DNA from: an uncultured Flavobacteriaceae bacterium
Lineage (GTDB): Bacteria; Bacteroidota; Bacteroidia; Flavobacteriales; Flavobacteriaceae
DNA: 64,000 nucleotides
Reading direction: 5' to 3'
Assembly (NCBI GenBank): GCA_947497245.1
Contig: CANMFO010000001.1
Location: forward strand, 744,001 to 808,000
In this document: positions 1 through 64,000 of the stretch, in pieces
Layout: every line of letters starts with the position of its first letter
Position numbering within the stretch: position 1 is the stretch's first letter
Translations under genes and position numbers: made by a program
The notes under the pieces: generated by a model
Databases searched by the model: none
What the model saw: the letters and a program-made list of their open reading frames with translations, nothing else
What the model was told of the DNA's origin: nothing

Positions 1-234
1 GAAAGCCGGGCCAGCAATTCCAATTGTCAGATCTTGTAGGTACGAGATGAGAAGGGCCGTCCATGCTGTTGGATATCCATGGCAATGGCAGGACATATTG
101 GAGAAAAAAGTTCTTCCCCGGGCAACCTTTTAGGTGATATGGACGTCTAGAGAAGTAAGCGGTACGCCCCGTTTGATCGCTAGGATCTTAATGCTCGTGC
201 CCCGGATTTTATGGACATCAAAAACGAACTGAAA
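1..234. other. window edge, no supported gene
   Basis: No gene can be supported here. One frame (2..133) is open from the window edge and ends in a stop at 131-133. It could be the tail of a gene that starts outside the window, but its translation shows no recognisable motif. Confidence 0.3.
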
Positions 235-816
235 ATGAAAAAAACAACAATTATTGTACTTATCGGACTTTTGACGATGTCCACATTGACTGCACAGCAT
301 TCGGAACAGCGGGAACTCGAAGATTTTCACAGGGTACAATTGGACGGGAACATCAGGCTATTCCTGATTCAGGGCGAATACCCATCGGTTCTTCTCGAAA
401 CCAGAAGGGAAAGGCATTTGCAGGATTACGTGACCGAAGTACGCAATGGCACGTTGCACCTCTACTTCAAGAACAAACACCATAACGATCATAAGGTAAA
501 AGTATATCTCAACCACACGGGAATCGACAACCTCCATATGGACGGTTTCGTACGGCTGAGGTCCGATGATCCCATATCGGAGGAAACTCTTACCATTAAA
601 GGGGACGGTTTTATTACCGGACGGGTGGCCGTAGACGTGGAAGATCTGCAAATTAACCTGGACGGCTTCACCAGCTTTACCGTTTCCGGAACGGCCCAAC
701 GGGCGAATTTGCGTGTTGATGGTTTTGGCAAGATCGATGCAAAACACTTGGAAGTGGGAAGCGTGCGCAAATCTGGGGACGGACTTACCATGATCAGGCT
801 TGACCCTGACCGGTAA
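235..816 (+). CDS. DUF2807 (GIN domain) secreted protein
   Basis: Secreted protein of the DUF2807 / head-GIN family, 193 residues from the ATG at 235. A signal peptide covers about residues 1-20 (MKK, hydrophobic core, cleavage near TAQ). The remainder is short beta-strand repeats in which D-G-F recurs four times (HMDGF, KGDGF, NLDGF, RVDGF), as expected for a stacked beta structure. An in-frame ATG at 211 would add eight polar residues before the signal peptide, so 235 is preferred. The family is common in Bacteroidota and described as adhesin-like, but its role is not established. It converges on the FMN reductase gene with 34 bp between the two. Confidence 0.8.
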   Translation: MKKTTIIVLIGLLTMSTLTAQHSEQRELEDFHRVQLDGNIRLFLIQGEYPSVLLETRRERHLQDYVTEVRNGTLHLYFKNKHHNDHKVKVYLNHTGIDNLHMDGFVRLRSDDPISEETLTIKGDGFITGRVAVDVEDLQINLDGFTSFTVSGTAQRANLRVDGFGKIDAKHLEVGSVRKSGDGLTMIRLDPDR

Positions 817-850
817 CCCAAAGAAAATGGGTCCTAGGCGGGCTTTGGAG

Positions 851-1381
851 CTAAATTGCTTCTTGCAGCAACATAATTTTTTGATCGAGCTCACGCTGTA
901 ATGTGCTGTTGGTCAATCCGTCTTTTGAGAAATTGATATGGAAAGAGGGTAGGGAGAAGTCGGCGACGATGTTTCCGCCCAAATGGGGAAACGAGGATTT
1001 GGCAGCTTGCAGCACACTTGTGCCGCCCCTTGCTCCCGGAGAGGTGGCCATTAACAACATGGGTTTCCCTTTCCATACGTTCTTGTCGATTCTGGACAAC
1101 CAATCATAGGCATTTTTGAAGGCGGCGGTATAGGAACCATTGTGTTCGCCAAGTGAAATTATCAGTCCATCCGCCGACTCAAAAAGGGCATCGAGTTTCG
1201 TGGCGTCCTCCGGAATGCCATTTTCAGTTTCTGTGTCTATACCGTAAAGGGGTAGCTTAAAATCGTTGAGATCAAGGATCAAGGGCGCTACATTCTCCAT
1301 TCGCCCGGCAGCGTAGGCCACCAGCGACTTATTGATGGATTTCTTACTGTTGCTCCCACCCAGTGCAATTATTTTCTTCAT
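851..1381 (-). CDS. NADPH-dependent FMN reductase family protein
   Basis: Flavodoxin-fold NAD(P)H-dependent FMN/quinone reductase, 176 residues, the usual size for the family. The N-terminal phosphate-binding loop is visible (ALGGSNSKKSINKSL, residues 6-20). The flavin-contact segment GEHNGSYTAAFKNAYDW follows near residue 80 and SPGARGG near residue 114. No signal peptide, so cytoplasmic. It starts 1 bp after the stop of the MarR gene and is almost certainly co-transcribed with it. This is a common arrangement in which the MarR protein controls a quinone or flavin reductase. The substrate is not deducible. Confidence 0.88.
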   Translation of the reverse strand: MKKIIALGGSNSKKSINKSLVAYAAGRMENVAPLILDLNDFKLPLYGIDTETENGIPEDATKLDALFESADGLIISLGEHNGSYTAAFKNAYDWLSRIDKNVWKGKPMLLMATSPGARGGTSVLQAAKSSFPHLGGNIVADFSLPSFHINFSKDGLTNSTLQRELDQKIMLLQEAI

Positions 1382-1382
1382 A

Positions 1383-1802
1383 CTAATTTCCCTTGAGTTT
1401 TTGTATCAATAACCTCAGCGTTTCCAATTCTTCCAAAGAAAGATTTTGCATCATCGGTTTATGAAAACCTTCGACTTTTTTATCCAGTTTTTTTAATAGT
1501 TCCGATCCTTCTTTGGTAATGACAATATCCATTTTACGTCGGTCATCCGGACAAAGAGTGCGTTCTACCAGCCCTTTTGTGCACAATTTGTCAACAATTC
1601 GGGTTACGTTGCTCGAACGCTGCACCATTTGTTCCAAGATGGTGTTGACCGAAACGGGCCGACCTTTGGCGCCACGCAGTATCCGAAGTACGTTGAACTG
1701 CGGTTCATAGATGTCATATTCCTTGAGCTCCTTGGATATCGAATCGGTGATCCAATGTCCGGTCCGTATTATTTCGTGAACCGTGTTGTAGTATCCGTCC
1801 AT
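1383..1802 (-). CDS. MarR family transcriptional regulator
   Basis: Winged-helix regulator of 139 residues. The recognition region reads S-V-N-T-I-L-E-Q-M followed by SSNVTRIVDKL, and the wing carries the family signature DDRRKMDIVITKEG at about residues 98-111. MarR proteins bind as dimers to short palindromes and respond to phenolics or oxidants. The gene is first in an operon with the FMN reductase. A candidate operator (TTGT-N4-ACAA) overlaps its own -7 box at 1817-1833, so autoregulation is likely by inference. Confidence 0.9.
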   Translation of the reverse strand: MDGYYNTVHEIIRTGHWITDSISKELKEYDIYEPQFNVLRILRGAKGRPVSVNTILEQMVQRSSNVTRIVDKLCTKGLVERTLCPDDRRKMDIVITKEGSELLKKLDKKVEGFHKPMMQNLSLEELETLRLLIQKLKGN

Positions 1803-1816
1803 TACATGTACATTAA

Positions 1817-1833
1817 TTGTTGATACAAACCTA
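1817..1833 (-). promoter_or_regulatory. promoter -7 box overlapping candidate MarR operator
   Basis: Read on the minus strand, TAGGTTTG (1826-1833) fits the Bacteroidota -7 consensus TAnnTTTG and lies 23 bp ahead of the MarR start. The inverted repeat TTGT-N4-ACAA (1817-1828) overlaps it. This placement suits a repressor site. No convincing -33 TTTG is seen at the usual distance. Confidence 0.45.
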
Positions 1834-1977
1834 TAAATTATTTTTCAAGCGCCCATGGCCCTGGAAGTTTCTTAGGAGGCAATATATGCTGAAGACAGCT
1901 GATTCGATTCAGAGGTAAGCGATATGTGGCCCAGAGGTTTTCACGGTCCATGAACCAGATTGCCCCCCCTTTGGAAG

Positions 1978-2367
1978 TTAAATCAGGTATAGGGCGATAA
2001 TAAGAACATTGAATACAACGCTGACAAGCAGGAGGTTGAACACGATCCTAGGTTTTTGTTGGGCCAAAACCGCACCGTTAAAACCCATACATAGAATCGT
2101 CACCAAAAAAAGCTGGGCCAAAAGTGCCATTTTGGAGGCATTGCCCATTAGGATCAACATGGCCGCAACCGACCCGATACAGCTTTGCCCGATAATAGCA
2201 ATCGCGGCATAGCCCATTTGTTCCTTTTTGAACTCTTCCAGTAGGGAATGGTATAGTTTCGAACTATGGCGGCGTATTCCGGAATGGCTTGCCCGTTCTC
2301 TTTTTATGGTACCCTGCATTGGGGTTTTCGTAAAATTTTGTTTTGCTGGGATCTCGTATTTTTCCAT
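1978..2367 (-). CDS. small membrane protein linked to truncated haemoglobin
   Basis: Unrecognised 129-residue protein. The first half is basic and soluble (MEKYEIPAKQ..., with an S-R/K-rich stretch). The second half holds two or three hydrophobic segments (GYAAIAIIGQSCIGSVAAML; LLAQLFLVTILCMGF; IVFNLLLVSVVFNVLIIALY). The start at 2367 is chosen because the frame upstream overlaps the haemoglobin gene and shows no coding character. It follows the truncated haemoglobin gene by 43 bp in the same direction and is probably co-transcribed. A role with the globin is inferred from position only. Confidence 0.65.
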   Translation of the reverse strand: MEKYEIPAKQNFTKTPMQGTIKRERASHSGIRRHSSKLYHSLLEEFKKEQMGYAAIAIIGQSCIGSVAAMLILMGNASKMALLAQLFLVTILCMGFNGAVLAQQKPRIVFNLLLVSVVFNVLIIALYLI

Positions 2368-2410
2368 AATGTGGCGTTTTGTTCTAAATGTCGGGGCATA
2401 CCAAGGATTG

Positions 2411-2800
2411 CTATGCCAAAGGTCTTGGGTCACGGTTTCTGTGTTGGGCGATTTTATGCTGGAACATATCGGCAATTTTGACCGCTCTCCACTTGGCCTC
2501 GTCGGCAATGGGGCCGACAAAATTTTCATCGATCGTCTTGTGGAAAAGGAACAGCCATCGTTCAAAATGTGCTTCAGAAACGGGTAGATTGATATGATGT
2601 ACCAAGGGATTTCCCCGATAAGCGGTTTCATGGAACAGGACCGTTTGCCAAAAGCGGTACATTTTGTCGAGGTGTTCCGGCCAATTTTCCCTGATGGCCC
2701 CATTGAAAATGCCCCCTAAAATGGCATCTTTTCTGACTGCGGAATAGAAAGTATCCACCATCAATTCGATATCCTTTCGCGTTTTTATTTCCTTTACCAT
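2411..2800 (-). CDS. group III truncated haemoglobin
   Basis: Small globin of 129 residues. The family pattern is clear: DTFYSAVRKD in the B-helix region, the conserved F-W-x-x-V-L-F segment, and the proximal-histidine block EAHFERWLFLF. Such proteins bind O2 or NO in the cytoplasm. The neighbouring Rrf2 regulator (many are Fe-S, NO or redox sensors) supports a role in nitrosative or oxygen stress. There is a 100-bp gap to the Rrf2 gene. On the minus strand a TAATTTTG box at 2881-2888 may give the globin gene its own promoter. Confidence 0.88.
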   Translation of the reverse strand: MVKEIKTRKDIELMVDTFYSAVRKDAILGGIFNGAIRENWPEHLDKMYRFWQTVLFHETAYRGNPLVHHINLPVSEAHFERWLFLFHKTIDENFVGPIADEAKWRAVKIADMFQHKIAQHRNRDPRPLA

Positions 2801-2900
2801 TAAAAGCTATTTTTTAATGTTTAACGTTTTGTTTGGCTCTTCCCGGGCAGCCTTTTAATCTGATATTATGACCTTTTTATCAAAATTAAGATCAATTTTT

Positions 2901-3335
2901 TTATCGTTTAAGACAGGTTTGCCCCAGTTCCAGACCACTGGCCAATTCGAATAGACTGGTATTTTCGAGCATCCGTTTTAACTCTTCCCTAACGACGGCG
3001 AATTTTTCATGGATGGGACACGGTCTCTTTTCATTGCATCTCTTAAGTCCAAGTCCACAGCCTTCATATACCGAGTTTCCGTCTATTGCGAATACGATGG
3101 CACTGAGTTTAAGGGCATCGATTCGTTCTTCCTCGATCTGAAAACCACCTGTTGGGCCCTTTACGGAATCCAACAGGCCGGCTTTTGCCAGTTGATGTAG
3201 GATCTTAGCGGTAAAGGCCGTGGGGGAATCGATTTCCTCCGCGATATCCTTTAGGCTTACACGTCGATGCTGCAGGGATTGCTGTGCGATATAAACGCAG
3301 GCCTTTATTCCGTATTCACATGCTTTGGAAAACAT
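2901..3335 (-). CDS. Rrf2 family transcriptional regulator
   Basis: Rrf2 winged-helix regulator, 144 residues from the ATG at 3335. The frame stays open further upstream but that part crosses the palindrome and does not look coding. The family start MFSKACEYGIKA and the helix-turn-helix region ISLKDIA-like (VSLKDIAEEIDSP) are present. Three cysteines occur in the effector region (C-G-L-G-L-K-R-C-N-E-K-R-P-C, residues about 100-113), the spacing typical of Fe-S ligands in NsrR/IscR-type members. It heads the haemoglobin operon and is preceded by a perfect inverted repeat at 3375-3404. Confidence 0.88.
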   Translation of the reverse strand: MFSKACEYGIKACVYIAQQSLQHRRVSLKDIAEEIDSPTAFTAKILHQLAKAGLLDSVKGPTGGFQIEEERIDALKLSAIVFAIDGNSVYEGCGLGLKRCNEKRPCPIHEKFAVVREELKRMLENTSLFELASGLELGQTCLKR

Positions 3336-3374
3336 TGGGTCCAAGTTAAAGATCGGTGTAAAGATAGGTCTTTT

Positions 3375-3404
3375 TTTATTTCTGACAAACTTGTCAGAAA
3401 TAAA
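3375..3404. promoter_or_regulatory. perfect 14-bp-arm palindrome, candidate Rrf2 operator
   Basis: Arms TTTATTTCTGACAA (3375-3388) and TTGTCAGAAATAAA (3391-3404) are perfect reverse complements separated by AC. The element lies 40-69 bp upstream of the Rrf2 start and in the gap before the rightward VTC gene. It is far more symmetric than chance in this intergenic stretch. The simplest reading is the operator of the adjacent Rrf2 protein. Confidence 0.65.
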
Positions 3405-3589
3405 CGGTGCAGTTGGGTATTGTCGGAATGGGGGAGAACGGACACTGATCGTCCCAAGCGCATCGTTCACCGAGAAGTTGGTGCCGTTCACTGAAAACCG
3501 CCGGGAGCGATTCAACCTTTGGCCGGGTCTGTCGTCCAATGGGAAGGAGGTAACGAGCGCGCTCTTTGCCGCCCCAAAACGGTATCAGC

Positions 3590-4339
3590 ATGAAGCAGGA
3601 CATAAAACCACGGATACAGGGTTACGATCCCATTTCGTTGGAAGAAATGAACGGAACGGCCCTGATGAAACGGACCGATACCAAGTTCTTGGTTCCGTTG
3701 TCCCTACTGGCGCCACTATTGGCAGCGCTTGAAAGGGAGTATAGGATATTGGAGGTAAACGGAAAGCGGGTCATGCGGTATTCCTCCCTGTATTTTGATA
3801 CGGTCGACAATAGGTTCTACCACGACCACCACAATGGAAAAAACAACCGGACGAAGATCAGGATCCGAAAATATGTGGATTCTGGTCGTTGCTTTCTCGA
3901 AGTAAAGCGGAAGAACGCTAAGGGGGTAACCGATAAATCCAGAACGGCAATCCATGATTTTGAGTTCGACCTATCGGAATCGGCCATGGACTTTATTACG
4001 GAAATGACCTCACGAACCTATGATCTGACCCCCAGGATGTGGAACGACTTCAGCCGAATCACTTTGGTGAATACGGCCGAACAGGAAAGGGTCACCATAG
4101 ATTTAGGGCTTTCCTTTAGCATGGACGTGTTTGAAAAGCGCTTTGACGACCTGGTCATTGTAGAGGTAAAACAGGAGCGATTTAAAAGAAGTTCGCCCAT
4201 TGTCCAGGTGCTGAGATCGTTCAAACACCATCCGTACAGCATCAGCAAATACTGCGTTGGGATGGTGGTCCTCTACAAGGGGTTGAAGTACAACAGGTTC
4301 AAGCGAAAATTGATCAGAATAAAAAAGATAGCGAATTGA
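3590..4339 (+). CDS. VTC-domain (polyphosphate polymerase domain) protein
   Basis: VTC-domain protein of 249 residues from the ATG at 3590. An upstream in-frame start at 3566 is possible but weaker. Typical tunnel-domain features are seen: K-R-x-D-x-K-F near residue 28, YSSLYFDT, RTKIRIRKY with F-L-E-V-K-R-K (substrate-binding basic residues), and V-I-V-E-V-K-Q near the end. In yeast the domain polymerises polyphosphate. For bacterial members beside DUF4956 and CotH the substrate is not established. No signal peptide, so cytoplasmic. The next gene starts 2 bp downstream, indicating an operon. Confidence 0.85.
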   Translation: MKQDIKPRIQGYDPISLEEMNGTALMKRTDTKFLVPLSLLAPLLAALEREYRILEVNGKRVMRYSSLYFDTVDNRFYHDHHNGKNNRTKIRIRKYVDSGRCFLEVKRKNAKGVTDKSRTAIHDFEFDLSESAMDFITEMTSRTYDLTPRMWNDFSRITLVNTAEQERVTIDLGLSFSMDVFEKRFDDLVIVEVKQERFKRSSPIVQVLRSFKHHPYSISKYCVGMVVLYKGLKYNRFKRKLIRIKKIAN

Positions 4340-4341
4340 CT

Positions 4342-4944
4342 ATGGAATTTTTGGACATCCCCATTTTTGACGACGATTTTTTCAAGATGCTGTTCCGCTT
4401 TGGGATCAACATCATCTTTTTGACCCAGATCATCTGGTTCCTTTACTATAAAAAATCAAAACGAAAAGATTATCTGTTCACCTATTACATGATCAGCATC
4501 ATCGTTTTCTTCCTGTGCTTTACGCTCAAAAAGTACGAACTGGATATTGGCATGGCCCTGGGGCTGTTCGCCATTTTCGGAATTATCCGCTACCGCACCG
4601 ATCCCATTGCCATCAAGGAAATGACCTATTTGTTCGTGGTCATCGGGGTGTCCGTCATCAACGCGCTGGCCAACAGCAAGATGAGCTATGCGGAGATCAT
4701 TACCGGAAATCTGATCATCGTGATTTCCATCACCCTCATTGAAAGGTACTGGCTCCTACAACACGAAGTGTCCAAACAGATCGTCTATGAGAACATGGAA
4801 AACATTGGCCCCGAGCGGTACGCTGCACTGAAATTGGACCTGGAACGTAGGACGGGCCTTTCCATCAACAGGGTCACCATCGGGGATATCGATTTTTTAA
4901 AGGATACCGCCGTCATAACCATTTATTACTACAACGGAACCTAA
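4342..4944 (+). CDS. DUF4956 membrane protein
   Basis: Polytopic inner-membrane protein of 200 residues. Hydrophobic helices occupy about residues 15-35, 45-65, 70-90, 95-115 and 120-140, with the family signature ALGLFAIFGIIRYRTDPI after the second helix. A soluble C-terminal domain ends in AVITIYYYNGT. ATG 4342 is preferred over the TTG at 4336, which overlaps the VTC stop. DUF4956 genes are known to accompany VTC-domain genes, so the two probably form a membrane-bound complex. The biochemical role is unknown. Confidence 0.85.
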   Translation: MEFLDIPIFDDDFFKMLFRFGINIIFLTQIIWFLYYKKSKRKDYLFTYYMISIIVFFLCFTLKKYELDIGMALGLFAIFGIIRYRTDPIAIKEMTYLFVVIGVSVINALANSKMSYAEIITGNLIIVISITLIERYWLLQHEVSKQIVYENMENIGPERYAALKLDLERRTGLSINRVTIGDIDFLKDTAVITIYYYNGT

Positions 4945-4962
4945 CATCAAGAGCAGACCCTT

Positions 4963-5661
4963 ATGAAGCGCATGGAACGCAGCTTGTTATCGATTTCAAT
5001 ATTGGCCCTTTTTACTGTGGGCCCGGGGCACGCCCAGGAAGTTAGGGACCTGGAGTCCTGGACCACGATCGGACTGGAATACGAGCCCCATAAAAAGTGG
5101 TCGATGGGCCTGGAAGGACAGTTACGGTTGGACAACAACAGTTCCGAAATAGATGAGTATTTCGGGCAATTGGAGGCGGAATACATGCTTTTCAGAGGCC
5201 TTGGGCTGGGGGGCGGGATCCGTTATATCCGGGAGAACGACAACGAAGGGAACGTACAGGGGTACGAAAACCACTTTAGGTTTCACTTGGATGCCAAATA
5301 TAAACACAAAATCAAGGATTTCTCCCTGGGTTATAGGCTCCGCTATCAGAACAGAAACGAATTGGGCCTCTCCACAGATGACGGGGACTTTACAGTACAG
5401 CGTGTCCGTTTAAGGGGCTCACTGGGCTACAACATCAAAGGATGGAAACTGGATCCGAAGTTTTCGGCCGAGTTGTTCAACCGATTTCAAAACGGGGGTA
5501 CCAATGGTTTCGACAAATATCGTTTGACCCTGGGAACGGAGTACAAAATGAGACAGTTCGGAAAACTGGGCCTGTTCTATCGCATGGAAAAGGACATCGA
5601 CACCGACCTTCCTAAAACTAGCCACATTATTGGACTGAAATACATATACACCTTAAAATAA
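4963..5661 (+). CDS. DUF2490 outer-membrane beta-barrel protein
   Basis: Outer-membrane protein of 232 residues with a signal peptide (cleavage near GHAQ, residue 25). The rest consists of alternating amphipathic strands (WTTIGLEYEP, GLGGGIRYIRE, FSLGYRLRYQN, GLFYRMEKD), ending in an aromatic/hydrophobic strand (IIGLKYIYTL) as expected for BAM-inserted barrels. Matches the DUF2490 family by pattern. Third gene of the VTC operon, 18 bp after DUF4956 and immediately abutting CotH. Its link to the VTC/CotH proteins is positional. Confidence 0.8.
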   Translation: MKRMERSLLSISILALFTVGPGHAQEVRDLESWTTIGLEYEPHKKWSMGLEGQLRLDNNSSEIDEYFGQLEAEYMLFRGLGLGGGIRYIRENDNEGNVQGYENHFRFHLDAKYKHKIKDFSLGYRLRYQNRNELGLSTDDGDFTVQRVRLRGSLGYNIKGWKLDPKFSAELFNRFQNGGTNGFDKYRLTLGTEYKMRQFGKLGLFYRMEKDIDTDLPKTSHIIGLKYIYTLK

Positions 5662-7089
5662 ATGATTATGGGAACAATACACCTGAAAACACCTTTTTAT
5701 CTGTCATTGGCATTTTTGTGCCTGTCCTGTCAGAAGGATGCGACCGTTTCGGATACCGAAGCAGCGGCCGACCCTGGGACAGAGGTCATCGCCGGGGAGG
5801 GCCTGGCCGATTGGACCACCGAAACCCATTCCAACGAAGCGGTGGCCGATTACAGTACCGTTTTTGACCAGAGCAAGGTCAATCGATTGGATATTGTGCT
5901 CAGCGCAGAGGAATATGCGACCATGCAGAGCGATCTGGCCGGCTTGGCCGCCTCCAGTGGAGGGCCGGGAGGTGGAGGTCCTGGAGGAGGTGGTGGGGGA
6001 AACTTTGCCGATGAGAATCCGGTCTATGTTGCGGCCGATCTGTTTTTTAACGGCATCCAGTGGTACGAGGTGGGGCTGCGGTACAAGGGGAACTCCAGTC
6101 TGTATTCTTCGTACCAAGCGGGAATCGGAAAACTTCCGTTGCGGCTGAAGTTCGACAAGTTCGAGGATGAGTACCCCGAAATCAAGAACCAACGCTTTTA
6201 CGGCTTTAAGGACATTTCATTGAGCAACAACTACAAGGATGCATCCTTCATGCGCGAAAAGACCGCCACCGACATATTCAGGGAGTTTGGGGTCAAAGCA
6301 CCCCGATCGGCCTATTACGAGGTCTATGTGGATGCGGGGGAAGGCCCGACCTATTTTGGCCTGTACACCATGGTGGAAGTGGTGTTCGACACCATGCTGG
6401 CCGAACAGTTTGGGAGCGATTCGGGAAACTGCTACAAACCCGATGGCGAAGGGGCCCGATTTGGGGCGACCGGGTTCAATCTGGACGATTTTGAAAAAAA
6501 GACCAACGAGGACGAGGCCGATTGGAGCGATATCCAAGAGCTGTACGACGTCCTGCACGCGGCGACCAGGACCACAGATGGGGAACAGTGGAAAACCGAT
6601 CTGGAAGCCGTCTTCGACGTGGATGGCTTTATGAAGTACCTGGCCGTGAACAATACCATCCAAAACTGGGACACCTATGGCCGGATGACCCATAATTATT
6701 ACCTGTACCACGATCCGGCCGACGGTTTGATCAAATGGATCCCCTGGGACAACAACGAGGCCTTTACCGAAAGCGGTCCCCAAGGACCGCTATCCCTTGG
6801 AATGGACGAAGTGACCGACGATTGGCCCTTGATTTCGTATTTGATCGCGGTGGACGACTACCGGGCGATCTACGACAACTATGTCGCACAATTTATCGAG
6901 GGAACCTTCGAACCTTCCAAGATGGACGCGCAGTACAGTGGTCTGAATGGACTGATTTCATCCTCGGCCACGACAGAGACCGCAGGGTACACCTTTCTAA
7001 ACGGTAGCGGGAACTATGCCAGTGCCATAGCGGAGATCAAGGCGCACTGCGTCTCCAGGAACGCGGCCGCCATTGCCTATTTGGAATGA
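5662..7089 (+). CDS. CotH kinase family lipoprotein
   Basis: CotH-like protein of 475 residues with a lipoprotein signal (LCLSC, lipid-attachment Cys at residue 23). A glycine run of G/P residues (about 98-112) precedes the kinase-like domain. Conserved CotH blocks follow in order: RYKGNSS near 140, FYGFKDISLSNNYKDASFMRE near 180, an N-C-Y-K-P-D-G-E-G block near 257, and WIPWDNNEAF near 360, where the Asp/Asn are metal-binding positions in characterised CotH kinases. CotH phosphorylates proteins on Bacillus spores. Here the protein should be surface- or periplasm-exposed. An ATG at 5668 is an equal start candidate. Last gene of the VTC operon. Confidence 0.85.
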   Translation: MIMGTIHLKTPFYLSLAFLCLSCQKDATVSDTEAAADPGTEVIAGEGLADWTTETHSNEAVADYSTVFDQSKVNRLDIVLSAEEYATMQSDLAGLAASSGGPGGGGPGGGGGGNFADENPVYVAADLFFNGIQWYEVGLRYKGNSSLYSSYQAGIGKLPLRLKFDKFEDEYPEIKNQRFYGFKDISLSNNYKDASFMREKTATDIFREFGVKAPRSAYYEVYVDAGEGPTYFGLYTMVEVVFDTMLAEQFGSDSGNCYKPDGEGARFGATGFNLDDFEKKTNEDEADWSDIQELYDVLHAATRTTDGEQWKTDLEAVFDVDGFMKYLAVNNTIQNWDTYGRMTHNYYLYHDPADGLIKWIPWDNNEAFTESGPQGPLSLGMDEVTDDWPLISYLIAVDDYRAIYDNYVAQFIEGTFEPSKMDAQYSGLNGLISSSATTETAGYTFLNGSGNYASAIAEIKAHCVSRNAAAIAYLE

Positions 7090-7138
7090 TCCGATAGGGA
7101 ACGAAATACAGGTGGCTTTAATTATTTTAATAGCTTTA

Positions 7139-7164
7139 CCATACCGTCAAGGCTAGAGGTATGG
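7139..7164 (+). promoter_or_regulatory. inverted repeat enclosing the start codon of the AraC gene
   Basis: CCATACC (7139-7145) and GGTATGG (7158-7164) are perfect reverse complements with a 12-nt loop. The right arm contains the ATG at 7161-7163. In RNA the start codon would be paired, suggesting translational control. As DNA it could be a regulator site. Confidence 0.4.
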
Positions 7165-8297
7165 AGTTCAACCTATTGAAAATACTGTTCATAGTACTGT
7201 GTTTTCAATCCGCGTTCATTTCATTCTTTCTGTTCCAGAGCAAAAAGGGAAAACGCCTGGGCAACCGTATGCTTGCCCTGGTGTTCCTGATGCTTTCCAT
7301 TGCCCTGGTCAACCTCTATTGGACGGTGTTCGGCATCGAGACCAATTTCCCGCGACTGCTCTTTATCGACGATACCTTTATGTTTGCCTATGGCCCGCTG
7401 TTGTACCTTTTCACGCAATCGGCCTTGTTCAAGGAATACCGTCTCAAAAGGTGCCACCTGTTCCATTTTATCCCGTTCCTGCTCTTTGTCTGTATCATGG
7501 TACTCCTGCTGTCGAATGTGGACCCGGAATCGCTGTACCGTTCCATGCGGCTGGCCGAAAACCAGAATATCCCATGGTATGTCAAGATCGGGGGGCTGTT
7601 GATGTTGCTCCATGTGCTGTGCTACCTCCTCCTATCGAAATGGGAGGTCAAACGTGTTCTGGACAGCGCCCTTCAATCCCGATCCACCATTGACCAGGGA
7701 CATATCAAGACGCTAAGGTTCCTGCTCAACAGCTTCATCCTGCTCTTTGGTATATCCCTGGTACATGCCTTTTTACCGTTCCTCGGCTTTAAGAACGGAT
7801 TGTTGTTCAGCCTGTTGGCCATGGTCCTCTTTCTATTTTATTTTATCAATTCGGTGGTATTGAAAATGCTGAACCGGGCCACCCAGGACAGCGGACTGAT
7901 CACCCAGACCCGTTTTGGGGCCAAGGGAAAATATGCCGCGACCAAGCTGGAACCCCAAGAACTGGAGGCCTATAAGACCAAGGTCTGGGAGTATATGGTG
8001 GCCGAGGAACGGTACCTGGACAGCGACCTAAAGATCGATGACCTGGCCCTTGAGCTCGATCTACCGCCCAAAAAACTCTCCCAAATAATCAATGAAGGCT
8101 ATTCCTGTAATTTTTTCGATTTTGTGAACAGGTTCCGGGTGGAGGCTGCCAAGGTCTTGCTCTCCAATCGGGCCGATGCCAAACGGACCGTCCTGGAAGT
8201 GTTGTACGATTCGGGCTTTAACTCCAAGTCTTCCTTCAATACCGCCTTCAAAAAGTTCACGGGGCTCACCCCGACCGAATACAAGAACCGTTTGTAA
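7161..8297 (+). CDS. membrane-tethered AraC family regulator
   Basis: 378-residue protein. The N-terminal 230 residues are seven or so hydrophobic helices (first: LLKILFIVLCFQSAFISFFL). After a basic linker, a C-terminal AraC/XylS DNA-binding domain carries DLALELDLPPKKLSQIIN (first helix-turn-helix) and VLYDSGFNSKSSFNTAFKKFTGLTP (second), the standard signature. The architecture (polytopic membrane sensor plus cytoplasmic AraC domain) is widespread in Flavobacteriia, and ligands are mostly unknown. It follows the CotH operon by 71 bp in the same direction. One of four such proteins in the window. Confidence 0.88.
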   Translation: MEFNLLKILFIVLCFQSAFISFFLFQSKKGKRLGNRMLALVFLMLSIALVNLYWTVFGIETNFPRLLFIDDTFMFAYGPLLYLFTQSALFKEYRLKRCHLFHFIPFLLFVCIMVLLLSNVDPESLYRSMRLAENQNIPWYVKIGGLLMLLHVLCYLLLSKWEVKRVLDSALQSRSTIDQGHIKTLRFLLNSFILLFGISLVHAFLPFLGFKNGLLFSLLAMVLFLFYFINSVVLKMLNRATQDSGLITQTRFGAKGKYAATKLEPQELEAYKTKVWEYMVAEERYLDSDLKIDDLALELDLPPKKLSQIINEGYSCNFFDFVNRFRVEAAKVLLSNRADAKRTVLEVLYDSGFNSKSSFNTAFKKFTGLTPTEYKNRL

Positions 8298-8376
8298 AAG
8301 CGTTCGATTTTCTGATGTCGGTCGACCGGGGGCGTTGCGTTTCGTACCCTTGCATCCAATCATAAAACATGAAGGC

Positions 8377-9093
8377 ATGCAACGATTAAGACAACTATTA
8401 CAAACGAACAAATGGGCCAAAACAATGGAATTGATCCTAGTTTTTTTGGTCGCGGGCATCATCATCAAAATTTTTGTAAAACCGGACAACGATGCCCTGA
8501 TCTATAACCAGGCCGTGGTCTGGGTGGCCAATGTGGTCATGTTGGCCCTGGTATGGGCGGGCCTGAAGCTCCGAGGCGAAGATGTAGGGCACTTTGGCCT
8601 GGGTCTTAAAAAAGTGGGCCCGAAAGAGGCCTTGCGGGTATTTCTGTGGTCGTTGTTGGTCTTTGTGCTGGCCTTGGCGGGCTTTGTTGTGGGGTCGATC
8701 ATCATGGCGAACCTTTTAGGCGTTCCCGAAAATGCAGATATGGGGGGCTATGCCTTTTTGAAGGACAACCTGGGGATGCTCATTTTGTCCTGTGTCGGGG
8801 TCTATATCGTTTCTTCCTTTGGGGAAGAAGTGGTCTATAGGGCGTTTCTGATCAACCGTATTTCCGAACTGGGCTGGGGCGGCAAAAAGGGGGAGGGCAT
8901 TGCGGTGGTCATCAGTGCTATTGTCTTTGGCCTGGCCCACTATAGCTGGGGACCTATGGGAATTGTACAAACGGCCTTTATGGGCCTGGTGTTGGGGCTG
9001 TGCTATGTGGCCCTGAAAAAAAGGCTCTGGATCTTGGTTTTGGCACACGTCTATCTGGACACCCTGTTGCTGCTCCAAATATACTTTGCATAG
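8377..9093 (+). CDS. CPBP family intramembrane glutamic protease
   Basis: 238-residue polytopic membrane protein starting at ATG 8377. The frame is open upstream but lies over the preceding gene. The CPBP/Rce1 signature is present: GEEVVYRAFLINRI (motif 1, EExxxR, about residues 148-161), FGLAHYSWG (motif 2, with the catalytic-site His) and the late LAHVYLDT histidine (motif 3). Family members are glutamate-type intramembrane proteases or CAAX-protease-like immunity factors. No bacteriocin gene is nearby, so its substrate is unknown. It converges on the regulator gene at 9153. Confidence 0.85.
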   Translation: MQRLRQLLQTNKWAKTMELILVFLVAGIIIKIFVKPDNDALIYNQAVVWVANVVMLALVWAGLKLRGEDVGHFGLGLKKVGPKEALRVFLWSLLVFVLALAGFVVGSIIMANLLGVPENADMGGYAFLKDNLGMLILSCVGVYIVSSFGEEVVYRAFLINRISELGWGGKKGEGIAVVISAIVFGLAHYSWGPMGIVQTAFMGLVLGLCYVALKKRLWILVLAHVYLDTLLLLQIYFA

Positions 9094-9152
9094 TGCGGGG
9101 AGAGAGCGGCAAGAAGGGAATCTCGCCCACTTTTTTATAAGATGGCACCCGG

Positions 9153-10451
9153 CTAACGATCAAAGGCATCCTCGAATACGGCCCTTCCCTGGGCATCGGA
9201 AAGTCTGGCGTGGTCGATGGAGCCGGTACCGTCAAAGATATACGTCAGCCCCATGATCTTGCCAAAGTCCTCTCCAAAGGTTTCCGAATAGGCCAATTGC
9301 CCGTTTATCCGGATCTCTGCATGTTTGTTCTTGACCCTGATACCAATTTCCTGCCAATCGTACAGGTCCTGCCCCAATAGGGAAAGGTCGTTGTCCTTTC
9401 CATTTCGGGTGATTTCCCCCATTTTGTACGCCCCATGGATCTCGCAGCCCTTTCGGACCATGTCAACATAAAAGATGTGCTTTTCGGTGACGATGTACAC
9501 CTTGAACCAGGGACAGTTGGAATCGACGACTCGATCGACCTTGGCGCGGGTCATAAAATCAAAATTGTTGGAAGAGATCCCGAACACCTCGCTCAAGGTC
9601 ACCCGGGTGATAAAACGTTTTGAGAGGTCCACGTTCCGTTTCCGGAGCAGTTGCTCGGACAGCTGCAATTGCCCATCGGCGATATAGGACTCTCCCATGA
9701 AATCGATGAACCGTTCATCGGACGAGCTGTAATAGGAGTGGGCCTCCCATCCATCGCTGAGGATATGTATGGGCTGTTGGGCAACAACGCTGTCGTTGGC
9801 AATGAGCCGCGCCCGGTGGTAGCCCGATTCGTAATAAATGCTGGAAAAGACCGTTTTGGCCGGGTCTATCCTCTCCCTCCGCCAAACGTTCCAGGACTGT
9901 TGGATAAAAAAGCTGTCGGCCTCGATATGGGACACATTGTACTTGAAAATGGAGGTGACCGGTACCCCCTTGAACCGGGTCTTGTCCGCTGTAAAGGTTA
10001 TGGGACCGTTTACGACCACCCCGCTATGGTTGGGAACGGGATCATTTCGGGTATATAGGACGAGCAAGGGCACTGCGGCCAGGACGAGGAATGGCAGGCC
10101 TATCTTCCACCATCTGTGCCCAAGGGGCCCTTGCATGGGCCAGGAACCCCGGCCCAGTGCCCGTTGAGAGGTCGTGTTTCCCTTGTTCCGCAATTTGAAG
10201 TGCTGCCAATTGTCATAATCGAGCACACTGACCAGTGCATTGAGGGTGGCCAGTTGGGGGCCTTGCTTGAAATCGTTCTTCCAAAGCCGTTTCAAGGTCG
10301 ATAGGCTGATGTACACCCCTTTTTCGGTTTCGATGTAATTGGAAAGGAGTTCCAGGTCTTTTTGGGTATGTCCGTTCCCGTTTCCGAAAGAAAACTTTTC
10401 TTCCAGCTGCTTTTTACAGAGTTCTATATAATCGGTTTCCGAATACGGCAT
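9153..10451 (-). CDS. single-pass membrane regulator with periplasmic beta-domain (module copy 1)
   Basis: 432 residues, unnamed family. Residues 1-90 form a helical, DNA-binding-like domain with the motif LSTLKRLW (50-57) and NWQHF (81-85). One membrane helix follows at about 114-134. A PKD-like strand region (FIQQSWNV; YYESGYHRARL) and a C-terminal LamG-like part (IRVKNKHAEIRINGQ...GSIDHARLSDAQG) should be periplasmic. It aligns along its whole length with the protein encoded at 26299-27558, with STLKR/TTLKR and NW at identical residue numbers. It is divergent from the secreted protein gene at 10588, with 136 bp between starts. A role as a one-component transmembrane regulator of that gene is inferred. 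Confidence 0.7.
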   Translation of the reverse strand: MPYSETDYIELCKKQLEEKFSFGNGNGHTQKDLELLSNYIETEKGVYISLSTLKRLWKNDFKQGPQLATLNALVSVLDYDNWQHFKLRNKGNTTSQRALGRGSWPMQGPLGHRWWKIGLPFLVLAAVPLLVLYTRNDPVPNHSGVVVNGPITFTADKTRFKGVPVTSIFKYNVSHIEADSFFIQQSWNVWRRERIDPAKTVFSSIYYESGYHRARLIANDSVVAQQPIHILSDGWEAHSYYSSSDERFIDFMGESYIADGQLQLSEQLLRKRNVDLSKRFITRVTLSEVFGISSNNFDFMTRAKVDRVVDSNCPWFKVYIVTEKHIFYVDMVRKGCEIHGAYKMGEITRNGKDNDLSLLGQDLYDWQEIGIRVKNKHAEIRINGQLAYSETFGEDFGKIMGLTYIFDGTGSIDHARLSDAQGRAVFEDAFDR

Positions 10452-10495
10452 CGTAGCGCAAATTTAATCCAAATCGAGGTAAAATGGCACGCTGT

Positions 10496-10572
10496 CCAAA
10501 GAATGACCCAACTTTGACCGGCTTAAGACCTACTTTAAAACGGGTACTTCGCAGAGTGATGGATATCTTTGG
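10496..10572. promoter_or_regulatory. divergent promoter region of module copy 1
   Basis: A rightward -7 box TATCTTTG (10564-10571) fits TAnnTTTG and ends 16 bp before the start at 10588. CCAAAGA (10496-10502) and TCTTTGG (10566-10572) form an inverted pair 63 bp apart. The second module copy has a comparable CAAAG/CTTTG pair in its gap. A leftward TAAATTTG also occurs close to the regulator start. Confidence 0.4.
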
Positions 10573-10587
10573 CAAAAACATAAAATC

Positions 10588-11223
10588 ATGCAATCAATCA
10601 CGAACACTTTAATGGTGCTGTGCCTGATGGGTACGGCAGTTGTACACGCACAATCGGGAAATGGTCTGGAAATGGACCCCGAAAACTGGTCGGTCTATAA
10701 CCGGGAGGTATCCTTTGATGGGGGAACGGCACATTTGAATGCCAAGGCAAACGATGGGCTGTTGTGGCTCAAGGACGCCCCATTTAAAAACGGTACGATA
10801 GAACTCGACATCAAGGGAAGGGACACCCCAGGGAGAAGTTTTGTCGGGCTGGCCTTTCACGGTCGGGACAATGAGACCTTTGACGGGGTCTATTTCCGCC
10901 CGTTCAACTTTAAGAACCCACAGAAGAAATCGCACGCCATCCAGTACATCGCGATGCCTGAAAACGATTGGTCCAGCTTGCGCAAGGCTTTTCCCGGAAA
11001 ATATGAGAGCAGTATGGATCCGGTTCCGGAAGTGGTCGACGATTGGTTCCATGTGAAGGTGGTGGTCGACCATCCCAAAGTTACGGTCTACGTCAATGGA
11101 TCCAGTTCCCCGACCCTGGGGATAGAACAGATCAGTACAAGAAAGACTGGCAAGGTCGGTTTTTGGGTGGGCAACGGCTCGGAAGGCTGGTTCAAGAATC
11201 TAAAAATTACGGAAAGCCATTAA
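10588..11223 (+). CDS. secreted LamG / DUF1080-like protein (module copy 1)
   Basis: 211 residues with a signal peptide (cleavage after VHAQ, about residue 22). The rest is a concanavalin-like jelly roll: FKNGTIELDIKG, GLAFHGRDNETFDGVYFRP, DDWFHVKVVVDHPKVTVYVNG and the closing strand WFKNLKI. This pattern matches DUF1080 (3-keto-disaccharide hydrolase) and LamG domains. Catalytic residues cannot be assigned. It is homologous to the N-terminal half of the protein at 27684. Both are divergent from paralogous membrane regulators, so it is probably the regulated target or the signal-binding partner. Followed by three 22-bp tandem repeats. Confidence 0.72.
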   Translation: MQSITNTLMVLCLMGTAVVHAQSGNGLEMDPENWSVYNREVSFDGGTAHLNAKANDGLLWLKDAPFKNGTIELDIKGRDTPGRSFVGLAFHGRDNETFDGVYFRPFNFKNPQKKSHAIQYIAMPENDWSSLRKAFPGKYESSMDPVPEVVDDWFHVKVVVDHPKVTVYVNGSSSPTLGIEQISTRKTGKVGFWVGNGSEGWFKNLKITESH

Positions 11224-11250
11224 CGCCCATAGGCTTGCCAAGTAAACCAG

Positions 11251-11316
11251 GGAGATTTACTGAGTAACTCTTGGGGACTTACTGGGTAACTCTTGGAGAC
11301 TTACTGAGTGACTTTA
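11251..11316. repeat. three tandem 22-bp direct repeats
   Basis: Units at 11251-11272, 11273-11294 and 11295-11316 begin GGAGA/GGGGA and share TTACTGAGTAACTCTT with a few substitutions. Each unit carries GAGT-A-ACTC-like symmetry at its centre. They sit between the LamG-like gene and the hydrolase gene. The function is unknown, but repeated protein-binding sites are one possibility. Confidence 0.75.
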
Positions 11317-11420
11317 AAAAAACCAAAAAAGGCCCTCGAGAGGTGCTATTGTACATCCCGGAAGTACCTTGTGGACTTGAATATTTGAATATCTTTACCT
11401 AAGCGATAACACTACATACT

Positions 11421-12446
11421 ATGACAGTCTTCAAAATTATGATCGGCAACATGGCCCGACGTTTTCCAGGGCTGCTGTTTGCACTGTCCGTTGTGGGCCT
11501 TCAAGGCCAGACCGGTTTGGACCGGGGAAGCGGGGATCGATCTGACACCGGCTTACCAGTACTAAAGGATTGGTTTCTTTCGACCGGCGACTGGCAGAAC
11601 GATCCACAACTGTATGTCCGCGAATTTGGGACCGGTACCGAGACGGTTATCATGCTCCACGGTGGGTGGGGGGCGGAACACAGTGGACTGGTCGAGGCTG
11701 TGGTTTCCTTGAAAACGGAATATCGTTTTGTATTTTATGACCAGCGGGGATCTTTACGCTCGCCCTTTCCAGATTCCTTGATTACCTTCGATCGTCATAT
11801 ACAAGATCTGGAATTTTTGCGAAAAGAACTGGACCAGGACCAGCTTACTTTGGTCGGTCATTCCATGGGAGCGGTCCTGGCCAGTGCCTATGCCAAAAAA
11901 TATCCCAAGCGGATAAAAAGACTGGTGCTAATGGCTCCGGCCCACCTCAAAAATCCCATCCCGGAAGAGGATAGTGAAATACGGCAACAACAGTCCAAAC
12001 GGTTCGAGGCCTTTATGGACCGGCCAGGGGTACAAAGGGAGCTCGACGCTTTGCAACTCAATAGGGAAAGCCCCTCTTTGTCCTCCCGGGAGCAGACCGC
12101 CAAGTTCCGCATCAATTTTGCAAAAAGGATGCTCTATGACGTCGGCAATTGGTCCGGCCTTGCCGGAGGGAGGGCACTATACCAGGGCCATGTTTTTGGG
12201 CTTACCGCCAATAGCTATCCAACAGCGGGCTGGAACTACCTCGAAGCGTTCGCAAAGGAAGAGTATCCGGTGATCATTATCGCCGGAGACCATGATTTTT
12301 TGGATATGGGGAACCTGTTGATCAAAAAATGGACCGCGGCCCATCCTGAAATTGCATTGCACATTATCAAAAATGCGGGACATATGCTCTGGATCGACCA
12401 GGCAGAAGCGACCACCAAGGCCTTAAGACAGGGATTGGGGCGCTAG
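11421..12446 (+). CDS. secreted alpha/beta hydrolase (prolyl-aminopeptidase-like)
   Basis: 341 residues. Alpha/beta hydrolase fold with the oxyanion segment MLHGGWGAE (78-86), FYDQRGSLRS (105-114, the strand pattern of proline iminopeptidases), nucleophile elbow GHSMG with Ser148, the acid loop GDHDFLD and the histidine in NAGHMLW near the C-terminus. The catalytic triad is therefore complete. An N-terminal hydrophobic stretch (LLFALSVVGLQGQ) indicates export. A downstream ATG at 11451 (MARRF) is an alternative start. The substrate is unknown. Confidence 0.82.
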   Translation: MTVFKIMIGNMARRFPGLLFALSVVGLQGQTGLDRGSGDRSDTGLPVLKDWFLSTGDWQNDPQLYVREFGTGTETVIMLHGGWGAEHSGLVEAVVSLKTEYRFVFYDQRGSLRSPFPDSLITFDRHIQDLEFLRKELDQDQLTLVGHSMGAVLASAYAKKYPKRIKRLVLMAPAHLKNPIPEEDSEIRQQQSKRFEAFMDRPGVQRELDALQLNRESPSLSSREQTAKFRINFAKRMLYDVGNWSGLAGGRALYQGHVFGLTANSYPTAGWNYLEAFAKEEYPVIIIAGDHDFLDMGNLLIKKWTAAHPEIALHIIKNAGHMLWIDQAEATTKALRQGLGR

Positions 12447-12521
12447 GGGAAGGAGAAGCGGGCCTTTAAGACCACAACGGAAACGATCCTGTTTTTGGAT
12501 TCTGGGAAATTCCTTTCGAGA

Positions 12522-13880
12522 TCATGCCCTGACCTCCTGTTTTATAAATTCCCTTGGGGTCATGTTCATTTGCTTTCTGAAGGCGGCGTTAAAGCTCGAT
12601 TTCGATCGAAAACCGGCCTGATTGGCAATGGCCTCAATGGTCAGGTATCGGTTGTGTTCATCCCCCAAGCGCTTTTTCACCTCGTCCACACGGTATTGGT
12701 TGACAAAATCGTAAAAGTTTTTCTTAAGGGAATTGTTCAAAAGGGCACTCAGGTACTTTGGGTTTACATCGAGGGCAGAAGCCAGGATATCCAGACTCAG
12801 GTTGGGGTCCAGGTACAGTTTCTGGTCCACCATCAATAGGTTCAATTTGTCCTTTAGGCTCGAAAGGCCCGCTTCGTCCACGCCCTGGTTCCCGTTCGAT
12901 ACGTTGATGCTTTTGTTGAGCAGGAAGAATTTCAGATTGGAGACCACTTCGGTCCCCAGCCATATCAGCACTACGGCGATGAACAACCACAGCGGATTGT
13001 ACGAAAGTGTGGTGACCCCGAAGTCGTATAGTGCAAAATTTGCAAGGACCATAAAGCCCCAGAACAGGAACAGACCGGCCATTCCTACCAAAAACCGGAA
13101 CACCCATGCCGTGAAGGTTACGTTCCTGATAGGGTGCGCGATTTTCCACTGGACAAAAAGGCGGTGGGCGAAAAACAGATAGGCCATCCCCATAAAAATG
13201 GACAGTATTTGTTCCATATGGCCGAACCGGATCTCAAAAGGAGTGGCCATAAACTGTTCTTTGATCTGCCCAGGCATCACGAACAGTAGGGCGTAATAGA
13301 GGAACATCGCCCCGGCTGGCAGAAAGTGCAGTCCGTACTTTGGCTTCCATCTAAAAGGGTTTGCCACCAAACTTTTGATATATAGGAAGGTCAGGGGCCC
13401 CAACAAAAGGATAAAGGAGATGGGGGTGAACAGACTTTTATAAGTGCTGGTCAAGCCATAGTTTACACCGAACAACTGGTTCTTGAAACCGTATAGGGAA
13501 AGGACGAGGATGATTCCGGAGAGAAAGACATTGAGCGACTTCCCCTTGGTGCTCTTGAACAACAGGAAAAAGGACAATAGGATGCCCGCTGCGAACACGG
13601 GGTAGATGATCTTGGTATAGAGTTGTCCCAGCATTCCCGCTTCCAAAAAAGGGGCGAGCCGTTGATCTGCCATCAGGGCCGCACCTTGGGGCACTTGTAC
13701 CAAGGGCATTTTGCAGGTGGGGCAGGAACCCACGTTGCTGAAGCGCAGGGTGTCCTGGTTACAACCGCATGGGGGACAGCGGTATTCGATTCTTTCCATT
13801 GTCGGCGCGCCCGCATCCTGATGGGCATGGCCGCTTAGGTGAAAAAGTGCAAAACATATGACCCAAAGTGAAATCTTCAT
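12522..13880 (-). CDS. AraC membrane regulator with N-terminal heavy-metal-binding domain
   Basis: 452 residues in four parts. There is a signal peptide (about 1-20). A periplasmic zinc-ribbon-like heavy-metal-binding domain follows, with C-P-P-C-G-C at 35-40 and C-P-T-C-K-M at 53-58, the pattern seen in copper/heavy-metal efflux proteins. Six or seven membrane helices occupy about 85-320. A C-terminal AraC domain has LDILASALDVNPKYLSALLN and IANQAGFRSKSSFNAAFRKQM. The architecture suggests an extracytoplasmic metal or thiol signal passed directly to DNA binding. No metal transporter gene is adjacent. A small inverted repeat (AGGACC/GGTCCT, 13906-13924) lies just upstream. Confidence 0.85.
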   Translation of the reverse strand: MKISLWVICFALFHLSGHAHQDAGAPTMERIEYRCPPCGCNQDTLRFSNVGSCPTCKMPLVQVPQGAALMADQRLAPFLEAGMLGQLYTKIIYPVFAAGILLSFFLLFKSTKGKSLNVFLSGIILVLSLYGFKNQLFGVNYGLTSTYKSLFTPISFILLLGPLTFLYIKSLVANPFRWKPKYGLHFLPAGAMFLYYALLFVMPGQIKEQFMATPFEIRFGHMEQILSIFMGMAYLFFAHRLFVQWKIAHPIRNVTFTAWVFRFLVGMAGLFLFWGFMVLANFALYDFGVTTLSYNPLWLFIAVVLIWLGTEVVSNLKFFLLNKSINVSNGNQGVDEAGLSSLKDKLNLLMVDQKLYLDPNLSLDILASALDVNPKYLSALLNNSLKKNFYDFVNQYRVDEVKKRLGDEHNRYLTIEAIANQAGFRSKSSFNAAFRKQMNMTPREFIKQEVRA

Positions 13881-14004
13881 GTGACCCGCGGCTTAGACTT
13901 TTTGTAGGACCCAAGACAGGTCCTTTATAAAATTAGCGAATACTGTTCTAAAGATTCTGTTAAATATCCATAAACAAACTGTCCCAGAACCAAGGCCTCC
14001 ATTT

Positions 14005-14436
14005 TTAAAACATCGAAAATTGTTTGGTGATCACCCGCCAGCCGCTATCAAATCGGTACAGCGTCAAATAATCAATATACTTTAGTTTCCCTTCCTCATG
14101 GAGGATCAACTTCACCACCGCGGTCTGCCCCTCATGATCTATATGCGCAAATTCCCAGCTAACGGCTTTTTTGGGCAGGTTTCTTTTTCGAACGCTCTGG
14201 ATGTCCTCCAACCATTCCGAGCGCGTGCGGATGTAGAACGTGCTTTGGTACAGTACGTACATATGGAAATCCTCATGGAACCCCTCCTTTATACGGTTCA
14301 GGTCCCCATCGAGGTACAAGGGGGCAATATAGCACTCCAGGACCAACTTTTTAAGGCCGTCCTTTGTAGGGTTTTCTTGGGCGGACAGGCAAGGGACCAT
14401 CAAAAGAAAGCATATTAAAAGAAGCTTGGGAACCAT
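14005..14436 (-). CDS. secreted NTF2-like protein (lumazine-binding-like)
   Basis: 143 residues with a signal peptide (cleavage near LSAQ, residue 20). The remainder has the NTF2-fold pattern of the putative lumazine-binding / DUF4440 group: an N-terminal helix (LKKLVLECYIAPLYLDGDL), HEDFHMYVLY, WLEDIQS, and closing strands TAVVKLILHEE, YIDYLTLYRFDSGWRVITKQF. No catalytic residues can be assigned. It lies 124 bp upstream of the metal-domain AraC gene on the same strand, and divergent from the serine hydrolase. Confidence 0.75.
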   Translation of the reverse strand: MVPKLLLICFLLMVPCLSAQENPTKDGLKKLVLECYIAPLYLDGDLNRIKEGFHEDFHMYVLYQSTFYIRTRSEWLEDIQSVRKRNLPKKAVSWEFAHIDHEGQTAVVKLILHEEGKLKYIDYLTLYRFDSGWRVITKQFSMF

Positions 14437-14557
14437 ACCCTCAAATTAACACAACCCCCTTTTCGAATCCTTTCCGGACCCTGTCCAAAATGTACGAATG
14501 CTTCCAAACGTACAAAAAAGATGGAAGTATGCCGTCGGCTTTTGCCCTTGCCCCATT

Positions 14558-14585
14558 TTTGGATGGACGGGAATCCCTACCTTTA
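14558..14585 (+). promoter_or_regulatory. candidate promoter of the serine hydrolase gene
   Basis: TTTG at 14558-14561 and TACCTTTA at 14578-14585 are separated by 16 bp. They approximate the Bacteroidota -33/-7 pair TTTG / TAnnTTTG and lie about 30 bp before the ATG at 14616. This also argues against the earlier in-frame start at 14490. Confidence 0.45.
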
Positions 14586-14615
14586 AACAAGAACTGGAAA
14601 CATCCAAGACCATCC

Positions 14616-15731
14616 ATGGGACCAAAGAGCTGTACTTTTTTGAGATGTTTATATAGTTGGGCGCTACTGCTGACCCTGTCCCCGGTTCTTGCACAAACAG
14701 GCGACTACTTTCCAAGGGAAGCCTGGCGCACGGCAGCACCAGGTCAACAGGGAATGGACACCAAAGGGCTGACGGAGTTCATCGCATTGCTACGGGCCGG
14801 GGACCTGCAAAAGCCGATAAGTTCCTTTGCCATTGTGAAAAATGGTTATTTGATCGTAGATGAGACCTTTGGCAACTATGACGGAACAAGGCCGCACACC
14901 CTTCAGTCGGTCACCAAGAGCATCACCGCGACTTTGGTCGGGGCCGCACTCCAAAACGGGTTCATAGGGAGCCTGGATCAAAAGGTGCTCTCCTTTTTTC
15001 CAGAATATGAACGCATCGACCATCTCGACGAGCATAAGAAAGCCATGACCCTGGAGCATGCATTGACCATGCGAACCGGACAGGCATGGACGGGCGAACG
15101 CCATCTAGGTCCCCTTAACAGGTACCCGGGCGACAGGATGAAGTATGTGCTGGATTATCAAATGGAGACGCGGCCCGGAAAGAAATGGTACTACAATAGC
15201 GGTATTGCCATTCTCTTGGGCGGGCTGCTGCAAAATGCCACCGGGATGTCGACCCAGGATTTCGCCCAGCGATACCTTTTTGATCCCCTGCATATCGGGG
15301 ATGCCCAATGGCGCTGGGGCCACAAGGGGATACCCCATACGGGAGGGGGTCTATACCTCAAGCCCCATGACATGGCCAAAATAGGGTATCTGTACCTGCG
15401 CAATGGCAGGTGGGGGGACAAGCAACTGTTGCCTAAGTGGTGGGTGAAGAGAGCCACTGAACGGCACGTACCCGATACCGAGGACGTAGCGGGTATTTCC
15501 AGGATAAGCTATGGGTATCTCTGGTGGTTGATGGATATGGACAAAAAGAGCAAGTCCACGGCGCCACCCGAAATTTACATGGCCTATGGCCATTGGGGGC
15601 AATTCATCTTTGTGGTGCCAAAACACGATATGGTGGTGGTTTTTACCAACGATAGTTCGGCTTCCTATTCCGATGAGATCAGGCCCATTTCGTTGCTCTA
15701 CGACTACGTCTTGCCCGCGGTCGCCAAATAG
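14616..15731 (+). CDS. secreted class C beta-lactamase-fold serine hydrolase
   Basis: 371 residues from ATG 14616, chosen because it begins a signal peptide (CLYSWALLLTLSPVLAQ) and lies after the promoter. The nucleophile motif S-V-T-K (Ser98, Lys101) is followed by the second motif Y-Y-N-S-G near residue 193 and by glycine-rich YGHWGQ late in the protein. Together these fit the penicillin-binding / class C serine hydrolase family, which includes esterases and DD-peptidases. No evidence points to beta-lactam resistance. Probably periplasmic. The substrate is unknown. Confidence 0.85.
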   Translation: MGPKSCTFLRCLYSWALLLTLSPVLAQTGDYFPREAWRTAAPGQQGMDTKGLTEFIALLRAGDLQKPISSFAIVKNGYLIVDETFGNYDGTRPHTLQSVTKSITATLVGAALQNGFIGSLDQKVLSFFPEYERIDHLDEHKKAMTLEHALTMRTGQAWTGERHLGPLNRYPGDRMKYVLDYQMETRPGKKWYYNSGIAILLGGLLQNATGMSTQDFAQRYLFDPLHIGDAQWRWGHKGIPHTGGGLYLKPHDMAKIGYLYLRNGRWGDKQLLPKWWVKRATERHVPDTEDVAGISRISYGYLWWLMDMDKKSKSTAPPEIYMAYGHWGQFIFVVPKHDMVVVFTNDSSASYSDEIRPISLLYDYVLPAVAK

Positions 15732-15838
15732 CCCGGGTGTTTTTTGTACCTTGGTTTTGGCAGGACATCATGCCCTTTTCGATTGATTTTGTTAAATATT
15801 TGTAGACGATGAATAGGTTCCAGCATTCGATTATGATG

Positions 15839-17047
15839 CTATTCAAACTCCAATTCCCGATATTTTGATCGGATGTTGTCCCAATCTTCTTTTTGGCCCT
15901 TTAATTGGGCGTCAAAAAAAGCCAGTAGCAGATCGTTGATGATGGCCGCGTTTCGGTCCGGGGCCAACGTGCCCGTGTCATAGATGTCTTGGGGTCCGGA
16001 AAACCAGGGCAGGTCCAAAAAACTGGAATGCAGGGTACCACTCACCTTTACTTGCCGAAACTCCGGTCCGGCCAGGGAGTAGACTGCGGAATTCAAGGGA
16101 TCTACCTGTTCGTACCCGCCCCGGACATACAAAAAGGGTTTTGGGAATTTCTGGCCGACCACCAACTTCCCGAACTGCCACCCGTCGAGGTTCACGGCGG
16201 CCTTGAGACTGGGGAGCGACATCAGGGCATGCCCCATGGCGGAGCCCCCGTAGGAATGGCCGAAACCGCCCACCTTCTTCAAATTCAGCCTTTTGTAGAA
16301 CAAGTCTTTCCTGTCCCTGTTCATTTCGGTGACCCTTTCGATTACCTGGGCAATGTCCGTGGTCCAATAGTCCATGTCACCGGTAGGGGGGAAGTCGGTG
16401 CTGAAAAGTTCCCCAATGGCATGCCGCTTTTTTTCCACCGGGGCATCGGTTTTGACCAAGGCCATCATCTTTTCCCACCCATCGTTGATCGTGTCGTTCC
16501 AGCGGTTATCGAAATACGCCCGATTTGCCAAAATGATGCTGCCGTCCGGAAACTGTACCGCTGCGGAATTATAGGTATGGGACACGGCAAAAACAAAATA
16601 CCCATTGCTGGCCAGTTTTTCGAACATGCCGGTATACAGTTCCATTGGGGTCGAGGAGCCATGTGAAAAGATCAGCACCGGCCCCTTGCCCAGGGCGGGG
16701 GCCACCCCCGCGCCCCGTTTGGCGTGTGTTTTGGTGCGGGAGATGAATGAAATGTCGATGCTATCGGCGATTTTTCTCGATTTCTTGAACGCCCCAAGCA
16801 CCTCCGTGGGCATATAGGGGGCCGGCACTCCCGTACAATCACCGGGGTACCACACGTTCACCGTGAGTTTTCTGAAATCCGAGGGCTCCTCGGTATACCG
16901 CTCGGGACGGGTGTTGGAAGCGATCAAAAACCTTGTTTTGCCAATGCAATGCGGCCCGGAAGGTTCGGGAAGTTGTCCACATAACGTATAAGGAGTGCAC
17001 AGAAAAAGGAGCACAAAGACAATAGGGTAAAAAAGATGTCTGTTCAT
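15839..17047 (-). CDS. exported PAF-acetylhydrolase-like alpha/beta hydrolase
   Basis: 402 residues from ATG 17047, which starts a signal peptide (FYPIVFVLLFLCTPYTLCGQ). Blocks typical of the platelet-activating-factor acetylhydrolase family are present: VNVWYPG, PVLIFSHGSS (oxyanion region), GYFVFAVSH, and the nucleophile elbow FGHSYGGSA with Ser265. The family hydrolyses short acyl esters of phospholipids or related esters. The protein at 32726-34189 is a relative with extra membrane helices. It is divergent from the DUF5916 gene with palindromes between them. Confidence 0.82.
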   Translation of the reverse strand: MNRHLFYPIVFVLLFLCTPYTLCGQLPEPSGPHCIGKTRFLIASNTRPERYTEEPSDFRKLTVNVWYPGDCTGVPAPYMPTEVLGAFKKSRKIADSIDISFISRTKTHAKRGAGVAPALGKGPVLIFSHGSSTPMELYTGMFEKLASNGYFVFAVSHTYNSAAVQFPDGSIILANRAYFDNRWNDTINDGWEKMMALVKTDAPVEKKRHAIGELFSTDFPPTGDMDYWTTDIAQVIERVTEMNRDRKDLFYKRLNLKKVGGFGHSYGGSAMGHALMSLPSLKAAVNLDGWQFGKLVVGQKFPKPFLYVRGGYEQVDPLNSAVYSLAGPEFRQVKVSGTLHSSFLDLPWFSGPQDIYDTGTLAPDRNAAIINDLLLAFFDAQLKGQKEDWDNIRSKYRELEFE

Positions 17048-17067
17048 AACTGTTGATTTAATTGCTG

Positions 17068-17134
17068 CCGGCAAGTGCCGGTCCTATACGACCATCATTG
17101 AATTTAAACCAAAAGCGGCCGCTCCATTTGGTTT
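17068..17134. promoter_or_regulatory. cluster of palindromes in divergent intergenic region
   Basis: CCGGCA-AG-TGCCGG (17068-17081) is a perfect palindrome with a 2-bp centre. A larger one follows: AAACCAAA (17106-17113) pairs with TTTGGTTT (17127-17134) and encloses the self-complementary AGCGGCCGCT (17114-17123). They lie between divergent genes and could be regulator sites. A 2-nt loop makes the first unlikely as an RNA hairpin. Confidence 0.4.
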
Positions 17135-17249
17135 TGGAACGGATTAATGTGCAGCTGGAAGCATTCGGACAAAGTAGCGGGCCAGGGGAAACACGCTGCC
17201 TAAAACTACCCATATCTTGTTTGGAATTCATCAATCAATTTCCAAGACT

Positions 17250-19484
17250 ATGAACCGTTCAATTGCATTGCTGGCACTGTTGCCCGTATTGTCCTTGGGG
17301 CAAAATTCCGAGAACAAATCGTTCCAAATCAAAGAGGTCGCCCCGCAAGAGGTCAAGATCGATGCGAACCTGACAGAACCTTTCTGGGCAGCGGCCGATA
17401 CCGTTATGCTGGCTTATGAGACCCACCCGGGAAACAATACCAAGGCCGAGGTGACCACCATACTACGGATGGCGTACGACAAAAAGTATTTCTATTTTTC
17501 CTTTGAGGCCCAAGACCCTGACCCGAAAACCATAAGAGCGATCATCAACGATAGGGACAAGCTCGACGATAATGATACCGTCTCGCTCTTTATAGATCCC
17601 TTCAACGATTCAAGGCGTGCCTTCTTTTTTATGGTCAACCCTCTGGGCATCCAACAGGATGGTATTTTTGACGAGCAATCCGGGGATGGGGACCTCAGTT
17701 GGGATGCCATATGGAGGTCATCGGGCAGGCTTACCGAGGAAGGCTATATTTTGGAATGTGCCATACCCTTTAAATCCTTGCGCTTCCCGGGTACCGATGC
17801 CCCCCAAACCTGGCGTTTTTTCGGGTCGCGATCATACCCAAGGAGTTTATTGAAAGCATTCCATTCCATGCCCCTCGACCAGGGGAACAACTGTCAATTG
17901 TGCCAGGCCAACCTGCTTACGGGCCTACGGGACATACGGCCCGGGACCAATCTGGAGTTTGTACCAACGCTTACGCTCAATAGGTTCGACCAAAGGAAGG
18001 ATTTTCCAGACAGTCCTTTAGAAAAAGGGGAGGTAGCAAATAACCTGGGGCTGGACGTCAGATGGGGAATTACCACCGACCTCACCCTGAACGTGGCCCT
18101 TAACCCCGATTTCTCACAGGTAGAGGCCGACGCTGCCCAATTGGACGTCAACAACCGTTTTGCACTACAATTCCCCGAAAAACGCCCTTTTTTCCTGGAA
18201 GGGGCCGACTTTTTCAATACCCCGCTGCAGGTCTTTTTTAGTCGTACGATAGCCGATCCCCTGTACGGCGCGAAGATAACCGGGAAAATCAAAAAAAACG
18301 CGCTTGGCCTTTTGGTGGCACGCGATCGTATCAACAATCTTGTCCTGCCCGGTTTTCAGGGCTCGGAGACCACGACCTCCAATGTAGAAGTGACCAATGT
18401 TATCGGTCGCTACCGGAGGGACATCGGCAAGAACTCCAATATTGGCCTGCTGTATACCGGCCGGGAGGGGAGGGACTATTTCAATAGATTGGGTGGGGTG
18501 GACGTTTTTAGCAGGCCTTGGAAACCACTGACCATACGCGCACAGTACAACCATACCGAGACCCGGTACGATAGTGTTGTCGTCACGACCAAGGGGCTGG
18601 CCGATTTCCGAGTAAGCGGAAATTCATTGAACTTCCAAGCGACTTACAACACCCGTAATTGGGAGGCCGCTTTTATCCATGAGAGCCGATCGGCCGGGTT
18701 CCGTGCCGATGCGGGCTTTGTTCCGCAGGTCGATTTTAGGCGGTACAGGGCCTATCTTGAAAAGCGCTTTTGGCCCAAGGAACACGGTTGGTACAGTAAC
18801 ATAGGTTGGAACGCAGGAGGTTTTAGGAGGGAATCTACCGATGGGACCCTCGACCTGGAGGGCATTTGGACCAGTGCCTATTTCAATGGTCCGTTACAGT
18901 TGAATTACTGGATCAATCCCGATATCGTCTGGCAGCAGTTCAACGGGCAGACCTTCAAGTTGGTCAATCTATGGACGGGGTTCGACATCCAACCACTGGG
19001 GAACCTGGGAATAAACGGATGGATCAATGTGGGGACCGCAGTTGATTTTGCCAATACCCGAAAGGCCGATAAACTTCAGTTCGAATTGGAATCGGATATC
19101 AGGATCGGTAGACATATCGATATGACCCTAAACCATAGGCTCTTGAAACTCCACCTTTCGGGCGATCGGATATTCACCGCCAACCTGTCCCAAATTCAGG
19201 CGGCCTATAATTTCAATCCACGCCTGTTTTTTCGGATGATCGCCCAACATAGGCACACCCTTCGAAACCCAGGACTGTTTATCGATCAGACCGTGAACAG
19301 CAAGGATCGATCACTGTTTGCACAGCTGCTATTGTCTTACAAACTAAATCCGCAATCCGTGGTATTTCTTGGCTATGTGGACAACCATGCCGGCTTCGAA
19401 AACGGACCTTCCCTCCAAGATATAGCTTTGACCCAGATGAACCAGACATTCTTTTTTAAAGTTGGATATGCTTGGCGACCTTAA
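17250..19484 (+). CDS. CBM9 / DUF5916 outer-membrane protein
   Basis: 744 residues from ATG 17250 with a signal peptide (ALLALLPVLSLGQ). Residues about 25-215 form a carbohydrate-binding family 9-like domain (VKIDANLTEPFWAAAD, YFSFEAQDPDP, NDTVSLFIDPFND). The remainder matches DUF5916, a C-terminal beta-barrel-like region with FSQVEADAAQLDVNNRF and EKRPFFLEGADFF, the family hallmarks, and ends in an aromatic strand FFKVGYAW. Members are abundant in marine Bacteroidota and probably sit in the outer membrane. The substrate is unknown. The last 23 bp overlap a frame belonging to the region before the next gene. Confidence 0.85.
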   Translation: MNRSIALLALLPVLSLGQNSENKSFQIKEVAPQEVKIDANLTEPFWAAADTVMLAYETHPGNNTKAEVTTILRMAYDKKYFYFSFEAQDPDPKTIRAIINDRDKLDDNDTVSLFIDPFNDSRRAFFFMVNPLGIQQDGIFDEQSGDGDLSWDAIWRSSGRLTEEGYILECAIPFKSLRFPGTDAPQTWRFFGSRSYPRSLLKAFHSMPLDQGNNCQLCQANLLTGLRDIRPGTNLEFVPTLTLNRFDQRKDFPDSPLEKGEVANNLGLDVRWGITTDLTLNVALNPDFSQVEADAAQLDVNNRFALQFPEKRPFFLEGADFFNTPLQVFFSRTIADPLYGAKITGKIKKNALGLLVARDRINNLVLPGFQGSETTTSNVEVTNVIGRYRRDIGKNSNIGLLYTGREGRDYFNRLGGVDVFSRPWKPLTIRAQYNHTETRYDSVVVTTKGLADFRVSGNSLNFQATYNTRNWEAAFIHESRSAGFRADAGFVPQVDFRRYRAYLEKRFWPKEHGWYSNIGWNAGGFRRESTDGTLDLEGIWTSAYFNGPLQLNYWINPDIVWQQFNGQTFKLVNLWTGFDIQPLGNLGINGWINVGTAVDFANTRKADKLQFELESDIRIGRHIDMTLNHRLLKLHLSGDRIFTANLSQIQAAYNFNPRLFFRMIAQHRHTLRNPGLFIDQTVNSKDRSLFAQLLLSYKLNPQSVVFLGYVDNHAGFENGPSLQDIALTQMNQTFFFKVGYAWRP

Positions 19485-19620
19485 TGTGGCCAACTGTACA
19501 ACAGGGTTTTTTGAAGGATATGGGCATTTGGAAGCAAACGTACCTTTCCGGCCTCGAATTTTTCTTCCCTGGGCGGTGTGCTTTCTAATTTGGTGCTATC
19601 AATCCATAAATCCATTAATT

Positions 19621-20445
19621 ATGAAAAAAAGAAACGCACTCCGATCGATACTTCTGGTTCTGTTGATCAGCTGCAATTTTATGGGAACCTGGGCACAGGA
19701 AAAAACCTACGTGCACCTGGAATGCATCAAACTGCCCACCAATGATTGGAGCGCATATGGAGACGAAATGCAAAAGGTATGGAAACCGTTGTACCAAGAT
19801 ATGATCGGCAAAGGCGGGATGCGGGCCTGGAAACTCTTTTGGGTGCGCTTTCCGGCGGGACAGGACATTCCGTACAATCTTGTGAACGTAACCTTTCATC
19901 CCGACACCGTTGGCTTGGCCAACAGCACGGTGGCAGCATTTTATGAAGCGCATAAACAGCCGGGACAAGGCTCTTTTTCCGAACTGGAAAAACCGTTGCT
20001 GGAGGTCATCAACAAGGTAAAAGTGGAGACCTATGAGGTGATGGAGCAGGCCGCAGGTAATTTTGAACTGGATTCCCTGGCCCGAAGCAACCAAAACTAT
20101 CAAGTCGATTTTATGGATGCGGCCAGGGGCGACGCCGTGGCCTATGCAAAAATGGAATCCGAGATATTCAAGCCCATGCACCAAGTAGCCATGGATGACG
20201 GGCGTCTTAAAAGTTGGATGCTATGCAAACGTACCAGTCAGGACGACAATGCCATTTTGCAACGGTTCATCATTTTTAACCACTGGAGTTCCTGGGCCAA
20301 CTGGCAATCTGCAGGAAACCTTCCCGACTTTCAGAAGGTGGACCCGAACCTGAGCCAGGAGGACTACAACGAGATTTTCAATAAAGTGGGACGTTTGCGC
20401 CAGATGACCAAATCGGAAATGTGGTCTATTTGGGATGAGTTATAA
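19621..20445 (+). CDS. secreted protein with two internal repeats, unknown function
   Basis: 274 residues from ATG 19621, which begins a signal peptide (SILLVLLISCNFMGTWAQ). The mature part holds two similar units: AYGDEMQKVWKPLYQDMI...MRAWKLFW (about 45-74) and AYAKMESEIFKPMHQVAM...LKSWMLCK (about 174-203). Two tandem ferredoxin-like (dimeric alpha-beta barrel) domains would explain this. I do not recognise the family. Upstream in-frame sequence from 19462 overlaps the DUF5916 gene and is not coding. A terminator-like hairpin follows. Confidence 0.7.
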   Translation: MKKRNALRSILLVLLISCNFMGTWAQEKTYVHLECIKLPTNDWSAYGDEMQKVWKPLYQDMIGKGGMRAWKLFWVRFPAGQDIPYNLVNVTFHPDTVGLANSTVAAFYEAHKQPGQGSFSELEKPLLEVINKVKVETYEVMEQAAGNFELDSLARSNQNYQVDFMDAARGDAVAYAKMESEIFKPMHQVAMDDGRLKSWMLCKRTSQDDNAILQRFIIFNHWSSWANWQSAGNLPDFQKVDPNLSQEDYNEIFNKVGRLRQMTKSEMWSIWDEL

Positions 20446-20490
20446 GGATGTCCCCATAGGAGTTGCAAAGATCGATCTGGATGTGGAATA

Positions 20491-21237
20491 TTAGCCGAGG
20501 CCCAATATTTTTTGGGCTTTTGCGTCCAAACGTTGCAGGGTTTCCGCCGTAATGTATTTTTTCTGATCGACCTGTTGGGGTTGGTCCGCTGCACAAAAAT
20601 AACTGTGGATGCTCCTTCTGTGCCTGGCCGTCTGGTTGGTGGTCCCACCATGCCACACGTGGGAATTGAAGATAAAAACAGACCCCGCGGGCGCTTGGAT
20701 ACGTATCTCATCGGGATGGGGGAGGGCCGGGTCATCCATGCCCTCCTGGGGCAACACTTTCGATCTGTGGGTCCCGGGTACGATACGGGTAGCCCCATTG
20801 TGCTCTGTAAAATCATCCAACAACCAAATGGTATTGCAAACCTTATAACCGCCCTGGGCAACGGCATTGCCATAGTCCACGTGCAGGTTTTGATGCCCCT
20901 TTCCCGGTTTGGCCGCACGGTAGTTCAGCGAAGAGAGCTTAAAGCTTGGTCCAAGAACCGCTTGGACACCGGACAGTACCCGGGTATGGGTATAGAAGCC
21001 ATCGAAGACAGACCCCTTATTGACCAAATCGGCCAAACGGTCGGCTCCCGCTTCCTTGGGATGGCGGATGTACTTGGAATCGAAGAGTTCCGCACCGGCG
21101 TCCGCTCCCTCTTCCTTCAGCAGTTCAGCGATGCGGGCGTTGATGCGTTGTACCTCGGATGGGGTGAGCAGTACCCCCAAATCCAGGAACCCGTCCCTTT
21201 CCAGGGCAGCTTTTTCTTCTGTGGTGAGTGTTTCCAT
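20491..21237 (-). CDS. phytanoyl-CoA dioxygenase (PhyH) family protein
   Basis: 248-residue Fe(II)/2-oxoglutarate-dependent oxygenase. The iron ligands are visible as H-V-D in NLHVDYGNA (about residue 119) and the distal His in NSHVWHGGT (about 196), with the oxoglutarate-binding Arg in RHRRSIHSYF. The DGFLDLG start (about 15) is typical of PhyH. Cytoplasmic. Bacterial members hydroxylate diverse small molecules, and the substrate is not deducible here. It follows the GNAT gene by 9 bp, so the two form an operon. Confidence 0.88.
   Translation of the reverse strand: METLTTEEKAALERDGFLDLGVLLTPSEVQRINARIAELLKEEGADAGAELFDSKYIRHPKEAGADRLADLVNKGSVFDGFYTHTRVLSGVQAVLGPSFKLSSLNYRAAKPGKGHQNLHVDYGNAVAQGGYKVCNTIWLLDDFTEHNGATRIVPGTHRSKVLPQEGMDDPALPHPDEIRIQAPAGSVFIFNSHVWHGGTTNQTARHRRSIHSYFCAADQPQQVDQKKYITAETLQRLDAKAQKILGLG
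20500..20521 (+). terminator. rho-independent terminator-like hairpin
   Basis: GCCCAA (20500-20505), a 6-nt loop, TTGGGC (20512-20517), then TTTT. Placed 55 bp after the stop of the gene at 19621 and overlapping the 3' end of the convergent PhyH gene. The T-run is on the side that serves rightward transcription. Confidence 0.45.
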
Positions 21238-21246
21238 GATATGACT

Positions 21247-21534
21247 CTATTTTAAGACGTCCCGTATGTCAGCGATTTTTTTGAACATGGCATGGGCAAA
21301 AGGGCATAAGGGAAGGACTTTTAGGTTTTTCTCCCGGGCCATTTCCACAATTTTATAGAGCAATTGTTTGCCGACCCCCTTTCCCTTGGCGATCTCGGCC
21401 ACCTCGGTATGATCGATAATTACAAAATTGGATTGGGGAATGGAGTAGGTCATGGTACCCAGCTTGACCCCGTCCTCGCTGGCAATGGCAAAGCCCTTGT
21501 TATTGATTTCCTTCAGCCTTATTGTTGTCGCCAT
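21247..21534 (-). CDS. GNAT family N-acetyltransferase (short, YjdJ-like)
   Basis: 95 residues, the size of the small COG2388-type acetyltransferases. The acetyl-CoA loop EIAKGKGVGKQLL (about 52-64) and the C-terminal PLCPFAHAMFKK, conserved in this subgroup, are visible. The acceptor is unknown. First gene of a two-gene operon with PhyH. An inverted repeat (ATACCAT/ATGGTAT, 21600-21620) lies 66 bp upstream and may be regulatory. Confidence 0.85.
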   Translation of the reverse strand: MATTIRLKEINNKGFAIASEDGVKLGTMTYSIPQSNFVIIDHTEVAEIAKGKGVGKQLLYKIVEMAREKNLKVLPLCPFAHAMFKKIADIRDVLK

Positions 21535-21920
21535 ATCTATTTTCGGCCGATTCCCATCTCGACGGCTGTCCTAAAGGTATTGATTTTTTGGAGTTTACTA
21601 TACCATTTTTGGGATGGTATGTTGCATTGATGGGGATGCTTAAGACCTTGGGCACCTCGCTGTCCGTTTTTTATAGGTGACTTTTTAGTTGTAAAATTGA
21701 GTTTTTCACATAAAAACCCGAGATGTACGGCAAGATTTTAAACCGCTGGTGCAATTGCGTTCGAATGTGAAAAATTTTATGTTAATTCCGAAGATTATTT
21801 TTTCCCTAATCCCAGCCTTTTATACCTTTCACATACGCTAGACCGAGCGAAATGATCGGCTCCTGCGATGACCTTCCAACCTGACCACCACGAAACATCT
21901 TTAACGTTAAACACCCGGGT
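21535..21920. other. 386-bp gene-free region with two inverted repeats
   Basis: No convincing gene. It contains ATACCAT/ATGGTAT (21600-21606 and 21614-21620, 7-nt loop) and a wider pair TTTTTCACAT (21702-21711) / ATGTGAAAAA (21765-21774) with 53 nt between. The region should hold the divergent promoters of the GNAT operon and the acyltransferase gene. I could not fix a -7 box. Confidence 0.5.
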
Positions 21921-22835
21921 ATGCAATTTGCAAACCACAAAAAGGAAAGGTCTTTTTGGAAAAATATAGGGCGGAAGGCCAAGTTTTTCCCGTTTTATCT
22001 TTTGGCCGTGCTTCCCTTTTCCGTACTGTACCTGCTTTCGGACCTCCTCTTCCTGTTGTTCTATTATGTGCTCCGATACCGAAGGAAAGTAGTTTTTGAG
22101 AATATAAAAAAATCCTTTCCGCATAAGAACGATCGGGAAATACGAGAGATTTCGAAAGGATATTACAAACATTTGTGCGATGTGATCTTTGAATCGATAA
22201 AACGATTGACCATTAGCGAAAATACCATCAAAAAACGATTGAAGATCGTCAACCCCGAGATGATCAGTTCCCATCTCGAAAACCAGCAGGGCGTTCTGCT
22301 GTACACGGCCCACCAGGGCAATTGGGAATGGCTGGTGTTCGTCCCCTTGTTTCTTCCCTATCCGTCCAATACCTTTTACCGACCCGTCAAGAACCGGTAT
22401 TTCGACGAGCTGTTCAAGCTCATGCGCGAACGTTTTGCCGTAAACCTGATCACGGAACGGGAAGGGTATAAAAAAATTCTCGAGGGACAGGGAAAATCGG
22501 AATTTGCCATGAACTGTGTCATCGGCGACCAGAGCCCGTCGCTCCATAGTGCCAAGCACTGGGCCACCTTTTTGAACAGGAATACCGCATTTTACCTAGG
22601 GGCCGAGCAGTTGGCGAAAAAGACCGGGCAAGCGGTGATCTTTCCGTATTTCAAAAAAACCGGAAGGGGGCATTACGAATTGGAATTCAAGCTTTTGGAG
22701 GAGCGACCCCAGGTACTCCAAGACCATTCGATCATAGATCAATATGCAAAAGAATTGGAAGCAGTCATCCAAGATTCCCCGGAGCAATGGCTATGGAGCC
22801 ACAGGCGTTGGAAACTGACCCGGGACTCCGCATAA
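21921..22835 (+). CDS. LpxL/HtrB-type lipid A acyltransferase family protein
   Basis: 304 residues. An N-terminal hydrophobic helix (FYLLAVLPFSVLYLLSDLLFLLFYYVL) anchors it in the inner membrane. The acyltransferase motif H-x4-E is seen as HQGNWEW near residue 132, followed by FYRPVKNRYFDELF (acceptor/donor region) and the GDQSPS block near 196. It ends with QWLWSHRRWK, the family C-terminus. These enzymes add a secondary acyl chain to lipid A. It stands alone between regulators. Confidence 0.88.
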   Translation: MQFANHKKERSFWKNIGRKAKFFPFYLLAVLPFSVLYLLSDLLFLLFYYVLRYRRKVVFENIKKSFPHKNDREIREISKGYYKHLCDVIFESIKRLTISENTIKKRLKIVNPEMISSHLENQQGVLLYTAHQGNWEWLVFVPLFLPYPSNTFYRPVKNRYFDELFKLMRERFAVNLITEREGYKKILEGQGKSEFAMNCVIGDQSPSLHSAKHWATFLNRNTAFYLGAEQLAKKTGQAVIFPYFKKTGRGHYELEFKLLEERPQVLQDHSIIDQYAKELEAVIQDSPEQWLWSHRRWKLTRDSA

Positions 22836-22933
22836 AAGACACAACAGAGCGGTTTATTGTTATAAAACAAGCGTTATCTTCCCCTATTTTTCACGACAAA
22901 GTGCAGGGGAAAGGGATTGAGACCGGAAAATAG

Positions 22934-22941
22934 TATATTTA
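22934..22941 (+). promoter_or_regulatory. possible -7 box
   Basis: TATATTTA resembles TAnnTTTG and lies about 90 bp before the isomerase-like gene at 23031. No good -33 element is visible. Confidence 0.25.
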
Positions 22942-23030
22942 ATGCTGTTAAGGTCAACGGAACCGATCCGATCTGGCACCCGACCATCGAAGTGTATTCA
23001 AACAACCAATAAATAAGTAAATAAAAGTGA

Positions 23031-23924
23031 ATGGAACGAAGAAAATTCATACGACAATCCGGATTGCTGATGTCCGCGACATTGCTGCCGACACCAAATT
23101 TTGCCATGACGCGTGAGCCAAAATACAAAATGGGCCTACAGCTCTTTACGATACGGGATGCTATGGAGAAAGACCCGATCGCTACCTTGAAAAAAGTGGC
23201 CGCCCTGGGGTACCAAGATTTGGAAACGTATGGTTATGATGGGGACAAGGGTACCTACTACGGACATAAAGCAGCTGATTTCAAACAGCTATTGGACGAT
23301 CTGCAACTGTCGGCTTCCAGCGGCCATTATGGGTTTTCGGACTATCTGGAAAAGCCGGCCGCGGAGCTTGAGCGTTTTGTAGATCAATGTATAGAAGGGG
23401 CGCACGCCCTGAACAAAAGCTATATTACTTGGCCTTGGTTGGCTCCCGGGCAACGGACCCTGGAAAAATTCAAACTGTTGTCCGGAAAACTCAACGTGAT
23501 CGGGGAACAGGTGAACAAAGCCGGTCTGGGCTTTGCCTATCACAACCATGACTTCGAGTTTATCGAGCATAACGGGGAAATCGGGTATGATATCATACTA
23601 AAGGAAACCGATCCCGCTTTGGTAAAGTTGCAAATGGACCTATACTGGGTCATGCATTCATCCAAACTGAGTCCTGCTGAATGGATAGCCAAACAGCCTG
23701 GACGTTATGTGATGTGGCATATCAAGGATATGGACAAGGTTACCCGCGATTACACCGAACTGGGCAACGGGTCGATTGACTATACCGAAATCCTCCCAGA
23801 CCCTTCCGCTTCGGGCCTCGATTTCTATTACCTGGAACAAGGGGGCAATTTTGCCAAGAACTCCATGCAGAGCATTACGGACAGTGCCGCATATTTTAAG
23901 GAACACCTCCAGAAATACCTGTAG
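23031..23924 (+). CDS. sugar phosphate isomerase/epimerase (xylose isomerase-like TIM barrel), exported
   Basis: 297 residues. The N-terminus MERRKFIRQSGLL resembles a Tat signal (RRKF) with a hydrophobic stretch and cleavage near NFAM, so periplasmic. The AP-endonuclease-2/xylose-isomerase TIM-barrel pattern follows: GLQLFTIRDAM, DLETYGYDG, a metal-ligand-like YHNHDFEF (about 168), KLQMDLYW, and MWHIKDMDK with the late E in YYLEQGG. These residues usually bind a divalent metal. The exact substrate is unknown, and secreted members are common in sugar catabolism of Bacteroidota. Confidence 0.85.
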   Translation: MERRKFIRQSGLLMSATLLPTPNFAMTREPKYKMGLQLFTIRDAMEKDPIATLKKVAALGYQDLETYGYDGDKGTYYGHKAADFKQLLDDLQLSASSGHYGFSDYLEKPAAELERFVDQCIEGAHALNKSYITWPWLAPGQRTLEKFKLLSGKLNVIGEQVNKAGLGFAYHNHDFEFIEHNGEIGYDIILKETDPALVKLQMDLYWVMHSSKLSPAEWIAKQPGRYVMWHIKDMDKVTRDYTELGNGSIDYTEILPDPSASGLDFYYLEQGGNFAKNSMQSITDSAAYFKEHLQKYL

Positions 23925-24025
23925 GCAAAACGAGACGGACTTTTCACGGGATGGATTCCATGGCATGTTGATCTGTTGTATTCCAAATAGGGGAACGGAG
24001 CACGAACATATAATTCTATTCAAAA

Positions 24026-24733
24026 GTGAAAAAGTTGAGTACGGCCATAGTGTATCTGTACGTTGCCATAGGTTTCGGCCAAGAGGAGTATTCCTCCCAA
24101 AGGGAACGCATGGTAAACACCCAATTGCGGCCGAGGGGAATAGTCCATACCGCCACCTTAAATGCCATGCGCGAAGTTCCCAGGCACGAGTTTGTTCCAG
24201 AAAGCATGAAACCCGCCGCCTATACCGACGGTCCTCTGCCCATTGGGGAGGGCCAGACCATCTCCCAACCGTATATTGTGGCCTACATGACCCAAGAGCT
24301 GCGGCTAAAGTCCAGTGACCGGGTACTGGAGATCGGTACGGGTTCGGGGTATCAAGCGGCCGTTCTGGGCCAAATGGTCGACTCGGTATACAGTATTGAA
24401 ATTGTTGGGAAACTGGCTCGCACTGCAAAAGAACGCTTGCGGGAAATGGGCTATACCAATGTCCATATTAAACAGGGCGATGGATACCACGGTTGGCCGA
24501 CCAAGGCCCCCTTCGATGCGATCATGGTCACCGCTGGGGCCGATACCGTTCCCCAACCCCTGATCCATCAATTAAAAGAGGGAGGGCGCATGATCATCCC
24601 GGTGGGTCCCCACTATGGGGTGCGGCGTTTGATCTTGTTCAAAAAAAAGAAAAACAAAATCTCGACGCGGCAGTTGATTCCGGTCCGTTTTGTTCCCTTT
24701 ACCCGGAAGAAGGGCAAACAACGTCAAAATTAG
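24026..24733 (+). CDS. pcm: protein-L-isoaspartate O-methyltransferase, exported form
   Basis: 235 residues beginning with GTG at 24026. A short hydrophobic stretch (TAIVYLYVAIGFGQ) suggests export. The PIMT signature is complete: MVNTQLRPRGI, the substrate segment HEFVPES and YTDGPLPIGEGQTISQPYI, and the SAM-binding motif VLEIGTGSGYQAAVL. The enzyme repairs isoaspartyl damage in proteins by methyl transfer from SAM. Exported forms are frequent in Bacteroidota, although SAM is cytoplasmic, so cleavage of the N-terminus remains uncertain. Confidence 0.88.
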   Translation: MKKLSTAIVYLYVAIGFGQEEYSSQRERMVNTQLRPRGIVHTATLNAMREVPRHEFVPESMKPAAYTDGPLPIGEGQTISQPYIVAYMTQELRLKSSDRVLEIGTGSGYQAAVLGQMVDSVYSIEIVGKLARTAKERLREMGYTNVHIKQGDGYHGWPTKAPFDAIMVTAGADTVPQPLIHQLKEGGRMIIPVGPHYGVRRLILFKKKKNKISTRQLIPVRFVPFTRKKGKQRQN

Positions 24734-24877
24734 GGTCGAACAAATACTGTTTCCACTCCTATGGACTCCACCCATACCTACTATACCTGCCAGTGCATTT
24801 TTTCCGTGACACACCCTCTTAAAGAATACCACTTTGGGGTAAAAATCTCAGAGGCCCACGGGGGCACCCTGTCGAAC

Positions 24878-25417
24878 CTATCTTTTTCTTCTGTACCGGT
24901 CCTGGACGATGGCGTTCAAGAATACGGATGATTCGATATGCTCAAATTCCAGTTCCTTTGGAAGTTCCGAAAACAAGGGAACACCTCCGCCCAATACAAT
25001 GGGGATGGTGGTGAGGATCATTTCATCGATAAGATCCTCTTTTAGAAAGCTTTGGATCGTTGCGCCCCCATCGATATAGAGTCGTACAAAACCCTTTCGG
25101 TGAATTTGCCCCAAAACTTCCGGTAAGGATCCCTTTACCAGTTCTACCTTGCCCCGATAGGCCTCGGGTATGGATTCCAATGTTCTGCTAAGTACAAAAA
25201 CAGGTTTGGAGTACGGCCAGTCCATATCAAAACTACAGACCATCTCAAAGGTTGTCCGTCCCATGACCAGGGCATCTATCCCATTGATAAATTTTTTATA
25301 CCCCATATCCAGATTATCCGGATTTGGAACGGACTGGAGCCAATCCAACCCATTGTTTTTGTCGGCGATGTAACCATCCATGCTCCTGCCTATGAAGACC
25401 ACATTACTTTTTCCCAT
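24878..25417 (-). CDS. dihydrofolate reductase / RibD C-terminal family protein
   Basis: 179 residues from ATG 25417 (MGKSNVVFIGRSMDG). The family pattern is the opening strand followed by SMDGYIA, GIDALVMGRTTFEM (NADPH-binding region, about 49-62), VFVLSRTL, LYIDGGATIQSFL and ILTTIPIVLGGGVPLF. These reductases use NADPH on a pterin-, flavin-precursor- or other heterocyclic substrate. Downstream of an AraC regulator on the same strand with a 66-bp gap, so the two may be linked. Confidence 0.85.
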   Translation of the reverse strand: MGKSNVVFIGRSMDGYIADKNNGLDWLQSVPNPDNLDMGYKKFINGIDALVMGRTTFEMVCSFDMDWPYSKPVFVLSRTLESIPEAYRGKVELVKGSLPEVLGQIHRKGFVRLYIDGGATIQSFLKEDLIDEMILTTIPIVLGGGVPLFSELPKELEFEHIESSVFLNAIVQDRYRRKR

Positions 25418-25483
25418 AATTGCATTGTTTAATAGGGGCAAATATCATTAAATGTCAATACACTAAATTGTACAGAATTTACC

Positions 25484-26245
25484 CTAGGGACATTTGCCGA
25501 ATTCCTTTGGGGTACAGCCGCAAAAGTTCTTAAAGACCCGTATGAAATGGGATTGATCGTAAAAGCCCGCTTCCAAGCCAATGGCGGTCAGTTTGTCGGA
25601 CCGGTCGTCCTGGAGCAATGCAACGGCCGTATTTACCTTCTTTAGCTTTACATACTCGTTCGGACTGAGCATATACTGATTTTTGAACTTGCGTATAAAA
25701 CTCTTTTGGGAAATGGAAATGGACGAATTAAATTCTTTGAGCGCTCCCTTTTCCAATGATCCCGTAGCAACAAAATGTTCAAATTTTAGGAAATCGGAAT
25801 CCATTTTTGACGGATCGAACAATTCCAGTAGCTGCTGTTCCACAACTGCTGGGATGGGATGGTCCCTATAAAAAAACTGATCATACAGCATTTCTGAAAC
25901 CTGGTTCATGGCTCGGGTTCCAAGCCTTTCTATCAATAGACCGTAACAGAAAGGTTTTAGGATCAGCCCAACACTTTCATAGATGCCGGCGACCGTGGTC
26001 CAAAAAGGTTTTGTTTTTAGTCCGGAGAGTATTTGATGTCCACCGGTATCGCTGTAATTCTCTATATGCTGGCCCACTACCTCAAAACGGCTGCCATAAT
26101 TGAAAATCAATTCTGTGAACATGGGGGCATGGTGGCTTGCCCGCATATTTATATGCGATGCCCTGCCCAGCCAGATGAAGTCAACAAATTGACTCAGCGG
26201 GGAATTGGGTCGATATGCCTTGGTATGGATCAATGTCCCTGACAA
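25484..26245 (-). CDS. soluble AraC family transcriptional regulator
   Basis: 253 residues without membrane helices. The N-terminal half matches the DUF6597-like sensor seen in small AraC proteins (YRPNSPLSQFVDFIW). The C-terminal AraC domain has ISQKSFIRKFKNQYMLSPNEYVK and IGLEAGFYDQSHFIRVFKNFCGCTPKEF. Probably controls the adjacent RibD-like gene, but the ligand is unknown. It lies 53 bp after the membrane regulator gene of module copy 2. Confidence 0.85.
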   Translation of the reverse strand: MSGTLIHTKAYRPNSPLSQFVDFIWLGRASHINMRASHHAPMFTELIFNYGSRFEVVGQHIENYSDTGGHQILSGLKTKPFWTTVAGIYESVGLILKPFCYGLLIERLGTRAMNQVSEMLYDQFFYRDHPIPAVVEQQLLELFDPSKMDSDFLKFEHFVATGSLEKGALKEFNSSISISQKSFIRKFKNQYMLSPNEYVKLKKVNTAVALLQDDRSDKLTAIGLEAGFYDQSHFIRVFKNFCGCTPKEFGKCP

Positions 26246-26298
26246 GATAGAGAATTTCGCGCACCTAAGGAGGAAAAAGGGTTGCGGCCCCCATAGGA

Positions 26299-27558
26299 TC
26301 AGGGGGGAGTAAGACCATCATCGATCAATACGATCTTTCCCGTGCGATCGGTAAGTTTGATGTGCGACACCTCTCCTGCTCCCAAGAACCGATAGCGGAG
26401 GCCCGTTATGGTGCCCATGGAAGCGGAATAGGTTCCTTCGAACAACTGCTCATCTTCCAGAAAAACACGCAACCGTTTATGGGCCACTTCAATTCTAAAG
26501 TCCCGGGTAACCGACAGGTCCACTCCAAGACCGGAGAGGTCGTGTTCTTTTCCACTCAGGTAAACGTCGCTGAGCATCACCCCGATTTCGGAGACACAGC
26601 CTGGAATGGACAGAGGAACGATAATGGCGCTTTCTGTCCCCAGAACAACAATGGCGGCCTTTTGGCAAACGGCCCATTTATCGCGGTAGACATTCTTGAT
26701 GGAGGTGTATAGGACGAAGTTATCACCGGACACCTTGGAAAAGTCGCTTACTCTGTGGAAAGTAGTGTTCAAAGGCTGGTCGCTCGACACGATTTCTTCG
26801 AGTATCGAAGGGGGAAAGGACAGTTTTCCCTGCACCAGGTCCTCGGCTTGGACATACTTTGGGATCGGTCCGTAATCCAAGGTGCCCAGCCATCCCTTGG
26901 TTTTGATAAAAAGATCGTGTTCCTTAAGAATGGTTCCGTCCACTAGGAGTTTAGCCCGAAAATATCCGGGAAAATAGTATTGGCCCGTTGCCTGTTCCTG
27001 CCCAGCCTTCAGTTTAATGGTTTTGGTGGGATCCCAATACTGCTGTATATGTATGCTGTCCGAACTGATCTGGCCAAGATCGAGGTCGAAGACCACGGAA
27101 TTGGGTAGGCCCTGGGCGATGGGTCTGCTGGTAAATCCAATTTTCGAAACGTCGACCGCTCCCGCCCGATCTTTCGAGCCCTTCAGGGAGTACAATGAAA
27201 TGAAGACAACGGTCATCAAGGAGGCGGCCAACATTATGGTTCCCAAATTGGGATTTACTTTTCGGGCCAACCAAGAGGTTTTTTTGGCAGGTGACCGGTT
27301 CTTAAAATCCCTCCAATTGACGAAACCGGCAAATTGGGCCAATGTATTCAAGGTGGTGATGCTGGGCGCACTTTGATAGCTCACCTTGCCCCACACCCGC
27401 TTTAGGGTGGTGGGACTTAAGAGTACATGGGTCGTCCGCTGAATTCTTTCGCTCAGTTCGATGAAGACGTCGTTGTGCCAGGTGTTAGAGGGCCCCCAAC
27501 CCAGTTTTTCCTCGATGTGCTGCAGGCATTGCATTACCAATTTATACTCGGGATACAT
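26299..27558 (-). CDS. single-pass membrane regulator with periplasmic beta-domain (module copy 2)
   Basis: 419 residues, paralogue of the protein at 9153-10451. The N-terminal helical domain has TLKRVW at 51-56 and NWRDF at 81-85, the same residue numbers as in copy 1. A membrane helix lies at about 105-125. The periplasmic part shares IHIQQYWDP, the YYFPGYFRAKL strand and the closing GEVSHIKLTDRTGK with its partner. Divergent from the secreted LamG-like gene at 27684 with 125 bp between starts. A regulator of that gene is the best inference. No family name is claimed. Confidence 0.7.
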   Translation of the reverse strand: MYPEYKLVMQCLQHIEEKLGWGPSNTWHNDVFIELSERIQRTTHVLLSPTTLKRVWGKVSYQSAPSITTLNTLAQFAGFVNWRDFKNRSPAKKTSWLARKVNPNLGTIMLAASLMTVVFISLYSLKGSKDRAGAVDVSKIGFTSRPIAQGLPNSVVFDLDLGQISSDSIHIQQYWDPTKTIKLKAGQEQATGQYYFPGYFRAKLLVDGTILKEHDLFIKTKGWLGTLDYGPIPKYVQAEDLVQGKLSFPPSILEEIVSSDQPLNTTFHRVSDFSKVSGDNFVLYTSIKNVYRDKWAVCQKAAIVVLGTESAIIVPLSIPGCVSEIGVMLSDVYLSGKEHDLSGLGVDLSVTRDFRIEVAHKRLRVFLEDEQLFEGTYSASMGTITGLRYRFLGAGEVSHIKLTDRTGKIVLIDDGLTPP

Positions 27559-27574
27559 AATCTAAGGGTATGGT

Positions 27575-27643
27575 ACAAAGGTCAGAAAAAAATAGGTTCT
27601 GAACCACAATGTACCAACTTGAACGAAGTTGTTTTTCCTTTGT
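27575..27643. promoter_or_regulatory. divergent promoter region of module copy 2
   Basis: ACAAAGG (27575-27581) and CCTTTGT (27637-27643) are perfect reverse complements 55 bp apart, one facing each divergent gene. Each could be part of a degenerate -7 box (nnCCTTTG). Comparable placement is seen in module copy 1. Confidence 0.35.
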
Positions 27644-27683
27644 CGACCAAGTTTCGGAATTTGGATCGCATAAAACGCACCCA

Positions 27684-28808
27684 ATGAAAAAGTCAATTGT
27701 CATAACCCTGTCACTGCTGTCCGGTCTGTATATGGGCGTGGCCCAACAGCACATTCCATTGGATACCGTCCATTGGAGCATCAACGCCAAATCGTATGTA
27801 CTGGAATCCTTTAAAGGACAGGAATCCATTTATCTCCAAGGGGGATCAATGACCGCAAAAGATCTGAAGTTCTTAAACGGCACCATAGAATACGACATTT
27901 TCCTAAAGGAGACGCCTGCCTTTCCCGGGGTATATTTTCGATCCAACGGTTCCGATGCCGAGCAGTTCTACATTCGACCGCATCTCTCCGGCAAGCCCGA
28001 TAGTAACCAAGCGGCGGCGGCCATCAAGGGCGTAACACCCTGGCAGCTCTATTTTGGTCCTAGATATTCGTTCCCCTATCGGTACAAGTACGATGATTGG
28101 ACGCACGTAAGGTTAACGGTCAACGGCAATCGTGCCCAAGTATACCTGGACCATTCGGAGGAACCGCATCTTTCATGGAACCTGTTCCACGAGCCCAAGG
28201 CCGGAGAAATAACGATTACCGGAGGGAATTCGGAGGCGATGCACATAGCCAATGTACGTATCGATGCCGCCCAAAACACCCTCAAAGATTTTGATCCCAT
28301 TGAGCGAAAACCCATTGACGGCCTGATTCAACAATGGGAGGTATCCGATAAATTCGAAGAATCGGCATTGGAAAGCCCTGGGCAATTTCAATCTTTGATC
28401 GCCTCCAGAAAATGGGGCAAAAAAATCGATGTTGAAGAAGGGACCGCGGCAAACGTATCCAGGCAGGTCCAGTTGAGGGACGAAACAAAGGGCAATACCA
28501 TTTTTGCCCGTACCATCATTTATTCGAACAGAGACCAAACCAAGCTTTTTGAATTTGGATATAGCGATAGGGTAGTGGCGCTACTGAACGGCCGGGCCAT
28601 GTACAGAGGCACCAATAAGTGGAGGACCCGGGACTACCGTTACTTGGGGACCGTAGGTCTTTTTGACGGGATATACCTCCCCCTAAAAAAAGGAAAAAAC
28701 ACCCTTTTACTTGCCGTTTCGGAAGATTTCGGCGGCTGGCTGGTAACTGGAAGATTTGCAGATCCGAAAGGAATTAGAATAGAATATGGTCCCATAAAAA
28801 CCAAATAG
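27684..28808 (+). CDS. secreted LamG / DUF1080-like protein with extra C-terminal domain (module copy 2)
   Basis: 374 residues from ATG 27684, which starts a signal peptide (SIVITLSLLSGLYMGVAQ). Residues about 25-200 form the jelly roll homologous to the protein at 10588 (FLNGTIEYDIFLK, PGVYFRSNG, EQFYIRPH, DDWTHVRLTVNGNRAQVYLD, IANVRID). A second domain (about 225-374) contains FARTIIYSNRDQTKLFEFGYSDRVVALLNGRAMY and a beta-sandwich end, found in sugar-binding proteins. Followed by the DUF2911 gene 3 bp downstream, so an operon. Confidence 0.72.
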   Translation: MKKSIVITLSLLSGLYMGVAQQHIPLDTVHWSINAKSYVLESFKGQESIYLQGGSMTAKDLKFLNGTIEYDIFLKETPAFPGVYFRSNGSDAEQFYIRPHLSGKPDSNQAAAAIKGVTPWQLYFGPRYSFPYRYKYDDWTHVRLTVNGNRAQVYLDHSEEPHLSWNLFHEPKAGEITITGGNSEAMHIANVRIDAAQNTLKDFDPIERKPIDGLIQQWEVSDKFEESALESPGQFQSLIASRKWGKKIDVEEGTAANVSRQVQLRDETKGNTIFARTIIYSNRDQTKLFEFGYSDRVVALLNGRAMYRGTNKWRTRDYRYLGTVGLFDGIYLPLKKGKNTLLLAVSEDFGGWLVTGRFADPKGIRIEYGPIKTK

Positions 28809-28811
28809 GTC

Positions 28812-29882
28812 ATGAAAAAAAATTGTCTAGCACTTATTGTCTGCATATTGATATTGGGCTTTTCCCCAGTGGAGGCCCAGGACATGTTGGTGGCCACCAA
28901 AGTCAGCCAAAGGGCCAGTGTGGAGCAGCGCATCGGCACCACGGACGTTACCGTAGTGTACCATAGCCCGTTGACAAGAGGCCGTAAGATTTTTGGGGGA
29001 ATCGTCCCTTACGATTTTGTAGTGGATGGTGTGGAGTACCCATGGCGTGCAGGATCAAACGAAAACACCACGATCGAGTTTAGCCATGATGTCCGTATTC
29101 AGGGACGGCCATTGCCCAAAGGAAAATACGGACTGCATATCCTGGTCGGTAAGACCGAATGGACCTATATCTTTTCCAAGAACTCCGAAAGCTGGGGTAG
29201 TTTCAGCTATGACAAGAACGAAGATGCCCTAAGGGTAAACGCCACCCCCGAAAAAATGCCCCACCAAGAATGGCTGAATTACGAATTTGTGTCACGTAAG
29301 TCGACATCGGCCATACTGGAGCTGCAATGGTCGGATGTTAAATGTGGCATTGAAATAGCTGTGGATGTAACCACCAACGTACTGGCCGACCTGAAGGCCA
29401 AGGCCGAAAAGACCGCGGACGATTATATAAAAATAGCACAACTGACGATGGAACAGGATTCCTCCCAGATCGACCAAGCCCTGGACTATGTGGACCGATC
29501 CATGGAAATACAGGAGGAATTTCGGAACAAGATGCTCAAATCGAAACTCTTACGGAAAAAAGGCCAAATGGAAGAAAGTGAAAAGTGCAGGAAAGAAGCC
29601 ATGGCCCTGGGCAAAGGGTTTCCCTATTATTACTACTATCCACTGAGCTATATGCTTTTGAAGGGGGACCAGGAAAAAACCTATGCCCTCCTGACCCATA
29701 TGCTCCAAAAAGAACCCAACAATTGGATCGCCCATTTGGCCATGGGCGAGTATTACATTAAGGAACAAAACCAGGAAAAGGCGACCTTTCATTTTGGCAA
29801 GGCGTACGAACACGCCGGGGAACGATCAAAACCGTACACCCGGTATATGTATTTGTCCAATAAGCTGATCTTGGAGCGGTAG
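28812..29882 (+). CDS. DUF2911 protein with TPR region
   Basis: 356 residues with a signal peptide (LIVCILILGFSPVEAQ). Residues about 25-195 match DUF2911 (VTVVYHSPLTRGRKIFGG, PWRAGSNENTTIEFS, LPKGKYGLHILVG, WGSFSYDKNEDALRV). The C-terminal 150 residues are helical repeats of TPR type (TADDYIKIAQ, ALDYVDRSMEIQ, WIAHLAMGEYYIKEQNQEKATFHFGKA). The function of DUF2911 is unknown. Periplasmic. Co-transcribed with the preceding LamG-like gene. Confidence 0.85.
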   Translation: MKKNCLALIVCILILGFSPVEAQDMLVATKVSQRASVEQRIGTTDVTVVYHSPLTRGRKIFGGIVPYDFVVDGVEYPWRAGSNENTTIEFSHDVRIQGRPLPKGKYGLHILVGKTEWTYIFSKNSESWGSFSYDKNEDALRVNATPEKMPHQEWLNYEFVSRKSTSAILELQWSDVKCGIEIAVDVTTNVLADLKAKAEKTADDYIKIAQLTMEQDSSQIDQALDYVDRSMEIQEEFRNKMLKSKLLRKKGQMEESEKCRKEAMALGKGFPYYYYYPLSYMLLKGDQEKTYALLTHMLQKEPNNWIAHLAMGEYYIKEQNQEKATFHFGKAYEHAGERSKPYTRYMYLSNKLILER

Positions 29883-29947
29883 GGCCATGTCGCCTCCAAA
29901 TCTGGCCGAAAGCCTACCATACCACAGGCCATACCCGAAAATTATAA

Positions 29948-29955
29948 TATCTTTG
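29948..29955 (+). promoter_or_regulatory. -7 box of the LytTR gene
   Basis: TATCTTTG fits TAnnTTTG exactly. It lies inside the longest open frame that begins at ATG 29887, which suggests that the real LytTR start is further downstream (GTG 29998). Confidence 0.45.
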
Positions 29956-29997
29956 ACCACGCCTTATCGATGCAAATGCGATATATTCTTTTTTGAT

Positions 29998-30837
29998 GTG
30001 GTCTTGCCGGATAGAATTAATTACTGGAGAATACTGGAACCCATAGTTTTGGGTTCACTGGCCAATATCGTCATCAACTATATTTTCAACCCGTCCCGTC
30101 CCGATTTCATTTGGGAGGAGTTTATGGTTGCCGTTATTTTCGCACTTATGGTCACGGAGATCAACCGGCTAATCGACTTTAAACTGGAAAAGAAGGTGGG
30201 CTGGACCGATAATTTGGGAAAACGCTTCTTTTACCAATTGGTTTACCTGGCCACCACATTGTTCGTTATCCTTAACGTGGTCGGCAACATTTATACGTGG
30301 TTGAAAGGCGATGGTTTTTACTCCCTCAACGAATTGGTAATCATAAACATAAGTGTGTTCATGGTGGCTTTGGTACTCACTTTTTTAAAGTGGTCCATGC
30401 ATTTTTATAAAAACTGGAGAAGTACGGCACATCACTTACAGCATTCCCACAAAGCGTTGGACGCACTGAAATCCGAATTGGAAAAGACGACGCGGCAAAT
30501 CGCTTTGTTGAAGGGAAACAGCCAATTAAGGGTTGCCGTAGAGGATATACAATATGCGGAAAGCGAACTCGGTGTGGTCTGGGTACATTTTGAAGGTTCC
30601 AAGGCGGTTTTCAATGATTCGCTACACGCTCTGATGGAACAACTCCCCGGACGTATTTTTTTTCACGCAAACCGGAATACAGTAGTACGCAAAGACATGG
30701 TCCTGTCGATTGCGTCTTCTACCTATGGAAAGATAGAACTGCAATTGAAGGAATCCCTTGATTTAGGTACCCCGATCACCATCAGCCGGTCCAAGGCCGC
30801 TTCATTTCGTAGGTGGTACAATGGCATTTCAAGCTGA
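29998..30837 (+). CDS. membrane LytTR family regulator
   Basis: 279 residues if started at GTG 29998. An ATG at 29887 would add 37 residues without coding character, and a good -7 box lies between the two. Four hydrophobic helices occupy the N-terminal half (WRILEPIVLGSLANIVINYIF, EEFMVAVIFALMVTEI, LVYLATTLFVILNVVG, LVIINISVFMVALVLTF). A coiled linker follows (ALKSELEKTTRQIALLKG), then a LytTR DNA-binding domain (ELGVVWVHFEG, FFHANRNTVVRKDMV, PITISRSKAASFRRW). No kinase partner is near, so it is probably a one-component membrane regulator. Confidence 0.78.
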   Translation: MVLPDRINYWRILEPIVLGSLANIVINYIFNPSRPDFIWEEFMVAVIFALMVTEINRLIDFKLEKKVGWTDNLGKRFFYQLVYLATTLFVILNVVGNIYTWLKGDGFYSLNELVIINISVFMVALVLTFLKWSMHFYKNWRSTAHHLQHSHKALDALKSELEKTTRQIALLKGNSQLRVAVEDIQYAESELGVVWVHFEGSKAVFNDSLHALMEQLPGRIFFHANRNTVVRKDMVLSIASSTYGKIELQLKESLDLGTPITISRSKAASFRRWYNGISS

Positions 30838-30868
30838 TAGCGATACCATTCCGGCACTGCCGTACGAT

Positions 30869-32536
30869 TTACTGACGTTTTTGTTTTCCGGGTGATTTCT
30901 TTGTGGGGTTCAAAAACGGCACCAATGGGATTTTTTCAAATGCCGTGGGAACATGAAAATCAGGGGTTTTCGAATCGGGAATGGCCTTGGTATACCAGTC
31001 TACCATGCCACCGTCCTGGAAGTCGGCCCTAAAGACCCCCAAATGAACAGTGTCCATCAGTCCCAATGACCGTAGTTCGTCCAGGGATATTTTGCCTTCT
31101 ACGATATATTCATGGTCTGAAATCAATGTTTTTACGAACAATGACCTAAAAGCCCATTTCTCATTGAATTTGCGATAGTATTCGGCGCTATAGTCCAGAA
31201 TGTCCCCTCTAGGATTGATTTCAACACAATAGTATTCGGACAGATCTTCCCTTGGTGAAAAAAACAGCTCGACCCGATCCCCTTTGGTAACGGACAACTC
31301 TTCGATATACGGGGACATGGAAAGGGTGCTGTCCACGGTCTTAAAATAGAAATTGAAATACCCATCTTCGATCTGGTGGTCAAAAAGGGTAGCGTCCTTA
31401 CCGGTTGGCCCCCAAGGGTTTGTAAGGCCCTTGGTCGACTTGGTTTTGTCCCAATCATCCAAAACCGCATCAACGACAATGGGTTGCGAACCGTAAAGAA
31501 TTTTGCCATACTCCCTGAAAACCTCCCCAAAATGTCCGACCCCATATAAGTTGCGGTAATCCCTGTTCATCCAAGCCGCGAAAGAGGTAATTGAGTGGAC
31601 CCCCAAGCTTCTGTAATCGCGGATATCGCGTTCTAGATGGTGCTTTTTCCATGGAAGCCTGGCCAACTTGTGCTTCTCCCAGTTTGAAAACATCGACACA
31701 TCCAGCCAGTACTCTAGAATATGTGCAGTCTGGCTTGGGAAAACCTCTAGATTTTCCTTTAATTTATGCAAATGCCCATCTTGGGCCAGGGCTTTTGAAT
31801 AGTCCCTGCTTATTGGTGCATACTCCAAAAAAATACCTTCCAACGGTTCTATTTTTTTTGGTGCTTCCAAAGTGTTATGGTAGGCCAAATGCGCCACTTG
31901 GGCCTCCGGGTCGATTTTCTTTAAAATGGTCAATACCCTATTTTCATAGAGAAGTGCCTGTTCGCTGGGAGAATAATCCTTGCAATTTTCGCAATGACAA
32001 AAGGAGTCTTGGACATCGTCTGTCCAAAAGAAGTAGCGATGTGTTGTGGGTTTTAGCCACTTGGTGATTTCGATAATGTTTTTCTCAATTTCTGCATGGG
32101 CACCCTCGGAGGTAAAGCACATATTGTACGCCCTTTGTCTTTTTCCCGTCCGGTCCATTCTGAAGAATGTGGGCTGTTTGTCAAATAGGGAGCGCGGTAG
32201 CAGGTCTTGGAGGACATGCAGTTCATATTCCATATCGATTCCCTTCTCTTTGCATTGTTTCTGCAAGGTTTTCCCTTCTTGCCCACTTAGGAACGACTTT
32301 AGTTTTGGAAGTGTTTCCAATTTTGTATCGGTATGGATTCCCAAAAGGTTCAAACGGTTTTTGTTCAATAGATCCACCCATTCCATGGCCCCCAGCGAAG
32401 TAAGGTCGCTTGGATATACCACCACTCCTCTTTTTTCATGCGATAACTGAGGTATTTGTGCATTTGAATTGAGGAGAAAGAGAAAACCAAGGATCAAGCA
32501 TTGGACAAACTTGTTGCGGTGTTTTGTGTTTTGCAT
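30869..32536 (-). CDS. DUF4838 protein with C-terminal CBM9-like domain
   Basis: 555 residues from ATG 32536, which begins a signal peptide (FVQCLILGFLFLLNSNAQ). The central part matches DUF4838, a TIM-barrel-like family of glycoside-hydrolase type: RYFFWTDDVQDSFCHCENCKDYS (metal- or substrate-binding C/H cluster), LEYWLDVSMF and SITSFAAW. The last 170 residues resemble a family 9 carbohydrate-binding module (IVVDAVLDDWDKT, RVELFFSPREDLSEYY, LGVFRADFQDGG). A secreted polysaccharide-active protein is likely by inference. Third gene of a leftward group with the esterase and PD40 genes. Confidence 0.8.
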   Translation of the reverse strand: MQNTKHRNKFVQCLILGFLFLLNSNAQIPQLSHEKRGVVVYPSDLTSLGAMEWVDLLNKNRLNLLGIHTDTKLETLPKLKSFLSGQEGKTLQKQCKEKGIDMEYELHVLQDLLPRSLFDKQPTFFRMDRTGKRQRAYNMCFTSEGAHAEIEKNIIEITKWLKPTTHRYFFWTDDVQDSFCHCENCKDYSPSEQALLYENRVLTILKKIDPEAQVAHLAYHNTLEAPKKIEPLEGIFLEYAPISRDYSKALAQDGHLHKLKENLEVFPSQTAHILEYWLDVSMFSNWEKHKLARLPWKKHHLERDIRDYRSLGVHSITSFAAWMNRDYRNLYGVGHFGEVFREYGKILYGSQPIVVDAVLDDWDKTKSTKGLTNPWGPTGKDATLFDHQIEDGYFNFYFKTVDSTLSMSPYIEELSVTKGDRVELFFSPREDLSEYYCVEINPRGDILDYSAEYYRKFNEKWAFRSLFVKTLISDHEYIVEGKISLDELRSLGLMDTVHLGVFRADFQDGGMVDWYTKAIPDSKTPDFHVPTAFEKIPLVPFLNPTKKSPGKQKRQ

Positions 32537-32725
32537 ATGATATCTTCGTTGTAAGTGCCCTGTCCTGGACATAGGGTTTTGGCCAGGTCTGGGCAATTTC
32601 AAATTCAACTTGGGGTACGGTGCCGCTTAAAAGTAATAAAATTGGCGATAGGGCAGTGGGCTGGTGGCGAAAAGCCCTTACACCTCGTTTTTTTGAACAA
32701 GCGAATTCCGAATTTATCGGTAGAG

Positions 32726-34189
32726 CTAGGGTTCGAGCTTCTCCGATGCGAACTTTGTTTCGATAATGAGTTCCGGAAAACTGCCGTTTAGCCCCATACG
32801 GTTTGGTTTTCCCTTTAGGTACCGATCCCAAAAATCAAGAACGACCGTATTCACGATGCGGGTCACTTTGTTGCTGGGCAGTTCGCCCAATTGTCCGTAT
32901 ACCCCTAGTATCGGCCAAACAGTGCCCAAATCTGTAAAATCGGTATGACGGGTGCCTGGTATATGGCATTCGTAATAATCGTTGGTGCTGCTGAGGTACA
33001 TGGCATCGTTCAGTCCCAATCCGTCATCGCTATAGAACATTAAAAATGGGAGGTGCAAACTGTCTTTCCCCCTTGTGCCGTATTGTAGGCCATCCATATT
33101 GATGCCTGCATCAAAACGTTCGTCAATTTTGCAGATTTCGCCTGCCGTTGCCCCGCCCATGGACATGCCCATGATCCCAATTTTATCAAAATTGATATGC
33201 GAAACGATGTTTGAACCGTTTTTTGGGTACTGGGTCAACCAATCCAAAACAAACTGATTGTCCTTTGCCCATACTGAAACAGACCCGTTGAGTCCGTCCG
33301 CGTTCTCGATCACATCCAAAACTAGGGCACTTCGTTTTGTTCTATCGTTGATCTTTTCGAGTGCCTTTTTTGCCTTTTCCATGGGTGCGGATGCGTCACG
33401 GATCCATTGCATGCCTTCCTTGAATTTCTCCATACTGGTCACAAATTCGGGCAGTATGATCGTGTCATTTCCAAGATCCACCCGAATACTTTCATACGGA
33501 TGCGCTATGCTCACGACAATGTACCCATGACTGGCCAGATGTTCCATCAACTGGGTATTTTGGGAAGTGAACATTTGTAGCCCGTGGTTAAACAATACAA
33601 GGGGAAAGCTGCCTTTTTTTGGGGCTATGTTGGAATAGGCATTCGTTTTGACTTTTCGCAGGTATTCGGTAAAGAAGCTTATGAGATCATTTTTGCCGGA
33701 ATACAGCCCAGACCACAGTGATTCGGGCTTGGACAGTGCGGTAGGTTCGCCCGGATACCATATTTCGAGCAACAACCGCCGTTTGTCCCCTGGGCGTTTA
33801 TGACGCTCCTCCGTACGCGTGTCATCCGTTATCGTTTTTTTCAATACCCCGACCGAATGGCTTCCGGTCGGTGGTTCCAGGGCCACTATGGGCATGGAAA
33901 CGGCATAAAAAATGGAGATGGAGATGATCAATAGGGAAGCCATGAACCCTGTAAGTCGAAAAAACAAATGTCCAATGGATCTTCTAAAAAAAAGTGGGCA
34001 AAGTAGGGCTAGGGGAAGATAGACCAACGCCATTTGCCATCGGGGCCCTTCCAAGATCAGATGGAGCAAAAAGACCAGTAGCGCGGACAGTACGGAGTAT
34101 TTTAAAAGCGCTCTTTTACGCCCAAAAAAACACTGTAGGGTCAGTAGGGCCAGAACAGCAATAGTCAATAAAAACTCAAAGGTCTGCAT
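32726..34189 (-). CDS. membrane PAF-acetylhydrolase-like alpha/beta hydrolase
   Basis: 487 residues. Four N-terminal membrane helices (about 5-20, 32-48, 52-68, 80-100) precede an alpha/beta hydrolase domain with LLEIWYPGE, LVLFNHGLQ (oxyanion region), GYIVVSIAHPYE, nucleophile elbow GMSMGGA (Ser343), acid candidate in FYSDDGLG and histidine in PGTRHTDF. These fit the PAF-acetylhydrolase family. It is a relative of the secreted protein at 15839-17047. Lies between the PD40 and DUF4838 genes on the same strand (48-bp and 189-bp gaps). Confidence 0.82.
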   Translation of the reverse strand: MQTFEFLLTIAVLALLTLQCFFGRKRALLKYSVLSALLVFLLHLILEGPRWQMALVYLPLALLCPLFFRRSIGHLFFRLTGFMASLLIISISIFYAVSMPIVALEPPTGSHSVGVLKKTITDDTRTEERHKRPGDKRRLLLEIWYPGEPTALSKPESLWSGLYSGKNDLISFFTEYLRKVKTNAYSNIAPKKGSFPLVLFNHGLQMFTSQNTQLMEHLASHGYIVVSIAHPYESIRVDLGNDTIILPEFVTSMEKFKEGMQWIRDASAPMEKAKKALEKINDRTKRSALVLDVIENADGLNGSVSVWAKDNQFVLDWLTQYPKNGSNIVSHINFDKIGIMGMSMGGATAGEICKIDERFDAGINMDGLQYGTRGKDSLHLPFLMFYSDDGLGLNDAMYLSSTNDYYECHIPGTRHTDFTDLGTVWPILGVYGQLGELPSNKVTRIVNTVVLDFWDRYLKGKPNRMGLNGSFPELIIETKFASEKLEP

Positions 34190-34237
34190 AGTCTCGGTTC
34201 AATTTGGCTATGGCCTGTAAGGGGCGTGGCGGCCAAG

Positions 34238-35101
34238 CTATTCTTGGGACAACAAGATTTCCTGGCTCCCATCTATTTTTGATTTGTACATTTCACGGTT
34301 CCCATTTCTGTCCGAGCAATAGATAATTTCCTTTCCATCGTTGGAGATGGCCCCAATGAAGTTATTCGTACCGGTGTCGGTTATGACCCGTTCTTCGGTT
34401 CCGGTGCTGGTCATGACAAATAGCTGGGACCTTCCTGTCCTATTGGAGTGAAACGTAATTTTTGAACCGTCGCCCGACCAAGTGGGCAGTTCATCGTTGA
34501 ATTCATTTTTTGACAGATTGAAAGCGGTGGTACCGTCGATCGAAATATTATAAATCTGCCAATGGCCATCCCTATTGCTTTGAAAGACAATGCTTTTTCC
34601 GTCCGGCGACCATCTCGGATCTTGATCTTCGGCCGGGTGGTTCGTAAGATTGGTCTGATCGGTCCCGTCGGAATCCATGATGTAGATTTCTGAATTTCCA
34701 TCCCTTCCGCTGTAGAAAGCAATTTTTGAACCGTCCGGCGACCAGGTTGGATAGTAGTCATAGCCTGTGTTGGAGGTGAGCCGAACCTGCTTGGATCCAT
34801 CGGCGTCCATTCTGTAGATTTCCGCGTTGCCATCACGCCACGAATAAAAAGCGATCAGACTATCACCAGGGGAATAGGTTGCCCACCAATTGGCACTTTC
34901 CTTTTTCGAACTTGTTAACCTTTCACGGTTTCTCCCGTCGATATCCATGGTATATATTTCTGTGGTACCACTCGCATTTGAGGAATACAGAATTTTCGAA
35001 TCGTCCGATGACCAGTCCGAAATGGTGCTATTGAATTGCGAATAACAACTTCCCATGGCTGAGAGCAAGGCGCATGCCACGGATAAATGGGTAAAATTCA
35101 T
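34238..35101 (-). CDS. secreted PD40 (TolB-like) beta-propeller protein
   Basis: 287 residues from ATG 35101 with a signal peptide (SVACALLSAMGSCYSQ). About six PD40 repeats follow, each with the W-S-P-D-G-S-K-I-A-F-x-S-x-R-D-G-N-x-E-I-Y pattern (STISDWSSDDSKILYSS, YYPTWSPDGSKIAFYSGRD, QDPRWSPDGKSIVFQSNRD). They should form a six-bladed propeller as in TolB, probably for protein or ligand binding in the periplasm. Divergent from the AraC regulator at 35210 (108 bp between starts), which is a natural candidate regulator. Confidence 0.82.
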   Translation of the reverse strand: MNFTHLSVACALLSAMGSCYSQFNSTISDWSSDDSKILYSSNASGTTEIYTMDIDGRNRERLTSSKKESANWWATYSPGDSLIAFYSWRDGNAEIYRMDADGSKQVRLTSNTGYDYYPTWSPDGSKIAFYSGRDGNSEIYIMDSDGTDQTNLTNHPAEDQDPRWSPDGKSIVFQSNRDGHWQIYNISIDGTTAFNLSKNEFNDELPTWSGDGSKITFHSNRTGRSQLFVMTSTGTEERVITDTGTNNFIGAISNDGKEIIYCSDRNGNREMYKSKIDGSQEILLSQE

Positions 35102-35209
35102 TACAACTTGTTTGGTTTTACGGTAAAGTAATGGCCTTGTTTTGAAACAGGCGTAGTTATTTATCATTTTGTACCTTTTTCTGGCCTCTTGTACTTAATT
35201 TAGTATCCC

Positions 35210-36232
35210 ATGGAAGTATGGTTCAGTATTAGTGGTGTCTTTGCCCTTACGGCAGCCATAATCTTGATTTTTATCCTCAATGTACTCCCTGCCCGGATGG
35301 GTGACAGAAATCAATATTTACTGGTATTTCTATATGGTCTGGCACTTCATCTTTTAGCAGGGCTGCTCATGGTAAACGCCATACTCGATCTATCGGTCTA
35401 TGCCCTTATCTCTTTGATGGTTGTTGTGGGGTACGGCCCTACTTTCTATTACTACCTTAGAAAGATCCATGGGCTTGGTGTACAACATTATCTATTGCAC
35501 CTTATTCCGTTGGAAATGGGATTGTTGGGAATGTTCTTTCTCCAATACCAAGGGGTTTTGGAAGTTCCCAAATGGTGCTACCATCTCTATTACACGACCG
35601 CTTTTGTGACCTATTTCGTGGCCATCTTAAAAATGGGGCACCCACCCGGTTCGAAGAGTGCTACCGGCTGGAGGAAAACCATTGCCCGGGGTTTTGGGGG
35701 CCTCATGGTGCTCTATATCCTGGAATCCATTTGGATGGTGGTCGACTTCGCATCAGTGAATGAAATTGTACTCGTCAATGCTACCCTCTACAATATGTAC
35801 TGTTTTGTATTTATCCTTATCGCGATCAAACAGATCATGACCCGGCCGGAGGTTTTTTCACATATGCGGATCAGAATTCCGTATACCAGGGAAAGAATCA
35901 AAGGGACGACCAGTGAACTGGATTGGATAACGTCCTATGTTGTGGCACAAAAGGCCTTTAAAAACCCCGATTTGACCCGGGAGGTCGTGCGTCGCGAAAC
36001 GGGGGTTACCGTGCACAGGATATCCGAGATCATCAATGCGGAGTTTGCCAAAAACTTCAATGAGTGGCTTAACGACCACAGGATCCACGAGGCCAAAATC
36101 TTGCTTAGGGAATCGCAAATGAGCATCAAGGAAATTTATTTTGAAGTGGGGTTCAATACAAAATCCTCTTTTAACGGTGCTTTCAAAAAAAGGACCGGGG
36201 AAACCCCTTCGGCTTTTAGGAACACGCTGTGA
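35210..36232 (+). CDS. membrane-tethered AraC family regulator
   Basis: 340 residues with about seven N-terminal membrane helices (first: ISGVFALTAAIILIFILNVLP) and a C-terminal AraC domain (REVVRRETGVTVHRISEIIN; IYFEVGFNTKSSFNGAFKKRTGETPSAF). It sits between the leftward PD40/esterase/DUF4838 genes and the rightward esterase and glycosidase genes. From position it is the likely controller of both arms. The ligand is unknown. Confidence 0.87.
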   Translation: MEVWFSISGVFALTAAIILIFILNVLPARMGDRNQYLLVFLYGLALHLLAGLLMVNAILDLSVYALISLMVVVGYGPTFYYYLRKIHGLGVQHYLLHLIPLEMGLLGMFFLQYQGVLEVPKWCYHLYYTTAFVTYFVAILKMGHPPGSKSATGWRKTIARGFGGLMVLYILESIWMVVDFASVNEIVLVNATLYNMYCFVFILIAIKQIMTRPEVFSHMRIRIPYTRERIKGTTSELDWITSYVVAQKAFKNPDLTREVVRRETGVTVHRISEIINAEFAKNFNEWLNDHRIHEAKILLRESQMSIKEIYFEVGFNTKSSFNGAFKKRTGETPSAFRNTL

Positions 36233-36407
36233 TTGACTCGTCCCAGGACTGGAAGCTTACCGTTGGGACGCCGATCGGCCTCTTCTCAGGACAAATCCAA
36301 AAAACCACTCCACATAACCTAGCTTTTCCTGCCCATTCCATTCTTTCATTGCAATCATTTTTTTATCGGTAGTATAGATCAAATGAGCGAAAAATGGGTA
36401 ATGTTCC

Positions 36408-36415
36408 TATATTTG
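36408..36415 (+). promoter_or_regulatory. -7 box of the double-esterase operon
   Basis: TATATTTG fits TAnnTTTG exactly. With transcription starting about 7-10 bp downstream it would give a leader of roughly 120 nt before the ATG at 36542. No clear -33 TTTG is seen. Confidence 0.45.
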
Positions 36416-36442
36416 ATAACGGATCAATGATCGTTTGCCGAC

Positions 36443-36501
36443 CTTGCCGGAGGGCAAGACAACAAATAAACCAAACCTGCTGCCAAAGTTGCGCAGGTTT
36501 G
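36443..36501 (+). promoter_or_regulatory. two hairpins in the leader of the double-esterase gene
   Basis: Hairpin 1: CTTGCC (36443-36448), loop GGAG, GGCAAG (36453-36458). Hairpin 2: CAAACCTGC (36472-36480), 12-nt loop, GCAGGTTTG (36493-36501). No T-run follows, so neither is a simple terminator. They could be a regulatory leader. Confidence 0.45.
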
Positions 36502-36541
36502 TACGCGATTCGAACGGGACATCAAATAGTGTCAAATTACC

Positions 36542-38530
36542 ATGAATACGAACGGACATTTTGGAGCCATCGCCTTTGCGGTCCTGTTTATGGCCAACAT
36601 TTGCCTTTTTGCCCAGGTCTCAGGGGATCCAAGCCGAGAAAAAGTGGAAAAGGAGACAACCTGGAAGGGTTTTGAACGGCATAACCTTAAATACAAGGGA
36701 CGGGAGGCAAGACTCATCGTACCCAAAGTACCTCTTCCCCATAATCCGTGGATCTGGCGTGCCCGTTTTCCGGATTGGCACACGGAAGCGGACAGTATAT
36801 TGGTCTCGGAAGGATATCATCTTGCCTACATAAATACGGACAACCATTATGGCAGTCCCCGTGCAATGGATGTATGGGACGGTTTTTATGAATTTATGAC
36901 AAGGGCATACCGGTTAAATGACAAGGTCGCTTTGATGGGGGTGAGCAGGGGAGGGTTGTTCGTTTACAACTGGGCGAAGAGAAATCCTGGGAAGGTCGCT
37001 TGCATTTATGCAGAGGCCCCTGTCTGTGATATGAAGAGCTGGCCATTGGGGTCCGGAAAGGGCGAAGGTAGTCCCGAGGATTGGAAAAGACTTAAGGAAG
37101 CCTATGGATTCAACAGCGACAGTGAGGCCAGACAATACGCAAACGGTCCAATGGAGGGATTGGAGGTCTTGGCCGGACAGAAAATACCAATATTGCATAT
37201 GATCGGACTCAATGACAAAATTGTGCCCCCTGGGGAGAATACGTTTCCATTGATAAACCAATACATGCGATTGGGTGGCACCGCGACAGTAGTCCCCTGT
37301 ACCCAGGGAGAGCAAAAATTGCAGGGGCACCATTTTCCAATTGAAACGCCTAGGTTGGTTGCGGATTTTGTAACATACCACGCCCCTCCGGTACCGTCCC
37401 TCTCCCCGTCGGACTATCATGAGCTGCGCGGGGGACTTCGGAATTCACAAATCCAGTTCGAAAACAATAAAAAGGGTACAGTGGCCTTTTTAGGGGGATC
37501 CATCACCTACAACCCCGGTTGGCGCGATAGCATTGTTTCCTATCTGGAAACGCGTTTTCCCGAAACGGAGTTTGAATTTATTGCGGCCGGCATTCCATCC
37601 ATGGGAACCACACCGGCGGCCTTCAGACTGGAACGCGATGTGCTGGCTAAGGGCAGGGTAGATCTTTTGTTTGAGGAAGCCGCCGTAAACGATGCGAGCA
37701 ATGGGAGAACCTCCCGGGAACAGATCAGGGCCATGGAAGGTATCATCAGACATTTGCGAAGATCAAATCCGGCCATGGATATTGTGATGATGCATTTTGT
37801 CGACCCGGATAAGATTACGGATTACAACAGTGGCCGGAAGCCTGAGGTCATCAAAAACCACGACCTTGTGGCAGCACATTACAACATTCCAACGATCAAT
37901 CTGGCCAAAGAGGTTACCGACAGGATCGACCATGGCGAATTTTCATGGAAGGATGATTTCATCGATCTTCATCCGTCGCCGTTCGGGCAGGGCGTTTATT
38001 CAAATTCCATAATTCATTTTTTGAACGTGTCATTTTCTGAACGGACAGATGCAGATACCAAGCCTATCGCTCAAAACCTTCCCGAAAAAATGGACGAAAA
38101 TGCATACGACAACGGTTATTTACTGGATATTTCCGAGGCAAAACGATCAAAAGATTGGCGCATAGATCCTCTCTGGAACCCGAAGGATGGAACTGGAACC
38201 CGACCCAACTTTGTCGATGTACCAATGCTTGTCGGCAGCAAACCGGGTGGGATCCTGAAGTTGAAATTTGAAGGCAATACCATTGGTATTGCGGTTGCGG
38301 CCGGTAAGGATGCGGGCCATATCGCATATCGGATCGACAAGGGGGAGTGGAAAAAGCGGAACCTGTTTACCAAATGGAGCGGCCAGCTACACCTTCCATG
38401 GTACTACACATTGGCCAGCGGATTATCGGGGAATGGGCATCTGTTGGAGATTCGCATTACCGGAACAAAAGATGCCAGAAGTACGGGAAATGCCTGTAGA
38501 ATTCGGTACTTCTATGTTAATAGGAACTAG
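36542..38530 (+). CDS. two-domain secreted esterase: alpha/beta hydrolase plus SGNH hydrolase
   Basis: 662 residues with a signal peptide (IAFAVLFMANICLFAQ). Domain 1 (about 40-285) is an alpha/beta hydrolase with nucleophile elbow GVSRGG (Ser135), acid candidate in GLNDKIVPP (Asp225) and His263/264. Domain 2 (about 312-500) is an SGNH/GDSL hydrolase with block I FLGGSIT (Ser320), AGIPSMG, the block III Asn in AVNDASNG (Asn383) and block V DLHPSPFGQ (Asp475, His477). A C-terminal beta-sandwich (about 510-662) resembles that of carbohydrate esterases. Two complete esterase active sites in one chain suggest de-esterification of a polysaccharide. Followed by the beta-helix gene after 36 bp. Confidence 0.83.
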   Translation: MNTNGHFGAIAFAVLFMANICLFAQVSGDPSREKVEKETTWKGFERHNLKYKGREARLIVPKVPLPHNPWIWRARFPDWHTEADSILVSEGYHLAYINTDNHYGSPRAMDVWDGFYEFMTRAYRLNDKVALMGVSRGGLFVYNWAKRNPGKVACIYAEAPVCDMKSWPLGSGKGEGSPEDWKRLKEAYGFNSDSEARQYANGPMEGLEVLAGQKIPILHMIGLNDKIVPPGENTFPLINQYMRLGGTATVVPCTQGEQKLQGHHFPIETPRLVADFVTYHAPPVPSLSPSDYHELRGGLRNSQIQFENNKKGTVAFLGGSITYNPGWRDSIVSYLETRFPETEFEFIAAGIPSMGTTPAAFRLERDVLAKGRVDLLFEEAAVNDASNGRTSREQIRAMEGIIRHLRRSNPAMDIVMMHFVDPDKITDYNSGRKPEVIKNHDLVAAHYNIPTINLAKEVTDRIDHGEFSWKDDFIDLHPSPFGQGVYSNSIIHFLNVSFSERTDADTKPIAQNLPEKMDENAYDNGYLLDISEAKRSKDWRIDPLWNPKDGTGTRPNFVDVPMLVGSKPGGILKLKFEGNTIGIAVAAGKDAGHIAYRIDKGEWKKRNLFTKWSGQLHLPWYYTLASGLSGNGHLLEIRITGTKDARSTGNACRIRYFYVNRN

Positions 38531-38566
38531 CGCAGCGGTAAAATGCCCTGTAATAAATGAACTACA

Positions 38567-40930
38567 ATGAACACAAAAGAAACACGGTCCCTACTGATCC
38601 TATTGGCACTTGTTTTCACAAGTTGTAGCATGGAAAATGGGGATGTTTTCGTAAGCCCGTCGGGGAACGATGGCAATTCCGGTACCAGGGAAAAGCCGTT
38701 CCTGACCATAGGAAAAGCACTTGAAAGGGCCGCTGTGATGGGCGAAAATAGAGGTGGCGCCATTTCGGTCCGTTTGTTGGAAGGCGATTACCACCTATCG
38801 GCCCCACTACAAATAACACCCCGATTGAACCACATCTCCATTGTGGGAGAAGGCCCGGACAAGGTGCGGATCAAAGGGTCAAAGATTCTGGATGCCAAGT
38901 GGGAGGCCATCAATGAAAATGTTTGGGTCACGGATGTCAAGGAAGAAATTGATTTTGACCAGCTGTTTATCAATGGAGAAAAGCAAATTTTGGCCAGGTA
39001 CCCCAATTTCGATGAAAACGGTGGGTATTGGCAAGGGCATGCCGAAGATGCCTTAGCAAAGGAGCGCGTGGCCTCCTGGTCAAACCCCGTCGGGGGTTTT
39101 GTTCATGCCATGCACCAAGGACGTTGGGGCGGTTTCCATTACGAAATTAAGGGTGTCCTGGAAAATGGGGAACTCGATCTGGTCGGCGGGCATCAAAATA
39201 ACAGGCCTTCCCCCATGCATCCCAAACTGCGGATGGTGGAAAACCTGATCGATGAAATGGACAGCGCAAAGGAATGGTATTTCGATAGGAAACAGGGAAA
39301 ACTGTACATTTGGAAAGAAGGAAACGTAGATTTGGGTTCCGCACTTGTTGAGGTAAGTTTTTTGAAGCACCTTATCGAACTAAAGGGAAGTCCGGAAGAC
39401 CCGGTCAGGAACGTCCAGATCAAGGGCGTTGGTCTTCTACACGCCAAACGTACTTTTATGGAGGAATACCATAAGCTATTGCGTAGCGACTGGACCATCT
39501 ACCGGGGCGGGGCCATACTGCTCGATGGGACGGAGGATTGTTCCATAACCCATTGTGAGTTTACCGATCTGGGTGGGAACGTCATCTTTGCAAACGGGTA
39601 TAACCGAAACTTGGAAATCACCGAAAACCACATTCATCATTGTGGGGCATCGGCCGTGTGCTTCGTGGGCGATTCCACGGCCGTGCGATCTCCATCGTAC
39701 CAATACGGCGAGTTTGAACCTGCCGAACGGATCGATACCATTCCCGGTCCGGTAAACCATCTGTACCCTGCCGATTGTAAGGTGGAAAACAACCTGATCT
39801 ACAAAATAGGAAGAGTGGAAAAGCAGGTAGCGGGCGTGCAGATTTCCATGGCCATGAAAATTCATGTAAAAAATAACAGTATTTACGATGTGCCACGCGC
39901 CGGGATCAATGTCAGCGAAGGTACTTGGGGCGGACATCTAATTGAATTCAACGATGTGTTCAACACGGTGTTGGAATCGGGCGACCACGGTTCCTTCAAT
40001 TCTTGGGGCCGGGACCGTTTCTGGCACCCAAAATGGAAGGTTATTGATAGCCTTGTCAAAGCGAACCCCCAAATGCCGTATTGGGATGCCGTGCATACCA
40101 CCGTCATTCGAAACAACCGTTTTCGTTGTGACCACGGTTGGGATATTGATCTTGATGACGGATCTTCCAATTATCATATCTACAACAATCTTTGCCTGAA
40201 CGGGGGCATCAAGCTGCGTGAAGGGTTTTATAGGGTGGTGGAAAACAACATCATGGTGAACAACGGGTTTCACCCGCACGTGTGGTTCAGCCATAGCGGT
40301 GATGTTTTCAAAAAAAATATCATGATGACCAAACACTTTCCAATACGACTCGAGGGTTGGGGAAAAGAGGTAGACTTCAATATGTTCCCAGATTCCGTCT
40401 CATTGGCCCTGGCCCATGAAAACCATACGGATACCAACAGTCTTTATGGCAATCCCCTGTTCGCGAATCCGGAAAAGGGCGATTTTACCGTTGGGGAGAA
40501 CTCTCCGGCGTTCCAAATGGGGTTCCAAAACTTTTCCATGGACCTTTTTGGTGTACAGGTACCCGAACTAAAGGCCATTGCTAAACGAGCCGATATTCCG
40601 GACCTGAACATCATATCGTTCCATAAGGAAAAAAGAAGCACAAAAGTGTGGTTGGGAGGAACACTAAAAAATATTGAGACTCCCGAGGAACAGTCGGCTT
40701 GGGGATTGTCCAACTTGGATGGAGTAATCGTTTTGAAAGTGGAAGAGGGTAGCAGGTTGGCGGCATCGGGCTTGGTGGATGGCGATGTGATAGTGGCGGT
40801 TGAAGATAAAAAAATTAAAAACATTGCCGATCTGCTCACCAGCTATCAGGAAAACCTGTGGCATGGAAGGGTCAAGCTGGACATCATCAGGCAACAGATG
40901 GGGAAAGAGGTGCACATTGAATCGCAATGA
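38567..40930 (+). CDS. right-handed beta-helix lipoprotein with C-terminal PDZ domain (GH141-like)
   Basis: 787 residues with a lipoprotein signal (LVFTSCSM, Cys near residue 21). It opens with FVSPSGNDGNSGTREKPF and then FDQLFINGEKQILARYPNF, the arrangement seen in GH141-type proteins. Parallel beta-helix repeats follow to about residue 680 (GAILLDGTEDCSITHCEF, NLEITENHIHHCGASAV, MKIHVKNNSIYDVPRAGI). Residues about 700-787 form a PDZ domain (LDGVIVLKVEEGSRLAASGL, VDGDVIVAVEDKKIKN). A surface polysaccharide glycosidase or lyase is probable. Assignment to GH141 is tentative and no catalytic pair is claimed. Confidence 0.78.
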   Translation: MNTKETRSLLILLALVFTSCSMENGDVFVSPSGNDGNSGTREKPFLTIGKALERAAVMGENRGGAISVRLLEGDYHLSAPLQITPRLNHISIVGEGPDKVRIKGSKILDAKWEAINENVWVTDVKEEIDFDQLFINGEKQILARYPNFDENGGYWQGHAEDALAKERVASWSNPVGGFVHAMHQGRWGGFHYEIKGVLENGELDLVGGHQNNRPSPMHPKLRMVENLIDEMDSAKEWYFDRKQGKLYIWKEGNVDLGSALVEVSFLKHLIELKGSPEDPVRNVQIKGVGLLHAKRTFMEEYHKLLRSDWTIYRGGAILLDGTEDCSITHCEFTDLGGNVIFANGYNRNLEITENHIHHCGASAVCFVGDSTAVRSPSYQYGEFEPAERIDTIPGPVNHLYPADCKVENNLIYKIGRVEKQVAGVQISMAMKIHVKNNSIYDVPRAGINVSEGTWGGHLIEFNDVFNTVLESGDHGSFNSWGRDRFWHPKWKVIDSLVKANPQMPYWDAVHTTVIRNNRFRCDHGWDIDLDDGSSNYHIYNNLCLNGGIKLREGFYRVVENNIMVNNGFHPHVWFSHSGDVFKKNIMMTKHFPIRLEGWGKEVDFNMFPDSVSLALAHENHTDTNSLYGNPLFANPEKGDFTVGENSPAFQMGFQNFSMDLFGVQVPELKAIAKRADIPDLNIISFHKEKRSTKVWLGGTLKNIETPEEQSAWGLSNLDGVIVLKVEEGSRLAASGLVDGDVIVAVEDKKIKNIADLLTSYQENLWHGRVKLDIIRQQMGKEVHIESQ

Positions 40931-41011
40931 TGTGGAACGGGGAACCTAGGGCAACCCGATATAAAGTCCTGGTTTCTTGCCATCCATGCCATTGCCCCTA
41001 ACAAATAGCCC

Positions 41012-42079
41012 ATGAAGATTGGTAGAACACTGCTCAAAATAACCATTGTAGCATTACTGGGCTGCTCCTTGGACGGGATATCCCAAAGGGCCCCTGATGA
41101 TTTGAATCTTAAGGAGCGTATACAGCCGTTATCTCCGGACGGGATTTTTCGGGACCCGGACTACTTCAATTGGGGGGCTTCCATAATCAAGGGCAAGGAT
41201 GAAAAATACCACTTGTTCTATTCGCGGTGGAAAAGGAAATATACCTTCGCGGGATGGCTGACATTTTCTGAAATTGCCCGAGCTGTTTCCGATAGCCCCT
41301 TGGGCCCATGGGAATATAAGGAGACGGTATTAAAAGGGAACGGCAAAGGCCACTGGGATGAAATAACGGCCCACAATCCCAAAATAAAATACTTTAAGGG
41401 CAAATACTATCTGTACTATATAGCAACGAACTTTGGGGGACGGCCCTACACCGATCAAGACTTGATCGCTACCCATGGAAAATCGCTAAACGATACCCAC
41501 CGAAGATGGCTTCGTGAAAACCAAAGAACGGGCGTTGCCGTCTCAAATTCCATCTTTGGGCCTTGGGAAAGAACGGACAAGCCGTTAATAGAGCCTTCCG
41601 GGCCTATTGGGACGCTGACGGTCAATCCGGCCATTGCCCTGGGGAAGGATGATAAATATTATCTTATTGTAAAAGGCGATAAGCCCAATGAAAGTAGGTT
41701 CATACGAAACCAAGCCATTGCAATTTCCGAGACAGCTATCGGTCCCTTTACCATGCAGGCCACTCCTGTTATCGATAATTTGGACACCGAGGACATTTCC
41801 CTGTGGTACCACGAAAAAAACAATACGTTCTATGCCATTTTCCATGCCCATACCTACATTGGATTGATGGCTTCCCATGATGGTTTGAACTGGAGGAAAG
41901 CGAAAAATTATGAAGTGACCCATAAAAAAATACAACTTGATAAGGGTTCTTTTTTGATTCCGGACCGGATGGAACGACCGTTTGTATTTATGGAAAATAA
42001 CCAACCAACTGTGTTGTGTCTTGCCATAAAGGAGGGAGATGATTCCTATACGATCTTTGTTCCATTGAAGGAGGAATAA
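41012..42079 (+). CDS. five-bladed beta-propeller glycoside hydrolase (GH43/GH117-like)
   Basis: 355 residues with an N-terminal export signal (ITIVALLGCSLDGISQ, possibly a lipoprotein Cys near 19). Propeller features: FRDPDYFNWGASIIKGKDEKYHLFYS (early Asp, general-base position), WDEITAHNPKIKYFKGKYYLYYI, GPWERTDKPLIEP, LTVNPAIAL and DTEDISLWYHEKNNTFYAIFH. These resemble the GH43/GH117 clan, acting on arabinans, xylans or agar oligosaccharides. The exact family cannot be fixed by eye. Third gene of the rightward carbohydrate group (81-bp gap). Confidence 0.78.
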   Translation: MKIGRTLLKITIVALLGCSLDGISQRAPDDLNLKERIQPLSPDGIFRDPDYFNWGASIIKGKDEKYHLFYSRWKRKYTFAGWLTFSEIARAVSDSPLGPWEYKETVLKGNGKGHWDEITAHNPKIKYFKGKYYLYYIATNFGGRPYTDQDLIATHGKSLNDTHRRWLRENQRTGVAVSNSIFGPWERTDKPLIEPSGPIGTLTVNPAIALGKDDKYYLIVKGDKPNESRFIRNQAIAISETAIGPFTMQATPVIDNLDTEDISLWYHEKNNTFYAIFHAHTYIGLMASHDGLNWRKAKNYEVTHKKIQLDKGSFLIPDRMERPFVFMENNQPTVLCLAIKEGDDSYTIFVPLKEE

Positions 42080-42214
42080 GCTGCAAAACCTTCAGTGCGC
42101 CATTTTGGAGCGCCGGGGCCAAAAAAACGGAGATCACTTTCATGGGACGATCGAAAAAAGGGTCCGAAATACGTCGTTGGGATAAGTGGGGCAGCAGAAT
42201 CCTTAGGCCCAGTG

Positions 42215-42237
42215 CAAACAACCATCAGAATTGTTTG
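42215..42237. promoter_or_regulatory. inverted repeat before the TonB-receptor group
   Basis: CAAACAA (42215-42221) and TTGTTTG (42231-42237) flank a 9-nt spacer, 62 bp before the gene at 42299. It could be an operator or a hairpin. No T-run follows. Confidence 0.3.
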
Positions 42238-42298
42238 GCCCATTCCCCTCATTTTTACTAAATTCACCTGATGCTAAAGATTTGGTTGACGTAAAGGG

Positions 42299-43018
42299 AT
42301 GAAAAAAATTTACATGAGCTTACGACTTTTCCTCTGCACCACCGTTTTCTTTGGCACCGTTTCTTTTTCGCAATCGCTAGGTGATGGTGAGATCCATGAA
42401 GCGTATGATAGCATGGTGGGTCTGGAAAATACTGGATTTTACAACGGCCCGGAATTTAAGGATGCATACCCGGACAGTGGAGGGGACAGTAGGTATTTCA
42501 ACCGACAGGGTTTCGCCACTGGTAGCATAGCCTACAATGGTCAGTTGTACCCGAACGTGCCATTGAACTACGATGTTTTCAGCGATAATGTTCTGGCAAG
42601 ATCCGATGACCACCTTAGCCATTTCATTATTCAGCTGATCCCAAGCTTCATTTCAGGTTTTACTATTGGCCCGCACAACTTTGTACGGCTGACCGATACC
42701 AAATTGGATGCAGGTGCACATGGTTTCTATGAAGTGGCGGTGACGGGAAAATCCTTCAAACTCTATATAAAGCATTTCCGGAGAAAAAAAGAGCGAACCG
42801 TGGGATTGGAAGTATATCATAGTTTTTCAAAGGAAAACTACTATCTGTTGCATTACAACGACGGTTATCATACTATAAATTCCATCAAGGATTTCAAAAA
42901 GGTCGTTCCCGATCGATATAGGGAAGTCCAAAAACTCCGTAGGGATTATAAATCGATGTACAAGTCGGATATGGATGGTTTCATGATCCGACTTACGGAA
43001 CATTTGGATGGGTACTAA
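42299..43018 (+). CDS. secreted protein of unknown function upstream of TonB receptor
   Basis: 239 residues with a signal peptide (LRLFLCTTVFFGTVSFSQ). I do not recognise the family. It starts with a long polar segment followed by beta-type strands (YNGQLYPNVPLNYDVFSDNVLAR, FVRLTDTKLDAGAHGFYEVAVTG, FKLYIKHFRRKKERTVGLEVYH) and a basic C-terminal helix (FKKVVPDRYREVQKLRRDYKS). Similar unnamed proteins precede TonB receptors in this phylum. The spacing to the TonB gene is 41 bp, consistent with co-transcription. Confidence 0.7.
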   Translation: MKKIYMSLRLFLCTTVFFGTVSFSQSLGDGEIHEAYDSMVGLENTGFYNGPEFKDAYPDSGGDSRYFNRQGFATGSIAYNGQLYPNVPLNYDVFSDNVLARSDDHLSHFIIQLIPSFISGFTIGPHNFVRLTDTKLDAGAHGFYEVAVTGKSFKLYIKHFRRKKERTVGLEVYHSFSKENYYLLHYNDGYHTINSIKDFKKVVPDRYREVQKLRRDYKSMYKSDMDGFMIRLTEHLDGY

Positions 43019-43059
43019 AAAGATCAATTGATGGACATTTACCTGCAAGCGGCGCTTCT

Positions 43060-45831
43060 ATGAAAAAAAATATCCTTTTGTTTGTTGTTCTTTTCGGAAC
43101 CGTCTTTGAGTTGGCGGCACAAGATGGGCGGAACATAACGATAGCTTTTGAGAACACTCCGCTGAAAGAAGCCCTACTGCGATTGGAGGAACATTCGGGA
43201 GCTTCTTTTTACTTTGAAGAGGCATGGTTACGGGAGCACAGAGTTACCAAAGGCTTCACAGGGCAGGATCTGACCAGTATTTTGGATGGCCTTCTCGAAG
43301 GCACCAGTATCAATTATTTTATAAAAGGCGATAGGATAATTTTGCTGAACAACAGCATGGTTTATCCTGAATTGCCGCAGGATTATTTCGGAGAGGACGT
43401 ATTGAAAAAGGAAATCGCCCAGGAGGAGGCCCGGACCGTCACGGCCCCTGTTTTCCAGGAAGAATTCGTAAGTTCGGGAGCGAATCAAAGAAGAAGCGTC
43501 GTCACCATTGGAAAGCAAGATCCCAATTCCCAACGCAGGGTCTTTACGCTTTCGGGCCGCATTTCGAGCTTGGACACCGACGAACCTATCCAGAATTTAT
43601 CGATATCCGTAACCGGGGGGGCCGCCTTTGCCGTCACCGATGCAAATGGCTATTATTCGATCGCACTGCCACTCGGCATGAACAAACTCGAAACCAATCT
43701 GCTGGGGTATCAAAAAGTATATCAGGATGTCATCCTCTATGGGGACGGTTCCCTGAACTTGAAAATAACCGAGAGTGTTGAAGTACTTGAAGAAGTGGTG
43801 GTAGAATCCAACAGAGATGCCAACGTAAGGGCGGCCACAGTCGGCACCACGGTGATCGATGCGGAAAGCATTAAGACCATTCCGCTGGTTTTGGGCGAGC
43901 GCGATCTTTTGAAAGTGGCGACCAGTTTGCCCGGGATCAAAACCGCCGGTGAGGGATCCAGCGGATTAAACGTGCGGGGGGGCAGGACGGATCAGAACCT
44001 ATTTATCCTGGACGATGCCGTAATTTTTAACCCGGTACACTTTCTGGGCTTGTTTTCGGCCATCAACCCATTTACCACTCAAAGCCTACAGATCTACAAA
44101 GCCACGATACCCCCAGAGTTCGGCGGGCGTTTGTCCTCTGTTTTCGACATGGAAACAAAATCGGGGAATATGGAAAAGCTGTCCGGGGAAGGCTCCATAG
44201 GACCCATAACCGCCAATCTTACCCTGGAGGTCCCCATAGTCAAGGACAAGGCCTCCGTGATCACAGGGATTCGAGCCACTTATGCCGACTATATTTTAAG
44301 AAGTCTCAATGATGAGTCGCTAAAGAACAGCGAAGCTTCGTTTTACGACGCCATTGTAAAATATTCCCATAACCTCAATGAAAATAACAAGCTAACGGGG
44401 ACTTTTTACTACAGCAAGGACAAGTTCAGTATCACCTCCGATTCGCTTTTTGGCTATAGCAACAGACTGGCTTCCATAAAATGGGGGCACCGCTTCAATG
44501 AAAAGAGCGGTGCCACCTTGAGCTTTGGCAGCAGTCAATACCAGTATGACATCCAGTATGAGGCCGATGCCAACAACGATTTCGATTTTGGCTATGAACT
44601 GAACGAGAACCAGTTCAAGCTAAGCTTGGACCACACCTTGAACGATAGGCACAAGTTGAGTTATGGCCTGGGCAGCAAACTGTACGTCACCGATCCCGGA
44701 ACGGTAAGGCCCTTGGGCAATGTTTCGGACGTACAGGAAAAAACGGTACAGCGTGAAAGAGGACTGGAATCGGCCGTATATGTTACCGATCTCTTTGAGG
44801 TTAACCAAAAACTGCTGCTGGACCTCGGCCTGCGCTATTCCTTTTATATGGGTTTGGGGGAGTCCTCGCAAAATGTATATGAAGAGGGCGTTCCAAAAAG
44901 CGCGAACTCGGTAATCAGGGTCCAGGACTATGGCAACAATGAAACGATAAAGACCTACGGAGGACTGGAGTACCGCATTTCCGGGAGGTATCTTCTTGGA
45001 AATGATTTTTCCTTAAAAGCCGGGTTTAACAGAACGATCCAATACCTGCACCTTTTGACGACCAATACCACCCAGTCTCCGACCGATATCTGGAAATTGT
45101 CCGACCTGAATATCGAGCCGCAGCGTGCCGATCAAGTATCCCTAGGGTTTTTCAAGAACTATATGGAAAATGATATCGAACTGAGTATCGAGGGGTATTA
45201 CAAAAAAATGAACGATCTCTTGGACTATAAGATCGGGGCACAACTGATTCTTAACGATAATTTGGAAACCGAACTGTTGCAAGGAAATGGAAAAGCGTAT
45301 GGCATTGAATTTCTGGCCAAAAAGACGGGGGGGAGGTTGAACGGATACATGGGCTATACCTATTCGCGGGCCTTGATCAGATTGGATAGTGACATACCCC
45401 AGGAACAGGTCAATAACGGAGATTTTTTTCCAGCTAATTTTGACAAGCCCCACGATTTTTCATTGGTAGGGAATTACCGGTTCAATAAAAGGATCAGTGC
45501 TTCCATGAATTTGACCTATCAGACCGGAAGGCCGATCACATATCCCACGGGGAAGTTTGTTTTTGCCAATGAAGACCTGGTCGTCTACAGTGATCGAAAT
45601 GAATTCCGGATCCCGGATTATTACCGTTTGGACCTTGGCGTGAACATTGAGGGAAACCATAGGCGGAAAAAACTGGCCCATAGTTTTGTGAATATATCCG
45701 TGTACAACGTACTGGGTCGGAACAACCCGTATTCTGTGTTCTTTGTGACGGAGGACGGCAAGATAAAGGCCTTTAAGACCTCTATATTTTCGATTCCGGT
45801 ACCCACGATAACCTATAATTTCAAGTTCTAG
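43060..45831 (+). CDS. TonB-dependent receptor with STN and carboxypeptidase-like domains
   Basis: 923 residues. After the signal peptide (about 1-20) comes a secretin/TonB short N-terminal (STN) domain (ITIAFENTPLKEALLRLEEHSG, 24-45). This suggests transfer of a signal to an inner-membrane anti-sigma protein, although no FecR/sigma gene is near. A carboxypeptidase-like regulatory domain follows (VFTLSGRISSLDTDEPIQN, 165-245), then a plug (LDDAVIFNPVHFLGLFSAINP near 325) and a 22-strand barrel ending in PVPTITYNFKF. No SusD gene accompanies it. Instead a DUF4249 lipoprotein follows 6 bp later. The substrate is unknown. Confidence 0.87.
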   Translation: MKKNILLFVVLFGTVFELAAQDGRNITIAFENTPLKEALLRLEEHSGASFYFEEAWLREHRVTKGFTGQDLTSILDGLLEGTSINYFIKGDRIILLNNSMVYPELPQDYFGEDVLKKEIAQEEARTVTAPVFQEEFVSSGANQRRSVVTIGKQDPNSQRRVFTLSGRISSLDTDEPIQNLSISVTGGAAFAVTDANGYYSIALPLGMNKLETNLLGYQKVYQDVILYGDGSLNLKITESVEVLEEVVVESNRDANVRAATVGTTVIDAESIKTIPLVLGERDLLKVATSLPGIKTAGEGSSGLNVRGGRTDQNLFILDDAVIFNPVHFLGLFSAINPFTTQSLQIYKATIPPEFGGRLSSVFDMETKSGNMEKLSGEGSIGPITANLTLEVPIVKDKASVITGIRATYADYILRSLNDESLKNSEASFYDAIVKYSHNLNENNKLTGTFYYSKDKFSITSDSLFGYSNRLASIKWGHRFNEKSGATLSFGSSQYQYDIQYEADANNDFDFGYELNENQFKLSLDHTLNDRHKLSYGLGSKLYVTDPGTVRPLGNVSDVQEKTVQRERGLESAVYVTDLFEVNQKLLLDLGLRYSFYMGLGESSQNVYEEGVPKSANSVIRVQDYGNNETIKTYGGLEYRISGRYLLGNDFSLKAGFNRTIQYLHLLTTNTTQSPTDIWKLSDLNIEPQRADQVSLGFFKNYMENDIELSIEGYYKKMNDLLDYKIGAQLILNDNLETELLQGNGKAYGIEFLAKKTGGRLNGYMGYTYSRALIRLDSDIPQEQVNNGDFFPANFDKPHDFSLVGNYRFNKRISASMNLTYQTGRPITYPTGKFVFANEDLVVYSDRNEFRIPDYYRLDLGVNIEGNHRRKKLAHSFVNISVYNVLGRNNPYSVFFVTEDGKIKAFKTSIFSIPVPTITYNFKF

Positions 45832-45837
45832 CAAACA

Positions 45838-47022
45838 ATGAAAAAGATAGATAACATACTGTTCCATTTTCTTTTTCTGTTGCCAATGGCCTGTACGGAG
45901 CCTTTCCCCATCCAGACCATTACATTTGAAAACATCTTGGTCGTGGAAAGCACCATTACCGATGAGATGAAACATCAAGTCGTAAAATTGTCCAGAACAA
46001 TACCCCTTGATAGTTTTGGACAGGAAGTCGAGGAAAATGCCGATGTGAAGGTCGAGGACAGCAATGGGAATACATTTGGTTTTTCAGAGAATGCGGCGAC
46101 GGGAAACTACATTTCCGACCAGGAATTCAGTGCGGTTCCGGGTGTTGCCTATACCTTAAAAGTACGTACCCAAGATGGCAATACGTATACTTCCGCTGCC
46201 GTGGAAGTACAGAGGGCGACACCGATGGACCGTGTATATGCCGAGCTGATATCGAATAATGGGGAGGAAGGGATACAGGTTTTTGTGGATACCGATAATA
46301 CAGAGGAAAATGCACAGTATTTCAGATACGAATATGAGGAGACCTATAAGGTACAGTTGCCCACCGTTGCAAAATTTGATTGGGAGATTTTAAATTTTAG
46401 CGACTTTACCAGAGCCTATGACTTAGAGCTTACCCCCATAGAATGGGAAGATCAGCGGGTCTGTTATCCTTCCGTAAAATCTGCGGGTGTCATTCAGGCC
46501 TCGGCGGCCAATCTTGACGAAAAGAGGATATTCCGTTTTCCCCTGCGCTTTATCGGTAAAAAAAGCCCCATCATAAGGAATCGCTACAGCATTTTGGTCA
46601 AACAGTACCTTCAGAGCGAACAGGCCTTCACCTTCTACCAAATACTGGAAGATCTGGGCAATGTCGAAAGCTTGTTGTCACAGGGACAGCCCGGTTATGT
46701 TACTGGAAATGTGACCTCCGAGACAAATTCTGAAGAGAAGGTACTGGGTTTTTTTGAAGCTTCCTCGGTAAGCTCACAGCGAATATATTTCAACTACCAG
46801 GATTTCGGACTGGAACTCCCACCGTATTTTGTGGTGTGCGAACAACTTGCTTTTGAGAATGAGTTGCCGGAGATTCTAAAAAGAAAACTGGAACTGGAAC
46901 ACTATCAGGTTTATTTTGTCGAGGAGGAGGGTATTATGAGAACGGTCTATATAACACAATCCGAGTGCTCGGAATGCGACACCTTTTCAACGAACATAAA
47001 GCCCGATTTTTGGGAAGACTAG
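45838..47022 (+). CDS. DUF4249 lipoprotein
   Basis: 394 residues with a lipoprotein signal (FLFLLPMACTEP, Cys near residue 19). The pattern matches DUF4249: ILVVESTITDEMKHQVVKLSRT near the start, VEDSNGNTFGFSENAATG, and conserved cysteines late (CYPSVKSAG; CSECD at the end). DUF4249 proteins accompany TonB receptors in Bacteroidota and probably act as outer-membrane partners. It starts 6 bp after the receptor gene and ends 2 bp before the next gene. Confidence 0.85.
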   Translation: MKKIDNILFHFLFLLPMACTEPFPIQTITFENILVVESTITDEMKHQVVKLSRTIPLDSFGQEVEENADVKVEDSNGNTFGFSENAATGNYISDQEFSAVPGVAYTLKVRTQDGNTYTSAAVEVQRATPMDRVYAELISNNGEEGIQVFVDTDNTEENAQYFRYEYEETYKVQLPTVAKFDWEILNFSDFTRAYDLELTPIEWEDQRVCYPSVKSAGVIQASAANLDEKRIFRFPLRFIGKKSPIIRNRYSILVKQYLQSEQAFTFYQILEDLGNVESLLSQGQPGYVTGNVTSETNSEEKVLGFFEASSVSSQRIYFNYQDFGLELPPYFVVCEQLAFENELPEILKRKLELEHYQVYFVEEEGIMRTVYITQSECSECDTFSTNIKPDFWED

Positions 47023-47024
47023 TT

Positions 47025-48758
47025 ATGTATAGAAAAATTACGCTCATTATTGCACTAGGTTTCAGCTTTGTATTAAAGGCCCAAACACTACATGGCCAAA
47101 TTTCAACGAATGCCGATGTCTTCCAGAAAGAAATCCCAAAAATGGTGATCAACACCGATCTACTGCTGACCGGAGAGCGTTTGCATTACAGGACGGACAT
47201 CCACACCGGGTCGAATACGGCAAGTTCGTTGAGCCAGATTGCTTATGTTTCCTTACGCACTGATAAGGACTCGGTCGTATTCAACCACAAATTAAGGCTG
47301 AGGAAGGGATCGGGGCATGGGACCTTTTTTATTCCGGCCACCTTAAAAACGGGAATATATAGGCTCCTGGGCCATACCAATTTCTCCTTGAACAACACTG
47401 AAAACGCATTTGCCCACCGTACGGTTTATATTATCAATCCCTTTATAAAGATGCCCGCCGAGACTAAAAAAGACAGTACCCGGCTCCGCGAAGTGCTGTC
47501 ATTGGGCGATATTGTTTCAAGGGGAAGCGAAAAACCACAGGCAAACAGCATTTCGATACGGACGGACCGATCCTCGTATGGGGCCCGCGAGAAGATTTTG
47601 CTCCATATAGAAAATCCTATGGGGAAATTCGGATATGGCAACTATATACTATCGGTCCGTTTGGTAGAACCCGTTCAACCTATGGGGACGATTCCGCCAA
47701 AAGGCAGGGCAGGGGGGGAGAAAGGGAAGTTGTTTCACATTCCAGAACTCCGTGGAGAGATCATTTCTGGAGAAGTACGGACCCTTGCCAACGGCACGCC
47801 GGCGAAGGACAAAGTTGTGGCATTGAGCGTTCCGGGCAGGAATTATGTTTTTAAAACCGCGAAGACAGGGCCCAATGGACGTTTTTATATTTCAATCGAG
47901 GAGCCCTACGAAACAAACAGTGCCATCGTACAGCTTATCGAACCCAACCGGAAACAGTACAAGCTCGTCCTGGACAAAAAGGCGGTTGGTTTTGCTGCCG
48001 GGGGAACGCTTCCATTACTGCAATTGGATCCCAACTTAAAGGAGTGGTTGGAAGAACGCAGTATTCAATTGCAGATTGAAAATGCTTATTTTAAGAACGA
48101 CAGCACTGCTTTGGAAAGTGAAGGGTCCGCGACACCTTTCTACGGAAATCTGGCAACGGAATTTATCTTGGACGACTACACCCGCTTTCCCTCTTTGGAA
48201 GAGACCTTTGTGGAAGTGGTTACGCTCGCTAGGATACGGAATAGGGCGGGTAAGAACGTGTTTGAGGTTTTTGACCCTGCGGACCCATACAAGACCGGGC
48301 CGTTTCGTTCGCTGGACCCGGTACTCCTGGTAGATGGTATCCTGGTACAGGACGCAGAGGAAATTTTCCGCTATGGCGCCAAGGATTTTGAAAGTATTGG
48401 GGTATTTCCCAATGCATACCGCTATGGGCCAAAGATTTTTTGGGGAATCATTGACTTCAAGACCAAAAAGGGAGACTTTAAACCGACTCAGGACGGTCCG
48501 TATGTACAAGCGTTTGATCTGATGCGGCCTCTATCCGATAAAAAATTCACTTCCCCCGACCATTCCACCGAATCATTTACCAGAATTCCGGACTACAGAA
48601 GACAATTGTACTGGGAACCCAATACCGAACTTTCCGAGGAGGTGCTTACAAGGAGCTTTTATACCTCGGATGTAAGGGGCACCTACCTGATTACATTGGA
48701 AGGGTATACCGACAAGGGAAAGCACCTACTGGCCAAACATCATTTTGAGGTCGAATAG
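47025..48758 (+). CDS. secreted macroglobulin-like protein with plug-like segment, TonB partner
   Basis: 577 residues from ATG 47025 with a signal peptide (LIIALGFSFVLKAQ). The first part has features of macroglobulin MG2-type domains (LLTGERLHYRTDIHTG, AYVSLRTDKDSVVFNHKLRLRKG, FFIPATLKTGIYRLLGHTNF). A later segment (FRSLDPVLLVDGILVQDAEE and KIFWGIIDFKTKKGDF) resembles a TonB plug. Such proteins occur in TonB/DUF4249 groups. The molecular role is not established. Third gene of a tightly packed group. Confidence 0.75.
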   Translation: MYRKITLIIALGFSFVLKAQTLHGQISTNADVFQKEIPKMVINTDLLLTGERLHYRTDIHTGSNTASSLSQIAYVSLRTDKDSVVFNHKLRLRKGSGHGTFFIPATLKTGIYRLLGHTNFSLNNTENAFAHRTVYIINPFIKMPAETKKDSTRLREVLSLGDIVSRGSEKPQANSISIRTDRSSYGAREKILLHIENPMGKFGYGNYILSVRLVEPVQPMGTIPPKGRAGGEKGKLFHIPELRGEIISGEVRTLANGTPAKDKVVALSVPGRNYVFKTAKTGPNGRFYISIEEPYETNSAIVQLIEPNRKQYKLVLDKKAVGFAAGGTLPLLQLDPNLKEWLEERSIQLQIENAYFKNDSTALESEGSATPFYGNLATEFILDDYTRFPSLEETFVEVVTLARIRNRAGKNVFEVFDPADPYKTGPFRSLDPVLLVDGILVQDAEEIFRYGAKDFESIGVFPNAYRYGPKIFWGIIDFKTKKGDFKPTQDGPYVQAFDLMRPLSDKKFTSPDHSTESFTRIPDYRRQLYWEPNTELSEEVLTRSFYTSDVRGTYLITLEGYTDKGKHLLAKHHFEVE

Positions 48759-48904
48759 ATCTTTTCTTTCTAAATTACTATCTTGTAGAAGGTCGGAAAA
48801 AGATAGAACTTGATGTCCAAGTACATTCGGAAGCCTAAATTTCCGCAAGAATAGGCGTTGGAGCGGTCCCCCATACAGACCGGACACCCTATGGATATCG
48901 GATA

Positions 48905-49402
48905 GTGAAAAAGTTTGAAAAAATGGCACCCATCCCGGATAGCCTTGGTCTAAAGTGGTTTGGCCGTTGGTCGGCATTGCTTGTCGGCCTCTGCCTACAG
49001 GTGGGTTGCCTAGAAAAGGATAGCCAGACTCAAAAGGTACAGGCCGTCATCCATGAACTGATTGAAGCGGACAATAACTCGGATATTGAAACGGTATTGG
49101 GGGCATATACGGACAGTGTGGAGTTCTATCCAACAGGGGGTAGGTTCACCAAGGGCATTCAAAATGTAAGGGCGAATTACAACGATCTTTTCCTGAACTA
49201 CGATCTTTCTTTGGAGACCGAGATTTTAGAGGCCCGAATCATGGGGGACAACGCCATGGTCACCGGTATCAATACCGGGACAAAAAGGAGCATTGCCGAT
49301 TCCTCCACGACCAAGATCCACGATAAGTACATCGCCATTTTGATCTTGGGTCCCAAAGGGAACTGGAGAATAGATAAACTGATCTGGGGACCGGCCCATT
49401 GA
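48905..49402 (+). CDS. SnoaL-like / NTF2-fold lipoprotein
   Basis: 165 residues beginning with GTG 48905. A later ATG at 48923 is also possible. A lipoprotein signal ends LVGLCLQVGCLEKD (Cys near 35). The remainder fits a SnoaL/DUF4440 NTF2-fold: VIHELIEADNNSDIETVLGAYTDS, VEFYPTGGRFTKG, NAMVTGINTGTKRS, YIAILILGPKGNWRIDKLIW. No active-site residues can be assigned. It lies alone after the TonB group. CTATCTT/AAGATAG inverted sequence occurs in its upstream gap. Confidence 0.75.
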   Translation: MKKFEKMAPIPDSLGLKWFGRWSALLVGLCLQVGCLEKDSQTQKVQAVIHELIEADNNSDIETVLGAYTDSVEFYPTGGRFTKGIQNVRANYNDLFLNYDLSLETEILEARIMGDNAMVTGINTGTKRSIADSSTTKIHDKYIAILILGPKGNWRIDKLIWGPAH

Positions 49403-49564
49403 TCAAGAGGGACGAATCGGGAACTGCGGTGGAAACCAAACGGCATTACTGTAAAATAACACAACTTTAATAAACAGGATATTTCCACATTTCGACTAAA
49501 TACGGTTTCCGATTCAAAAAGGGCGACACTGGTCTACCTTATTGCACTGGGTGTTGCCATTCTT

Positions 49565-50299
49565 TTGCAGGCAGGGCATTACGTGTTTTACTATAAACAG
49601 GAAGTTTTCATTTCCTTCGTTTGGTCGTTGGTGGACTGGAACCTTTGGTTTTTAATGTTCCTCGCCCTCTTTTATTGCAAACTGTATTTTGTAAATTTTA
49701 GCTCATGGACCAAAAGAAAACGGGCTGTTTTAATTGCGGTCGGCCTGTTCTTTCCGATTTTACATGTTTTGTTCTCAAAACTTGTTTTTCTGTTGATCTT
49801 TGAGCCTAGCCGCTCTTTTGGTGCGGATATCCTCCGGCAATTCTCAAAAAAATGGTTTCAGAATATTTTTATTGGACTGGGGCTCTTTTTTCTGTTCGAT
49901 TATGCCAAGGCATATTTTTTACGGACGTATCGGCCCATAGGGCGTACGGGATTGCAAACCAAGGGCGGTCCAGATCAATTGTGGGTCAAGGAGGGCCGGT
50001 CCAAATACCAACTGTTCCCCAATGAAATAGTGTGGGTGGAATCCGCCAAGAATTATGTGGTGCTATGTACCCAGGCTGGAGAACAGCGTGTTATCCGAAA
50101 AACCATCACCTCCATGAACGATGTCCTCGAACCTTACAATTTCGTGAGGGTAAGCCGTTCTGCCCTGGTAAACAAAGACTATGTCCAGGTGATCAAAAAG
50201 CGGACAAAATACTCTTTTTCCGTTATCACCCGATCCGGAAAAGCGTTTCCCATTGGAAGGACCTATTTAAAAAATGTACTTTCCCGTATCGATCCGTGA
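49565..50299 (+). CDS. membrane LytTR family regulator, start codon unclear
   Basis: 244 residues if begun at TTG 49565. Three or four membrane helices (SFVWSLVDWNLWFLMFLALFY, AVLIAVGLFFPILHVLF, WFQNIFIGLGLFFLFDYAK) are followed by a LytTR domain (LFPNEIVWVESAKNYVVLC, FVRVSRSALVNKDYVQVI, AFPIGRTYLKNVL). The frame is open upstream to 49460 and reads like the missing first helix (TLVYLIALGVAILL), yet contains no ATG, GTG or TTG before 49565. So the true start is either non-standard (ATT at 49481 is in frame) or was lost by mutation. Confidence 0.75.
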   Translation: MQAGHYVFYYKQEVFISFVWSLVDWNLWFLMFLALFYCKLYFVNFSSWTKRKRAVLIAVGLFFPILHVLFSKLVFLLIFEPSRSFGADILRQFSKKWFQNIFIGLGLFFLFDYAKAYFLRTYRPIGRTGLQTKGGPDQLWVKEGRSKYQLFPNEIVWVESAKNYVVLCTQAGEQRVIRKTITSMNDVLEPYNFVRVSRSALVNKDYVQVIKKRTKYSFSVITRSGKAFPIGRTYLKNVLSRIDP

Positions 50300-50361
50300 G
50301 GACTTTCCTCCCATAAATAGCGACGTTCATACCAAATCGGCAAATGGCTCCAACAAATAGG

Positions 50362-50398
50362 GGATTATTGAAATAATTTAGGGGCATATCAATAATCC
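50362..50398 (+). promoter_or_regulatory. 10-bp perfect inverted repeat before epimerase-like gene 1
   Basis: GGATTATTGA (50362-50371) and TCAATAATCC (50389-50398) are perfect reverse complements with a 17-nt loop. They end 7 bp before the ATG at 50406, so an RNA hairpin would cover the ribosome-binding region. Confidence 0.55.
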
Positions 50399-50405
50399 GT
50401 ATCCC

Positions 50406-51344
50406 ATGGACAAAAGAGATTTTTTAAAAACCTTTTCGGCTTTGTTGGTTTTGGCCACCGCCCCAAAAATATTGTACGGCCGCCCGGTCATGGCCAAAAA
50501 GAAAGTATTGGTTCTCGGAGGGAGGAACTTTATAGGCCCCAGTATTGTGCAACTGTTCCAGGGAGCGGGCTGGGAGGTAACCCTGCTCAACAGGGGTAGA
50601 ACAAACCCACATCTCTTCCCAGAATTACCGATCATTATATGCGATAGGGAAAAAGAGGACCGCCAAGACTTGCAAAAAGTAAGCGCAAGAATCAAAAATA
50701 CGTACTGGGACGCGGTCGTCGACACCTGGCAGAAGTCACCAAAGGCGGTCTTCGATTTTATAGATATGTTCCGGGACCATATTGGCCATTACCACTATGT
50801 GTCCTCAGTTTCGGTCTATGATAGTTGGGCTGAAAAGGGCATTGATGAATCCGGCCGATTGAATCCCACTCCCGAATTCCCGCGGACCATAGGGGAAAAT
50901 TACCGGTATGCCATTAGAAAGACGCTGTCGGAAAAGACGATTATGGCGCATATGGAGAACTACACGATCTACCGTTCCCATGGTATGCGGGATTTTCGGA
51001 CCCCGGACCACTCCAATCCGAACGAAGAGAACTATTGGCCCATTCGGTTTGCCCGGGGAGGGGAAATCCTGGTCCCCGATGCCAAAGATCACTATTACCA
51101 GATCACCGATGTTCAAAGCTTGTGCAAATTCATGCTGACCTGTACGGAAAATAAAACCTACGGTGCCTACAATGTGGCCTACAGGCCGATAAAATTCAAA
51201 ACCTACATCCGCCGTTTGGGCAAGGTGGCGCACAAACCCAAAAGATTGATCTGGATACCCGGGGACTTCCTGATAAAAAGTGGAATTCGGCCCTACAGGG
51301 ATGTTTCGGCCTGGAAGCTTATGTCCTTAAACTGCTCACCATAG
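50406..51344 (+). CDS. exported NAD-dependent epimerase-like protein, C-terminus disrupted by inversion
   Basis: As it stands 312 residues. The N-terminus (MDKRDFLKTFSALLVLATAP) resembles an export signal without a full twin-arginine. A Rossmann fold follows: VLVLGGRNFIGP, YVSSVSVYD and YAIRK (Y-x3-K), as in extended SDR enzymes. After Trp303 the reading frame enters an inverted 179-bp segment and stops after nine unrelated residues. Flipping 51315-51493 gives a 381-residue ORF ending at 51551. The closest relative in the window is the 379-residue protein at 52965-54104. The present form lacks about 78 C-terminal residues and is probably inactive. Confidence 0.8.
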   Translation: MDKRDFLKTFSALLVLATAPKILYGRPVMAKKKVLVLGGRNFIGPSIVQLFQGAGWEVTLLNRGRTNPHLFPELPIIICDREKEDRQDLQKVSARIKNTYWDAVVDTWQKSPKAVFDFIDMFRDHIGHYHYVSSVSVYDSWAEKGIDESGRLNPTPEFPRTIGENYRYAIRKTLSEKTIMAHMENYTIYRSHGMRDFRTPDHSNPNEENYWPIRFARGGEILVPDAKDHYYQITDVQSLCKFMLTCTENKTYGAYNVAYRPIKFKTYIRRLGKVAHKPKRLIWIPGDFLIKSGIRPYRDVSAWKLMSLNCSP

Positions 51345-51493
51345 CGAAGGGAATCGTCTGGATATCGACTTTGGTACCCCGCGATTTGATCTTGAAACAG
51401 CTCCTCCAGGGGCCGGTTGACCAGACCATGTCCTTCGGCCTTATCGACACTGAAGTGATACGAACCGGCGGGCTCAAGCGTTGGAGGTCTTTC
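51315..51493 (-). other. inverted 179-bp segment inside epimerase-like gene 1
   Basis: On the minus strand this segment encodes 59 codons (beginning ERPPTLEPAG, containing YHFSVDKAEGHGLVNRP and SLRYGEQFKDIS) that align with the C-terminal region of the paralogue at 52965-54104 (HTISAEKAIAAGLVFTP). Immediately right of it, on the plus strand, 51494-51551 encodes FMQREKELIAAWRTSKEKQ-stop (the first base of F at 51494), matching the paralogue's C-terminal REKELELLQIWAAK. Re-inverting joins left, middle and right in one frame. Only a 5-bp TGGAA inverted match is found at the ends, one base out of register with the in-frame joint. Confidence 0.8.
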
Positions 51494-51581
51494 CATGCAA
51501 AGGGAAAAGGAACTCATCGCAGCGTGGCGGACATCAAAAGAAAAACAATGAGCTCCGTTGACACGGACGAAACAAACACGC

Positions 51582-52655
51582 TTATCTTTCGGTACTTGCT
51601 GTCTCCATATAGGTGTTCGGGGTCATTCCAGTATACTTTTTAAAGGATTCAAAAAACGTGGATTTTGATTTAAATCCCGATCGATGGCCCAATCCAACAA
51701 TGGTCAAGTGGTCCAATGATGCATCCAACAAGTATTTTTTTGCCGCTTCCACCCTCCAGTAATTGATGAAATCATTGAATCCGATATTGATGTCCTGATT
51801 TATCAGGACAGAAAGCGCATTTTTTCGAATCCCATAAAGCTGCGCCAGTTTGCCCAGGTCCAGCCCGGGATCGAGGTAGGGTTTTTGATCCTCCATGAAG
51901 GAGATCAGTTGGGCGACTTGGGCGTTTTCCCATAGAATGGCCGGGTCGAACTTGACCGCGACGAGCTTGGGGGAAATCTCCTTTAAATAAGATTTTCCCC
52001 CAAGCATCATTTTAAGGGTCATCCTATAGAACATTGCCGAAACGAGCACATATGGGATAGTGGCCGCACCGAACCCGAATACCGGAAAGGAGTACTTGAC
52101 GAGGCCTGCGATCAACAGTGGAACGAATAAAAAAGGGACCACAACCTTAAAAAGTCGCCGTTTGTACCTTTTCACCTTGGCTTTGGGCATGCCCAGACCG
52201 AAGTCATGTTTTTGTATCAGGACCAGGGAGACCATAGCATACAGCATGGTCAGTGATAGGACCGCATAGGACTTGTTGAAAACGGGATCGGCCCCCTTCA
52301 CAAAGCCCGCCACCATGAAGTAAAGCACAGGAACAAAATGGAACACTTTCAGGCGGCCCCACTTGGTATCGGCTAAATTCAGTTTTTGCAAGGTGTGCAA
52401 ATAGATGAGGGGTCCCAACATTAACAAGAGCGTGTCGGACAGTAGGGGAATGGTCGTGTGCTCATGAAGGAAATCGGTCTTGATGAACGGATAGACCATC
52501 AGCCGGAGGGCGAGGACAAAAAAAATCAATGGAAAAGCCAAATTTTCCCTATCTGCTAGATACTGCCTTAGGAACAAAATGAAAAAAAGTAGACTTTGTG
52601 CCCCTCCGATCAGCAATATCAATTGGATTGTCGAGAAATCGATGGAATATATCAC
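51582..52655 (-). CDS. membrane-tethered AraC family regulator
   Basis: 357 residues starting with GTG at 52655. Seven or so N-terminal helices (STIQLILLIGGAQSLLFFIL first) precede the C-terminal AraC domain (LGKLAQLYGIRKNALSVLIN; GLGHRSGFKSKSTFFESFKKYTGMTP). It lies between the two epimerase-like genes and converges on the first. Possibly regulates the second gene, from which it is divergent. The ligand is unknown. Confidence 0.87.
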   Translation of the reverse strand: MIYSIDFSTIQLILLIGGAQSLLFFILFLRQYLADRENLAFPLIFFVLALRLMVYPFIKTDFLHEHTTIPLLSDTLLLMLGPLIYLHTLQKLNLADTKWGRLKVFHFVPVLYFMVAGFVKGADPVFNKSYAVLSLTMLYAMVSLVLIQKHDFGLGMPKAKVKRYKRRLFKVVVPFLFVPLLIAGLVKYSFPVFGFGAATIPYVLVSAMFYRMTLKMMLGGKSYLKEISPKLVAVKFDPAILWENAQVAQLISFMEDQKPYLDPGLDLGKLAQLYGIRKNALSVLINQDINIGFNDFINYWRVEAAKKYLLDASLDHLTIVGLGHRSGFKSKSTFFESFKKYTGMTPNTYMETASTER

Positions 52656-52964
52656 GTACCAATATTAAAAGTCAAATAAAATGAATTCGCCTCGCTAGGT
52701 ATTAAAAACATCCTATTGTGCGGACGTGCAAGGTAATTCAAGATTTTGATAAGCGGTTCCCAATACGTGCCAAATGGTCTTGATTTATTTTTTCGGAATC
52801 ATTTGGACGCAAATGACACCCTCCATATTTTTCCAAGGCATACTTTTATCCGTGGGACATTGAATAAGTACTTAGCCGCGGTCAAAGAAGCGGGAGGTGC
52901 CGAACAGGGAGAAAATACCGCTGCCCGATATTGGACCAAATGTTTTAATAACAAACCGTTGAAA
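52656..52964. other. 309-bp gene-free region between AraC gene and epimerase-like gene 2
   Basis: The frame of the epimerase-like gene stays open back to 52746, but the added 73 residues lack any family match and would bury the Tat signal. I see no certain promoter box or repeat. It should contain both divergent promoters. Confidence 0.4.
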
Positions 52965-54104
52965 ATGAAAAGACGAAATTTTGTAAAGCTCACCGGCGCA
53001 TCTTCCCTAATGCTGTGTATGACATCCCTGACCGTAGCGACGGGGACAAAAAAAAGATTGAATATCCTCGTTTTGGGAGGCACCAATTACCTGGGACCTG
53101 CTGTCGTGGACATCGCCCTGGCCAATGGACATAGGCCCACTTTGTTCAACAGGGGCATTACCAACCCCCATTTGTATCCGGAAGTTGAGAAATTGATCGG
53201 TGACAGGAACGTGGATAGCGAAAATTTGAGCGCTTTGGACGGGAATCGCAAATGGGACCTGGTCATTGATACATGGCCGGCCGATCCAAGGATGGTTGAA
53301 CGTACGGCAAAGCTGTTGAAAGGTCGTACGGAGGCCTATGCCTTCATTTCCTCCATCGTAGTTTATAAGGATTTGACCCAGATGGGCCTTACCGAGACCG
53401 CAGCGCTTCGTGACGTAGGGGAGTTCGTTCCGGGAATGTCGTATCATGAGTCAAAGGTACTTTGCGAAAGGGTGGTTAGGGAAACTTTTTCCCAAAACCA
53501 TCTCATCCTACGCCCTCCCGGAATATTTGGAAAACGCGACGAGAGCTGGTCGTTCGTGTACTGGTTGTGGCGCATTCGCGCCGGTGGGCCCGTCATGGCG
53601 CCAGGCGATGGCTCCGATTGCGTCCAATGGATCGATGTGACCGATGTTGGGAGCTTCATGCTACATGCCCTCGAAAGCGGACAATACGGAACCTATAATA
53701 CCATTGGACCTGAAAAGGATCCACTACTTTTTAGGGACTACCTGAAACGCATCAATGAACATTACGGCAACAAAGCGGAACTGGTTTGGGTAAACGAGGC
53801 ATTTATCAAAGCGAACCAGCTTATGCCCATAGTGGACATTCCCATATGGGAACCCAAAAGCCGAAGGGCCGGCCGGCACACCATAAGTGCGGAAAAAGCA
53901 ATAGCCGCGGGTTTGGTATTTACCCCCATGGAACGGACTTTTGAGAGTGCATTGAATTGGTACGACCGGGTAAAATCCCCTACATACGATCCAGGATTGG
54001 ACAAAAATCGGCCCTACAACGGAATCACCCGGGAAAAGGAATTGGAACTCCTGCAGATTTGGGCGGCCAAGAGTTCACCAAAGAACGAGAAACGAATGGA
54101 ATAA
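52965..54104 (+). CDS. exported NAD-dependent epimerase/dehydratase-like protein 2
   Basis: 379 residues from ATG 52965, which begins a twin-arginine-type signal (MKRRNFVKLTGASSLML). Extended SDR features follow: Rossmann motif ILVLGGTNYLGP, AFISSIVVY, the catalytic Y-x3-K in YHESK, and RPPGIFGKRDESWSF, WIDVTDVG in the C-terminal half. The nucleotide sugar or other substrate is unknown, and a Tat route would carry it out with NAD bound. It is the intact paralogue of the gene at 50406. Upstream open frame to 52746 is rejected. Confidence 0.83.
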   Translation: MKRRNFVKLTGASSLMLCMTSLTVATGTKKRLNILVLGGTNYLGPAVVDIALANGHRPTLFNRGITNPHLYPEVEKLIGDRNVDSENLSALDGNRKWDLVIDTWPADPRMVERTAKLLKGRTEAYAFISSIVVYKDLTQMGLTETAALRDVGEFVPGMSYHESKVLCERVVRETFSQNHLILRPPGIFGKRDESWSFVYWLWRIRAGGPVMAPGDGSDCVQWIDVTDVGSFMLHALESGQYGTYNTIGPEKDPLLFRDYLKRINEHYGNKAELVWVNEAFIKANQLMPIVDIPIWEPKSRRAGRHTISAEKAIAAGLVFTPMERTFESALNWYDRVKSPTYDPGLDKNRPYNGITREKELELLQIWAAKSSPKNEKRME

Positions 54105-54199
54105 AGTAGGCGTTCCGCATATGGACGAATGGAGCACATTGCTTAACTTTATGGGAAATAAAAGGGGTCGAAAAAATTGCTTTCCGATCACCATATCCC

Positions 54200-54955
54200 A
54201 TGAAGACCAGAAATTTTGTAGCCCTTACCCTGTCCATTGCCATTCTACTGGCGGTATTGATTTATTGGAGGGAATACACCACTCGGGAACAGGTAGCACC
54301 CTACCGTGTACTGCTTTGGCAATTGTTGATATGGCTGCCCTGGATCCTTGGGTTCAAGGGAATGCAACGCCTGATCCCAGTAGCACGGAAAACCTCCTTT
54401 GGAAAGGTTTGGATATTGGGTGCGGCCCTGATAGGGGTGGTTTTCCATTATGGATGGTTCTTTCTTTTGAGCAACACGGTCAGCCCGTACCTACATCTGC
54501 CCGGCTCCAGGTTCGGGGTATACCGCTACTTCTTTATCTTCTGGACCTTGATAGACATTGGCCTGATGTGGTTCGTCATAGACAAACTGTGGAAGGGGGA
54601 AAGGGAAGAAATGCCCCGACCCGTATTGTTCGAACTTACCAGGGGAAAGAACAAATACTTTTGCGAGGCCCCGCAAATCCATCTGCTGGCCGCAGAGAAT
54701 TACTACACCCGACTGTTTACGGCCGAAGGGGTCTTTCTTATGCGGAAACCCTTGAAATATTTCCATGACTTGTTGCCCGGGAACATGTTCAGAAAGATCC
54801 ATCGCTCGACCATTATCAACGTCAACGAGGTGTCCGAACTGGCCAAGGGCCAGGACCATGGCCTGGAGGTGATCATGAAAGATGGTACCCGGCGTAGGGT
54901 CAGCAGAAACTATGTCAAGGAAATCACCCATTTTTTTAAAGATCGCGCCCATTAG
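54200..54955 (+). CDS. membrane LytTR family regulator
   Basis: 251 residues. Four membrane helices (FVALTLSIAILLAVLIYW, LLWQLLIWLPWILGF, VWILGAALIGVVFHYGWFFLL, YFFIFWTLIDIGLMWFVI) precede a LytTR DNA-binding domain (IHLLAAENYYTRLFTAEG, MFRKIHRSTIINVNEVSEL, RRVSRNYVKEITHF). No histidine kinase gene is adjacent. It lies between the epimerase-like gene and the molybdenum hydroxylase operon and might control either. Confidence 0.87.
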   Translation: MKTRNFVALTLSIAILLAVLIYWREYTTREQVAPYRVLLWQLLIWLPWILGFKGMQRLIPVARKTSFGKVWILGAALIGVVFHYGWFFLLSNTVSPYLHLPGSRFGVYRYFFIFWTLIDIGLMWFVIDKLWKGEREEMPRPVLFELTRGKNKYFCEAPQIHLLAAENYYTRLFTAEGVFLMRKPLKYFHDLLPGNMFRKIHRSTIINVNEVSELAKGQDHGLEVIMKDGTRRRVSRNYVKEITHFFKDRAH

Positions 54956-55019
54956 TACCGTTCGCTATCAAAATCCTGTCCGTTTACTGCATCTGCCGTT
55001 TTTCGTCAGGGGTATTGGC

Positions 55020-55027
55020 TAAGTTTG
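55020..55027 (+). promoter_or_regulatory. -7 box of the molybdenum hydroxylase operon
   Basis: TAAGTTTG fits TAnnTTTG exactly. A T-rich TTTTTC stretch about 15 bp upstream could act as the -33 element. Predicted leader about 55-60 nt. Confidence 0.45.
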
Positions 55028-55088
55028 ATGTAGGGCTTACAAGGTCCGATATCCAAAATATATGCCCCCTAGGGCTAAAAACCTGTAC

Positions 55089-55559
55089 ATGGCCATGCCG
55101 TCCTATACCATAACGATCAACAATGTTAAAAAAAATGTTTCCGCCGATCCGGATACCCCTTTATTGTGGATCATACGGGACCTACTGGAATTGACCGGAA
55201 CCAAATTTGGTTGTGGAAAAGGCCTCTGCGGTGCCTGCACCGTGCATTATCAAGGCCAGCCGGTCCGTTCGTGCACCCTACCCATCAACGCTGCCCTGGA
55301 CGGAGGCATTACTACGATTGAAGGACTGTCGGAACAGCAAAGTCACCCCGTACAACAGGCCTGGATGGAACTGGACGTACCACAGTGCGGCTACTGCCAA
55401 TCCGGTCAGATCATGGCTGCGGCTTCCCTGCTCTCCAAAAATGAAAATCCCACGAACGACGATATCGAGGCCGCGATGGAAGGCCATCTTTGTCGCTGCG
55501 GTACCTATTCCCGGATACGCGAGGCCATTCAACTGGCGGCAACCAAAAAAAAGAAATGA
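55089..55559 (+). CDS. [2Fe-2S] subunit of molybdenum hydroxylase (IorA/CoxS type)
   Basis: 156 residues from ATG 55089. An ATG at 55095 (MPSYTI) is equally possible. The N-terminal plant-type cluster motif [14 protein letters not shown] (Cys ligands 1-3, a fourth in RSCTLP) and the second, helical cluster motif CGYCQSGQ...[12 protein letters not shown] are both complete. It passes electrons between the molybdenum centre and an external acceptor. No FAD subunit is present, as in isoquinoline 1-oxidoreductase-type enzymes. The next gene overlaps its stop (ATGA). Confidence 0.88.
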
Positions 55560-57055
55560 TGCGGGTGGGGATATTACTTCTATGGATAGGTGTTTTCCTG
55601 AAATCCCACGGACAGGAACTTCGGTTCGAACGCGACACGGCCTTCGCAGAGCTTCAGGGCTCCCGAGGGGTTTCGATAGCTGATCTTGACGGCAATGGAT
55701 GGAACGATATCGCAGTGGCCAACCAGGTGGATTCCGTCGGGCTCCTGGGAAACACCATTTATTTTAATCAGGGAACCAGTTTTCGGAAATCGGCGATCGC
55801 CCATGGCATTGTGGATGCCTGGAGCGAATCGGTCCATACCGTGGATGTGGACAACGATCATGATCTCGATCTCTTTTTCACCACCCAGTTCGGCACGCCC
55901 AACCTACTGTACCTGAACGATGGTGCCGGCAACTTTTCCCCGGGAGGGGCCGGGAAGCTCGTAACGGACCGTACCAATTCACCCGGCGCCTGTTGGTGCG
56001 ATTATGACGGGGATGGCGATCTGGATGTCTTTGTGGTGAATAGGGATGGTGCCGATGATCAACTTTATATCAACAATGGGCAAGGCACTTTTTCCAAAAA
56101 GGCCAAGGGCCCATGGATCGGTAACAAAGGGGACGGAAGATCTTGTGCCTGGGGCGACCTCAATGGCGATGGCCGGCCCGATCTGTATGTGGCCAATTTT
56201 GTGATGAAGAGGTCGGGGCAGGTGACCGGAAAACACCGGAACTACTTGTACTTGAACAATTCGGACGGAAGCTTTACAGAGCAGCGCAGGGGTGTCCTGG
56301 TCGAGGAAACGCATGCTTCCTATGGCGTTTCCTTTGTAGATTATGACTATGACAGGGACCTGGATATCTATGTGACCAATGTATCGGTCGCCGATGAAAA
56401 TGCCCTATACCAAAACTCGGGCACCGGATGGTTCACCAAGTTGACGGACCATACCGTGGCATATGAGGTCCACCGCCCATCCAAGGGGCAGACCTGGGGC
56501 GATTTTGACAATGACGGCAGTTTGGATCTTTACGTGGCGAATGGCACCGAAGGTTATCCAGAGATCCAGAATTTTTTCTTTGTGGGCGGGAAGGATGGTT
56601 CCTTCAAAAGGGTTTACCGCAGTTTGCCGGCCATTGAGGGCCATATTTCTGCCGGCACCGCCTCCGGGGACTTGGACAATGATGGGTTTTTGGACCTGTT
56701 TGTGTGCAATTGGGGAGGTGAGGCGGAAGCCAACGACGGTTACATGAACCAAACCCAGGGCAACCAATGGGTGAAACTGCATTTGAAGGGAACTACATCG
56801 AACAGCTATGGTATCGGAAGTTGGGTAACGCTGACCCTGGAGGACGGTACGGTACAGACGCGGTATTGTGCCAGGGAAACTGGATATGGAAGCGAGAACG
56901 CCCCGGAGATCCATTTTGGTCTGGGCGCTTCCGCCGAGATAAGGTCCCTGAAAATTGAATGGCCTTCCGGACGTAAACAAACGGTCACGGAGGTAGTCCC
57001 GAATACGGTGTACCAGATAATCGAAGGAAAAGAACTCAAACGCATCGGGTCATGA
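55556..57055 (+). CDS. FG-GAP/VCBS propeller with ASPIC/UnbV domain, inside hydroxylase operon
   Basis: 499 residues from ATG 55556, overlapping the previous stop by 4 bp. Signal peptide ([15 protein letters not shown]). Seven calcium-binding D-x-D-x-D-G-x-x-D type motifs are seen ([56 protein letters not shown]), fitting a seven-bladed propeller. The C-terminus is an ASPIC/UnbV domain ([35 protein letters not shown]-like). CRTAC1-type proteins are secreted. It sits between the two hydroxylase subunit genes, which is unusual, and probably acts in the same process. Confidence 0.85.
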
Positions 57056-59244
57056 AAAGCAAATTGCACAGAAGGACATTTATGAAATTGACCACTGTGG
57101 CCAGTGGCGCATTGATAGCCGGGGTATACCTACAATCTTGTGGGGCGGACCATCCTCTGGCCACGGAGCACGTCTTCTCGCCCTTGATAAAGATCGATAC
57201 GGAGGGTTGGGTGACCCTCATTGCCAAAAATCCTGAGATCGGGCAAGGCGTCAAAACGGCGCTTCCCATGATCTTGGCTGAGGAACTTGGGGCGGCTTGG
57301 GACAAGGTAAGGGTAGTGCAGGGCGATTACGATACGGCTTATGAGGAACAATGGGCCGGGGGCAGCTACGCCATCATCCTGAACTGGGACCTGATGCGGA
57401 CAGCGGGCGCCAAGGTACGGCAGGTACTGCTTCAGGTGGCGGCAAAACGGATGGGCAAGGCGGTATCTGAGCTTTCTACCCGCAATGGGGAGGTACAGCA
57501 TGTGAAATCCGGAGAGACCCTGCCTTTCGGAGCGCTACTGGCCGAAGCCTCAAAAATACCCTTGCCGGAAACCGTGGAATTCAAACCCATGGATGCGTTT
57601 GAGATTGTGGGGAAAAGGATTCCCCAGATCGACCTCGATCAATTGGTAAACGGAGAAATGCAATATGGCATCGATATCAAATTGCCGGGAATGGTCTATG
57701 CCACGGTCCTGAAAAATCCCGTATTCGAAGGCGGATCCGGTACCTGGGACGCCACGCGGGCAAGGGCCGTAAACGGGCTGATCGATATCCTGGAACTGGA
57801 CAACAAAACCTATGGGGGCCGGCTCCTGGCTTCCAACAGTCCGAATTTTGTAAACGGTATTGCCGTCGTGGCCAACTCTACCTGGGCGGCCTTTAAGGCG
57901 GCCGGGGAGTTGGAGGTCAGCTGGGACGAAACAGGTACCAGAAAAGAGAATACCGATGGAATCTTCGAGCGTTTTCGTGCCCAGTTGGACGATACCATGA
58001 TCGAACGGGAAGATGGTGATATCGCCGCCGCAAGGCGCAAGGCGGCATCCAACTACGAAGCGGTATATGAAGTCCCTTTTTTGGCGCATGTACCCATGGA
58101 ACCGATGAACTGTACGGTAGATTTTAGGGAAGATGGCTGCGAGGTTTGGGCCCCAACGCAAAACCCCGAAGCACTACAGAAGGGTTTGATCAAATTGTTC
58201 GGGTTGGCACCGGAACAGATCAAAATACACCTTCCCCGGATCGGGGGCGCCTTTGGCAGGCGATACTATGTGGATTACGCCATGGATACGGCCATCTTGT
58301 CCAAAAAAATGGGCCGACCGGTAAAGCTCACCTGGACCCGGGAAGCGGACATCCAGCACGATTGGTACCGTCCGGCGAGCGTACACAAAATGGAGGCGTC
58401 CCTCAATGGGAACGGGCAGGTAACGGGATGGCGACATGTTTTGGCCAACGCCTCCCGCAAAACCTCTTTGGGAAGGGAGGGCCGACCCGCTGGGACCGAA
58501 ATAGACCCCTATGAGTTCCCTGCGGGCTTTGTTCCCGACCTCCGACTGGAGTACGGACATGTATTGAGCGATGTTCCCTTGGGACAGTGGCGTGCTGTGG
58601 GCCATTCTGCCACCGCATTTGCGGTCCATAGCTTTTTGGACGAATTGGCCCACTGGAATAAAAGGGACCCTATGGACTATTTTCTGGAGTTCTTGGGTCC
58701 GGCAAGAATGGTTCCTGTCGTGGACGACTATGCCTTCGATGCGGGCCGATCGATCGCGGTGGTGGAAAAGGTAAGACAGCTCAGCAACTGGGGTTCACCC
58801 TTGCCTGCGGGTCAGGGCCGGGGCTTTGCGGCCTGCAAGGGTGCCGGATCCTTTGTGGCCGAGGTGGTCACTGTATCCGTGGGTACCAATGGAAAAATAC
58901 GGATCGTGCGGGTGGATGCCGTGGTCGACTGTGGCATTGTCGTCAACCGATCAGGAGCGGAGGCACAGGTGGAGGGCGGTATCCTGGAGGGCCTCAGTGC
59001 GGCGCTTTACGGCGAAATAACCGTACAGGACGGTACTGCGGAACAGTCCAATTTTCACGATTATCGTTGGATGCGTATGGGCGAAACGCCCGAAATGCAT
59101 ATTGAATTTATCCAGAACGACCTGCCCCCCCGTGGTCTCGGCGAGCCCCCCTTGCCACCAGCGGCCCCAGCATTGGCCAATGCCATCTTTGCCGCAACGG
59201 GGCAGCGGATAAGGAAATTGCCCATACGGAAGATTGAACGATAA
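57052..59244 (+). CDS. molybdopterin-binding subunit of aldehyde/xanthine-type hydroxylase (IorB type)
   Basis: 730 residues, the usual length of IorB-like subunits that contain two fused repeats. A twin-arginine signal (RRTFMKLTTVASGALIAG) followed by a possible lipoprotein Cys (LQSCG) places it in the periplasm. The cofactor segments are visible: NPEIGQGVKTALPMILAEEL, GGAFGRR (about 396), the RPVKLTWTREADIQHD block, RVDAVVDCGIVVN, and GLGEPPLPPAAPALANAI with the catalytic Glu. Substrates of this family include N-heterocycles and aldehydes. Overlaps the previous gene by 4 bp. No maturation (XdhC/CoxI) gene is in the window. Confidence 0.88.
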   Translation: MKSKLHRRTFMKLTTVASGALIAGVYLQSCGADHPLATEHVFSPLIKIDTEGWVTLIAKNPEIGQGVKTALPMILAEELGAAWDKVRVVQGDYDTAYEEQWAGGSYAIILNWDLMRTAGAKVRQVLLQVAAKRMGKAVSELSTRNGEVQHVKSGETLPFGALLAEASKIPLPETVEFKPMDAFEIVGKRIPQIDLDQLVNGEMQYGIDIKLPGMVYATVLKNPVFEGGSGTWDATRARAVNGLIDILELDNKTYGGRLLASNSPNFVNGIAVVANSTWAAFKAAGELEVSWDETGTRKENTDGIFERFRAQLDDTMIEREDGDIAAARRKAASNYEAVYEVPFLAHVPMEPMNCTVDFREDGCEVWAPTQNPEALQKGLIKLFGLAPEQIKIHLPRIGGAFGRRYYVDYAMDTAILSKKMGRPVKLTWTREADIQHDWYRPASVHKMEASLNGNGQVTGWRHVLANASRKTSLGREGRPAGTEIDPYEFPAGFVPDLRLEYGHVLSDVPLGQWRAVGHSATAFAVHSFLDELAHWNKRDPMDYFLEFLGPARMVPVVDDYAFDAGRSIAVVEKVRQLSNWGSPLPAGQGRGFAACKGAGSFVAEVVTVSVGTNGKIRIVRVDAVVDCGIVVNRSGAEAQVEGGILEGLSAALYGEITVQDGTAEQSNFHDYRWMRMGETPEMHIEFIQNDLPPRGLGEPPLPPAAPALANAIFAATGQRIRKLPIRKIER

Positions 59245-59423
59245 GTTGCGGATGGGCAGGCGAGCAATTTAATATCGAGTTTGAACGGCTCATTCTGTCC
59301 TTTCTATACCAGCATAAACCGGATTCATTGGCGTTCAAGCAAATGATGCAAAACGTGTACCGCTATTCAAAAGGAATGGACCCCGTTTCGAAAAAAGAGG
59401 CGTTGGGCTGGGTCTTCCCCTGA
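59238..59423 (+). pseudogene. possible gene remnant after the hydroxylase operon
   Basis: A 61-codon open frame from 59238 to the stop at 59421-59423 has protein-like composition (FERLILSFLYQHKPDSLAFK, MMQNVYRYSKGMDPVSKKE). It overlaps the end of the hydroxylase gene and has no plausible start. It may be the 3' end of a deleted gene, or chance. Confidence 0.3.
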
Positions 59424-59699
59424 TTTCCTCTCCAGAGCATTGCAAATTTAGACATCCTTGCGGTTTAGCTGCGATCTTGGAATGACGAAAAGGGCTCCTT
59501 GGCCCCTTCCATTTTCTCCCCTAATCGGTTTGATTTCCCAAAAGCTGACTTTTGTCATGTGCTGCGCCGACATTCGAATCTACATTTGAACAATCGAATA
59601 AGTGGTTCAGCTAGAATCGTTCGGAAAGTATTGCGTGCGATTTTTATAAAGGCTCCCGCGATAATTTTGTACTTTAATAACCCCTTTAAAAATCAACCT
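59245..59699. other. 455-bp region without complete gene
   Basis: Its first part is the possible remnant at 59238-59423. The rest holds the promoter of the porin/nap group. No repeat or RNA gene was recognised. An open frame from 59499 runs into the porin gene but has no coding character before the signal peptide. Confidence 0.5.
59662..59669 (+). promoter_or_regulatory. -7 box of the porin-nap operon
   Basis: TAATTTTG fits TAnnTTTG exactly and lies 30 bp before the ATG at 59700. A T-rich TTTTT stretch about 16-17 bp upstream may be the -33 element. Confidence 0.5.
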
Positions 59700-60959
59700 A
59701 TGAAACCATGCCGTTTTGGGATTTTCCTCTTGCTTTTAATCAGTTCTTCTGCACTGGCCCAGGTAAAGGTCGATGCGGAGCTAAGGCCCAGGTTCGAGTA
59801 CCGCCATGGATTTAAGACGCTCTTCCCCGACAATACCGATGCCGCCGCATTTATATCGCAGCGTACGCGATTGAATGCCGGCTATACCGATGAAACCCTG
59901 GATTTCTACCTAAGCGTCCAAGATATAAGGGTTTGGGGGGATGTACCCCAGTTGAACAATGCGGATCGCAATGGTCTTGGTATCCATCAAGCTTGGGGCG
60001 CCTTGCGGTTTACTCCCGAAATATCCCTAAAGTTGGGACGCCAGGTCCTGAATTATGACGATCAGCGAATTTTTGGGGGAGTGGCCTGGGCACAGCAGGC
60101 GCGCAGCCATGATGTGGCCCTGCTACGTTTGAAGCAGGCGAAGTTCACGGCCCATCTGGGTGCTGGCTTCAATCAGGATGGGGAGGCGCTCACGGGTACC
60201 GCCTTGACCACGAACACCTACAAGGCATTGCAGTATCTATGGTTGCACCACGATTGGGAAAATCTGGGCACCAGTTTTCTCTTTTTGAACAACGGAAGGC
60301 AATTTATCGATGCAGCCGACGACGCCAATAATGAGACCCGTTACAGCCAGACCCTTGGAACCCATATGGAATTCAGTAAATCCAACTTGGGACTGATGGG
60401 CAATCTATTTTATCAGTTCGGCAGGGATGGCAACGATAACAAACTGAGCGCCTACCTGCTTGGTCTGGAGGCCAGTCTCAAGGTACAGCGGCAATGGACT
60501 TTCTTTCTGGGCGGTGAGATGCAAAGTGGAAACGATGGCGGGGCACCCGCAGCAGGCGAGAACAAGGCTTTTGCCCCCTTGTACGGTACAAATCATAAAT
60601 TCAATGGCCTTATGGACTATTTCTATGTTGGAAACCACGCCAGCAATGTGGGCCTGTTGGATCTATATCTGGGTGCGGCCGTTAAAACGGGAAAAAAAGC
60701 AGCTTTGAACATTCGGTTGCACCATTTTAGTGCCGCGGCCGACCTGCCGACCACGAACTCCAAGCAACTCGGAGCGGAGGCCGATCTGGTGTTCAACTAT
60801 AACTTCAACAAGACCATTAACATCAAAGCTGGATATTCGTACTTATTTCCCTCGGAAGGTATGGAGATCCTAAAAGGCAATTTTGATGACAACACCAATT
60901 ATTGGGGCTGGGCGATGGTGACTATCAAGCCCACCTTGTTCGCAACCCAAGAGAATTGA
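59700..60959 (+). CDS. alginate-export-family outer-membrane porin, heading nap operon
   Basis: 419 residues from ATG 59700, which begins a signal peptide (FLLLLISSSALAQ). The mature protein is a beta-barrel: VDAELRPRFEYRHG, TRLNAGYTDETLDFYLSVQDIRVWG, SLKLGRQVLNYDDQRIFGG (family hallmark), KAALNIRLHHFSA and the closing strand YWGWAMVTIKPTLF. It fits the alginate-export/porin family by pattern. Only 3 bp separate it from napD, so it is co-transcribed with nitrate reductase. A role as the nitrate/nitrite pore is inferred from that. Confidence 0.8.
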   Translation: MKPCRFGIFLLLLISSSALAQVKVDAELRPRFEYRHGFKTLFPDNTDAAAFISQRTRLNAGYTDETLDFYLSVQDIRVWGDVPQLNNADRNGLGIHQAWGALRFTPEISLKLGRQVLNYDDQRIFGGVAWAQQARSHDVALLRLKQAKFTAHLGAGFNQDGEALTGTALTTNTYKALQYLWLHHDWENLGTSFLFLNNGRQFIDAADDANNETRYSQTLGTHMEFSKSNLGLMGNLFYQFGRDGNDNKLSAYLLGLEASLKVQRQWTFFLGGEMQSGNDGGAPAAGENKAFAPLYGTNHKFNGLMDYFYVGNHASNVGLLDLYLGAAVKTGKKAALNIRLHHFSAAADLPTTNSKQLGAEADLVFNYNFNKTINIKAGYSYLFPSEGMEILKGNFDDNTNYWGWAMVTIKPTLFATQEN

Positions 60960-60962
60960 CTT

Positions 60963-61199
60963 ATGCCGATAAAAAGTTATTTAGCGCATCCACATAAAGG
61001 TAAAAAAGAGTACCTTATACAGGCTTTGTCGGCGATTGATGAATGTGAGGTCTTGCCCGCGGAAAACGTTGAGGTGATCATTCTGGTCACTGAAACCGAT
61101 ACCCGTCAAGAGGAGGCCGATCTGAAAGAAAAATTGGAAGCCATTCCCAGCTTAAAATTGTTGGCCATGGTCTCCGGCTTCGATACCCCTAAAAACTAA
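60963..61199 (+). CDS. napD: NapD-like chaperone of periplasmic nitrate reductase
   Basis: 78 residues, the size of NapD. Ferredoxin-like fold expected. The family start SYLAHPHKGKKEYLIQALSAIDECEVLPAENVEV is followed by the strand IILVTET and LEAIPSLKLLAMV. NapD binds the Tat signal of NapA during cofactor insertion in the cytoplasm. Located between the porin gene (3 bp) and napA (7 bp), which fixes the identification more than sequence alone. Confidence 0.8.
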   Translation: MPIKSYLAHPHKGKKEYLIQALSAIDECEVLPAENVEVIILVTETDTRQEEADLKEKLEAIPSLKLLAMVSGFDTPKN

Positions 61200-61206
61200 T
61201 AGTGCT

Positions 61207-63537
61207 ATGTACCGATCGCTCTATACGAACAGAAGAAGTTTTATCAAGAAAATGGCCGTGCTGTCGGCAATGACCGCGGCGGCGGGCATGTTTCCGGGCA
61301 TCGTATTTGCCGAGGAGCAGGAAAGGGGAATTCCCACGGATGCGAACCTGGATTGGAAAAAAGCCCCTTGCAGGTTCTGCGGAGTGGGCTGTGGTGTACT
61401 GGTCGGCACCGAGAACGGAAGGGCGGTAGCCGTAAAAGGCGACCCAAAATCTCCTGTAAATAAAGGGTTGTGCTGTGTAAAGGGATACCATTCCATCATG
61501 GCATTATACGGCAAGGACCGGTTGACCAAGCCCTTGGTAAAAAAGAATGGGACCTATGTGGAGACCTCCATGGAAGAGGCACTGGACCTTGTAGCCTCCA
61601 AGATGAAGGAAACCATTGCTGACCATGGAAAGGACGCCGTATCCATATATGGCTCCGGGCAATGGACCATTCCTGATGGCTACGTGGCCTCCAAGTTGTT
61701 CAAGGGCTGTATCGGGACCAACAATGTGGAAGCCAACGCCCGCCTTTGTATGGCGACCGCCGTGACCGGATTTTTGACCTCGTTCGGACTCGATGAGCCC
61801 ATGGGCTGCTATGAGGATATCGACCATGCCAATACCTTTGTCCTATGGGGCAACAACATGGCCGAGATGCATCCGGTACTGTTCTCGCGTTTGTTGGACC
61901 AACGCCTAAGGCGCGGGGCCAAAATCATTGATTTTGCCACAAGGACCACCCGTACCAGTATGGCGGCGGACAAATCAATATTGTTCAACCCACAGACCGA
62001 CCTAGCGGTCGCCAATGCCATATGCCATGAAATTGTGAACAACGGATGGGTGAACACCGAATTTGTCAAGGAACACTGCAATTTCAGCAAGGGACTTACC
62101 CAAATGGGATATGGCCTGGAAGATCATTACAAGTTCACCGACAAGCCGGAATCCATAACTTTTGAGGACTATAAAGCGTTCTTGGCGGACTATGCTCCGG
62201 AAAAGGTTGCGCGATTGGCCGGGGTATCGGTGAAGGACATCAAATACCTGGCCGCCCATTTCGGGGACCCGAACAAAAAGGTAATGTCGCTTTGGTGCAT
62301 GGGTATGAACCAGCATTCCAGAGGAACCTGGATAAACAATCTGGTGTACAACATCCACCTGTTGACCGGTAAAATATCGAGCCCTGGTAACAGTCCATTT
62401 TCATTGACGGGACAGCCCAGTGCTTGTGGTACGGTCCGCGAAGTGGGTACCTTGACCCATAAGCTGCCGCATGGCGTGGTGATGAACAAGGAGCACCGCG
62501 AGTTTGCCGCTAAAATATGGGGAGTCCCCGTGGAAAACATCCCTGCGAAACCTACCTATCACACCGTGGAGATGTTCCGCGCCCTGGACAGGGGCGATAT
62601 CCGGTTCATGTGGATCCAGGTGACCAATCCGATGGTAACCATGCCCAAGTTAAAACGCTATCGCGATGGGGCCAAAAAGGAGGGACGTTTTATCGTTGTC
62701 TCGGATATCTACCCGACACCCACCACCGACATTGCCGATGTGATATTGCCTTCGGCCATGTGGATCGAACGGGAAGGCCTTTACGGTAATTCGGAGCGGA
62801 GGACACAGTACTTTGAACAAATGTTGGAACCCCCCGGCGAGGCAATGAGCGATACCTGGCAACTGGTGGAGGTCGCCAAACGACTTGGATATGAAAAGCA
62901 GTTCCATTACGGACGGGAAAGCCATATCGAAGAGATATACAACGAATATCGAAAGCACCACGAAGGCAAGAAACACAATATGGCGCCCTTGGAGGTCCTA
63001 AAATCGCAGCCCGGTGCCCTGTGGCCCTATGTGGATGGAAAATCTACAAAATGGCGATTCAATGCCAAGTACGACCCTGCCTGCAGCAATGGAAAGGACT
63101 TTCATTTTTATGGTAAAAAGGACGGGAAGGCGGTCATATGGCAACGGCCCTATGAACCGGCCGCCGAGGAACCCGATTCCGAATATCCGTTTTGGTTGGG
63201 TACAGGTCGCGTGGTGGAACATTGGCACACGGGTTCCATGACCCGACGGATTCCGGTATTGCACCAGGCCATGCCCCATTCGTATGTGGAATTGAACCCT
63301 GGCGATGCGAAACGTATGCAGATCCGGACAGGAGACAAGGTGAGATTGACCACCAGAAGGGGTAAAATCGTACTTCCGGCATCCGTGAATGAGCGGGGCG
63401 TTCCGGCCCCTATGCAGGTGTTCGTGCCCTTTTTTGATGAAAATATGCTAATCAATGACATCACCTTGGATTCCTTTTGCCCCATATCCAAGGAACCGGA
63501 TTACAAGAAATGTGCTGTCAAAGTAGAGAAGGCGTAA
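61207..63537 (+). CDS. napA: periplasmic nitrate reductase catalytic subunit NapA
   Basis: 776 residues. Twin-arginine signal NRRSFIKKMAVLSAM with cleavage near VFAEE. The [4Fe-4S] ligands are C55, C58, C62 (CRFCGVGC) and C90 (CVKG), with Lys92 on the electron path. The molybdenum ligand is expected at Cys181 in NARLCMATAVTGF. Further bis-MGD blocks are FVLWGNNMAEMHPVL, SLWCMGMNQHSRGTW, VSDIYPTPTTDIADVILPSAMW and the C-terminal FVPFFDENMLINDITLD. Reduces nitrate to nitrite in the periplasm. Length is close to the family norm. Confidence 0.95.
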   Translation: MYRSLYTNRRSFIKKMAVLSAMTAAAGMFPGIVFAEEQERGIPTDANLDWKKAPCRFCGVGCGVLVGTENGRAVAVKGDPKSPVNKGLCCVKGYHSIMALYGKDRLTKPLVKKNGTYVETSMEEALDLVASKMKETIADHGKDAVSIYGSGQWTIPDGYVASKLFKGCIGTNNVEANARLCMATAVTGFLTSFGLDEPMGCYEDIDHANTFVLWGNNMAEMHPVLFSRLLDQRLRRGAKIIDFATRTTRTSMAADKSILFNPQTDLAVANAICHEIVNNGWVNTEFVKEHCNFSKGLTQMGYGLEDHYKFTDKPESITFEDYKAFLADYAPEKVARLAGVSVKDIKYLAAHFGDPNKKVMSLWCMGMNQHSRGTWINNLVYNIHLLTGKISSPGNSPFSLTGQPSACGTVREVGTLTHKLPHGVVMNKEHREFAAKIWGVPVENIPAKPTYHTVEMFRALDRGDIRFMWIQVTNPMVTMPKLKRYRDGAKKEGRFIVVSDIYPTPTTDIADVILPSAMWIEREGLYGNSERRTQYFEQMLEPPGEAMSDTWQLVEVAKRLGYEKQFHYGRESHIEEIYNEYRKHHEGKKHNMAPLEVLKSQPGALWPYVDGKSTKWRFNAKYDPACSNGKDFHFYGKKDGKAVIWQRPYEPAAEEPDSEYPFWLGTGRVVEHWHTGSMTRRIPVLHQAMPHSYVELNPGDAKRMQIRTGDKVRLTTRRGKIVLPASVNERGVPAPMQVFVPFFDENMLINDITLDSFCPISKEPDYKKCAVKVEKA

Positions 63538-63540
63538 CCC

Positions 63541-64000
63541 ATGAAGAGAATAGGAATCATATCGTTGTTCGCCCTGTTGTTCGCCGGTTTCTTGATCAAT
63601 TGGCTGTACAGTTACGAAAAGGGGCGGGAAGGCGCGTATATTTCTATTTCCGATGCGAAGGACCCACCCACCATCCTCTCCGAAAGCGCTGTTTTTGAAC
63701 GTTCCGGTTTTGCCCTGGAGTATGTGGACATGCCGGTTGATGCACAACACCAAAGAACACTGGACGACTATTACAAAAACAGGGCCTATCCGGGTGCCCC
63801 GCCCAGTATCCCGCATCCGGTAAAGGAAAAAAGAAGCATGGGAGGTAAGGTATGTCTGCAATGCCACCAAAATGGCGGTTTTGTCGAAAAGTTCAAGGCG
63901 TACGCACCTGTCACTCCGCATCCTGCGATGGTAAACTGTAAACAATGTCATGTGGAGCAACAAACACAGGCCTATTTCATCGATACCGATTTCTATAAAA
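63541..64000 (+). CDS. napB: NapB dihaem cytochrome c subunit of nitrate reductase (partial)
   Basis: Runs off the window end: 153 complete codons are present. An N-terminal membrane/signal helix (IGIISLFALLFAGFLINWLY) precedes the NapB pattern NRAYPGAPPSIPHPV and two haem-binding sites, CLQCH (C105, C108, H109) and CKQCH (C133, C136, H137), with the distal HP of VTPHPAM. NapB passes electrons to NapA in the periplasm. It starts 3 bp after napA. The membrane electron donor (NapC, or NapGH as in other Bacteroidota) must lie beyond the window. Confidence 0.9.
   Translation, partial: MKRIGIISLFALLFAGFLINWLYSYEKGREGAYISISDAKDPPTILSESAVFERSGFALEYVDMPVDAQHQRTLDDYYKNRAYPGAPPSIPHPVKEKRSMGGKVCLQCHQNGGFVEKFKAYAPVTPHPAMVNCKQCHVEQQTQAYFIDTDFYK

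Follow-up and report, generated by a model that had tools for sequence, protein, structure and literature searches.

We suggest that a single event very probably reversed, without moving it, a segment of about 155 bp (51321-51475) of an epimerase-like gene. This would be a one-off microinversion that inactivated an extended-SDR-like protein, its joints sharing at most 4 nt of inverted microhomology. Positions throughout are those of the window, by which we mean the whole 64,000-nucleotide stretch of flavobacterial DNA that was analysed. The features on which the argument turns are the following.

49565-50299, plus strand: LytTR-type regulator gene, upstream of the epimerase-like gene (PF04397, 3e-18)
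50406-51344, plus strand: epimerase-like gene in its current frame, 312 residues, the last seven (after W303-K-L) read from the reversed segment
50406-51320, plus strand: 5' part of the epimerase-like gene, up to W303-K-L, in the original orientation, with an NAD-binding epimerase domain and an N-terminus that looks signal-like by eye
51317-51320, plus strand: left arm (GCTT) of a 4-nt inverted repeat, a mirror-complementary run at the inferred left breakpoint
51321-51475, minus strand: inverted 155-bp segment, whose minus strand codes for what the orthologues carry directly after W-K-x
51476-51479, plus strand: right arm (AAGC) of the same mirror-complementary run
51480-51551, plus strand: displaced 3' gene end with its stop, recognised by the tail profile, in the original orientation and not reached by the current frame
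52965-54104, plus strand: intact paralogue, 379 residues, about 29% identical

As it stands, the frame that opens at 50406 runs for 312 codons to a stop at 51344; it consists of residues 1-305 followed by seven residues read from reversed DNA, and it is without residues 306-381 of the reconstruction described below. Its 5' part carries a Pfam Epimerase match (PF01370) on residues 34-258 (E 1.8e-7; 31.3 bits against a gathering cut-off of 20.9), and is 66% identical in amino acids over 302 residues to the closest orthologue, L005, while the current frame, beyond residue 305, has none of the C-terminal part that orthologues of this extended SDR / NAD-dependent epimerase type possess. The N-terminus, read by eye, suggests that the product is exported. 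No NCBIfam model scored above its curated cut-off on the gene, on its paralogue or on the orthologue in L005, no solved relative was found by sequence at 1e-5, and no RNA family was detected in 49400-52000.

The comparison draws on nine orthologous loci. Six, at 50-66% identity (L005-L010), came from a scan of the genome collection, and a search of 397 genomes of the family, one per species, gave matches at 1e-36 in seven; apart from the window's own, three of these stood at 1.2e-89 or better (L011-L013). Named relatives of the gene belong to Allomuricauda, Aquimarina and one Flavobacteriaceae MAG. Since the L013 protein is identical to that of L009, and since L006-L008 (mutually 92-95% identical) and L009/L010 (90%) are close kin, the eight distinct proteins amount to about five lineages. 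All nine loci are uninverted, each a single open frame of 369-395 residues. Five further loci (L003, L004 and L014-L016), 27-30% identical to the reconstruction, served as outgroup rows only and are not counted as orthologues. In a set of 60 genomes that comprised 59 relatives besides the window's own, the latter alone passed 1e-40, and at E 1e-30 none of nine other genomes of the genus matched either the gene at 50406 or the neighbouring AraC-type regulator.

With regard to the surroundings, two LytTR-type regulators (49565-50299 and 54200-54955) flank the pair of epimerase-like genes, one each, and an AraC-type regulator (51582-52655, minus strand) lies between the two, a layout that suggests a duplicated regulator-enzyme pair. 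A relative of the upstream LytTR-type gene (52% identity) is found at L005:4169-4879, just upstream of the orthologue at L005:5001. Two paralogues in this genome share 31% identity with the front part of the gene. Another epimerase-like paralogue, L004, lies near the start of contig 2 (G000:C2:684-1550). Close to the two Aquimarina orthologues L006 and L007, relatives of the window's TonB-receptor-like gene (33%; 8270-10837 and 8258-10834) and of its AraC-type regulator (27-28%; 3663-4724 and 3665-4726) occur in a gene order that differs from that of the window. Farther downstream, 55062-59244 holds genes for a [2Fe-2S] protein, an FG-GAP/ASPIC-UnbV protein and a molybdopterin-binding oxidoreductase, the FG-GAP/ASPIC-UnbV gene in the middle and, as listed from a TTG start, overlapping the end of the [2Fe-2S] protein gene.

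An internal inversion of the epimerase-like gene is well supported by profiles that were built from the eight distinct orthologues and run against the 2215 six-frame stop-to-stop segments of at least 15 residues in the window; the reconstruction helped to decide which columns each profile should span, but it contributed none of the residues. The middle profile matched the minus strand, where the match runs from 51475 to 51329 (E 2.3e-23), one of only two segments among the 2215 at E ≤ 0.5, the second being the paralogue at 0.072. The tail profile matched the plus strand at 51480-51533 (E 2.3e-4) and nothing else at E ≤ 0.5. When the entire C-terminus was made into one profile, both pieces were recovered (1.8e-21 and 6.3e-4); the tail match then began at 51471, a few bases short of the right end that we assign to the reversed segment. 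The order is therefore front (plus), middle (minus) and tail (plus), an inversion in place: compared with its relatives the segment is reversed where it lies, its flanks are unchanged, and the three pieces contain no further stop or frameshift. Several elements of the preliminary description are upheld: the frame stops nine codons past Trp303; the homologous stretch that it lacks is on the minus strand, and the end that it lacks is on the plus strand further right; inverting the segment opens a frame of 381 residues that closes at 51551; and the paralogue has 379 residues.

The recovery of an open frame carries little weight of its own. Among the 72 window ORFs of at least 150 aa, a set in which real genes are not separated from chance ORFs, 57 gain at least 60 codons by some inversion of 100-299 nt with 4-nt repeat ends. 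Restoring a frame by inversion is cheap, and for that reason the case rests on homology; a test of window ORFs by frame alone was set aside as uninformative. Residue conservation bears on the age of the event. Of the positions that never vary among the eight distinct orthologues, the front part retains 95 of 99, the inverted part 13 of 14 and the tail 2 of 2, with similar numbers when each orthologue was tested in turn. Because the inverted part keeps all but one of its invariant residues, the event looks recent; the absence of decay would be expected either from a recent event or from a sequence still selected in its other orientation.

To place the breakpoints, we generated inversions with the left end in 51290-51349 and the right end in 51430-51544, and scored the 1249 distinct proteins of more than 370 residues that resulted against one profile built from the nine orthologous loci. 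The nine best share one common centre (a+b = 102796). Inverting 51317-51479, which yields the same sequence as inverting 51321-51475, scores 594.0 bits against 498.9 for the gene as it stands; 51322-51474 scores 595.5, which is 1.5 above the chosen ends, and by profile score alone any left end between 51315 and 51331 would differ by no more than about 7 bits, provided that the right end shifts with it. The GCTT/AAGC repeat was used to choose among these near-equal ends, which are placed to the base by protein alignment instead of by an ancestral sequence of the same species. The best reading, so qualified, is a 155-bp inversion (51321-51475) flanked by the two arms of a 4-nt inverted repeat. 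With this centre the joints become WKLEPAG and KDISVGGLSMQ, and ...VSAWKLEPAGSYHF... and ...FKDISVGGLSMQREK... align gap-free with VSAWKPNPKGSYHF and NKGIKVGGFSMEKER of L005.

An inversion of exactly 179 bp, with ends at 51315-51493, had been proposed earlier. These ends score 574.1 bits (rank 154 of the 1250 scored, 20 below the best-supported choice), and would leave the left joint with four residues more, and the right joint with four fewer, than L005. The tail begins within that segment, since its match starts on the plus strand at 51480 (or 51471), and the proposed ends are off by 6 and 18 bases. The TGGAA/TTCCA pair remarked on at the same time is present (51312-51316/51491-51495), but its involvement is contradicted: inverting there shifts the middle to another frame, and as an inversion site the pair belongs to another centre.

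At the best centre the longest exact repeat is the 4-nt mirror-complementary run. A run of at least 4 nt would be met by chance in 6% of cases within the plausible span (1.8% for exactly known ends), so that the repeat fits microhomology but is no proof of it. A longer imperfect repeat around the joints was sought and rejected, the gapped alignment score being reached by 72% of random pairs (P 0.72). GCTT stands at both joints in none of the nine orthologous loci, L005 having it at the left joint only; the longest repeats shared by the orthologue joints measure 3-5 nt, which is chance level, given that 65% of random pairs reach at least 4 nt and 22% at least 5.

These properties bear directly on the foremost rival explanation, an improbable one in our judgement, that the segment is an intragenic inverton which a recombinase flips back and forth, so that proteins of 381 and 312 residues alternate. 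Invertons carry repeats recognised by a recombinase, and the assignment requires, at both ends, an inverted repeat long enough for a site-specific enzyme; the intragenic kind, a reversible recombinase-made switch, was reportedly defined in a Nature paper of 2024. Like such elements, the present segment is inverted within a coding gene and alters the C-terminus of the product, and all three pieces of the gene are undecayed. Unlike them, it has a single orientation in the assembly and only a near-chance 4-nt repeat, with gapped arms no better than random and with no particular repeat maintained across orthologues. Recombinases exist in the genome, yet none of its two PF00239 (serine) and ten PF00589 (tyrosine) matches falls in the window (C1:744001-808000); a recombinase gene is often, though not always, seen near an inverton. 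This last is a weak point, because invertases and other recombinases can act from a distance. In a survey that grouped invertons by their repeats, 952 of the 1837 invertons of one gut community intersect coding sequence, although those of Bacteroidota are mainly intergenic (PMC11892184). The preliminary description had allowed a one-off inactivating event, which we retain, but had held a programmed switch to be just as likely, which we do not: the near-chance repeat, found at both joints in no orthologue, together with the lack of a recombinase match in the window and a product without its conserved part, favours a one-off event. A reversible switch operating on a repeat of only 4 nt, through a novel flipping activity or a very relaxed recombinase, and thereby turns the epimerase-like protein on and off, is still less probable.

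We give a comparably slight chance to an artefact of assembly or sequencing that conceals an intact gene in the organism. A clean break free of further decay is what an artefact would also produce, and there is a single assembly, of 34 contigs, to consult. Against this, the joints have no long repeat, the 451-bp region around them (51200-51650) occurs once in the genome, and that genome (5.25 Mb) is scored 99.91% complete and 0.12% contaminated.

If a one-off microinversion did take place, its outcome would be a 312-residue protein without the conserved C-terminal part, most likely an inactive one. The AlphaFold2 model of the L005 orthologue (mean pLDDT 68.8, with five stretches below 50, 295-310 and 346-362 among them) places helices at 316-320, 328-342 and 364-379, within the part lost here and with mixed confidence there. 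Its nearest solved folds, which we take to be extended-SDR enzymes, are those of cinnamoyl-CoA reductases and of sugar epimerases (best E 6.9e-12; TM 0.55, normalised by query length). The least likely of the explanations we weighed, that the 312-residue form works and has been selected, the gene not being broken at all, could appeal to the fully kept epimerase domain match and the undecayed front part, but it has to contend with the loss of 14 + 2 positions at which the eight distinct orthologues do not vary and of the three modelled helices (mixed confidence there), and with a replacement of seven residues read from reversed DNA.

We posit that the flip of this one-off microinversion was made by break repair or by polymerase template switching, and that no site-specific recombinase took part. 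The genome gave no Ku match (the control search was positive in one of 14 named genomes, that of Bacillus subtilis), which speaks against classical end joining. Among better-known systems, the microinversions that separate human and chimpanzee offer a likeness: a segment reversed in place, with an inverted repeat of a few nucleotides at its edges, though in the present gene that repeat is near chance. In the published study they span 17-33 nt with flanking repeats from 3 nt upward, and microhomology-mediated break-induced replication was proposed for them, the authors doubting template switching where repeats are 3-4 nt (PMC8755829). The present case differs in its length of 155 bp and in lying in a bacterial coding gene, and carrying the primate mechanism over to this bacterium is an inference on our part. 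A second likeness is to template-switch inversions in yeast, where a stretch of coding DNA between the arms of an inverted repeat is flipped; the yeast spacers measure 2-5 bp and the arms more than 9 bp, against 155 bp and 4 nt here (PMC8604942).

Should the segment prove to switch after all, the need of such switches for long inverted repeats would come into doubt. An open frame after inversion is weak evidence alone, as the ORF control indicates, and breakpoints are better set with homologues. Read as a one-off event, the gene would provide a clean bacterial example of likely gene loss through an in-place microinversion of about 155 bp, of a kind that in gene-caller output would look like nothing more than a truncated gene.
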